A DNA stretch of 25,321 nt from a virus. Each line of letters opens with the position of its first letter. Position 1 is the first letter of the stretch. Of this stretch, positions 1 to 25,321 are shown piece after piece. The translations under genes were made by a program, and so were the position numbers. The DNA lies in IMG/VR virus record IMGVR_UViG_3300030098_001381, positions 1-25,321 of that record. One strand, given 5' to 3'. The notes under the pieces were generated by a model. It saw nothing but the letters and a program-made list of their open reading frames with translations. It was not told the DNA's origin and searched no databases.

Positions 1-14
1 CAGCCGAATCACTC

Positions 15-46
15 TAGGCCATGCAGATCGCATGGCCTATTTTTTT
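15..46 (+). terminator. Rho-independent terminator
   Basis: A perfect 10-bp stem (15-24 with 30-39), a 5-nt loop AGATC and a run of seven T (40-46) form a textbook intrinsic terminator on the + strand. There is no T-run on the other side, so it is not bidirectional. It ends whatever is transcribed from before the window and isolates the control region that follows. Confidence 0.93.
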
Positions 47-58
47 GTCTTTTTTCTA

Positions 59-68
59 AGGTACCCTA
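59..68 (+). repeat. 10-mer repeat AGGTACCCTA, copy 1
   Basis: First of three exact copies of AGGTACCCTA (others at 315-324 and 697-706). This copy is non-coding and lies 13 nt after the terminator T-run, a typical place for a phage promoter or operator. The core GGTACC is palindromic. The role is unknown. Confidence 0.6.
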
Positions 69-87
69 TAACCGAATCCGAACAAAT

Positions 88-131
88 GATCGGGATCGCA
101 GTCAGACCCGATCCCCGCTGTTGTCGGTCTG
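88..131 (+). other. Two mutually exclusive hairpins in the control region
   Basis: GATCGGG (88-94) can pair with CCCGATC (107-113). Alternatively CAGACCCGA (103-111) can pair with TCGGTCTG (124-131) with a single bulged C. The arms overlap, so only one can form. Neither is followed by a T-run. They lie upstream of the sigma70-like promoter, so they matter as RNA only if transcription starts further upstream; as DNA they could be protein-binding dyads. Confidence 0.4.
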
Positions 132-181
132 TTGCTGTAGTCGCGTTTGCACCGAGTTTTACAAAAACAACCAACTTAATC

Positions 182-210
182 TTGACAGAATGGGAAAACA
201 ATTTCATATT
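182..210 (+). promoter_or_regulatory. Sigma70-like promoter
   Basis: A perfect -35 TTGACA (182-187) and a partial -10 CATATT (205-210, 4 of 6 matches) are 17 nt apart. An alternative -10, TATTAC, starts at 207 with a 19-nt spacer. The site lies just before the ribosome-binding site AAAGGAG (228-234) of the 241-486 gene and would drive the first unit of this module with host RNA polymerase. Confidence 0.55.
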
Positions 211-240
211 ACACTAAACAATCATGTAAAGGAGACGAAG

Positions 241-486
241 ATGAGTGAGATGAGATACAGAATGAAGATGGGTGAGGAGTTTGAGTTCACTGCTGCCAGT
301 GATGAGCAGTTTTTAGGTACCCTACGAGCTAGGCATATGTACGCAAAGAGTGATGACGGTGATTTTTTACGTCAGATTGCCGCGTCAGCTTGTGAATCTA
401 CGGGTAGATCGATTGATTTTTCAGATGTTCCGTCATTTAAGCGCAGTTTAATGGATGCTGGCGTTTTGGAGGTTATAAATGGCTAA
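241..486 (+). CDS. Small phage protein of unknown function (81 aa)
   Basis: The start is ATG 241, six nt after AAAGGAG (228-234). An in-frame extension back to 121 is possible but lacks such a site and would run through the promoter. The protein is acidic and polar with no membrane segment: a Met/Glu-rich N-terminus, then a likely helical region ending SFKRSLMDAG. I recognise no family. It overlaps the helix-turn-helix gene by 8 nt, so the two are probably translationally coupled and may act together. It contains the second AGGTACCCTA copy. Function unknown; an accessory to the DNA-binding neighbour is a guess. Confidence 0.8.
   Translation: MSEMRYRMKMGEEFEFTAASDEQFLGTLRARHMYAKSDDGDFLRQIAASACESTGRSIDFSDVPSFKRSLMDAGVLEVING
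315..324 (+). repeat. 10-mer repeat AGGTACCCTA, copy 2
   Basis: Exact copy inside the 241-486 gene, where GGT ACC CTA is read as Gly-Thr-Leu. It lies 256 nt after copy 1. Confidence 0.6.
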
Positions 487-850
487 GAGATTGGCGCATT
501 CCAACTGGACTGCGAGTGATTTACAGGCAAAAAGAGAGGCTTTGGGCATGAATAAAGCTCAAATGTCTAGGGAGTTGGGCGTTAGTTACCGACAATACAT
601 GTATTATGAGCGTGGTCACACGAGGATTAGCAAGGGTTTGGAGCAATTTGTCGAGGGTTTGTTTAATTCTGGGAGAGATGATGCTGTTGCATCCAAAGGT
701 ACCCTATCCAGTTTTGAAAAAGAGCGAATAAATCGTCTTTTAGACGCTTTAGAAACACACCCCGTTGATGATTTAGATGATTTGACGCGAAAAATTTTAC
801 ATCAGTCATCTGAGGAAATATCGCTTTTGTTGTCAAAGGTAGCTAATTAG
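479..850 (+). CDS. XRE-type helix-turn-helix DNA-binding protein
   Basis: The start is ATG 479, six nt after GGAGG (468-472). The 123-aa protein has an N-terminal XRE/lambda-repressor-like domain (about residues 12-60). The first helix holds LQAKREALGM, followed by KAQMSRELGV and SYRQYMYYERG, the usual recognition-helix region. The C-terminal half (about 75-123) is a separate acidic helical segment with RINRLLDALE, possibly for oligomerisation. It should bind DNA as a small regulator. Since it is the only HTH protein before the large terminase and no small terminase is otherwise evident, a role in DNA recognition for packaging is a real alternative. It carries the third AGGTACCCTA copy in its own coding sequence, and that repeat is an obvious candidate target. 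Domain call firm, role open. Confidence 0.88.
   Translation: MAKRLAHSNWTASDLQAKREALGMNKAQMSRELGVSYRQYMYYERGHTRISKGLEQFVEGLFNSGRDDAVASKGTLSSFEKERINRLLDALETHPVDDLDDLTRKILHQSSEEISLLLSKVAN
697..706 (+). repeat. 10-mer repeat AGGTACCCTA, copy 3
   Basis: Exact copy inside the HTH gene, 382 nt after copy 2 and again read as Gly-Thr-Leu in frame. No further exact copy was seen in the rest of the window by eye. Confidence 0.6.
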
Positions 851-888
851 CATATGATTGACCTGTCCAATTAATTTGAGGCAGGCAA

Positions 889-3084
889 ATGGCACAAAAC
901 AGACAAATGGGTGCAGGCATGATGCCTCCCCCAGCTTCTCCAGCTAATCCTACGGCGGTAAATTTTCAGAGCGACCCTAATATGCGTCAGCAGTTTAAGG
1001 GTTTTATGTCTGGTTTATCGAAAAGGATGGAGCAACAGCAGCCTGCGATGCAGGCTCCTTTGCCAATGCCTATGCCGATGCAGAACGTGGATATTTTTCA
1101 GCCTATGCCTATGGCGATGGGTGGTTCTGTGCCTCGTTCAACGAATATTGCGGGTCAGCCTCACATGTTATCGTACATTACTCCTGGCGAGGCAGGTATT
1201 TTGCAGTCTATGGGTGGTTCCGGCGCTCCTGGGCCAGGTGGCATTCCGTCATTTTTTCTTGATGAGGGCATGGAATCATATACGGGGGACACTGGTAGCT
1301 TTAGTTCTGGGGATTATAGTGCTGACAGTGGATCCACTAACTTTAGCTCTGGCAGCAGCAATTTTAGTTCAGATGATAGCGATAGTGGCTCTACTACTGG
1401 TTTAAACTTAACCTATAGTGACGGAACCCCTGCTGGTGTTGCGATTAGAGGCAATACCATCACTGGCGGCACTATAACGGGTGGTTCAGACCCAGTGGCT
1501 GCGGGTTTTGGTGGTGGTAGTAGCAGTGGTGTTGATGACAGCGCTGAATTTTTAGGCGTTCCACAGTTTGGTGTTGGTCGCCGTCCTTTTGCACAGATGA
1601 GTCGCGCTGTTATTCCTTCAACTATTGATATTACTGATGATTTGCGTGCTGGTGCAAGTAGAGATGCTTTATCTAGCGCTTTAAGCAGCGCTCAAAGATC
1701 CATGCTTAATGATGCGTATGCTCAACAAGCTAGAGATACTTTATCAAGTCCTCTAACAGGACCGTTGTCTACGACGTTATCAACTCCTATTTCCAAGAGT
1801 GGGTTTACTGATGATTTGAGAGCGGCCAGAACCAATCTTTTACTAGATGCTGATGCTGTTGCGAATTTAGCTGCTCAGGATGCCAATCTTCTTATGACTG
1901 ATTTTGGTGGTCCAGAAGAGAGAAGCAGAGAGGCTATGGATGCTGAAGCACAAAGGCTTTCTATGGGCGGCGGTCAGGTTAATGTAGATTCTTTAACTGG
2001 TGCATTAAGTTCTATTCCTGTGCCGATTGCTATGCCTGATGCGGTTAGAGAGCAAAGGGCTTTGTCTGACATTCAAGCCATGCAAAATCCTTTTAATCGT
2101 GGTGAATCTGCTGGTGAGAGGGTTGCTCAAGGCCAGCCTTCTGGTCAGGTTCAGTCAATTTATGACATTGATCCAAATTATGAAGAAAATGTGGGCAATC
2201 CAAACTTCTTGTCAGATGCAGGTCGAGAGTTGAAGTTCACTTTAAAAGGCTCTAGCCTCCCTGAAAATCAGAAATTTAACAGAGAGGCGGCGGAATTAGC
2301 CGCTGATGAAGGTGAGCCTATTTTTGCTCCAGGAGCATCCGCCGCTGAGGTTCAGGCGGCTATAAATGCTGCTCGTGCTACTGGTGATTCAGCGTTTACA
2401 AGACAATCAGAAATAGGTCGTTTGGCTGATTTAATGGATCGCCGTACAACTGTAACTTTAGCTGATCCTAAAAATAAACCAGGTAGAGTTGACCCTAATA
2501 CAGGATTGCCGACTAATGTTGACGCGAGAAGTGTTAGTTCTCTTGAGCAACTAGGTCGCCGTGCTGGAAGAGGTCAAACTGGTATTATGGGCCTTGTTGA
2601 TAAATATACTGGGTTTAACCCTGCCGAAAGAATGTATAATGATATTATTGAGAAAGGGTATTCGCCAGTTTATGACAGCCGTGGTCAGATTATCGCTACG
2701 GTTAACCCTAAAACAGGTCAGATAGGTGCAGGAAGTCGTCCTATTGATATGAATGCTATTTCTGAAACTGGGGGTGATTTAAAGGCGTTTATCTATAATC
2801 AGTTTGCTGACCAGAATGTATTTGGCGGCGGCGGTGATGATGGCGGTCAGCCTGACAAGCCAGATTTGTTAACCCCACCAAAACCTGATCCAGATGTCCC
2901 AGATGAGGATGACGATATTATTGATGCCCCCACTCCTCCCCCTGTGGTAATTCCACCGTTTCAAACAGGAGAGGCGGCAAAAGTGGCTAATCCTCTTGGT
3001 TTTGGGTATGGTCAATACACTCCAACTGGCAGCAATCTTGAATCTTCCGTTGATAAGTTTATAAAAATGCTTGGCGGGCGATGA
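889..3084 (+). CDS. Large low-complexity phage protein of unknown function (731 aa)
   Basis: The start is ATG 889 behind GAGG (878-881). The N-terminus is Pro/Met-rich (residues 1-75). A conserved-looking block follows at about 75-127 with MAMGGSVP and MLSYITPGEAGILQSMGG, a pattern I associate with proteins of uncultured marine phages. Next come a Ser/Gly/Asp-rich stretch (about 133-170), repeated Leu/Ser helices (two copies of DDLRA), a more globular part (about 430-640), and a Gly/Asp then Pro/Asp-rich linker (about 645-690) before a short tail. No enzyme motif or membrane segment is seen. Composition and position suggest a virion-associated or internal protein. The stop overlaps the terminase start as ATGA. 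The N-terminal block carries one copy of the recurrent hydrophobic-x-x-GG-x-V motif. Confidence 0.85.
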   Translation: MAQNRQMGAGMMPPPASPANPTAVNFQSDPNMRQQFKGFMSGLSKRMEQQQPAMQAPLPMPMPMQNVDIFQPMPMAMGGSVPRSTNIAGQPHMLSYITPGEAGILQSMGGSGAPGPGGIPSFFLDEGMESYTGDTGSFSSGDYSADSGSTNFSSGSSNFSSDDSDSGSTTGLNLTYSDGTPAGVAIRGNTITGGTITGGSDPVAAGFGGGSSSGVDDSAEFLGVPQFGVGRRPFAQMSRAVIPSTIDITDDLRAGASRDALSSALSSAQRSMLNDAYAQQARDTLSSPLTGPLSTTLSTPISKSGFTDDLRAARTNLLLDADAVANLAAQDANLLMTDFGGPEERSREAMDAEAQRLSMGGGQVNVDSLTGALSSIPVPIAMPDAVREQRALSDIQAMQNPFNRGESAGERVAQGQPSGQVQSIYDIDPNYEENVGNPNFLSDAGRELKFTLKGSSLPENQKFNREAAELAADEGEPIFAPGASAAEVQAAINAARATGDSAFTRQSEIGRLADLMDRRTTVTLADPKNKPGRVDPNTGLPTNVDARSVSSLEQLGRRAGRGQTGIMGLVDKYTGFNPAERMYNDIIEKGYSPVYDSRGQIIATVNPKTGQIGAGSRPIDMNAISETGGDLKAFIYNQFADQNVFGGGGDDGGQPDKPDLLTPPKPDPDVPDEDDDIIDAPTPPPVVIPPFQTGEAAKVANPLGFGYGQYTPTGSNLESSVDKFIKMLGGR

Positions 3085-4565
3085 ACAATCATTTTGATAT
3101 ACCTGTTGAATTTCTTACGGATGATGAGGTAGCAGAGCTTGGCAAGATTGTAGAGCGGCTTGAAGAAGTTTCTAAAAGAGATGAAAATCAAGATTCTTTT
3201 CTATCTTTTGTAAAAAGCGTGTGGCCTACATTTATTGAAGGCAATCATCACAAAATTTATGCAGAAAAACTGCAACGTGTAGCTGAAGGTAAGCTAAAGC
3301 GTTTAATTATTAATATGCCGCCCAGACACACAAAGTCTGAGTTTGCGTCATATTTGTTCCCTGCTTGGCTTATGGGCCGCAATCCCAACACAAAGATTAT
3401 TCAGGCAACGCACACGGCTGAGTTGGCTGTTGGCTTTGGTCGTAAGGTTAAGAATTTAATAGATAGTGAAGTATATCGTGATGTATTTCCTGAACTAAAG
3501 CTTGCTGCCGATGCCAAGGCATCTGGTCGCTGGTCTACATCTAAAGGGGGCGAGTATTATGCCGTGGGTGTTGGCGGTGCGCTGGCTGGTCGTGGTGCTG
3601 ATTTGTGTATCATTGATGATCCTGTATCTGAACAAGATGCGCTATCACCTACAGCACTCGATAATATTTACGAATGGTACACATCAGGTCCAAGACAAAG
3701 ACTCCAGCCAGGAGGATCAATAATTATCGTGATGACACGGTGGAGCATACGAGATTTAACAGCGAAAGTGTTGCAGAAGCAGGCAGAGGGCGGAGCGGAC
3801 AACTGGGAAGTTGTGGAGTTTCCAGCGATATTTCCAGATACAGACAACGTGTTGTGGCCCGAATACTGGAAACGAGAAGAGCTAGATGCCGTTAGAGCGT
3901 CTATTCCTGTAGCTAAGTGGAATGCTCAGTATTTACAGAACCCTACAGCCGAAGAAGGGGCGATTATCAAAAGGGAGTGGTGGAATGTTTGGGATAGTGG
4001 TAGCCCACCTGCCTGTTCGTACATCATACAGTCATACGACACAGCCTTTTCCAAGTCAGAGAGGGCGGACTATTCTGCTATTACTACTTGGGGCATTTTT
4101 GAGCCTGTGGATGGAGACGGCGAGGCCATCATCTTACTTGATGCCCAGCGAGGTCGATGGGATTTTCCAGAGCTTAAAGAAGTTGCCCAAGATTTATATA
4201 CAGAGTTTGAGCCAGACATGGTGCTTATTGAACAAAAGGCCAGTGGTATGCCGCTCACCCAAGAACTGCGGAGAATGGGGGTGCCTGTCACGCCCTTTAC
4301 CCCTTCAAGGGGGGCGGATAAGTTCACACGGATGAATGCTTGTGCGCCTATTTTTGAGTCTGGTATGGTGTGGCGACCTGATATGAATTTTGCTGAAGAG
4401 GTTGTTGAGGAGTGTGCCTCATTTCCTAACGGTGAACATGATGACTTGGCTGATTCGATGACACAGGCTATACTCAGGTTCAGACAGGGTGGATTTATCA
4501 TTACTCCCTCTGATTACGATGAAGATGATTACCGTGAATTTAATAGGAAACGGGAGTATTACTGA
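3081..4565 (+). CDS. terL: Terminase large subunit (packaging ATPase and nuclease)
   Basis: This 494-aa protein is the DNA-packaging motor and headful/cos nuclease. The ATPase half has a Walker A-like loop MPPRHTKSE (79-87), as in the Terminase_6 type, a Walker B LCIIDD (175-180) and a coupling motif MTRW (218-221). The C-terminal RNase H-like nuclease has the expected acidic residues: D320 in QSYDTAF, E384 in VLIEQKASG and D455 in GEHDDLADSM. The length is normal for TerL and no motif is missing. The start ATG 3081 overlaps the upstream stop as ATGA, and the end overlaps the next start as TGATG, so it is translationally coupled on both sides. It works at the portal vertex with the portal at 7372-9819. 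Confidence 0.97.
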   Translation: MNNHFDIPVEFLTDDEVAELGKIVERLEEVSKRDENQDSFLSFVKSVWPTFIEGNHHKIYAEKLQRVAEGKLKRLIINMPPRHTKSEFASYLFPAWLMGRNPNTKIIQATHTAELAVGFGRKVKNLIDSEVYRDVFPELKLAADAKASGRWSTSKGGEYYAVGVGGALAGRGADLCIIDDPVSEQDALSPTALDNIYEWYTSGPRQRLQPGGSIIIVMTRWSIRDLTAKVLQKQAEGGADNWEVVEFPAIFPDTDNVLWPEYWKREELDAVRASIPVAKWNAQYLQNPTAEEGAIIKREWWNVWDSGSPPACSYIIQSYDTAFSKSERADYSAITTWGIFEPVDGDGEAIILLDAQRGRWDFPELKEVAQDLYTEFEPDMVLIEQKASGMPLTQELRRMGVPVTPFTPSRGADKFTRMNACAPIFESGMVWRPDMNFAEEVVEECASFPNGEHDDLADSMTQAILRFRQGGFIITPSDYDEDDYREFNRKREYY

Positions 4566-5212
4566 TGGCAAAACCTGACGCACCAATTATGCCAGAGAAG
4601 GCAAAAAAAATTCGTAAGTATCGCAACACTCGCAATGACAAGACAAGCCTGCCTAAACAAGTTCGTGATTTTATTGCGGCGCAGGAATCTGGTTCTATGC
4701 CTGATGATGCGATTGCGCCTAAAGAAAAAGGAGCGACTTTACAAGAGCTTTATGACCAAGGTGTAATTAAGGGCAAGCGCCCCAAAAACATGCAAGAAGG
4801 CGGCATGGCTATCTCTGACGCTGATATTGCAAGTGTAAGAAGAGCTTTTGGTTCTCAAAGAGACGGTGAAAACACTATTTCAGATGCTGATAGGCAAAGA
4901 CTTCAGCAATTTCTTGCTGACACAGGCAATGACCAATCAATACGAAGAATGAGACAAAACCGCAGGCGTGCTAATGAATCTGCTAAAACTATTTCAGATG
5001 CGGACATTGCAAGAATAATGCGGTCCATTGGCATGGAGGAAGGTGGTGAAGCTGTTCCTGCAAAATTCAAAGGATTTTCCAAACTACCTGAAAAGGTTCA
5101 GCAGAAAATGGACCCTGACCTTGCTCAGAAGTATGAAAAGGGCGGGGCTGTTGGCAGTTGCCGTGGTATGGGTGCTGCTTTGCGCGGTGGCAAGTTCTCT
5201 GGGGTAAAGTGA
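4565..5212 (+). CDS. Basic phage protein with ISDAD repeats and GG motifs (215 aa)
   Basis: The start overlaps the terminase stop (TGATG). The protein is hydrophilic and basic. ISDAD occurs three times (83-87, 105-109, 143-147), each followed by a short amphipathic helix. The hydrophobic-x-x-GG motif also occurs three times: MQEGGMA (76-82), MEEGGEA (157-163) and YEKGGAV (190-196). The C-terminus ends RGGKFSGVK, related to the ends of the next two genes. I recognise no family. The lack of a membrane segment and the place between terminase and portal fit a virion or assembly accessory protein. The recurring ISDAD blocks suggest short repeated binding modules, possibly metal or partner binding; that is inference. 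Confidence 0.82.
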   Translation: MAKPDAPIMPEKAKKIRKYRNTRNDKTSLPKQVRDFIAAQESGSMPDDAIAPKEKGATLQELYDQGVIKGKRPKNMQEGGMAISDADIASVRRAFGSQRDGENTISDADRQRLQQFLADTGNDQSIRRMRQNRRRANESAKTISDADIARIMRSIGMEEGGEAVPAKFKGFSKLPEKVQQKMDPDLAQKYEKGGAVGSCRGMGAALRGGKFSGVK

Positions 5213-5214
5213 TT

Positions 5215-5418
5215 GTGGCTGATGACAAAAACAAAACTATTGACGGCTTGACTCGCAGGCAAATTTTGACGATTGGCACGACAAAAGGCGTTCAAAGTTT
5301 GACAGATGCTCAGTTTGATGAATACCAGAGTATGCGAGATAACCAACGCAAGGGTATAAAAAATTTTCGCGGCGGTGGTATTGCCTTACGAGGTAACAAT
5401 TTTAAAGGAGTGTTCTGA
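5215..5418 (+). CDS. Small phage protein ending in FKGVF (67 aa)
   Basis: GTG 5215 gives a natural start (MADDKNKT). GTG 5209, which overlaps the previous stop as GTGA, is the main alternative. An ATG at 5158 would overlap the upstream gene by 55 nt with an implausible N-terminus. The product is a short helical protein with DGLTRRQILTIG and SLTDAQFDEYQS, then FRGGGIA (51-57) and the end RGNNFKGVF, the same layout as its neighbours' tails. The last codons also contain AAAGGAG (5404-5410), the ribosome-binding site of the next gene. Function unknown; probably made together with 4565-5212 and 5418-5612. Confidence 0.75.
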   Translation: MADDKNKTIDGLTRRQILTIGTTKGVQSLTDAQFDEYQSMRDNQRKGIKNFRGGGIALRGNNFKGVF

Positions 5419-5612
5419 TGGCAAAGCCTTTTAAATCAAGAAAAGAAATAGCTAAAGGTTTTCAAAAGAAACCTCCTAGAGTGTTTAAAAAGCAGGGCAA
5501 GATAGCTGATTTTATAAGAGCCATTCAAGGGGAGCTTCCTCCGTTTAAAAAATACGAGAGCGGTGGGGCCGTAACAAAGGGCCGTGGTGGTAAGTTTAAG
5601 GGTATTTCATAA
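5418..5612 (+). CDS. Small basic phage protein ending in KFKGIS (64 aa)
   Basis: ATG 5418 shares a base with the previous stop (TGATG) and lies seven nt after AAAGGAG. The 64-aa product is Lys-rich in its first half, has a short hydrophobic helix (IADFIRAIQG, 29-38), then YESGGAV (46-52) and the C-terminus RGGKFKGIS. It is the third consecutive gene with a GG motif followed by a basic FKG(V/I) tail, which suggests related roles or common origin of the tails. No family recognised. It is too small and basic for an enzyme; nucleic-acid or capsid binding is inference only. Confidence 0.78.
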   Translation: MAKPFKSRKEIAKGFQKKPPRVFKKQGKIADFIRAIQGELPPFKKYESGGAVTKGRGGKFKGIS

Positions 5613-5725
5613 TGTTATTCGAGGTTGGGGCGAACAATTTTAGCCAAGGTGAAGCCCTTCATTCTAGGCTTGGCGTAAGAGAACCCTCCACTCAAAGCGT
5701 CAGGTTGTTCGTTCCAACGCTGTAA
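5612..5725 (+). CDS. Possible 37-aa protein, overlapping a structured RNA
   Basis: An open frame starts at ATG 5612, overlapping the previous stop by one base (TAATG), with AAGGG at 5599-5603 upstream, and closes at TAA 5723-5725, 12 nt before the next start. The fit between neighbours argues for a real gene. Against it, the same bases form a strong RNA-like fold, and the peptide (starting MLFEVGANNF, ending RLFVPTL) resembles nothing I know. It could be a leader peptide whose translation controls the fold, or chance. Confidence 0.4.
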   Translation: MLFEVGANNFSQGEALHSRLGVREPSTQSVRLFVPTL

Positions 5726-5735
5726 AAGGGGGGTT
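5624..5735 (+). ncRNA. Candidate cis-regulatory RNA with alternative folds
   Basis: Fold A: 5624-5640 pairs with 5702-5718 as an uninterrupted 17-bp helix (13 Watson-Crick, 4 G-U). It encloses a two-tier hairpin at 5643-5674 (GCCAAG/CTTGGC, then TGAA/TTCA with a GCCC loop). Fold B: AACCCTCC (5682-5689) pairs with GGGGGGTT (5728-5735), covering the ribosome-binding site of the gene starting at 5738, and AGCGT (5696-5700) pairs with ACGCT (5717-5721) inside it. The inner hairpin of B competes with the long helix of A. If only the anti-RBS pairing forms together with A, the result is a pseudoknot. This pattern suits a translational switch, but no known riboswitch class was recognised. Confidence 0.5.
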
Positions 5736-5737
5736 GG

Positions 5738-7372
5738 GTGTCAACAAAAGATGACATTTTAGAGCCGTTTGATTTTAAAAAATCACCAAGTATGAGCAGC
5801 CAGCTATTTAAGGCTGCTCCTGGTGTATTTGGTGGAAAGGACGGTGTTAATCCGTTACAGACAATCAATAGGGTTTTGGTTGGCGGCCCCCTTGATGTCA
5901 TCGATGCGGTTGGCAGAGCGGGAGAAACTGGTCTTCGTGCAGTTGCAGAGGGTGTGGAGGCTGCGACAGGCTTAACGGGCATTAAAAGAGATATCTATGG
6001 GTTGGGTCAGGTGGCTGGATTAGTGGCAGGGGCAAGCCCCTCAGCGCTGCCTAGTCTAAAATCACCTTCTACTTCGACACGCTCTGGTGCAGAGAAAGCG
6101 TTTAAAAGTCCGCCGAAGCAAAAAGAAAAAGCTTTTGAAAGCCCTTCTGATTTTTTTGAGATTATGGGAGATGATGGTGCAGGTGTAGAGTTCCCTCAAA
6201 TTGGAAAAGCATTGGATGATTATGTTTATGAAATGAACAGAGAGGGAATATTGAGAGCATTAAAGTCTGATGATTACCCTGAGTATCAAAAGGTATTAAG
6301 AACAAATTTAGATAGATTGTCTACTGAAAATAAGATTCCTGTATCTCGCATTGAAAATTACCTTGACCCTATGGCTGGCATAGAAGGACGCAGAACAAAA
6401 AGATTTTTTGACGTTGATAAAGATGATGTTCTTTTTGTTGGCAGTGATGCAGAACGCGAGTTAATTGTAAAAGGCCCAGATGGAAGCCCAATGTCAGTTA
6501 GATTTGAGTCTCCAGATCTTCCTGCAAGCCGTCCGCACGATGATCTAAACACATCAGAACTTCTAACTTCGTACATCATATCTCCAACCAGAAACCCAGA
6601 AAGTAAATCAGGAGTTACAAGACAAGAGCTTGTTAATCGACTTTCATCTGATGCAAATGCTCAAACAAAAACTCAAAAAGCTTTAGATGAGCTTGGATAT
6701 AAGGATACTGTTCCAGTATTTCGCACAGTAATATTAAAAGATGGCAAAGCTATGGACCCAGAAACGATTACGTCCGTATCTTTAAGGCCAAAAGCTTTTG
6801 CTGATACAAATAGCTTTTTAACTCAAGGGAAAATAGGTTTTGGTGATAATGTAATCGCTGTAAGGTATGATGTTCCAAGAGATAAATTTATTGGATATTT
6901 CCCAGCTCTTGCTGACGATATTAAGTCAAGCGTTAATAAAAAAATAAAAGAAAAGGGAATTGGTCAAACTGAAATAGAGGGTTTTAAAACTGTTACCAAT
7001 CCGTCTGAACATGCAAAGAATTTAATTGAAATGCAGGATGAGGCTATTGTTGACGTTTCTGGCTTAACCGCTAAACCATTAAAAGTGTTTGACAAAGATG
7101 AAATACAAAGCATGATTTCTATGAACTCATTTTTACCAAGAAAAATTGCATCACAAGAGTTAAAGTCAGGACCAGAGGTAAGGGCGGCGTTAGGAGAAAG
7201 CTATACGGCTGTAAATCCTTTTAAATTTAAAGGTACAAAAGAAGAATTTGAACAATTAAATCAAGAGGCCGCGCAAAAAATGTTTGAAAATTATGAGCGT
7301 TTTTTTAGAGGTGATTACAAACAAGGTGGTATTGTGTATAATCCTTTTAACGCAGGCATAGGAGCTTTGTAA
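5738..7372 (+). CDS. Phage protein with ADP-ribosyltransferase-like C-terminal domain (putative)
   Basis: The start is GTG 5738 after a G-rich ribosome-binding site (AAAAGGGGGG, 5724-5733). The N-terminal ~110 residues are Gly/Ala-rich (about 45-105, with a weakly hydrophobic stretch), then a basic linker and a globular region (about 135-260). Residues about 320-450 read like an R-S-E ADP-ribosyltransferase: VPVFRTV gives R329, ITSVSLRP gives S346/S348 and QDEAIVDVSG gives E435. These motifs are in the right order and spacing, with strand-like sequence between them. Such domains occur in phage structural or injected proteins that modify host targets. The extreme C-terminus has YKQGGIV (527-533). 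Next to the portal, a virion-carried effector is possible. Domain call is from motif reading only. Confidence 0.6.
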   Translation: MSTKDDILEPFDFKKSPSMSSQLFKAAPGVFGGKDGVNPLQTINRVLVGGPLDVIDAVGRAGETGLRAVAEGVEAATGLTGIKRDIYGLGQVAGLVAGASPSALPSLKSPSTSTRSGAEKAFKSPPKQKEKAFESPSDFFEIMGDDGAGVEFPQIGKALDDYVYEMNREGILRALKSDDYPEYQKVLRTNLDRLSTENKIPVSRIENYLDPMAGIEGRRTKRFFDVDKDDVLFVGSDAERELIVKGPDGSPMSVRFESPDLPASRPHDDLNTSELLTSYIISPTRNPESKSGVTRQELVNRLSSDANAQTKTQKALDELGYKDTVPVFRTVILKDGKAMDPETITSVSLRPKAFADTNSFLTQGKIGFGDNVIAVRYDVPRDKFIGYFPALADDIKSSVNKKIKEKGIGQTEIEGFKTVTNPSEHAKNLIEMQDEAIVDVSGLTAKPLKVFDKDEIQSMISMNSFLPRKIASQELKSGPEVRAALGESYTAVNPFKFKGTKEEFEQLNQEAAQKMFENYERFFRGDYKQGGIVYNPFNAGIGAL

Positions 7373-9819
7373 TGGCTATAGAAAAAGGCACAGGTGCTGG
7401 CGGTGATAATGTCATCCCTATGAATGCACAGGAACAGATAGATATTCTTGAAATGCCTGTTGAGCCTGGTCAAGTAACAATGGATGATGGCTCTGTTATT
7501 GTTGGCGACATCACTGAAGAAATGATGGCAGCAGAAGTGCCAGTAGAAATACCCTTTAACTCTAACCTCGTTGATTTTATGGATGAGGCAGAAACCACAG
7601 CTATCGCCTCTGACTTGGTTGGTGAGATTGAGGATGACTTGTCATCTCGTGAGGATTGGGAAGAAGTTTACAAAAGAGGCATTGATCTTCTTGGTATGAA
7701 TTATGAAGACAGATCGCAGCCATTTGAAGGCGCATCTGGTGTAGTTCATCCTCTTTTAGCCGAATCAGTTACACAGTTTCAGGCGCAGGCTTATCGTGAA
7801 TTATTGCCTTCTGGCGGACCTGTTCGCACACAGATAATTGGTGATCAGAACAAAGAAGTCTTAGCGCAAGCTGAACGTGTTAAAAACTATATGAATTATC
7901 AAATTACTTATGAAATGGAGGAGTATGATCCTGAACTGGACCAAATGCTTTTCTACCTTCCTATTATAGGCTCTACTTTTAAAAAGATTTACTTTGATCC
8001 TCTCTTGCAAAGAGCCGTATCTAAATTTGTTCATGCTGAAGACCTGATTGTTCCTTACAGCGCAACTGATTTAGCATCAGCAACACGCATTACGCATGTT
8101 GTTAAGATGGATAAAAACGAGATAAGAAAGCTACAGCTTACAGGCTTTTACGCTGATATAGACCTGCCTGGGGATGGTTATGGAGATGAAGATTACTCTG
8201 ATGTGAAAGAAACCATAGATGAAATACAGGGCATTTCTCCATCAGGATCCAGCGAAGAGGTAACATTGTATGAGGTTCATACAAATTTAGATTTGTCTGG
8301 TTTTAAAGATGTAGATGCAAATGGTGAAGAGACTGAGTTAAAGCTTCCATACATCGTTACAATTGTAGAAAAAAGTGGCAAAGTTCTGGCGATTCGCCGT
8401 AATTACGATGAAACAGATCCTTTGCGCCGTTCTAAGCCTTACTTTGTGCATTACAAGTTTTTGCCTGGTTTAGGTTTTTACGGTTTTGGCCTTACACATA
8501 TGATTGGCGGACTGTCTCAAGCAGCAACTAGCCTGTTAAGACAGCTAATTGATGCTGGCACCCTGTCCAACCTCCCAGCGGGGTTCAAGGCTCGTGGCGC
8601 TCGTATCCGTGACGAGGACGAACCACTAAACCCTGGTGAGTTTCGTGACATTGACGTTGCGGGTATGGACATCCGCCAATCGCTTATGACGCTGCCATTT
8701 AAAGAACCCTCTCAGACGCTATATTCGCTCTTAGGCACGCTTGTTGATTCTGGTCGTAGATTTGCATCTTTAGCTGATATGAAAGTCGCAGAGATGGGTG
8801 GAGAGACACCTGTAGGTACAACTATGGCGATTATGGAACGCGGCACAAAAGTTATGTCTGCAATTCACAAGCGCTTGCATTATTCACAAAAAGTTGAATT
8901 TAAGCTTTTAGCTAACGTGTTTGCTAGATTTATGGCTCCCATGTACCCATACGCGATACCAGGCGCACCGCCAGAGATTAAGGTTGCAGATTTTGATGAT
9001 CGTATAGATGTTTTGCCTGTATCAGATCCTAACATTTTTTCTATGTCACAGCGGATTGCCTTAGCCCAAACAGAACTACAATTGGTTCAGTCAAACCCAG
9101 AGATACATGGAAACGAACAAGGTTTGTACCAAGCTTATCGCAAAATGTATGAAGCACTAGGAGTTACAAATGTCGATGCGATCTTACCTCCACCTCCTGC
9201 TCCTCAACCTACGAATCCAGCTAAGGAAAACCAAGAGGCAATGCGCGGAAAAGCTCTACAAGCTTTTCCAGAACAAAATCATCAAGCTCATATTGAATCC
9301 CATTTGGCGATTATTGCAACGCCTGTGGCGCAAGCTAACGCAGCGATAGTTATGACCTTGCAGGGCCATGTTCAGGAACATCTTGGATTTATGGCTGAGG
9401 CTATGGCGCAAGAAGAGATTATAAATCAATTGTCTCCTGAAGAGCAAATGCAACTTCAATCTTCACAAGAGGGGATTATGGCATTCCAGACAGAAGTTGC
9501 TTCTCGTGCGGCAGAGTTGATTGGTGAGCTTACAGAGCAATATGCACAGGCTGTCACGCCTCCGCCACAAACAGATCCCCTTGTTGCTATACGTCAACAG
9601 GAGCTAGCATTGCGTGAAGCTGACATTCAGCGCAGATCTGAAGAGGCGAAAGACAGAGCGCAGCTTGACCGTGAAAAAGAATTGAATGATCAAGTAGAGG
9701 CTCAAACACGTTTAGGCATTCAACAAGAGGCTCTTAATCAAAAAACAAGAGTTGCAGAAGAGCGTATTCAAACTCAAAGAGATATTGCCGCTCTTAATAA
9801 CATGACGAAAGGTCGATAA
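7372..9819 (+). CDS. Portal protein
   Basis: This 815-aa protein is the dodecameric portal through which terminase pumps DNA. The acidic N-terminus (1-90) precedes the family block with LSSREDWEEVYKRGIDLLG and ASGVVHPLLAESVTQFQAQA (about 90-145). The wing/stem core follows, including LFYLPIIGSTFKKIYFDP and the conserved FKEPSQTLYSLLG region (about 440-455). The end is a Pro-rich linker (about 605-618) and a long Gln/Glu/Arg-rich helical region (about 690-815, with heptad-like QQELALREADIQRRSEEA), comparable to the helical barrel of P22-type portals and explaining its size. The start shares a base with the previous stop (TAATG). It partners with TerL (3081-4565), scaffold and adaptors. Confidence 0.93.
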   Translation: MAIEKGTGAGGDNVIPMNAQEQIDILEMPVEPGQVTMDDGSVIVGDITEEMMAAEVPVEIPFNSNLVDFMDEAETTAIASDLVGEIEDDLSSREDWEEVYKRGIDLLGMNYEDRSQPFEGASGVVHPLLAESVTQFQAQAYRELLPSGGPVRTQIIGDQNKEVLAQAERVKNYMNYQITYEMEEYDPELDQMLFYLPIIGSTFKKIYFDPLLQRAVSKFVHAEDLIVPYSATDLASATRITHVVKMDKNEIRKLQLTGFYADIDLPGDGYGDEDYSDVKETIDEIQGISPSGSSEEVTLYEVHTNLDLSGFKDVDANGEETELKLPYIVTIVEKSGKVLAIRRNYDETDPLRRSKPYFVHYKFLPGLGFYGFGLTHMIGGLSQAATSLLRQLIDAGTLSNLPAGFKARGARIRDEDEPLNPGEFRDIDVAGMDIRQSLMTLPFKEPSQTLYSLLGTLVDSGRRFASLADMKVAEMGGETPVGTTMAIMERGTKVMSAIHKRLHYSQKVEFKLLANVFARFMAPMYPYAIPGAPPEIKVADFDDRIDVLPVSDPNIFSMSQRIALAQTELQLVQSNPEIHGNEQGLYQAYRKMYEALGVTNVDAILPPPPAPQPTNPAKENQEAMRGKALQAFPEQNHQAHIESHLAIIATPVAQANAAIVMTLQGHVQEHLGFMAEAMAQEEIINQLSPEEQMQLQSSQEGIMAFQTEVASRAAELIGELTEQYAQAVTPPPQTDPLVAIRQQELALREADIQRRSEEAKDRAQLDREKELNDQVEAQTRLGIQQEALNQKTRVAEERIQTQRDIAALNNMTKGR

Positions 9820-9820
9820 A

Positions 9821-10111
9821 ATGACAGCAAGTTCAGTAAGCAGAAAAGTAGCTGAGGCAGAAAAAGCTAAAAAAGTGGAGCGTAGAAATGCCCTTATTGA
9901 AAGGCAAAAGCCAAAAGACGATATCGTCAAACATATCGAAACTGAGATCAGAGGGATACCCGCAGAAACAAGCAGTAGCGATAGCGTTATCGACAGCGGG
10001 GAAATCAAAGCCGTCTCAAAACCAAAAACAAAAGCTAAAAAAACCAGTGGCGCTAAAAAAGGGGGGAGTAGTAAAAAGGTTCTCTCCAATAGCAAGGCCA
10101 CAAAGATTTAA
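9821..10111 (+). CDS. Possible 96-aa Lys/Ser-rich protein overlapping another gene
   Basis: The frame opens at ATG 9821, one base after the portal stop, behind AAAGG (9809-9813), and runs through the whole of the 9888 gene in another frame. The first 22 residues ([20 protein letters not shown]) are not shared with any other gene; the rest is low-complexity Lys/Ser. The 9888 frame looks like a known phage family, so much of this frame may be a shadow. A good start, tight spacing and no other use of 9821-9887 keep it possible. Confidence 0.35.
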
Positions 10112-10124
10112 AGGTGTTTTTTGA
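9888..10124 (+). CDS. Small phage protein of the [12 protein letters not shown] type (78 aa)
   Basis: ATG 9888 follows GTGGAG (9875-9880) by seven nt. The N-terminal half ([20 protein letters not shown], then [18 protein letters not shown]) matches a small helical protein pattern I recognise from many phages, usually without known function. After a basic linker come LKKGGVV (56-62) and the C-terminus RPQRFKGVF, matching the tail type of the genes at 5215-5612. The codons for the tail also carry AAAGG, the ribosome-binding site for the next gene. It overlaps the next start as TGATG. Role unknown; the shared tail suggests it belongs with the other GG-motif proteins. Confidence 0.82.
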
Positions 10125-10330
10125 TGAGTGCAGAAGACGTAGCAAGAAAGCTATTAGAGCTTAAAATCCTGCCCAGATTTATGATGTTGTGTATGACAGG
10201 TGTATATATACGTTGTATTGAGTGGGCATTATCACAACCAGACTTAACAACTCAGCAGGCTTCACTAATTTCAGTCGTCACGGGTGCAATGACAGGAAGT
10301 CTGGCAGTCTGGTTAAATTCTGAAAAATGA
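10124..10330 (+). CDS. Holin-like small membrane protein (68 aa)
   Basis: ATG 10124 shares a base with the previous stop (TGATG). The protein has two hydrophobic helices: about 15-35 (ILPRFMMLCMTGVYIRCIEW) and 44-64 (QASLISVVTGAMTGSLAVWL), separated by a short polar turn, with charged ends. Size and topology fit class II holins, and the sequence resembles small two-helix proteins of marine phages. It would insert in the inner membrane. It opens a run of membrane proteins up to 12005, including a better-supported holin at 11625, so it may instead be an antiholin or another membrane component. Confidence 0.75.
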   Translation: MSAEDVARKLLELKILPRFMMLCMTGVYIRCIEWALSQPDLTTQQASLISVVTGAMTGSLAVWLNSEK

Positions 10331-10545
10331 AAGAGTTTGTTCTTGTTATCTCTATGTGGGGTTATACAGGTGTAGAATGGGTATACGTTGGAAACCAAAT
10401 AGTTTTGCAGCAATCTTTTACGCAAGAACAATGTTACCATTTGTTACAAAAAGATATGTGGAAAGCAAATTATAACAACGAGTATTTTAAGATGAATATT
10501 CAATGTTTTCCTAAAGATTGTGCTGGGAAAGAAGTGTGTGATTAA
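10327..10545 (+). CDS. Small Cys-containing protein, possibly exported (72 aa)
   Basis: ATG 10327 overlaps the previous stop (ATGA). The N-terminus (MKEFVLVISMWGYTG) is short and hydrophobic, weakly like a signal or membrane anchor. The rest is polar and aromatic with four cysteines (36, 60, 65, 71), the last three close together as if for disulfides or a metal site. Cysteine pairs would suit a periplasmic location. No family recognised. Its place in the membrane-protein run suggests a part in lysis or membrane interaction, which is inference. Confidence 0.75.
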   Translation: MKEFVLVISMWGYTGVEWVYVGNQIVLQQSFTQEQCYHLLQKDMWKANYNNEYFKMNIQCFPKDCAGKEVCD

Positions 10546-10943
10546 TGCCAGCAAAGTTAAATGAGAACACTGAAGTAGCACTGCCGCTACGCAATATCAT
10601 ATCTATGGTTGCAGCAGCATCTCTAGCTACATGGGCGTATTTTGGGATTATAGAACGCCTGAATCAGATTGAAACCAACATTACGATGATGGAGTCTAAT
10701 GTTAATCATAATACAGAGTTTAGAATAAAGTGGCCGAGAGGAGAGATGGGGAGCCTTCCAGCTGATTCAGAACAATACATGCTAATCGAGCATTTGGCTG
10801 GTGAGTTGGAAAAATTGCAAACAGATATAGAATCTGGTAAGGCTCCCTTTGATCAACAACAAAAGTTGACACTGGATTTTTATGAGCGCCGTATTACAAG
10901 TTTAGAAGAAAATTTAGAGAATATGAGAAATGGGGATAATTGA
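10545..10943 (+). CDS. Membrane-anchored coiled-coil protein, spanin-like topology (132 aa)
   Basis: The start shares a base with the previous stop (TAATG). One transmembrane helix (about 15-36, LRNIISMVAAASLATWAYFG) is followed by a helical domain: IERLNQIETNITMMESNV, a conserved-looking centre RIKWPRGEMGSLPADSEQYM (61-80), then LIEHLAGELEKLQTDIE and a final coiled coil (about 105-127). An N-terminal anchor with a long helical domain resembles inner-membrane spanins, though no partner lipoprotein is seen nearby. The sequence looks like a family common in uncultured marine phages. It overlaps the next gene by 14 nt. Confidence 0.78.
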   Translation: MPAKLNENTEVALPLRNIISMVAAASLATWAYFGIIERLNQIETNITMMESNVNHNTEFRIKWPRGEMGSLPADSEQYMLIEHLAGELEKLQTDIESGKAPFDQQQKLTLDFYERRITSLEENLENMRNGDN

Positions 10944-11154
10944 AACCTCAATAATTTTAATATTGTATATGTCAGGGTCTATCGTTGAACATGTAGGCTA
11001 TGATAACATAGCAGTGTGTTTAAGGGCTAAAAGACACATTGAGCGCACTGGCTGGAAAGACAGTGAATATAAACGATATGCTTGTGAGAAAAGAACTGTA
11101 GAACTAAAGGAGGGTGTAGACGGCAAGCCATATGTGCTGAAAATAGTGGAGTAG
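10930..11154 (+). CDS. Small protein with N-terminal hydrophobic segment (74 aa)
   Basis: ATG 10930 lies inside the end of the preceding gene; the ribosome-binding site is weak, so coupling is likely. Residues 3-18 (IIETSIILILYMSGSI) form a signal-like hydrophobic segment. The rest is charged with two cysteines (30, 52), in a layout like 10327-10545. No family recognised. It is probably a small exported or membrane-tethered protein of the same cassette. Confidence 0.72.
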   Translation: MGIIETSIILILYMSGSIVEHVGYDNIAVCLRAKRHIERTGWKDSEYKRYACEKRTVELKEGVDGKPYVLKIVE

Positions 11155-11158
11155 TAAA

Positions 11159-11605
11159 TTGTTAGCCGAACTCGCTGCCGCAAACGCGGCCTTTGCAATT
11201 ATTAAAAGGGCTGTTCAAAATACAGGTGATATAGCTAAAGCTGGCAGAGCGATCTCAGATTTCGTAATAGCTAAAGAAGAGCTTCAACGCAAAGGCAACA
11301 AAAAGAAAAAATCTGGCATCCGCTCCTCTGACTTAGAAGAGTTTATGGCTTTAGAAAGCATCCGACAAAAAGAACAACAATTAAAGCAGATAATGATATA
11401 TACAGGCAGGCCTGGGCTTTGGCAGGATTGGCAAAGGTTTCAAGCAGAAGCTAGAAAAGAAAGAAGAGTAAGAGAGGAACTTGCAAGGCGCAGAAGAGCT
11501 GAGATAATGGATGCCATTGGAATAGGCTCAGTAGTGTTATTAATAGCGGCTATGGTTGCTGGGTTGGTTGCTTGGGTTGCTTGGCTAAAAGGAATGTTTG
11601 ATTAA
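11159..11605 (+). CDS. C-tail-anchored membrane protein (148 aa)
   Basis: The start is TTG 11159, placed seven nt after GTGGAG (11146-11151); the reading begins MLAELAAANAAFAIIKRAV, a helix pattern I associate with marine phage proteins. A Lys-rich stretch follows (45-53), then a Glu/Arg/Gln-rich helix (about 58-118) and one strong transmembrane helix near the end (about 119-143, SVVLLIAAMVAGLVAWVAW). Most of the protein should face the cytoplasm. It overlaps the frame of the holin's upstream region but ends before the holin start. Role unknown; partner of the holin or virion-membrane link are possibilities. Confidence 0.8.
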   Translation: MLAELAAANAAFAIIKRAVQNTGDIAKAGRAISDFVIAKEELQRKGNKKKKSGIRSSDLEEFMALESIRQKEQQLKQIMIYTGRPGLWQDWQRFQAEARKERRVREELARRRRAEIMDAIGIGSVVLLIAAMVAGLVAWVAWLKGMFD

Positions 11606-11624
11606 AGGAAAAAGGGAGGGTGTT

Positions 11625-12005
11625 ATGTTTCAAGCGCTTATTGGGCCTATCGCATCGTTGGCAGGCTCATTTGTTGAGGGGCAAGTTTCCAAGCAAAAGG
11701 CGAAAGCAACTCTTGCACAAACTGAGGCAGAGGCAAAAGCTGAAATAATGAAAACCGCAGCTACCCACGACAGTAAGTGGGAGTTGATTATGGCTGAGTC
11801 TACAAAATCGTCCATTAAGGATGAAATAGTCACGGTGATTATACTCATTCCTTTAATTTTAGTCTTCATTCCTGGGATGGAACAAATTGTTAAAAACGGT
11901 TTTGACCGTTTGAATGAGCTTCCTGAGTGGTACACATACCTAGTTTTCCTTACAATATCTGCGGCACTAGGAATCAAAGGTGTGGATAAATTTAGGAAAA
12001 AGTAA
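11625..12005 (+). CDS. Holin of the GTA/3-TM type (126 aa)
   Basis: ATG 11625 follows a strong ribosome-binding site (AAGGGAGGG, 11612-11620); a longer frame from 11598 lacks one. The N-terminus (FQALIGPIASLAGSFVEGQV) is a hydrophobic, Gly-containing segment. A charged Ala/Lys/Glu helix follows (22-66), then a transmembrane helix (about 68-84), the motif FDRLNELPEWYTYLV (93-107) and a last helix (to 119) ending in basic residues. This order matches the family 'Holin of 3TMs, for gene-transfer release' (PF11351). It should form inner-membrane lesions that release the lysin or trigger lysis. No endolysin is in the window. The end shares a base with the next start (TAATG). Confidence 0.85.
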   Translation: MFQALIGPIASLAGSFVEGQVSKQKAKATLAQTEAEAKAEIMKTAATHDSKWELIMAESTKSSIKDEIVTVIILIPLILVFIPGMEQIVKNGFDRLNELPEWYTYLVFLTISAALGIKGVDKFRKK

Positions 12006-12199
12006 TGGACGTTATTGCCTTAACAGAGCATTTGTTAAAGAACATACGTCAGCAAAAAGAGGACTACACGACAATGCTGGCGAATGGTGCGGTAGAAGAT
12101 ATGGAAAACTACCGATTTGTGGTGGGTCAAATACGCGGACTGACTTACTGTGAAGAAGAAATAAGAGCCGCGATGAAAGGTGTCATTGAAGATGGCTAA
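12005..12199 (+). CDS. Small helical protein of unknown function (64 aa)
   Basis: ATG 12005 is joined to the holin stop (TAATG). The 64 residues are acidic and helical, with EHLLKNIRQQKEDYTTML and YRFVVGQIRGLTYCEEEI, a pattern seen in short phage proteins that sit before capsid genes. No membrane segment. The stop lies 8 nt inside the co-chaperonin gene. Function unknown. Confidence 0.78.
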   Translation: MDVIALTEHLLKNIRQQKEDYTTMLANGAVEDMENYRFVVGQIRGLTYCEEEIRAAMKGVIEDG

Positions 12200-12677
12200 A
12201 AAACTATTCGTGCCTGAAAGGGTTGCGGCAAATATGAAGTCTGACACGCCACAGACTAAAATCCCAAAGGCGATTGAAAAGGCTTTACCAGAGCAAGAAG
12301 AAAACAAAAACACAGAAAATCCAGAAAATATGGATGTTTCTGCCCTTGATAGATTGCCAAACCCTGTAGGTTATAGGCTTTTGGTAATCCCATATTACCC
12401 CCCAGCCAAGACAAAAGGCGGTATTTATGTGCCAGATGCTACTCGTGACAGAGAAGCATTTGCAACAGTTGCAGCGTATGTTGTTAAGGTTGGCCCTGAC
12501 GCATATAAAGACCAAGACAAGTTCCCCTCTGGCGCTTGGGCGCATGAGAAATCTTGGGTTCTTATGGGAAGATATGCTGGAAATAGGTTCAAAGTGGAGG
12601 GTCTTGAGGTTCGTCTCATAAATGACGATAATATTATCGCCACTATACTTGACCCAGCAGATATCTCATATGTATAA
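12192..12677 (+). CDS. GroES-like co-chaperonin
   Basis: ATG 12192 is preferred over an upstream GTG at 12180. After a polar extension (1-53) the GroES fold covers about 54-158: PVGYRLLVIPYYPPAKTKGG is the first strand plus mobile loop, and GGIYVP (76-81) holds the hydrophobic tripeptide IYV that contacts GroEL. Then come EAFATVAAYVVKVGPDAYKD and the C-terminal strands with INDDNIIATI. At 161 aa it is longer than bacterial GroES (about 97 aa), as with T4 gp31, which widens the folding chamber for the T4 capsid protein. Position just before scaffold and capsid genes supports a role in folding the major capsid protein with host GroEL. Confidence 0.9.
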   Translation: MAKKLFVPERVAANMKSDTPQTKIPKAIEKALPEQEENKNTENPENMDVSALDRLPNPVGYRLLVIPYYPPAKTKGGIYVPDATRDREAFATVAAYVVKVGPDAYKDQDKFPSGAWAHEKSWVLMGRYAGNRFKVEGLEVRLINDDNIIATILDPADISYV

Positions 12678-12695
12678 AAAAGGTGGAGGGACATT

Positions 12696-13628
12696 ATGGA
12701 AGATGTAATGAATCAAGAAGCGCAAACACCGTCAGAAGAAAACATCACTGTTGATGTTGAGGATTCTGATCAAAAAGCAGAAGTCAAAGAAGAAAAATCC
12801 GAACAAATGTTCGACTCTTCTGATGAGCAAGAAGATGATGGCGCTTCTGGTGAAGAGCTTGAAAATTATAGTGGCAACGTACAAAAGCGCATAAATCAAT
12901 TAACAGCTAAACGCAAACAAGCGCTAGAAGAAGCTGAGGCGGCTTATCAATACGCTCAACAAGTTCAGCAGCAAAATGAGCAAATGAAGGCTCGTTTACA
13001 AGAGCTTGATCAAGGTTATACAAATGAATATGGCGCTCGTGTTGATTCTCAGCATGAACAAGCAAAGAAGCTTTTAAAAGAAGCTCGTGAGCTTGGGGAT
13101 TTTGAAAAAGAGGTAGAGGCACAAGACTTAATTGCTCGTTTAGCTGTAGAAAAAGAGCGTGTTCGTGTTCAAAAGGCTCGTCAGGAACAAGCGCAGCAAC
13201 AACCTCAAGAAGAACAACAGGCTCAAGCGCCGCAACAACAAAGGCCACAAAAAACTGAAGATTTAGACCCAAAGTTACAAACTTGGATGAGCAAGAACGA
13301 ATCTTGGTTTGGTAAAGATATGGTTATGACTAGAGGCGCTCAAGCTATTCATGAAATGCTAGTAGGCATGGAAGGCTTTGATCCTACCAGTGATGAGTAT
13401 TATTCGGAAATAGATAAGAGGATGCGTGTAGAGTTTCCTCATAAGTTTCAGTCGCAGCGGCAAAACGCCCAAGCAGTTGCGCCTGCGTCCTCTGGACGGT
13501 CTGTGAAATCAGGGCGGAAAAAGACGGTGGAATTAACACCAGGTCAAGTGGCTTTCGCTAATAAGATGAAGATTCCTCTTGAGCGGTACGCAAAAGAAGT
13601 CGCTAAATTAAACTCAAGGAGTGCATAA
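12696..13628 (+). CDS. Capsid scaffolding protein (putative)
   Basis: ATG 12696 follows GGTGGAGGG (12682-12690); ATG 12708 is an alternative. The 310-aa protein has an acidic N-terminus (15-57), a long helical, coiled-coil region (about 62-165), a Gln/Ala/Pro-rich linker (165-187) and a basic C-terminus (about 265-310) with VELTPGQVAFANKMKIPLER. An extended helical middle and a small basic C-terminal domain are typical of internal scaffolds such as P22 gp8, whose C-terminus binds the coat. Its location before the capsid gene agrees. No protease domain is fused. It should guide procapsid assembly and leave before packaging. Confidence 0.82.
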   Translation: MEDVMNQEAQTPSEENITVDVEDSDQKAEVKEEKSEQMFDSSDEQEDDGASGEELENYSGNVQKRINQLTAKRKQALEEAEAAYQYAQQVQQQNEQMKARLQELDQGYTNEYGARVDSQHEQAKKLLKEARELGDFEKEVEAQDLIARLAVEKERVRVQKARQEQAQQQPQEEQQAQAPQQQRPQKTEDLDPKLQTWMSKNESWFGKDMVMTRGAQAIHEMLVGMEGFDPTSDEYYSEIDKRMRVEFPHKFQSQRQNAQAVAPASSGRSVKSGRKKTVELTPGQVAFANKMKIPLERYAKEVAKLNSRSA

Positions 13629-14083
13629 TGGCTGATCGCACAAGTAGGGATTCGCAAACCCGTGAAAAAAAAGCGAGAGTGGAAACTTGGCGACCACCAT
13701 CTACTCTTGAGGCTCCAGAACCGCCAGTTGGTTTTAAACACCGCTGGATTCGTGAGTCGGTTATGGAATTTGATGACCGAAATAACGTCCATAAGCGCCG
13801 CCGCGAAGGTTGGGAGCTTGTAAGGTCGGAAGATTACCCTGATTTCGATGCACCTGTCATTGACGAAGGAAAAAACGCTGGCGTAATCGGCGTAGGTGGT
13901 TTGGTTCTTGCTCGAATACCTGAAGAGATTGTGGAACAACGTGACGCGCATTATCGCAATGTCACAGAAAATCAAATGGATGCTGTAGATAGAGATTGGA
14001 TGCGTGAGTCTAATGCGGCTATGCCCAAACTCGCTCCACAGCGCTCAAGTAAAGTAACTTTTGGCTCAAAGGGCCAAAACTAA
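13628..14083 (+). CDS. Conserved-type head-region protein, unknown function (151 aa)
   Basis: The start shares a base with the scaffold stop (TAATG). The protein is hydrophilic: a basic N-terminus with TREKKARVETWRPPSTLEAP, then FKHRWIRESVMEFDDRNNVH and RRREGWELVRSEDYPDF (a compact globular block, about 35-80), a small hydrophobic strand pair (GVIGVGGLVLARIP) and a basic tail. No catalytic motif or membrane segment. Similar proteins lie between scaffold and capsid genes in marine phages, so a head-assembly or minor capsid role is likely; no more specific call is justified. Confidence 0.8.
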   Translation: MADRTSRDSQTREKKARVETWRPPSTLEAPEPPVGFKHRWIRESVMEFDDRNNVHKRRREGWELVRSEDYPDFDAPVIDEGKNAGVIGVGGLVLARIPEEIVEQRDAHYRNVTENQMDAVDRDWMRESNAAMPKLAPQRSSKVTFGSKGQN

Positions 14084-14103
14084 CCTCATAAGGAGAGTTT
14101 AAG

Positions 14104-14691
14104 ATGGCAAATAAAGACGCCTCTTTTGGTCTACGTCCTGCACGGATGATGAACGGCTCTGCTTTCATGAACCAACAAAACCGTTATCGTATCGCTTCTG
14201 GTGATAGCACAGCTATTTTTCAAGGCGATCTCGTAGAAGCTTTAACTGCTGGCGTTATCGCCCGTATGGCTGCTGGAGATGGTGGATTTGTTCTTGGTGT
14301 GTTCAATGGATGCCGTTACACAGACCCCACAACTGGGAAGGAAACCTTCTCAAACAGCTACCCTGGTTCAATTGCAGCTTCAGACATTGAGGCTTTCATA
14401 ATTGATTCACCAGATGTAGTTTACGAAATTCAAGGAGATGAGGCATTCCCTGTGGCTGATCTTTTTGGTAATTTCGACATCGTTGACCAATCACCTGTAG
14501 GTGACACAAGTTCAGGGATTTCCCGCATGGAACTTGATGTTAGCACTGGCGCAACAACTGCAACATTGCCTTTGAAAGCGATTGATATTTCGCAAGACCC
14601 AGAGAACAATGATGTAGCAAGCGCAAATACAAATGTGATGGTCGTTATCAATAACCACTTGCTGTCCGCTGGCACAACTGGCTTGGCATAA
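14104..14691 (+). CDS. Probable head decoration protein (195 aa)
   Basis: ATG 14104 follows AAGGAGAG (14090-14097). The sequence opens ANKDASFGLRPARMMNGSAF and is rich in short beta strands (YRIASGDSTAIFQGDLVEAL, GGFVLGVFNGCRY), without transmembrane segments or catalytic motifs. It directly precedes the major capsid gene, the usual place for decoration or stabilisation proteins, and its N-terminal pattern matches proteins annotated as capsid-associated in marine phages. It probably binds the outside of the capsid lattice; a head-fibre role cannot be excluded. Confidence 0.75.
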   Translation: MANKDASFGLRPARMMNGSAFMNQQNRYRIASGDSTAIFQGDLVEALTAGVIARMAAGDGGFVLGVFNGCRYTDPTTGKETFSNSYPGSIAASDIEAFIIDSPDVVYEIQGDEAFPVADLFGNFDIVDQSPVGDTSSGISRMELDVSTGATTATLPLKAIDISQDPENNDVASANTNVMVVINNHLLSAGTTGLA

Positions 14692-14703
14692 GGAGACTAG
14701 ATA

Positions 14704-15612
14704 ATGGCTATTTCAAGAGCGCAACTAGTTAAAGAACTAGAGCCAGGCCTGAACGCCTTGTTCGGCATGGAATACGACCGCTACGATGCACAACATGCAG
14801 AAATCTACGACACTGAATCATCAGACCGTGCGTTTGAAGAAGAGGTAATGCTCGTAGGTTTTGGTAACGCTCAGACCAAAGCTGAGGGTGCAGGTGTATC
14901 TTTCGACAACGCTTCAGAGGCATTTACCGCTCGGTACAATCACGAAACGATTGCACTGGCATTTGCTTTAACTGAAGAGGCGATGGAAGATAACTTGTAT
15001 GATCGCCTTGGCGCTCGTTACACCCGTGCATTAGCTCGTTCAATGTCACACACAAAGCAAGTTAAAGCTGCTGCCATTCTTAATAATGCGTTTGACAGTA
15101 ACTTTGCTGGCGGTGATGGCAAAGAGTTGTGTGCTACCGATCACCCACTTGCTGGTGGCGGTACGTTCCGCAATGAGTTGGCAACTGCTGCTGATCTCAA
15201 TGAAACTTCTTTAGAGAACTCTCTCATTGATATCTCAACTTTTGTTGATGAGCGAAACATGATTATTGCGTTAAGAGGAACCAAGCTTATTGTTCCAACA
15301 CAACTTCAGTTTGTGGCGGATCGTTTGCTTGAGTCTACATTACGCACAGGCACAGCCGATAATGATGTAAACGCAATCAACAACATGGGCATGTTGCCAG
15401 AGGGTTACGTTGTTAACAACTTCTTAACAGACCCAGATGCCTTCTTTATCAAAACAGACACTCCAAATGGATTTAAACATTTTGAGCGTACTCCAATGTC
15501 TACAGGCATGGAAGCTGACTTTGATTCAGGTAACATGAGGTTTAAAGCTCGTGAGCGTTACAGCTTTGGCTTTTCAGACCCTCGTTGTGTATTTGGTTCC
15601 CCAGGAGCTTAA
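14704..15612 (+). CDS. Major capsid protein (Mu gpT-like, HK97 fold)
   Basis: ATG 14704 follows AAGGAG (14692-14697). The 302-aa protein shows the Mu gpT-like major head pattern. There is a short N-terminal arm; an E-loop-like segment (about 45-80); the A-domain helix ETIALAFALTEEAMEDNLYD (81-100); a spine helix RALARSMSHTKQVKAAAILN; the signature CATDHPLAGG (143-152); and late strands with GTKLIVPTQLQFVADRLLES and FKHFERTPM. No long N-terminal delta domain is present, consistent with a separate scaffold. It forms the icosahedral shell; the upstream co-chaperonin probably assists folding. A strong terminator follows directly. Confidence 0.92.
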   Translation: MAISRAQLVKELEPGLNALFGMEYDRYDAQHAEIYDTESSDRAFEEEVMLVGFGNAQTKAEGAGVSFDNASEAFTARYNHETIALAFALTEEAMEDNLYDRLGARYTRALARSMSHTKQVKAAAILNNAFDSNFAGGDGKELCATDHPLAGGGTFRNELATAADLNETSLENSLIDISTFVDERNMIIALRGTKLIVPTQLQFVADRLLESTLRTGTADNDVNAINNMGMLPEGYVVNNFLTDPDAFFIKTDTPNGFKHFERTPMSTGMEADFDSGNMRFKARERYSFGFSDPRCVFGSPGA

Positions 15613-15628
15613 TACGAATAATTGTTCT

Positions 15629-15658
15629 AAAAGGGCGGCTTCCATGTCGCCCTTTTTT
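15629..15658 (+). terminator. Rho-independent terminator after the capsid gene
   Basis: AAAAGGGCGGC (15629-15639) pairs with GTCGCCCTTTT (15646-15656) with one G-U pair, a 6-nt loop TTCCAT and a T-run 15653-15658. It ends the head unit 17 nt after the capsid stop. Leaky termination here would raise capsid mRNA over the downstream genes. Confidence 0.9.
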
Positions 15659-15681
15659 ATTGTATAGTTAACCATCCCTGA

Positions 15682-15700
15682 CAGTCGTATGGTGCGACTG
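15682..15700 (+). other. Short inverted repeat in the capsid/tail intergenic gap
   Basis: CAGTCG (15682-15687) and CGACTG (15695-15700) flank a 7-nt spacer, between the terminator and the ribosome-binding site AGGAGA (15715-15720). It could be a 5' mRNA hairpin or an operator. TATAGT at 15663-15668 resembles a -10 box but has no convincing -35 partner. Confidence 0.4.
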
Positions 15701-15725
15701 ACACTAGCCACGACAGGAGATTACA

Positions 15726-16208
15726 TTGGCTAACACCACTTTTAACGGTCCCGTCCGTTCAGAAAACGGGTTCAAAAACGTCATTAAAAGCGCCACAACT
15801 GGTGAACTTACCAGCGAAATGACACTTTCTGTTTACACCGCAACTGTAACAGTCGCTAACGGTGCTACGACAGGAAAAGAGTCATCTATTGGCATTCCGT
15901 CAAACTTTATCCCTATGGGCGTGATGATTGCTGTAACTGGCGCAGCTTCTAATGCTGTCAACCTTGTTGATATTGGCACAGATGCTGATACAGACGGATT
16001 TGTTGACGGTATTACTGCCGCAGTAAACTCAACAGGATTTAAAGGGTTCTTCCCTTGTAATGGTGTGCTAGGTATGTCTGGTGGAGCAACCACCGCTGCT
16101 ACAGCCACCGCAGATGAGGTTGAGGTTGTAGTTTCTGGCGATCCAGGTGCTGACACAACAATAGTGATGAAGTTCATAGGCATTTCTAGCTCATCAGACG
16201 CTTCGTAG
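15726..16208 (+). CDS. Structural-type protein of unknown function (160 aa)
   Basis: The start is TTG 15726, six nt after AGGAGA, reading MANTTFNGPVRSENGFKNVI, a phage opening often seen in virion proteins of marine phages. The rest is Ala/Thr/Val/Gly-rich and beta-like with no membrane segment or enzyme motif. It is first in the unit after the capsid terminator. A head decoration or head-fibre protein is likely; the use of TTG suggests lower expression than the capsid gene. Confidence 0.75.
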   Translation: MANTTFNGPVRSENGFKNVIKSATTGELTSEMTLSVYTATVTVANGATTGKESSIGIPSNFIPMGVMIAVTGAASNAVNLVDIGTDADTDGFVDGITAAVNSTGFKGFFPCNGVLGMSGGATTAATATADEVEVVVSGDPGADTTIVMKFIGISSSSDAS

Positions 16209-16217
16209 GAGGCTATT

Positions 16218-16499
16218 ATGGCTGGTCCAGTAAAAGCCTTTAATCATGCACAAGGAGCATCTGCCGCAGTTGTTGGCCCTGCAAGGTCGAGAATACGTCA
16301 GATTGTGATATTTGCTGATGCAGCAGGCGCTTTCACAATAAAGAATGGAAGTGCTAGTGGAGAGGTTTTAATTACGCAAACTTTTCCTACAGGACTTCAT
16401 CATCTAAATATCCCTGATGATGGTATTATAGCTACTGACGGCGCATTTGTTGCAGCGTTTACAGGCTCTAGTAATCAGTTGACAATATTCTTGTCATAA
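16218..16499 (+). CDS. Small beta-rich structural-type protein (93 aa)
   Basis: The start ATG 16218 follows TAGGAGG (16206-16212). The sequence alternates strand-like segments (RIRQIVIFADAAGAFTIKNG, GEVLITQTFP, NQLTIFLS) with turns and is neutral, a small jelly-roll or beta-sandwich layout typical of virion surface proteins. Similar short proteins follow capsid genes in marine phages. No specific function can be assigned; probable virion component. Confidence 0.75.
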   Translation: MAGPVKAFNHAQGASAAVVGPARSRIRQIVIFADAAGAFTIKNGSASGEVLITQTFPTGLHHLNIPDDGIIATDGAFVAAFTGSSNQLTIFLS

Positions 16500-16509
16500 G
16501 GAGTTGGCT

Positions 16510-16794
16510 ATGGCTCGTAAAAGAGACAAGCAGCCGCCTAAAACTAAAAAGTATTTCCGCTCCACTAAAAGTGGGGCGGGAATGACTAAAGCTGGTGTTG
16601 CGCGATATAGGCGTGAAAACCCTGGTTCTAAACTTAAAACCGCAGTAACTGGTAAGGTTAAAAAAGGATCTGCTGCTGCTAAAAGGCGTAAATCTTTTTG
16701 CGCTAGAAGCGCTGGTCAAATGAAAAAGTTTCCAAAAGCAGCAAAAAATCCTAATAGCCGTTTACGCCAAGCAAGGCGGAGGTGGAAGTGTTAA
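16510..16794 (+). CDS. Lys/Arg-rich small protein, DUF6321-like (94 aa)
   Basis: ATG 16510 lies six nt after AAGGAG (16498-16503); TTG 16504 overlaps that site's spacing and is less likely. The pattern GMTKAGVARYRRENPGSKLK, then RRKSFCARSAGQMKKF and NPNSRLRQARRRWKC, matches the DUF6321-type small basic protein of many phages as I know it, including the RKSFCAR core and the terminal W-x-C. The function of that family is unknown. High Lys/Arg and two cysteines suggest DNA or RNA binding, perhaps condensation of packaged DNA. First member of a run of basic proteins to 18367. Confidence 0.83.
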   Translation: MARKRDKQPPKTKKYFRSTKSGAGMTKAGVARYRRENPGSKLKTAVTGKVKKGSAAAKRRKSFCARSAGQMKKFPKAAKNPNSRLRQARRRWKC

Positions 16795-17039
16795 ATTTCA
16801 ATACTTTAATTAGTGGCGCTACCCTAGCTTTTATCGGCTGGATAGCTTTTTCTGTTGTTGAGTTAAAAACAGAAACTGCCGTGATATCTGTTAAGGTAGA
16901 CCAAAATCATAAGCTTTTAGCAGAACTTTGGGATTTCTATTTACAGGAGAGGGTCAATGCCGATATCGCGTGGGCAACTCGCAAGCCAAATTTCAAAACC
17001 TCCACAAAAGAAAAAATGGAGCAAGAAGCGAAAAGCTAA
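16788..17039 (+). CDS. Small N-terminally anchored membrane protein (83 aa)
   Basis: The start is GTG 16788, five nt after GGAGG (16778-16782); GTG 16782 is an alternative. One transmembrane helix (about 8-26, ISGATLAFIGWIAFSVVEL) is followed by a helical segment (VISVKVDQNHKLLAELWDFY) and a basic-acidic tail. It is the only membrane protein among the basic proteins. It overlaps the previous gene by 7 nt, and its end overlaps the 16957 gene by 83 nt in another frame. Function unknown. Confidence 0.75.
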   Translation: MLNFNTLISGATLAFIGWIAFSVVELKTETAVISVKVDQNHKLLAELWDFYLQERVNADIAWATRKPNFKTSTKEKMEQEAKS

Positions 17040-17112
17040 AATAAACTGCAAACGTCCTAAAGGTTTTAGTCAAAAAGCATATTGTGCTGGCAAGAAAAAG
17101 AGAAAGAAATGA
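16957..17112 (+). CDS. 51-aa Lys/Arg-rich protein with KGFSQKAYC motif
   Basis: ATG 16957 follows AGGAGAGGG (16945-16953). The 51-aa product begins MPISRGQLASQISKPP and ends in KRPKGFSQKAYCAGKKKRKK; a Pro-Lys-Gly-Phe-Ser-Gln-Lys-Ala-x-Cys block is a pattern I know from small phage proteins. Twenty of 51 residues are Lys or Arg and there are two cysteines. It starts inside the membrane-protein gene in another frame and its stop overlaps the next start as ATGA (17109-17112). The good ribosome-binding site, the motif and the coupling support a real gene. Role unknown, possibly nucleic-acid binding. Confidence 0.78.
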   Translation: MPISRGQLASQISKPPQKKKWSKKRKAKINCKRPKGFSQKAYCAGKKKRKK

Positions 17113-17234
17113 ATAAAAACAAAAAAGCAAAAGTTAAAAAAGTTATTAAAGGTTTGAAAAAAGCATCTAAACTACATGCTAAACAAGCAAAAAGTTTAAA
17201 AGGTGTGTTAAATGGCAAAAAGAAAAGATCCTAA
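17109..17234 (+). CDS. 41-aa Lys-rich peptide
   Basis: ATG 17109 overlaps the previous stop (ATGA) and the frame closes at TAA 17232-17234, 23 nt inside the next gene. Sixteen of 41 residues are Lys. The peptide reads as one amphipathic helix (KVIKGLKKASKLHAKQAKSL, 11-30) followed by KGVLNGKKKRS. The ribosome-binding site is weak, so translation would rely on coupling. It is close in style to short basic peptides in marine phages. The codons for KGV also give the AAAGG site of the 17212 gene. Confidence 0.65.
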   Translation: MNKNKKAKVKKVIKGLKKASKLHAKQAKSLKGVLNGKKKRS

Positions 17235-17508
17235 AGTAGGTACAGGTAAAAAACCAAAAGGAAGCGGGAGAAGACTTTATACCGATGAAAACCCAAAAGA
17301 CACTGTATCTATAAAGTTTGCCACTCCTACTGATGCAAGGGCCACAGTTTCTAAGGTTAAAAAGATAAACAAACCATTTGCTAGAAAGATACAAATACTT
17401 ACAGTTGGTGAGCAAAGGGCCAAAGTTATGGGCAAAACGCAAGTGGCAAGTATATTTAAAAAAGGCAAAGAAAGTTTAAGAAAGGCTAGAAAAAATGCAA
17501 AAACGTAG
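17212..17508 (+). CDS. Basic phage protein of the KKPKGSGRRLYTDENP type (98 aa)
   Basis: ATG 17212 follows AAAGGTG (17200-17206). The N-terminus (AKRKDPKVGTGKKPKGSGRR then LYTDENPKDTVSIKF) is a pattern I recognise from many marine phages, with function unknown. A helical region rich in Lys/Arg follows (TPTDARATVSKVKKINKPFA; QILTVGEQRAKVMGKT), ending in a basic tail. No membrane segment or catalytic signature. The context among small basic proteins favours a nucleic-acid or virion-interior role. It overlaps the 17495 gene by 14 nt. Confidence 0.83.
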   Translation: MAKRKDPKVGTGKKPKGSGRRLYTDENPKDTVSIKFATPTDARATVSKVKKINKPFARKIQILTVGEQRAKVMGKTQVASIFKKGKESLRKARKNAKT

Positions 17509-17719
17509 CGGAACACCAAAAGGCCTTACTTATTTTAGGAAAGGTGGTGCGGCTTCTAAAAAGTCAAAAGGTAGTAAAATATGTCCAGAGGGTAAAGCCT
17601 GGGCAAAACGTACTTTTGATACATACCCAAGCGCATATGCAAACCTTGCTGCATCAAAGTATTGTAAAGACCCTAATTACGCTAAAAAGTCTAAGGGCGG
17701 CAAAAGAAAGGGTAAGTAA
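17495..17719 (+). CDS. Basic protein with YPSAYAN motif (74 aa)
   Basis: ATG 17495 lies in the end of the previous gene, with AAAGG at 17482-17486 upstream. It has FRKGGAA (14-20), the recurrent GG motif. Then KAWAKRTFDTYPSAYANLAA (34-53) and SKYCKDPNY, a W-A-K-x-x-F-x-x-Y-P-S-A-Y-A-N pattern I know from short basic proteins of phages and large DNA viruses. The end is Lys/Gly-rich (KSKGGKRKGK). Two cysteines (30, 57). No function is established for this pattern. Likely acts with the neighbouring basic proteins; the next gene shares a base with its stop. Confidence 0.82.
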   Translation: MQKRSGTPKGLTYFRKGGAASKKSKGSKICPEGKAWAKRTFDTYPSAYANLAASKYCKDPNYAKKSKGGKRKGK

Positions 17720-18087
17720 TGGGGGAGCTTAAAAAATGGCTAAAACAAGATTGGGTTAGGATTGGCACTGATGGAAGTATCAAAGGTAAATGTGGTACAT
17801 CTAAAGACAAGAAAAACCCAGACCGCTGCCTACCAGCTTCAAAGGCTAGAAGCCTCTCAAAGGCTGAAAGAGCGTCTACAGCAAGAAAGAAAAAGAGAGC
17901 GGGAGCAAAAGGCAAGACAGTGGTATCTAATACAAAACAAGCCAAAGTCAGAAACCTCGCAAAGGGAGGTCCAGCTAAACGCCCTTTCAAGGGCAAAAAG
18001 GTGGCTGGCACGGCTGTTGCTAGGGGATGCGGTGTGATAATGTCTAACCGTAGAAAACGCACAAAAGGTGCGGTAACTCAGTCATAA
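17719..18087 (+). CDS. Basic protein with CLPASKARSLSKAER motif (122 aa)
   Basis: The start shares a base with the previous stop (TAATG). The N-terminal part (LKKWLKQDWVRIGTDGSIKG, 4-23; KCGTSKDKKNPDRCLPASKA, 24-43; RSLSKAERASTARKKKR, 44-60) is a compact motif I know from small phage and virus proteins (DUF5872-like; the exact Pfam should be checked). Two cysteines at 25 and 37 bracket a Lys/Asp loop and may bind metal. The rest is a basic tail containing LAKGGPA (80-86) and RPFKG. Function unknown; nucleic-acid binding is inferred. Confidence 0.82.
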   Translation: MGELKKWLKQDWVRIGTDGSIKGKCGTSKDKKNPDRCLPASKARSLSKAERASTARKKKRAGAKGKTVVSNTKQAKVRNLAKGGPAKRPFKGKKVAGTAVARGCGVIMSNRRKRTKGAVTQS

Positions 18088-18097
18088 GGAGACTTAA

Positions 18098-18367
18098 ATG
18101 GCTATGAAGAAAAAAGGCTACCGTGCTGGTGGCAAAGTTAAAAAAATGGCTAAAGGTGGCGCTGCTGGCGGCAAGAAAATGAGAAGAATGGCTAAAGGTG
18201 GTGCTGCTGGTGGCAAAAAGATAAGAAGAATGTCCAAGGGTGGCGCTATGGGCGGCAAAAAAGTCAGAAGAATGTCTAAAGGTGGAACCGCTGGCGGCAA
18301 GAAAATGACTGTTGCACAACTTCGTTCTGCTGCTAAAAAGCTAGGATACAAAGTATCTAAAGCATAA
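18098..18367 (+). CDS. Lys/Gly-rich tandem-repeat protein (89 aa)
   Basis: ATG 18098 follows AAGGAG (18087-18092). The protein is made mostly of four tandem 14-residue units (15-28, 29-42, 43-56, 57-70) of the form (K/R)(K/R)M(A/S)KGG(A/T)(A/M)GGKK(M/I/V). An earlier partial element, YRAGGKV, lies at 8-14. Thirty of 89 residues are Lys or Arg. The tail (TVAQLRSAAKKLGYKVSKA, 71-89) is a separate short helical piece faintly resembling SAP or Rho-N DNA-binding helices. A flexible, highly positive repeat fits DNA neutralisation inside the head or RNA binding. Each repeat is also a copy of the GG motif found in other proteins here. Confidence 0.85.
   Translation: MAMKKKGYRAGGKVKKMAKGGAAGGKKMRRMAKGGAAGGKKIRRMSKGGAMGGKKVRRMSKGGTAGGKKMTVAQLRSAAKKLGYKVSKA
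18140..18307 (+). repeat. Four tandem 42-bp coding repeats
   Basis: Four head-to-tail 42-nt units coding for the 14-residue repeats of the 18098 gene. The DNA copies differ at many third positions and a few amino acids, so the array is diverged rather than freshly duplicated. Confidence 0.85.
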
Positions 18368-19044
18368 TGCCATATTTATATAGCAATGTTCCCTACTTTA
18401 AGGCATGGGTGCGGCGCGAGTATACTCATAACCATGAGGACTATCATGGTGAGTTTTTGCACGCAATGGTCGTTGGCGTAACGTCCATGCCTAACAGATG
18501 TCTAAGTTTCCAAGTTATGTTTACTGGAAGTGAAGCAGAAGGTGAGGAAGAAGATACGGTACATGGAGGTGCAATGTGGGCTAGAATGCCCATAACCGCT
18601 CTAGTTGCTGATATACCTTTAGAGGAATGGCCTGAACCAATGAACACATATGATGCTCAACCTTGGGATTGTTCATCACATAATCACGCTGTTTATGTGA
18701 TAGACCGAGCTACGCCCTGCCCTTGGTTGGCTAAAATAAATAGTGAGTTTTTTCCTGCAAAGTATCTTTTTACAGTAGATTACTCCGAGTCTGAGATAGC
18801 AGATGATCCAGCACAGCATAAACAAAGTCATGTTTTGCAACTGCTTGATGCTGGTGAATGGACAGGAAACATTGTTGCCCTGCCTAATAATCGTGTAAGG
18901 GTTACACACCCTGCTTGGTTTGAAACAGGCGAAGGTGCGCCACATTTCAAGCCCTCTCAGCATATACACTATTCAAAAAGTGATTTAGACTATACACTAG
19001 ATGTAAATAGGATATTTGATAACCTTTACAATGAGGAAGAGTGA
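18367..19044 (+). CDS. Conserved-type marine phage protein, unknown function (225 aa)
   Basis: The start shares a base with the previous stop (TAATG). This is a globular, acidic, aromatic-rich protein without membrane segments or low complexity: PYFKAWVRREYTHNHEDYHG (9-28), RCLSFQVMFTGSEAE, HGGAMWARMPITALV, DDPAQHKQSHVLQLLDAGEW and NNRVRVTHPAWFETGEGAP. The many His and Trp residues in conserved-looking blocks suggest a well-folded domain, perhaps metal-binding. I associate it with a hypothetical found just before the adaptor genes in marine phages. A neck or tail role is inferred from position. Confidence 0.82.
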   Translation: MPYLYSNVPYFKAWVRREYTHNHEDYHGEFLHAMVVGVTSMPNRCLSFQVMFTGSEAEGEEEDTVHGGAMWARMPITALVADIPLEEWPEPMNTYDAQPWDCSSHNHAVYVIDRATPCPWLAKINSEFFPAKYLFTVDYSESEIADDPAQHKQSHVLQLLDAGEWTGNIVALPNNRVRVTHPAWFETGEGAPHFKPSQHIHYSKSDLDYTLDVNRIFDNLYNEEE

Positions 19045-19712
19045 TGGCTGTTTCTGGCTCAACCGATTTTGAATTAGATGTATCTGATTACATTGAAGAG
19101 GCCTTCGAGCGTTGTGGTTTAGAGGTTAAAACAGGTTATGACCTAAAAACAGCCAAGCGCTCGATGAACCTCATGTTTGCGGAGTGGGCAAACAGGGGTC
19201 TTAACCAATGGACTATAGTTCAAAGAACAATATCACTTACAGCAGGAACTAATAGTTATACGCTTGGATCTGATGTTATTGATGTTTTGTCTGCTGTTGT
19301 TCGCAGGAGTAATACAGACATTAGTATGTCTAAAATTAGTCGTGATGAATATTTGAACATTCCAGAAAAAACTACTCAAGGCAGGCCAACACAGTTCTTT
19401 ATTGACAGGCAGGTAACGCCTGCAATCAAAATATGGCCCGCTCCTGAAAATGCTACTGATGTTATCTACTATGATACTTTAACTAGAATTGATGATGCAG
19501 ATACTTTCACCAATACCGTTGATGTGCCGTTTAGATTTTATCCGTGTTTAGCTGCTGGTTTGGCATACTATTTATCAATAAAACGTGCGCCAGATCGTAT
19601 TCAAATGTTAAAAGCTGTTTATGAAGAAGAATTTGATAGAGCTTTAACAGAAGATAGAGATAGGGCTTCTTTTAACGTAGCTCCTAGTTTAAGTTTTTAC
19701 AGGGTGTCGTAA
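19044..19712 (+). CDS. Head-tail adaptor protein 1 (SU10 adaptor-like)
   Basis: ATG 19044 shares a base with the previous stop (TGATG); GTG 19041 is an alternative. The 222-aa protein has an N-terminal helix pair (DVSDYIEEAFERCGLEVKTG; AKRSMNLMFAEWANRGLNQW), a beta region (TISLTAGTNSYTLGSDVIDV), then PTQFFID and IKIWPAPENATDVIYYDTL, and a C-terminal helical part (FRFYPCLAAGLAYYLSIKRA; YEEEFDRALTED). This layout matches phage adaptor/connector proteins that attach to the portal and form the first neck ring. The 20825-21469 gene has the same layout with little identity. Marked as adaptor by architecture; P22 gp4-like function is inferred. Confidence 0.78.
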   Translation: MAVSGSTDFELDVSDYIEEAFERCGLEVKTGYDLKTAKRSMNLMFAEWANRGLNQWTIVQRTISLTAGTNSYTLGSDVIDVLSAVVRRSNTDISMSKISRDEYLNIPEKTTQGRPTQFFIDRQVTPAIKIWPAPENATDVIYYDTLTRIDDADTFTNTVDVPFRFYPCLAAGLAYYLSIKRAPDRIQMLKAVYEEEFDRALTEDRDRASFNVAPSLSFYRVS

Positions 19713-20167
19713 TGCCTAAATATGCGGCTGGAAAATACGCATATGGAATATCAGACCGTTCTGGTTTTCGTTATCGTTTGAAAGATATGCGAAAAGAGTG
19801 GAATGGATTTCTTGTGGGCAAAGATGAGTATGAAGAAAAGCATCCGCAATTAGAGCCTCGTAGACACCCAACAGATGCAGAGGCTTTGAGAGATCCAAGA
19901 CCAGATACAAATAACATCATTCCAATAACAGCAAATATACCTTCTTTTAATTTAGAAACATTACAATTTATTCCTGTGCCTCTTTTGTTAGGAAAAGTTG
20001 GAACAGTAACTTTTAGTGATGATGTTGTTACGCCAGTACAGTTAACAGGCGTTTCTTCTGTTAGCGCACTTGGATCTGTAACAGTATCAGTGCCAACATC
20101 AGCATCGACCTTTGATTCAACAAGTGTTACACTCGATTCTACAAACAAAACTTTTGACGAGGGTTAA
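19712..20167 (+). CDS. Neck/tail-region protein with GISDRSGFRYRLKDM motif (151 aa)
   Basis: The start shares a base with the adaptor stop (TAATG). The N-terminus (PKYAAGKYAYGISDRSGFRY, then RLKDMRKEWNGFLVGKDEYE) and HPQLEPRRHPTDAEALRDPR form a strongly patterned block (2-65) that I know from marine phages as a hypothetical next to the adaptor. The C-terminal half is Ser/Thr/Val-rich and beta-like (VGTVTFSDDVVTPVQLTGVS; SVTVSVPTSASTFDST), similar in style to tail proteins. Probably a connector-associated protein with a variable tail; function unknown. Confidence 0.8.
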   Translation: MPKYAAGKYAYGISDRSGFRYRLKDMRKEWNGFLVGKDEYEEKHPQLEPRRHPTDAEALRDPRPDTNNIIPITANIPSFNLETLQFIPVPLLLGKVGTVTFSDDVVTPVQLTGVSSVSALGSVTVSVPTSASTFDSTSVTLDSTNKTFDEG

Positions 20168-20821
20168 ATGGCAAAGCAAACAGTAGGGATTGGGTCAAGC
20201 GCAAACGATGGCAGTGGCGATACTCTTCGTGCTGGTGCGGATAAAATTAACGACAATTTCAATGAAATCTATGCAGCGTTAGGGAATAGCTCTAGCGTTC
20301 TAACTGATATCATAGATGCAAACGGTCTTTTTGACGTTAGTTCTGGCGCAAACAAAATTGTTTTCTATTATGCTGCTTTAAGTGATTTGCCCAGTGCATC
20401 AACTTATCATGGGGCTGTGGCTCATGTTCATGCTACGGGCGGCTTGTATTTTGCTCATGGCGGTAACTGGATACGGTTAAACGATGAAACCACTGGTCCT
20501 GTAACAAAATACACAACAACATCAGCAAATGGATCTGCTTATCAATTTTCTGGTCCAGGTGCTACCGCTGGTAACAATCCTAATTTTACCTTTTACAAAG
20601 GTCACACATATTTAATCGACAACACCTCCTATGTTAGCAGTCATCCTTTGCAGATACGAACAGCCTCTGGTGGGTCTGCTTTTACAACAGGGGTTACAGA
20701 TAATTACAACAGCACTACTGGGCTAACTCAGTTTATTGTGCCGCATGAGCCAAGTGACACTTCTTTAGTATATCAATGCACTGTTCATAGCAGTATGGTT
20801 GGAAACATAACAATAGTGTAA
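20168..20821 (+). CDS. Tail protein with cupredoxin-like C-terminal domain
   Basis: ATG 20168 directly follows the previous stop. The N-terminus (VGIGSSANDGSGDTLRAGAD, then KINDNFNEIYAALG) is a module found on many phage tail and fibre proteins. A beta region follows. Residues about 113-217 look like a cupredoxin (blue-copper) fold: FTFYKGHTYLIDNTSYVSSH, then HPLQIRTASGG, FIVPHEPSDTSLVYQCTVHS and SMVGNITIV. The ligands of a type-I copper site are all present in order: H159, then C204, H207 and M210 spaced C-x2-H-x2-M, as in amicyanin. Similar domains occur in cyanophage virion proteins as far as I know. Copper binding is inferred; the domain could also be only structural. Confidence 0.78.
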   Translation: MAKQTVGIGSSANDGSGDTLRAGADKINDNFNEIYAALGNSSSVLTDIIDANGLFDVSSGANKIVFYYAALSDLPSASTYHGAVAHVHATGGLYFAHGGNWIRLNDETTGPVTKYTTTSANGSAYQFSGPGATAGNNPNFTFYKGHTYLIDNTSYVSSHPLQIRTASGGSAFTTGVTDNYNSTTGLTQFIVPHEPSDTSLVYQCTVHSSMVGNITIV

Positions 20822-20824
20822 AAA

Positions 20825-21469
20825 ATGACATATACGAACACAACATTAAAACAAGCTATTCAAGACTTTACAGAAAATGACGAAACCACATTCGTAAGTA
20901 ATTTGAATAACTTTATCATTAATGCGGAAGAACGAATCCTTAAGCTTGTTGACCTTGATTACTTTAGAAAGAATGTGACTGCTTCAACAACTTCAGGGAA
21001 CAAATTTCTAGCATTGCCTGACGATTATCTAGCCACATTCTCACTTTCAATCGTTAACAGCGGATCAAATGAGTTTTTACTTCAGAAAGACGTAAACTTC
21101 TTGCAGGAATATTCTCCAGACCCAACGGTTACTGGCGTTCCTAAGTATTACGGTATTTTTGACGTTGATAATCTAATTTTAGCCCCAACGCCTAATCAAG
21201 CATATTCTGCTGAACTACATTACTATTATAGGCCGCAGTCAATCACCGCAACGGCTTCAGGAACATCTTGGTTTGGTGACAACGCTCCAGACACATTGTT
21301 GTATGGTTCATTGGTTGAGGCTTACACATTTATGAAAAGTGAACCGACTTTTATTCAACTATACGAGCAACGGTTTGTAGAAGCCGTTACAAGGTTGAAA
21401 GTTTATGCAGAGGGTGTAGAAAACACTGACGCATATAGAACGGGATTAACAAGAGTAAGAAAGCAGTAG
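20825..21469 (+). CDS. Head-tail adaptor protein 2 (SU10 adaptor-like)
   Basis: ATG 20825 follows the previous stop by 3 nt. The 214-aa protein shows the SU10-type adaptor pattern: an N-terminal helix pair (NTTLKQAIQDFTENDETTFV; NLNNFIINAEERILKLVDLD), LALPDDYLATFSLSIV, VPKYYGIFDVDNLILAPTPN, AELHYYYRPQSIT, then TSWFGDNAPDTLLYGSLVEA and a closing helix YEQRFVEAVTRLKVYA. This is the clearer of the two adaptors. It should form a dodecameric ring under the portal; the paralogue at 19044 may form a second ring or another connector layer. Confidence 0.86.
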   Translation: MTYTNTTLKQAIQDFTENDETTFVSNLNNFIINAEERILKLVDLDYFRKNVTASTTSGNKFLALPDDYLATFSLSIVNSGSNEFLLQKDVNFLQEYSPDPTVTGVPKYYGIFDVDNLILAPTPNQAYSAELHYYYRPQSITATASGTSWFGDNAPDTLLYGSLVEAYTFMKSEPTFIQLYEQRFVEAVTRLKVYAEGVENTDAYRTGLTRVRKQ

Positions 21470-21480
21470 TGGAGGCTTGA

Positions 21481-21771
21481 ATGCTGTCTTTTACAGGCGG
21501 TCTAGAAATGGGTTCCGTCAATGTTATGACATCTAATAATGGTGGTCATAGCACGGAACAAATTGTAGAACTTGCGATGGACAAAATAATGAAGGTGTCT
21601 GATACAGCACCACCAGCCATCCGAGATCAAGCGCAGACTTTTCAAAATCATCTGCGTGTAGTATTGTATCATTACTTTGAATTGGCAAGGCGCGAAGAAC
21701 GCTCCAGTATTGCCAATAAAATGCAATCTGCTGGCAACAGCGAAATGGCTGAACTCGTTAGGAGAATATAA
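21481..21771 (+). CDS. Small helical phage protein (96 aa)
   Basis: ATG 21481 lies five nt after GGAGG (21471-21475); ATG 21508 would drop ten residues. After a Gly/Asn-rich start (GSVNVMTSNNGGHSTEQIVE), residues 30-96 are helical: LAMDKIMKVSDTAPPAIRDQ, HLRVVLYHYFELARREERSS, MAELVRRI. The pattern GGHSxEQIVExAxxKI with a C-terminal helix bundle is one I know from marine phage tail regions, function unknown. Its place between adaptor and tail proteins suggests a neck or tail assembly factor. Confidence 0.8.
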   Translation: MLSFTGGLEMGSVNVMTSNNGGHSTEQIVELAMDKIMKVSDTAPPAIRDQAQTFQNHLRVVLYHYFELARREERSSIANKMQSAGNSEMAELVRRI

Positions 21772-22203
21772 ATGGCTATTACACAAGCAATGTGTACTTC
21801 TTTCAAAAAAGAACTTTTGGAAGCAAAGCACAACTTTTTAAACTCTGGTGGAAGCGATTTTAAGCTGGCTTTGTACACAAGTTCAGCCTCTCTTGATGCT
21901 TCAACCACTGCTTATACTTCGTCAAACGAAGTTAGTGGCACAGGTTACTCAGCAAAAGGCTCGTCCCTTACAAGAGTTAATCCAACTTCATCTGGTACAA
22001 CTGCCTTTACTGATTTTGCAGACTTGAGCTTTACATCAGCTACAATTACCGCTCGTGGTGCGTTAATCTACAACGAAGACACTTCAGGTGATACGTCTGT
22101 GTGTGTACTTGATTTTGGTTCTGATAAGACATCAACTGCTGGCACGTTCACAATTCAATTCCCAACTGCGGACTCTAGCAACGCTATTATTCGCATTGCC
22201 TAA
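21772..22203 (+). CDS. Phage structural protein of the FKLALYTSSASL type (143 aa)
   Basis: The start immediately follows the previous stop. The opening AITQAMCTSFKKELLEAKHN and the strand FKLALYTSSASLDASTTAYT are a pattern shared by many phage virion proteins that I recall, usually tail-associated. The remaining sequence is Ser/Thr-rich and beta-like (TARGALIYNEDTSG, GTFTIQFPTADSSNAIIRIA). No catalytic motif. Probably a tail or capsid surface protein; a precise position in the virion is not evident. Confidence 0.8.
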   Translation: MAITQAMCTSFKKELLEAKHNFLNSGGSDFKLALYTSSASLDASTTAYTSSNEVSGTGYSAKGSSLTRVNPTSSGTTAFTDFADLSFTSATITARGALIYNEDTSGDTSVCVLDFGSDKTSTAGTFTIQFPTADSSNAIIRIA

Positions 22204-22213
22204 CGAGTAAGCT

Positions 22214-22780
22214 ATGTCGCTATCGGGTTGGGGCAGAGGCACTTGGGGCGAAGGTGCTTGGAACGAAGCTCTGCCCGTTGTGGTGACAGGGGTATCTGGA
22301 ACTGGTGCGATAGGCATACTTGAGTTTTCAGGTGATGTTGCCCCCGCTGTTGTCAACACAAACATTCTTGGCACTGGGCAGATTGGCAACGCTCTTGCCG
22401 CAGCCGGAGCGATTGTTACTGAAGAAGGCTTAGTAGGATCTATCGGTTTTGGCGATGAACAAGTGTCCGCTGGGGCTAATGTCTCTCCAACAGGGGTTGC
22501 GTCTGGTTTAGGAGCTATTGGCACCGTTTCTTTCAGTCTTGATTGTGTTTTTGCCGCCTCTGGGGTATCATGCTCTGGAGCGACAGGTACTGTCGAGGTG
22601 GACGACTTAGCGTTTGGGGTAACAGGATTGCAAGCCACTGCAAATGTTGGTATTGTCAATGTGTGGGGACGGGTGGTTCCTGATCAGAACGCAAACCCAC
22701 AAGAGATTGTGCCATCTACGACTAACACTTGGAGCGATATAACGCCTAACAGCAATCCAAACTGGAAAGAGGTGGCATAA
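22214..22780 (+). CDS. Gly/Val-rich repeat tail protein (188 aa)
   Basis: ATG 22214 has only a weak ribosome-binding site. The N-terminus GWGRGTWGEGAWNEALPVVV is a Trp-Gly motif known from phage tail proteins. The middle consists of four or five imperfect repeats of about 30 residues around V-x-G-V-(x)-G-(T/A)-G-A-I-G-x-(V/I) (about 22-155), an extended beta repeat. The C-terminus VPDQNANPQEIVPSTTNTWS, then NPNWKEVA, repeats a short W-motif. Probably a tail fibre or tail-tip accessory protein. It overlaps the next gene by one base. Confidence 0.78.
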   Translation: MSLSGWGRGTWGEGAWNEALPVVVTGVSGTGAIGILEFSGDVAPAVVNTNILGTGQIGNALAAAGAIVTEEGLVGSIGFGDEQVSAGANVSPTGVASGLGAIGTVSFSLDCVFAASGVSCSGATGTVEVDDLAFGVTGLQATANVGIVNVWGRVVPDQNANPQEIVPSTTNTWSDITPNSNPNWKEVA

Positions 22781-23271
22781 TGCCAAGTCAATACACAAGT
22801 AACACAGGTATAGAAAAGCCAGCTACTGGCGAACAGTCAGGCACCTGGGGTGATACCACTAACGATAACTTTGATATTATTGATACTGCGCTAAACGGGA
22901 ATGTTACGCTTTCATTGTCTGGAACTAGTTCTACCTTAACTACATCAGATGGCGACAAGACATCAAACGGGCTTAACAAAGTGATTATTTGTTCAGGTTC
23001 ACCATCTGGCACTCACACTATCACCGTATCTCCAAACGGTGCAGAAAAAATTTATTTTGTGACGAATAGTTCAGGACAGTCTGTAATCTTCTCACAAGGT
23101 ACAGGCGCAAATGTTACGATTGCAAACGGCGAGTCTCGAATTATCCACTGTGATGGGGCTGGTTCAGGTGCAGCAGTGACTGATTTTTCCTCTACTATGG
23201 CGGCAAGTACAACTTTTATTTCCAACACCGCTGACGGCAACGCCACCGCGTTAGCGATTGCATTAGGATAG
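22780..23271 (+). CDS. Tail-fibre-type protein (163 aa)
   Basis: The start shares a base with the previous stop (TAATG). The N-terminus (YTSNTGIEKPATGEQSGTWG, then DTTNDNFDIIDTAL) is a common phage fibre module; NDNFDIIDTAL parallels NDNFNEIYAAL at the start of the 20168 protein. The rest is Ser/Thr/Gly-rich with strand patterns (VIICSGSPSGTHTITVSPNG, IYFVTNSSGQSVIFSQGTGA), typical of beta-structured fibre proteins. No enzyme motif. Likely part of the adsorption apparatus. Confidence 0.8.
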   Translation: MPSQYTSNTGIEKPATGEQSGTWGDTTNDNFDIIDTALNGNVTLSLSGTSSTLTTSDGDKTSNGLNKVIICSGSPSGTHTITVSPNGAEKIYFVTNSSGQSVIFSQGTGANVTIANGESRIIHCDGAGSGAAVTDFSSTMAASTTFISNTADGNATALAIALG

Positions 23272-23275
23272 TATC

Positions 23276-23623
23276 ATGGCAAACACTTTTAAAGTCGTAA
23301 CTAAAGCTGGCGTGACAAGTGAAGATACCATCTACACTGTTGCATCAAGCACAACCACGGTTATCTTGGGACTGGTTCTAGGCAACACAACAAGCAGTCA
23401 GACCACTGCTACTGTTACCTTGTCCTCAGACACCGCCAATCGCGCAGGAGCAAACAACGAAAACAACCAAGATGTAGAGTTAATAACAAATGCGCCGATT
23501 CCATCCGGCTCTTCTCTTGAATTACTATCAGGAAATAAGGTTGTGTTGGAAACAACAGATGTAATAAAGGTAACGGGAAGCGCAGCTACAGATGTCTGCT
23601 TGTCTATTATGGAGATTACCTGA
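23276..23623 (+). CDS. Small beta-rich tail-region protein (115 aa)
   Basis: ATG 23276 lies four nt after the previous stop with a weak AGGA site. The sequence is a run of strands and turns (TFKVVTKAGVTSEDTIYTVA, TTTVILGLVLGNTTSSQTTA, SSLELLSGNKVVLETTDVIK), without Lys-rich or membrane features. It resembles small phage proteins near fibre genes. Probably a virion protein, for example a fibre-base or tail decoration component. Confidence 0.75.
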   Translation: MANTFKVVTKAGVTSEDTIYTVASSTTTVILGLVLGNTTSSQTTATVTLSSDTANRAGANNENNQDVELITNAPIPSGSSLELLSGNKVVLETTDVIKVTGSAATDVCLSIMEIT

Positions 23624-24429
23624 TGGCGTATGTGGGCAACAACCCTGCGGAAATATACAGTTCTGTTCAGAAGCAGGATTTGACGGGGGGTAGCGGCACT
23701 AGTTTTACGTTAAGCTACCCTGCGTCTACAAATGATGTTTCTGTTTTTGTTAATAATGTTCGGCAAGAACCTGGTGTAGCTTACACTGTATCAGGTACGT
23801 CCATGACCATGACAGGTACAGTGGCTTCGACAGATGACTTTTACGTTGTTTTCTCTGGCCTGACGCAAGGCACGATTACGCCGCCTGATGCGAGTGTGAC
23901 CACAGCAAAAATTGCTAACAATGCTGTAACTTCTGCAAAACTGGCAAGCGGTGTAGCTCAAGCTCCAATTTCCGTGGCAATTATAGCTGACAAAAAAGCG
24001 TATAATACGAATGGTGGAAGCTCTTCGGCAGCCACAATAAATGATAGAGATTTAAACACAAAACTACATGACCCAGACAACATTGTAACAATATCATCTA
24101 ATCAATTTATTTTAGGTGCTGGAACTTACAGTATTATTTATAGTTGTCCAGCATATAAAGTTAATAGAAATCAAGCACAGCTTTATGATGTTACAAACTC
24201 TACTGTAGTTTCGCATGGCGCAAGTGTTTATGCGGTAGACACTTATAACGGTCATTCTGTTTCAACAGGCTATGCTGTAGTGACCCCAACATCAAACACA
24301 ACTTATAAAGTAAGACATTTTACTGAAGATGCTTTTGCTACTTATGGATTTGGGGTAGCAACCAATAGTCAAGTTTCTGGACTAGATGGCTCTTTTTATA
24401 CTCAAGTTCAGATAACTAAGCTGGCATAG
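23623..24429 (+). CDS. Tail fibre protein with C1q/TNF-like C-terminus (268 aa)
   Basis: The start shares a base with the previous stop (TGATG). Residues 1-85 hold a common fibre N-terminal module: YVGNNPAEIYSSVQKQDLTG, then FTLSYPASTNDVSVFVNNVR. A short shaft motif follows, DASVTTAKIANNAVTSAKLA (88-107), found in trimeric phage fibres. The C-terminal ~150 residues (NQFILGAGTYSIIYSCPAYK, NQAQLYDVTNSTVVSHGASV, FTEDAFATYGFGVATNSQVS, FYTQVQITKLA) look like a C1q/TNF-type jelly roll that trimerises and often binds receptors. A good receptor-binding candidate. Confidence 0.84.
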   Translation: MAYVGNNPAEIYSSVQKQDLTGGSGTSFTLSYPASTNDVSVFVNNVRQEPGVAYTVSGTSMTMTGTVASTDDFYVVFSGLTQGTITPPDASVTTAKIANNAVTSAKLASGVAQAPISVAIIADKKAYNTNGGSSSAATINDRDLNTKLHDPDNIVTISSNQFILGAGTYSIIYSCPAYKVNRNQAQLYDVTNSTVVSHGASVYAVDTYNGHSVSTGYAVVTPTSNTTYKVRHFTEDAFATYGFGVATNSQVSGLDGSFYTQVQITKLA

Positions 24430-24438
24430 GAGCAAGCA

Positions 24439-25011
24439 ATGGCATTATCCAAAATTGACCCTGTTTCTTCTATAGATTTAGCAGATACTGAATACTTTCA
24501 CGTTGATTTAACAACAGAACAGGGCAGTCTTACTGACAATACAACTGTTGTTGTTGATTTTGGCGCAAAAGGCACTGTGAAATATGACACTAAATCAAAT
24601 GTAGACACTTCAAATGATGCGTATTTATTGGGTAGCAGCGATGGTGTTTACTTGATCAGTTTTAGTGTCGGAATAAGGTCTTCTACTCTTTCTACTGAAG
24701 AACTAATTGATGTTGCTGCGTTTGTAGAAATAGCAACAGATGGTTCAACTTTTGCAGCTTTAAATGGTTCAGGTGCAAGCGTTATTGACAGTTCTTCTGA
24801 TAAAATGGGTAGTATACAACTTAGTGGAACATCTATTTATAAATCTACTACAGCAACCACAAAAATTCGTTTAAGTGCGTATGCAAATCCAGTTGGTTCA
24901 GGTACTAATACATGGACAGTAGGAGCAGACGTAAATGATATAATTCAAGGAAGCCCATCTGCTGCTACAAATTCACGCTGCACCTTTTTGTCTATAGTGA
25001 GGATTGCATAA
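24439..25011 (+). CDS. Probable receptor-binding/fibre protein, C1q-like (190 aa)
   Basis: ATG 24439 follows AGGAG (24428-24432). The short N-terminal segment lacks the shaft motif of the preceding gene. The body reads as a C1q/TNF-like jelly roll: TTVVVDFGAKGTVKYDTKSN, GVYLISFSVGIRSS, AAFVEIATDGSTFAALNGSG, MGSIQLSGTSIYKSTTATTK, IRLSAYANPVGSG and the closing strand TFLSIVRIA. It probably forms a trimer on the tail, next to or in place of the 23623 fibre. The stop shares a base with the next start (TAATG). Confidence 0.78.
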   Translation: MALSKIDPVSSIDLADTEYFHVDLTTEQGSLTDNTTVVVDFGAKGTVKYDTKSNVDTSNDAYLLGSSDGVYLISFSVGIRSSTLSTEELIDVAAFVEIATDGSTFAALNGSGASVIDSSSDKMGSIQLSGTSIYKSTTATTKIRLSAYANPVGSGTNTWTVGADVNDIIQGSPSAATNSRCTFLSIVRIA

Positions 25012-25321
25012 TGAGTCAAGCAAGAGATTTAGTAGATAGCTTGGTCGATACCACTAGATCAGGTAGAATTATTCAAGTGCAACGCACACAGTACACAAGC
25101 ACAACTAGCACTGCTGTTGCGACTTACACTAACGTAGAGCTATCACATTTAGCTGTAAATATTACTCCTACAGCTACAAATAGTATTATTATGATTGAAG
25201 CTCAAATAGTTGGTGAATGGAATCCTATGTCAATTACTTACAATTCTGGTTGGTTTTTTTACAGGGACAGCACAAAATTAGCAGCACCGCTTGACGGTAG
25301 TAGAAGTATTACGGTTCTTCC
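25011..25321 (+). CDS. Partial fibre-type protein, cut by the window end
   Basis: ATG 25011 overlaps the previous stop (TAATG) and the frame is open to the last base (103 codons seen). The start (MSQARDLVDSLVDTTRSGRI, then IQVQRTQYTSTTSTAVATYT) and later strands (VELSHLAVNITPTATNSIIM) match the C-terminal head seen on many phage fibre proteins, where the text around 'G-x-I-I-Q-V' precedes a beta domain. It is the third fibre-like gene in a row. The 3' part lies outside the window. Confidence 0.75.
   Translation, partial: MSQARDLVDSLVDTTRSGRIIQVQRTQYTSTTSTAVATYTNVELSHLAVNITPTATNSIIMIEAQIVGEWNPMSITYNSGWFFYRDSTKLAAPLDGSRSITVL

Follow-up and report, generated by a model that had tools for sequence, protein, structure and literature searches.

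Mu-gpT-DE RNA (RF03012), a structured RNA of phage late operons, lies between the capsid gene and the next ORF and spans 53 nt. Rickettsia palindromic elements are structured repeats of roughly 100 nt, which are kept open within ORFs and occur at many loci. Leader-peptide attenuators and switches acting on the ribosome-binding site (RBS) combine a short ORF with a fold located right before the Shine-Dalgarno (SD) sequence. The phi29 pRNA, which is phage-encoded and linked to packaging, forms a three-way junction and carries interlocking loops (see also PMC5340915).

The RNA element described here is roughly 100 nt in size, is present in about 100 IMG/VR phage contigs, and was analyzed in the window, i.e., the whole 25,321-nt stretch of record IMGVR_UViG_3300030098_001381. 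Like Mu-gpT-DE RNA, it belongs to a phage late operon. The window also contains a copy of that RNA just 3' of the major capsid gene (15676-15728, 65.5 bits), which is the only Rfam 15 match above the gathering score over positions 1-25321 and lies away from the element; together with the element, the structured RNAs in the late operon of this phage thus number two or more. The capsid gene is also followed, at 15625-15660, by a strong hairpin that resembles a terminator and has a run of T (AAAAGGGCGGC...GCCCTTTTTT). As in the Rickettsia elements, the frame is kept open, in 39 of 41 intergenic copies as well as in copies within a gene, but the element is restricted to one interval, with a strongly conserved loop, instead of many unrelated loci. 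The short ORF that runs through the fold right before the SD sequence recalls leader-peptide attenuators and RBS switches, although neither an anti-RBS pairing nor a peptide is conserved, and the downstream gene varies. The three-way junction is shared with the phi29 pRNA (size being similar), whereas complementary, ring-forming loops are not, the two loops being GCCCUUC and CCCUCC. Moreover, the window phage is not phi29-like, and its element sits inside an open reading frame.

Between 5560 and 5780, the only Rfam match at E ≤ 10 was rli26, with 16 bits for a cutoff of 100, and eight relatives gave no Rfam match. The element has neither the cloverleaf of a tRNA nor the U-run after the hairpin of an intrinsic terminator. 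No description of it was found by a literature search with incomplete open-access coverage, and neither terminase nor portal is mentioned in the 104-motif paper. Apparently, this RNA element is undescribed so far.

Fold, covariation and strand

Sequence comparison shows that the element is a selected RNA structure: its shape is strongly conserved, in spite of changes in both the letters and the reading frame. In the window, it consists of an outer helix (P1) and two hairpins (P2 and P3) joined in a three-way junction (Table 1). The first-pass annotation had rightly pointed to a 17-bp pairing (5624-5640 with 5702-5718, including 4 G-U pairs) and to an internal hairpin at about 5643-5674, but had missed P3 (5671-5676 with 5697-5702, plus 5679-5681 with 5691-5693) and, with it, the junction. 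Positions 5621-5722 fold at -38.2 kcal/mol (z -3.70), with none of 200 shuffles equally stable; for the wider region 5600-5760, the z value is -1.57 and 16 of 200 shuffles are equally stable. The covariance models score the window copy at 114 bits (R1, E 1.1e-27, the window sequence being a member of the training set) and 104 bits (R2).

Table 1. Features of the element and its surroundings in the window.
Feature	Position	Strand	Remarks
37-aa leader ORF	5612..5725	+	TAATG overlap with the stop of the upstream gene; spans the whole RNA
Whole structured RNA element, three-way junction	5621..5728	+	Covariance-model match 5621-5730
P1 outer helix, 5' strand	5624..5639	+	Partner 5703-5718; additionally 5622-5623 with 5720-5721
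P1 outer helix, 3' strand	5703..5718	+	Covariation and fold
P2 hairpin	5642..5670	+	Double-sided changes in 5/5 modeled pairs; 93.5% paired
P2 loop GCCCUUC	5654..5660	+	Invariant across modeled alignments
P3 hairpin	5671..5702	+	Double-sided changes in 6/9 pairs (helices 3 and 4)
P3 loop CCCUCC (anti-RBS sequence of the first-pass annotation)	5684..5689	+	Nearly invariant in A1 and A2
SD-like GGGGGG of the GTG gene	5728..5733	+	Outside the conserved fold
544-aa gene, GTG start	5738..7372	+	Conserved N-terminal part with C-terminal modules that vary; not present in the nearest portal-adjacent relatives
Degenerate in-gene element copy	6011..6109	+	Site where 544-family homologues hold an intact copy

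Relatives were collected with the 544-aa protein (16 viral loci), peptide patterns (a dozen more) and two portal proteins (80 each). Many of these contigs have the same layout immediately 5' of the portal gene, with many letters changed. A MAFFT alignment of the first 18 distinct sequences recovers the junction, with double-sided changes in 13 of its 28 pairs, and plain MAFFT on 27 sequences raises this to 17. After fitting to the covariance model (34 sequences), 94.9% of the cells are paired and 20 of the 28 pairs are doubly changed, which none of 500 shuffles reached, while sliding the partners by 1-3 columns leaves only 39-46% pairing. The covariation search in homologues that the first-pass annotation had proposed thus gives a strong signal. 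In the fitted alignment, P1 shows double-sided changes in 9 of 14 pairs, with 97% of its cells paired. A covariation score blind to the structure (APC) also places 10 of the 24 P1/P3 pairs within the top 94 of 4676 column pairs.

There are 148 G-U cells for 11 A-C cells, a ratio somewhat favored by fitting the alignment to a structure that permits G-U; this excess points to the gene-strand (+) RNA as the selected molecule.

The junction is not retained in full everywhere, as some far families keep P1 and P2 alone. A separate 68-nt family (GAGGCTG type), which has only these two helices, shows 98.2% paired cells and 5 doubly changed pairs, and beats shuffles on 4 of 5 measures (0-1 of 500 shuffles). 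The far families (L093, L096, L121 and L157 types) were assigned by common layout, loop and position, with R2 scores of about 10-17 bits or none, so that their likely homology to the window type goes beyond what the model proves. The GCCCUUC loop was found in all far families examined, in all three codon phases.

Genomic setting and translation

The window phage encodes a terminase large subunit of phrog_38 and an SU10-type portal. The element-bearing phages form a group of marine phages, related by portal similarity to the HTVC023P and CRP-901 types (PMC10149686). Three pattern scans over 2.9 million viral contigs were carried out and the newly fetched matches inspected. All properly folding matches are near terminase, portal or 544-family genes, 3' of the terminase gene and about 13 to 1660 nt 5' of the portal where those genes are present in the data; the remaining matches lack such neighbors. 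Structured copies were thus detected exclusively in the terminase-portal interval, and all of them are oriented as the genes. In 29 whole records, the model search, which does not reach the far families, found at most one good copy each, except for an L007-type record with two intact copies (2946-3055 and 3324-3437, separated by 270 nt), one of them preceding a 544-family gene and the other within it. In bacterial genomes, 16 pattern matches were attributed to chance, none of them having terminase or portal neighbors or the fold.

No recognizable element was seen in the terminase-portal interval of four portal relatives (L079, L080, L082 and L084, with portals about 75% identical); it is, therefore, not essential to every such phage. 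The isolated phages HTVC027P, HTVC023P, CRP-902, GB2A, 023Pt and DSL-LC04 (portals 30-51% identical) have no convincing element either, the sole match being one of 12.8 bits in DSL-LC04, distant from its portal.

What follows the element in the 3' direction is not constant: it can be the portal, but also a 544-family gene or a different ORF. Most of the closest relatives (e.g., L018, L023 and L025) have the portal directly after the element and lack the 544-aa gene. As seen in the window and in L004, L005, L016 and L109, the 544-family protein combines an N-terminal part, which is conserved over about 95 aa, with exchangeable C-terminal modules, one of which may resemble ADP-ribosyltransferase-like domains; the AlphaFold model of the 544-aa protein has a mean pLDDT of 36, too low to be of use. 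At 14 loci (L004, L005, L009, L011, L013, L014, L016, L049-L053, L068 and L072), the element lies within the coding sequence of the 544-family gene, at about codon 95, where it encodes the linker between the N-terminal part and the modules. The window has only a decayed copy at this site, which scores 15.5 bits with R1 (E 0.41) and 22.3 bits with R2 (E 0.005), and has lost the junction fold.

The region 5' of the 544-aa gene had been described as the only sizeable gap in an otherwise overlapping run of genes. It is, in fact, filled by a coupled 37-codon ORF with a TAATG start, the stop of which is 12 nt 5' of the GTG at 5738. This coupled frame is open across the entire RNA in 39 of the 41 distinct intergenic copies for which a coupled start was found, versus 14 of 82 for the other frames; owing to close kinship within families, these counts stand for roughly ten lineages, not 41. 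The coupled ORFs are 35-46 codons long, and their frame relative to the RNA varies between families. A coupled start was sought and not found in L083/L087 and L112, and the coupled frame closes early in L093.

The ORF does not evolve as a protein gene. Within the window's own group, substitutions at codon positions 1, 2 and 3 number 6, 9 and 8 in the ORF, compared to 24, 9 and 79 over the first 111 codons of the portal gene; divergence at third positions amounts to 0.095 versus 0.251. The changes in the ORF are 16 amino-acid and 7 synonymous ones, and it has no match in Pfam or PHROG. The leader peptide suggested by the first-pass annotation, thus, survives as an ORF crossing the RNA, but not as a conserved peptide, and the purely codon-level constraint that would have spoken against an RNA structure is not seen. 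The in-gene copies likewise sit within an open frame, that of the 544-family gene, and 7 out of 9 are soon followed by an in-frame ATG, most with an SD-like sequence, an arrangement that echoes where the next start codon lies behind the intergenic copies.

From these patterns, it appears that the RNA and the openness itself are selected, the peptide not, and that ribosomes run through the RNA. What looks like a small ORF in a compact phage genome can, in this way, be the carrier of an RNA element instead of a protein gene. The strong structural conservation, together with the apparent requirement for translation in any frame, raises the question of why ribosomes must traverse the element.

Possible functions and competing explanations

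The reading that we prefer, tentatively and at somewhat less than even chances, is that of a translated RNA element which acts in cis where the packaging genes of the late operon give way to the head genes, with a putative biochemical role. Ribosomes coming from the upstream packaging genes would be carried through the element by the coupled ORF and would finish close to the start codon that follows. After each passage, the junction would re-form until the next ribosome arrives and present GCCCUUC to a binding partner, be it a protein, some nuclease or a second RNA, which might set transcript processing, or the strength of translational coupling, at this boundary. The candidate steps are processing by a nuclease, binding of a phage protein to the element as a translational operator, and a tuned coupling barrier. 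As for a trans target of the loop, GAAGGGC is absent from the window. The open frame could also merely shield the operon from Rho-type polarity, in which case it would be uninformative on the role of the RNA.

The main rival, in our view unlikely but to be taken seriously, is a processed noncoding RNA acting in trans, for which the terminase-portal interval would be no more than the site of its gene; examples would be an RNA used in packaging or assembly, or an sRNA whose loops are C-rich. Its location between packaging-motor genes, the compactness of the junction and its two conserved loops, both single-stranded, the mostly single copy per contig and the flexible operon position would all fit such an RNA. 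Nevertheless, the copies within the 544-family gene would demand that this mRNA be cut, the + strand shows no promoter-like site and the window copy no terminator-like site, and both loops are pyrimidine-rich and non-complementary, unlike the interlocking loops of pRNA. A selected open frame would, furthermore, have no obvious use in an excised RNA.

Next comes a selfish palindromic element of the Rickettsia kind, inserting only where the frame stays open, which we consider improbable. It would account for the occurrence before different genes and within a gene, for the two copies of L007 and the one plus decayed one of the window, and for a frame kept open whatever the phase. Selfish repeats are, however, expected at many loci, whereas the structured copies are confined to the terminase-portal interval, mostly one per contig, and the pattern matches in bacterial genomes are all due to chance.

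Slightly more doubtful still is a frame-agnostic translated RNA, in which selection would keep the ORF open solely to let ribosomes pass along an RNA that is related to packaging and used in assembly (pRNA-like, or binding terminase or portal), with translation controlling the folding or release of this RNA.

A DNA site (packaging site, origin or cruciform) would be consistent with the adjoining terminase genes and the inverted repeats, but it is very unlikely, given that the asymmetry of G-U over A-C is tied to one strand and that every copy shares the orientation of the genes.

The function originally proposed for this region was a translational switch, in which AACCCTCC (5682-5689) pairs with GGGGGGTT (5728-5735), in competition with the long helix, and so makes the RBS of the 544-aa gene inaccessible. 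These two segments are indeed able to pair, with 8 bp of complementarity and a duplex energy of -12.9 kcal/mol in the window, and the minimum free energy structure of 5600-5760 uses this pairing. In the partition function of the same region, however, P1 dominates the ensemble (mostly 0.56-0.86 per pair), while the anti-RBS helix has a probability of only about 0.14. The competing hairpin invoked for the switch is not needed by the conserved fold, in which CCCUCC stays an open loop. The 8-bp complementarity is found in the window alone; most relatives have just 3-5 bp and three have 6-7 bp, which is about what any C-rich loop would offer to an SD sequence, and the pairing is not kept before the same gene in homologues. 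Since, in addition, most relatives carry another downstream gene, and one subclade carries the RNA within the 544-family gene itself, the switch is removed as a conserved function. A device specific to the 544-aa gene is, hence, largely refuted by the comparison and highly improbable, and an effect confined to the window would still be conceivable.

An ordinary small phage protein gene of 37 aa with an accidental fold is scarcely credible: the 5' start/stop overlap resembles that of its neighbors and the frame is open in all close relatives, but the frame shifts between families while the RNA is conserved, the helices covary, and the substitutions show neither a third-position excess nor a preponderance of synonymous changes.

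The interval between terminase and portal holds other features as well. At 4565-5612 of the window, and in the homologous genes of L016, L083 and L143, successive small ORFs share the C-terminal motif GG...RG..FKG[VIS] and differ in their bodies among phages. In the distant relative Caulobacter phage GB2A (L186), a tRNA-Val gene is found in this interval, at 4618-4691.

Follow-up and report, generated by a model that had tools for sequence, protein, structure and literature searches.

Can a phage tail protein carry a complete type-1 copper ligand set, and is such a set maintained among its relatives? This question was raised by an open reading frame (ORF) at positions 20168..20821 (plus strand, stop codon included) of IMG/VR virus record IMGVR_UViG_3300030098_001381, of which positions 1 to 25,321 were analyzed (25,321 nucleotides, hereafter the window). 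The ORF encodes a protein of 217 aa, and profile and fold matches assigned a cupredoxin-type domain to its C-terminal residues 114–217 (20507..20818, plus strand); the range 20507–20821 named in the original prediction corresponds to this domain plus the stop codon. The four putative ligands lie at the residues that had been predicted, all encoded on the plus strand: the first His, H159 (20642..20644), with P160 next to it; C204 (20777..20779), which closes the penultimate strand; the second His, H207 (20786..20788); and the axial Met, M210 (20795..20797), directly before the last strand. C204 is the sole Cys in the protein, and M210 is its sole Met apart from the start. Among the window's 254 open frames with 40 codons or more, the CxxHxxM motif occurs once; when the residues of the 217-aa protein were shuffled, it arose in 34 of 100,000 shuffles, and in 18 of 100,000 together with a His 25–60 residues upstream. 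The retention of the ligands among relatives, described below, appears more telling than these chance odds. Upstream of the domain lies a middle stretch with H81, H86, H88, and H97 (20408..20458, plus strand, positions read from the sequence), which contains an HVH motif and was kept in all 12 full-length sequences listed; it resembles the HxH metal motifs known from tail fibers.

The prediction that the C-terminal residues, about 105 of them, form a cupredoxin-like sandwich was borne out by a family profile and by an AlphaFold2 model with fold comparison. The single window sequence found no match in the PDB, the NCBIfam search gave no match, and the Pfam search gave no family for the C-terminal domain; Copper-bind (PF00127) did not match the window domain at E <= 1, a threshold at which it recovered 6 of 13 relatives, and at E <= 0.01 it recovered 7 of 42. 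A profile of 42 relatives, searched against PDB sequences, matched plastocyanin (E 1.3e-5) and amicyanin (E 4.6e-5), with H159 in the column of the first His ligand of both, and with C204, H207, and M210 in the columns of their C-H-M loop; antibody chains also matched this profile, at E 0.0024 and weaker. A smaller profile (13 rows) matched nitrite reductase and amicyanin (E of about 2.4e-4) and plastocyanin (0.0037). The model of the domain had a mean pLDDT of 85.7 and a pTM of 0.78. In this model, Cys204 closes the DSSP strand 86–91 and Met210 precedes strand 98–103 (residue numbers of the domain model), a predicted placement that is the usual type-1 arrangement; the ligands follow the order His...Cys-His-Met, with His and Met in the loop after the penultimate strand. 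Foldseek placed cupredoxins (AcoP, rusticyanin, and amicyanin) on top among solved structures, with a best E of 3e-3, but these scores were modest (no E <= 1e-3, TM 0.4–0.57), and Ig-like domains stood in the same list. VIA-align superposed 91 of the 104 residues on a domain of the three-domain nitrite reductase 2dv6 (Z 9.7, rmsd 2.5) and gave a Z of 8.6 for rusticyanin. In the full-length model, only the C-terminal domain was reliable; residues 1–110 had mostly pLDDT < 60, and helix 19–37 falls in this low-confidence part. A second cupredoxin domain was not found within the window, where the next best candidate had an i-E of 1.7.

To what extent are the ligands conserved? Two scans used a pattern that included the C-H-M cluster; their loci prove nothing on conservation for that reason and were excluded as evidence. 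A selection bias behind ligand conservation was rejected by using a ligand-free pattern instead: viral contigs were scanned for L-Y-x-x-R-G-x-T-Y-x-F-x-N, which lies upstream of all four ligands. This ligand-blind scan gave at least 120 loci, of which 4 were cut by contig ends and 116 were readable. The original prediction had set against itself the case that homologues keep the fold and drop the ligands; run on these relatives, this case failed in 113 of 116, which hold all four ligands among the matches listed. The spacing C-x2-H-x2-M, predicted to be that of amicyanin and present in the window protein, was found with the upstream His in 109 of the 116, and His with Cx4Hx2M in 4; ligands were lost in the remaining 3 (L259, L263, and L270), again among the matches listed. 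In the 107 distinct sequences among these matches, M210 was conserved in 107, H159 in 106, C204 in 98.1%, and H207 in 97.2%, and the four ligands ranked among the nine best conserved of the 88 columns outside the scan pattern. Furthermore, the ligands were invariant in 75 close full-length genes, yet their His and Cys codons varied synonymously. In a phage collection, the full set was present in 16 of 17 domains, taken from 16 loci fetched out of 322 matching records; the sole exception was S-CAM1 (L096), in which the domain is broken off before C-H-M. In this proximal tail fiber gene, a C-H-M end piece precedes its headless partner, which runs into other sequence, and the broken domain suggests recombination. 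A disulfide as the explanation for the conserved Cys was rejected, because only one Cys is present in 265 of the 270 distinct full-set domains, which excludes an intradomain bond. On these sequence comparisons, we consider it probable that the four residues are selectively maintained as a complete type-1 copper ligand set.

The pattern of ligand loss bears on whether the residues act together. We surveyed loci from IMG/VR and genome contigs, a sample that mixes loci obtained with the cluster-containing and the ligand-free patterns; H-C-H-M was present in 341 of 394 domain hits (270 of 319 distinct), and 266 of the 270 distinct full-set domains had the CxxHxxM spacing. Of the 49 distinct domains in which the set is incomplete or absent, 38 differed at three or four ligand columns, 2 at two, and 9 at one, with the proviso that some of the missing states are alignments that end early and not proven losses. 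The nine single-column changes comprised Met to Gln (five), Met to Lys (one), second His to Tyr (one), and an unaligned first His (two). Since 38 of the 49 differ at three or four ligands, the four residues tend to be either all retained or lost together. Divergent copies (L241, L279, L287, L268, and L205) include these exchanges of the axial Met for Gln or Lys, and other copies, in large marine phage proteins, lack most ligands. As several phage copies have lost the ligands, virions can make use of the fold without metal. One could read the window domain as an inherited cupredoxin fold that binds no metal and keeps these residues for folding or partner binding, and the ligand-poor copies that persist in large marine phage proteins, together with L270, which retains the fold signature with three ligands gone, agree with such a reading. 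Nevertheless, we regard it as very unlikely, given that the four ligands are conserved jointly across relatives only about 30–50% identical, that losses mostly take three or four of them together, and that the Cys has no disulfide partner.

If a metal is bound, its identity and its use have to be weighed. Heterologously expressed cupredoxins also take Zn at their His/Cys/His/Met sites, and a purely structural staple of Zn, or of Cu(I) alone, coordinated by these residues without a blue center would account for conservation within a decoration domain. Against Zn stand the Met, invariant in the 107 sequences among the matches listed, and its exchange for Gln, both of which are characteristic of type-1 copper but rarely seen with Zn; we judge the staple improbable. 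A redox-active blue copper center could instead act at the host surface, exchanging electrons or sensing redox or copper state, for instance through docking to electron-transfer partners of the host. Such a tuned site would need the strict full ligand set, and in five distinct domains the axial Met is exchanged for Gln, the axial type-1 ligand of stellacyanin. Gln is likewise given as a natural axial ligand of type-1 sites in an excerpt of PMC6400189. However, the window yielded neither a redox partner nor a copper-handling gene, an electron circuit is not obvious in a virion, and the surroundings of the ligands are unlike those of known carriers. In plastocyanin and amicyanin, Asn follows the first His ligand and a Pro lies just ahead of the second (C-x-P-H), whereas Pro follows the first His in 264 of the 270 distinct full-set domains and none of the 270 has Pro at C+2; the window protein has H159-P160 and C-T-V-H where amicyanin has His-Asn and C-T-P-H. 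If the Cys sulfur normally accepts a hydrogen bond from the amide that follows the first His, Pro at this position would remove that bond, and the non-Pro residue in C-T-x-H could supply a replacement from the other side; this setting would be expected to alter the reduction potential. A redox function is thus possible from the ligand set, but we consider a redox-active center at the host surface unlikely.

The gene context places the domain in a predicted tail protein. Residues 3–61 (20174..20350, plus strand) form a T4 gp9/gp10-like N-terminal segment, a likely virion anchor, which matched T4_gp9_10_N (PF07880) with 31.3 bits against a cut-off of 25 over profile positions 1–60 of 175 only. 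The whole 217-aa protein matched PHROG 677, baseplate wedge tail fiber connector, and tail-adaptor genes lie nearby, all of which agree with the assignment as a tail protein in the original prediction. An upstream tail-adaptor gene is located at 19041..19712, and the genes directly upstream (19712..20167) and directly downstream (20825..21469; SU10 adaptor family, PF24175, 87.7 bits against a cut-off of 27), all on the plus strand, flank the domain gene. Farther upstream, several short Lys/Gly/Ala-rich ORFs stand in a row at 17212–18367, one with repeated GGxKxxRMxKGG units, and the ORF at 12180–12677 resembles a GroES co-chaperonin, judged by eye. The portal, capsid, and adaptor proteins of the window indicate a relationship with the Pelagibacter phages HTVC023P and HTVC027P and with phages related to them. 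Both flanking genes are conserved in HTVC023P, HTVC027P, 023Pt_psg01, and CRP-902, where their counterparts adjoin; a counterpart of the 20168–20821 gene between them was absent in all four. The domain gene is an extra in the window's own lineage, inserted into the tail region. In 023Pt_psg01 (L319:194-1291), a related domain (E 9.8e-19, loop C-T-A-H-S-G-M) is fused to the N-terminus of the counterpart of the adaptor at 19041..19712. Because it is a separate gene in the window and an adaptor fusion in 023Pt_psg01, the domain seems to be a transferable module, joined to the adaptor region in its own way by each of these related phages.

A copper-binding virion domain had been predicted to be unusual, but among marine phages the domain is not: tblastn matched it in 322 records of cyanophages and marine phages, and it is common in cyanophage baseplate and fiber proteins. 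The closest models in BFVD were cyanophage baseplate connectors and proximal tail fibers; "Beta-sandwich proteins" of Pithovirus and Marseillevirus also matched the model there, at E 4e-4 to 3e-3. A plasmid search gave no match at E <= 1. Genome contigs searched with the cluster-containing pattern yielded 23 loci in bacterial and archaeal assemblies. One of them, L176, lies on contig NZ_RMVE01000006.1 (188,235 bp) of the assembly of a Bacteroidetes isolate, Nonlabens xiamenensis; 12.3 kb of the contig was compared, and this piece matches cyanophage P-TIM40 (188,632 bp) from end to end at 99.0% identity; the contig is therefore very likely a whole cyanophage genome. As at least one of the 23 loci is on a phage contig, we do not claim a cellular origin.

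Taken together, we favor the explanation that the window protein probably displays, on the virion, a cupredoxin domain with an intact type-1 copper ligand set that serves as a decoration or attachment module. In a podovirus related to the Pelagibacter phages, the gp9/gp10-like N-terminal anchor would hold the domain on the virion near the adaptor or neck region. Each domain would most likely take up one copper ion, either during assembly or out of seawater. The sandwich, locked by the metal, would then act as a robust decoration or attachment module, comparable to the Ig-like domains that other phages attach to their structural proteins. More tentatively, and with some doubt, we suggest that marine tailed phage virions might carry a standard copper-loaded blue-copper module in cyanomyovirus baseplates, podovirus fibers, and neck-adaptor proteins, with natural Met/Gln axial tuning, the unusual His-Pro and C-T-x-H setting, and a copper state that affects stability or attachment. 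Should these domains bind copper, a considerable part of all cyanophage and marine phage virions would count as copper proteins. Phage particles would then require a metal and might possess a redox switch, the availability of copper in the ocean would bear on phage stability and infection, and a cupredoxin subfamily with its own second-sphere chemistry would be added.

Compared with known systems, the window domain has in common with amicyanin and plastocyanin (PF00127) the fold, detectable by profiles, the ligand order, and a Cys that closes the penultimate strand, and with amicyanin also the C-x2-H-x2-M spacing; however, these are free electron carriers, whereas the window domain is part of a predicted virion protein. 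The 2dv6 nitrite reductase domain, rusticyanin, and AcoP are the best fold matches, yet they are only 13–20% identical and belong to another protein context. PHROG 677 and the cyanophage gp9 "baseplate wedge tail fiber connector" proteins share the C-terminal domain, the ligands, and the T4 gp9/10-like N-terminus, although the gp9 proteins have about 400–500 aa, compared with 217 aa here, and different middle parts. Copper ligands are absent from the name of PHROG 677 and from the annotations of the 16 phage records fetched, and the open-access literature searched contained, by title or abstract start, no description of a cupredoxin or blue copper domain in virions. The fold and the ligand set are already known; their union in a conserved virion module that has a second-sphere signature of its own seems, within those titles and abstract openings, not to have been described. 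Ig-like phage decoration domains are beta-sandwich modules spliced onto structural proteins; the modular use is analogous, and in the window domain family a complete metal ligand set is conserved in addition. Metal on the phage tail has itself been proposed before, for the iron-binding HxH tail fibers of the "Ferrojan horse" (an excerpt of PMC11705849). Those fibers involve iron and HxH motifs, whereas the window domain carries a predicted site of the cupredoxin type.
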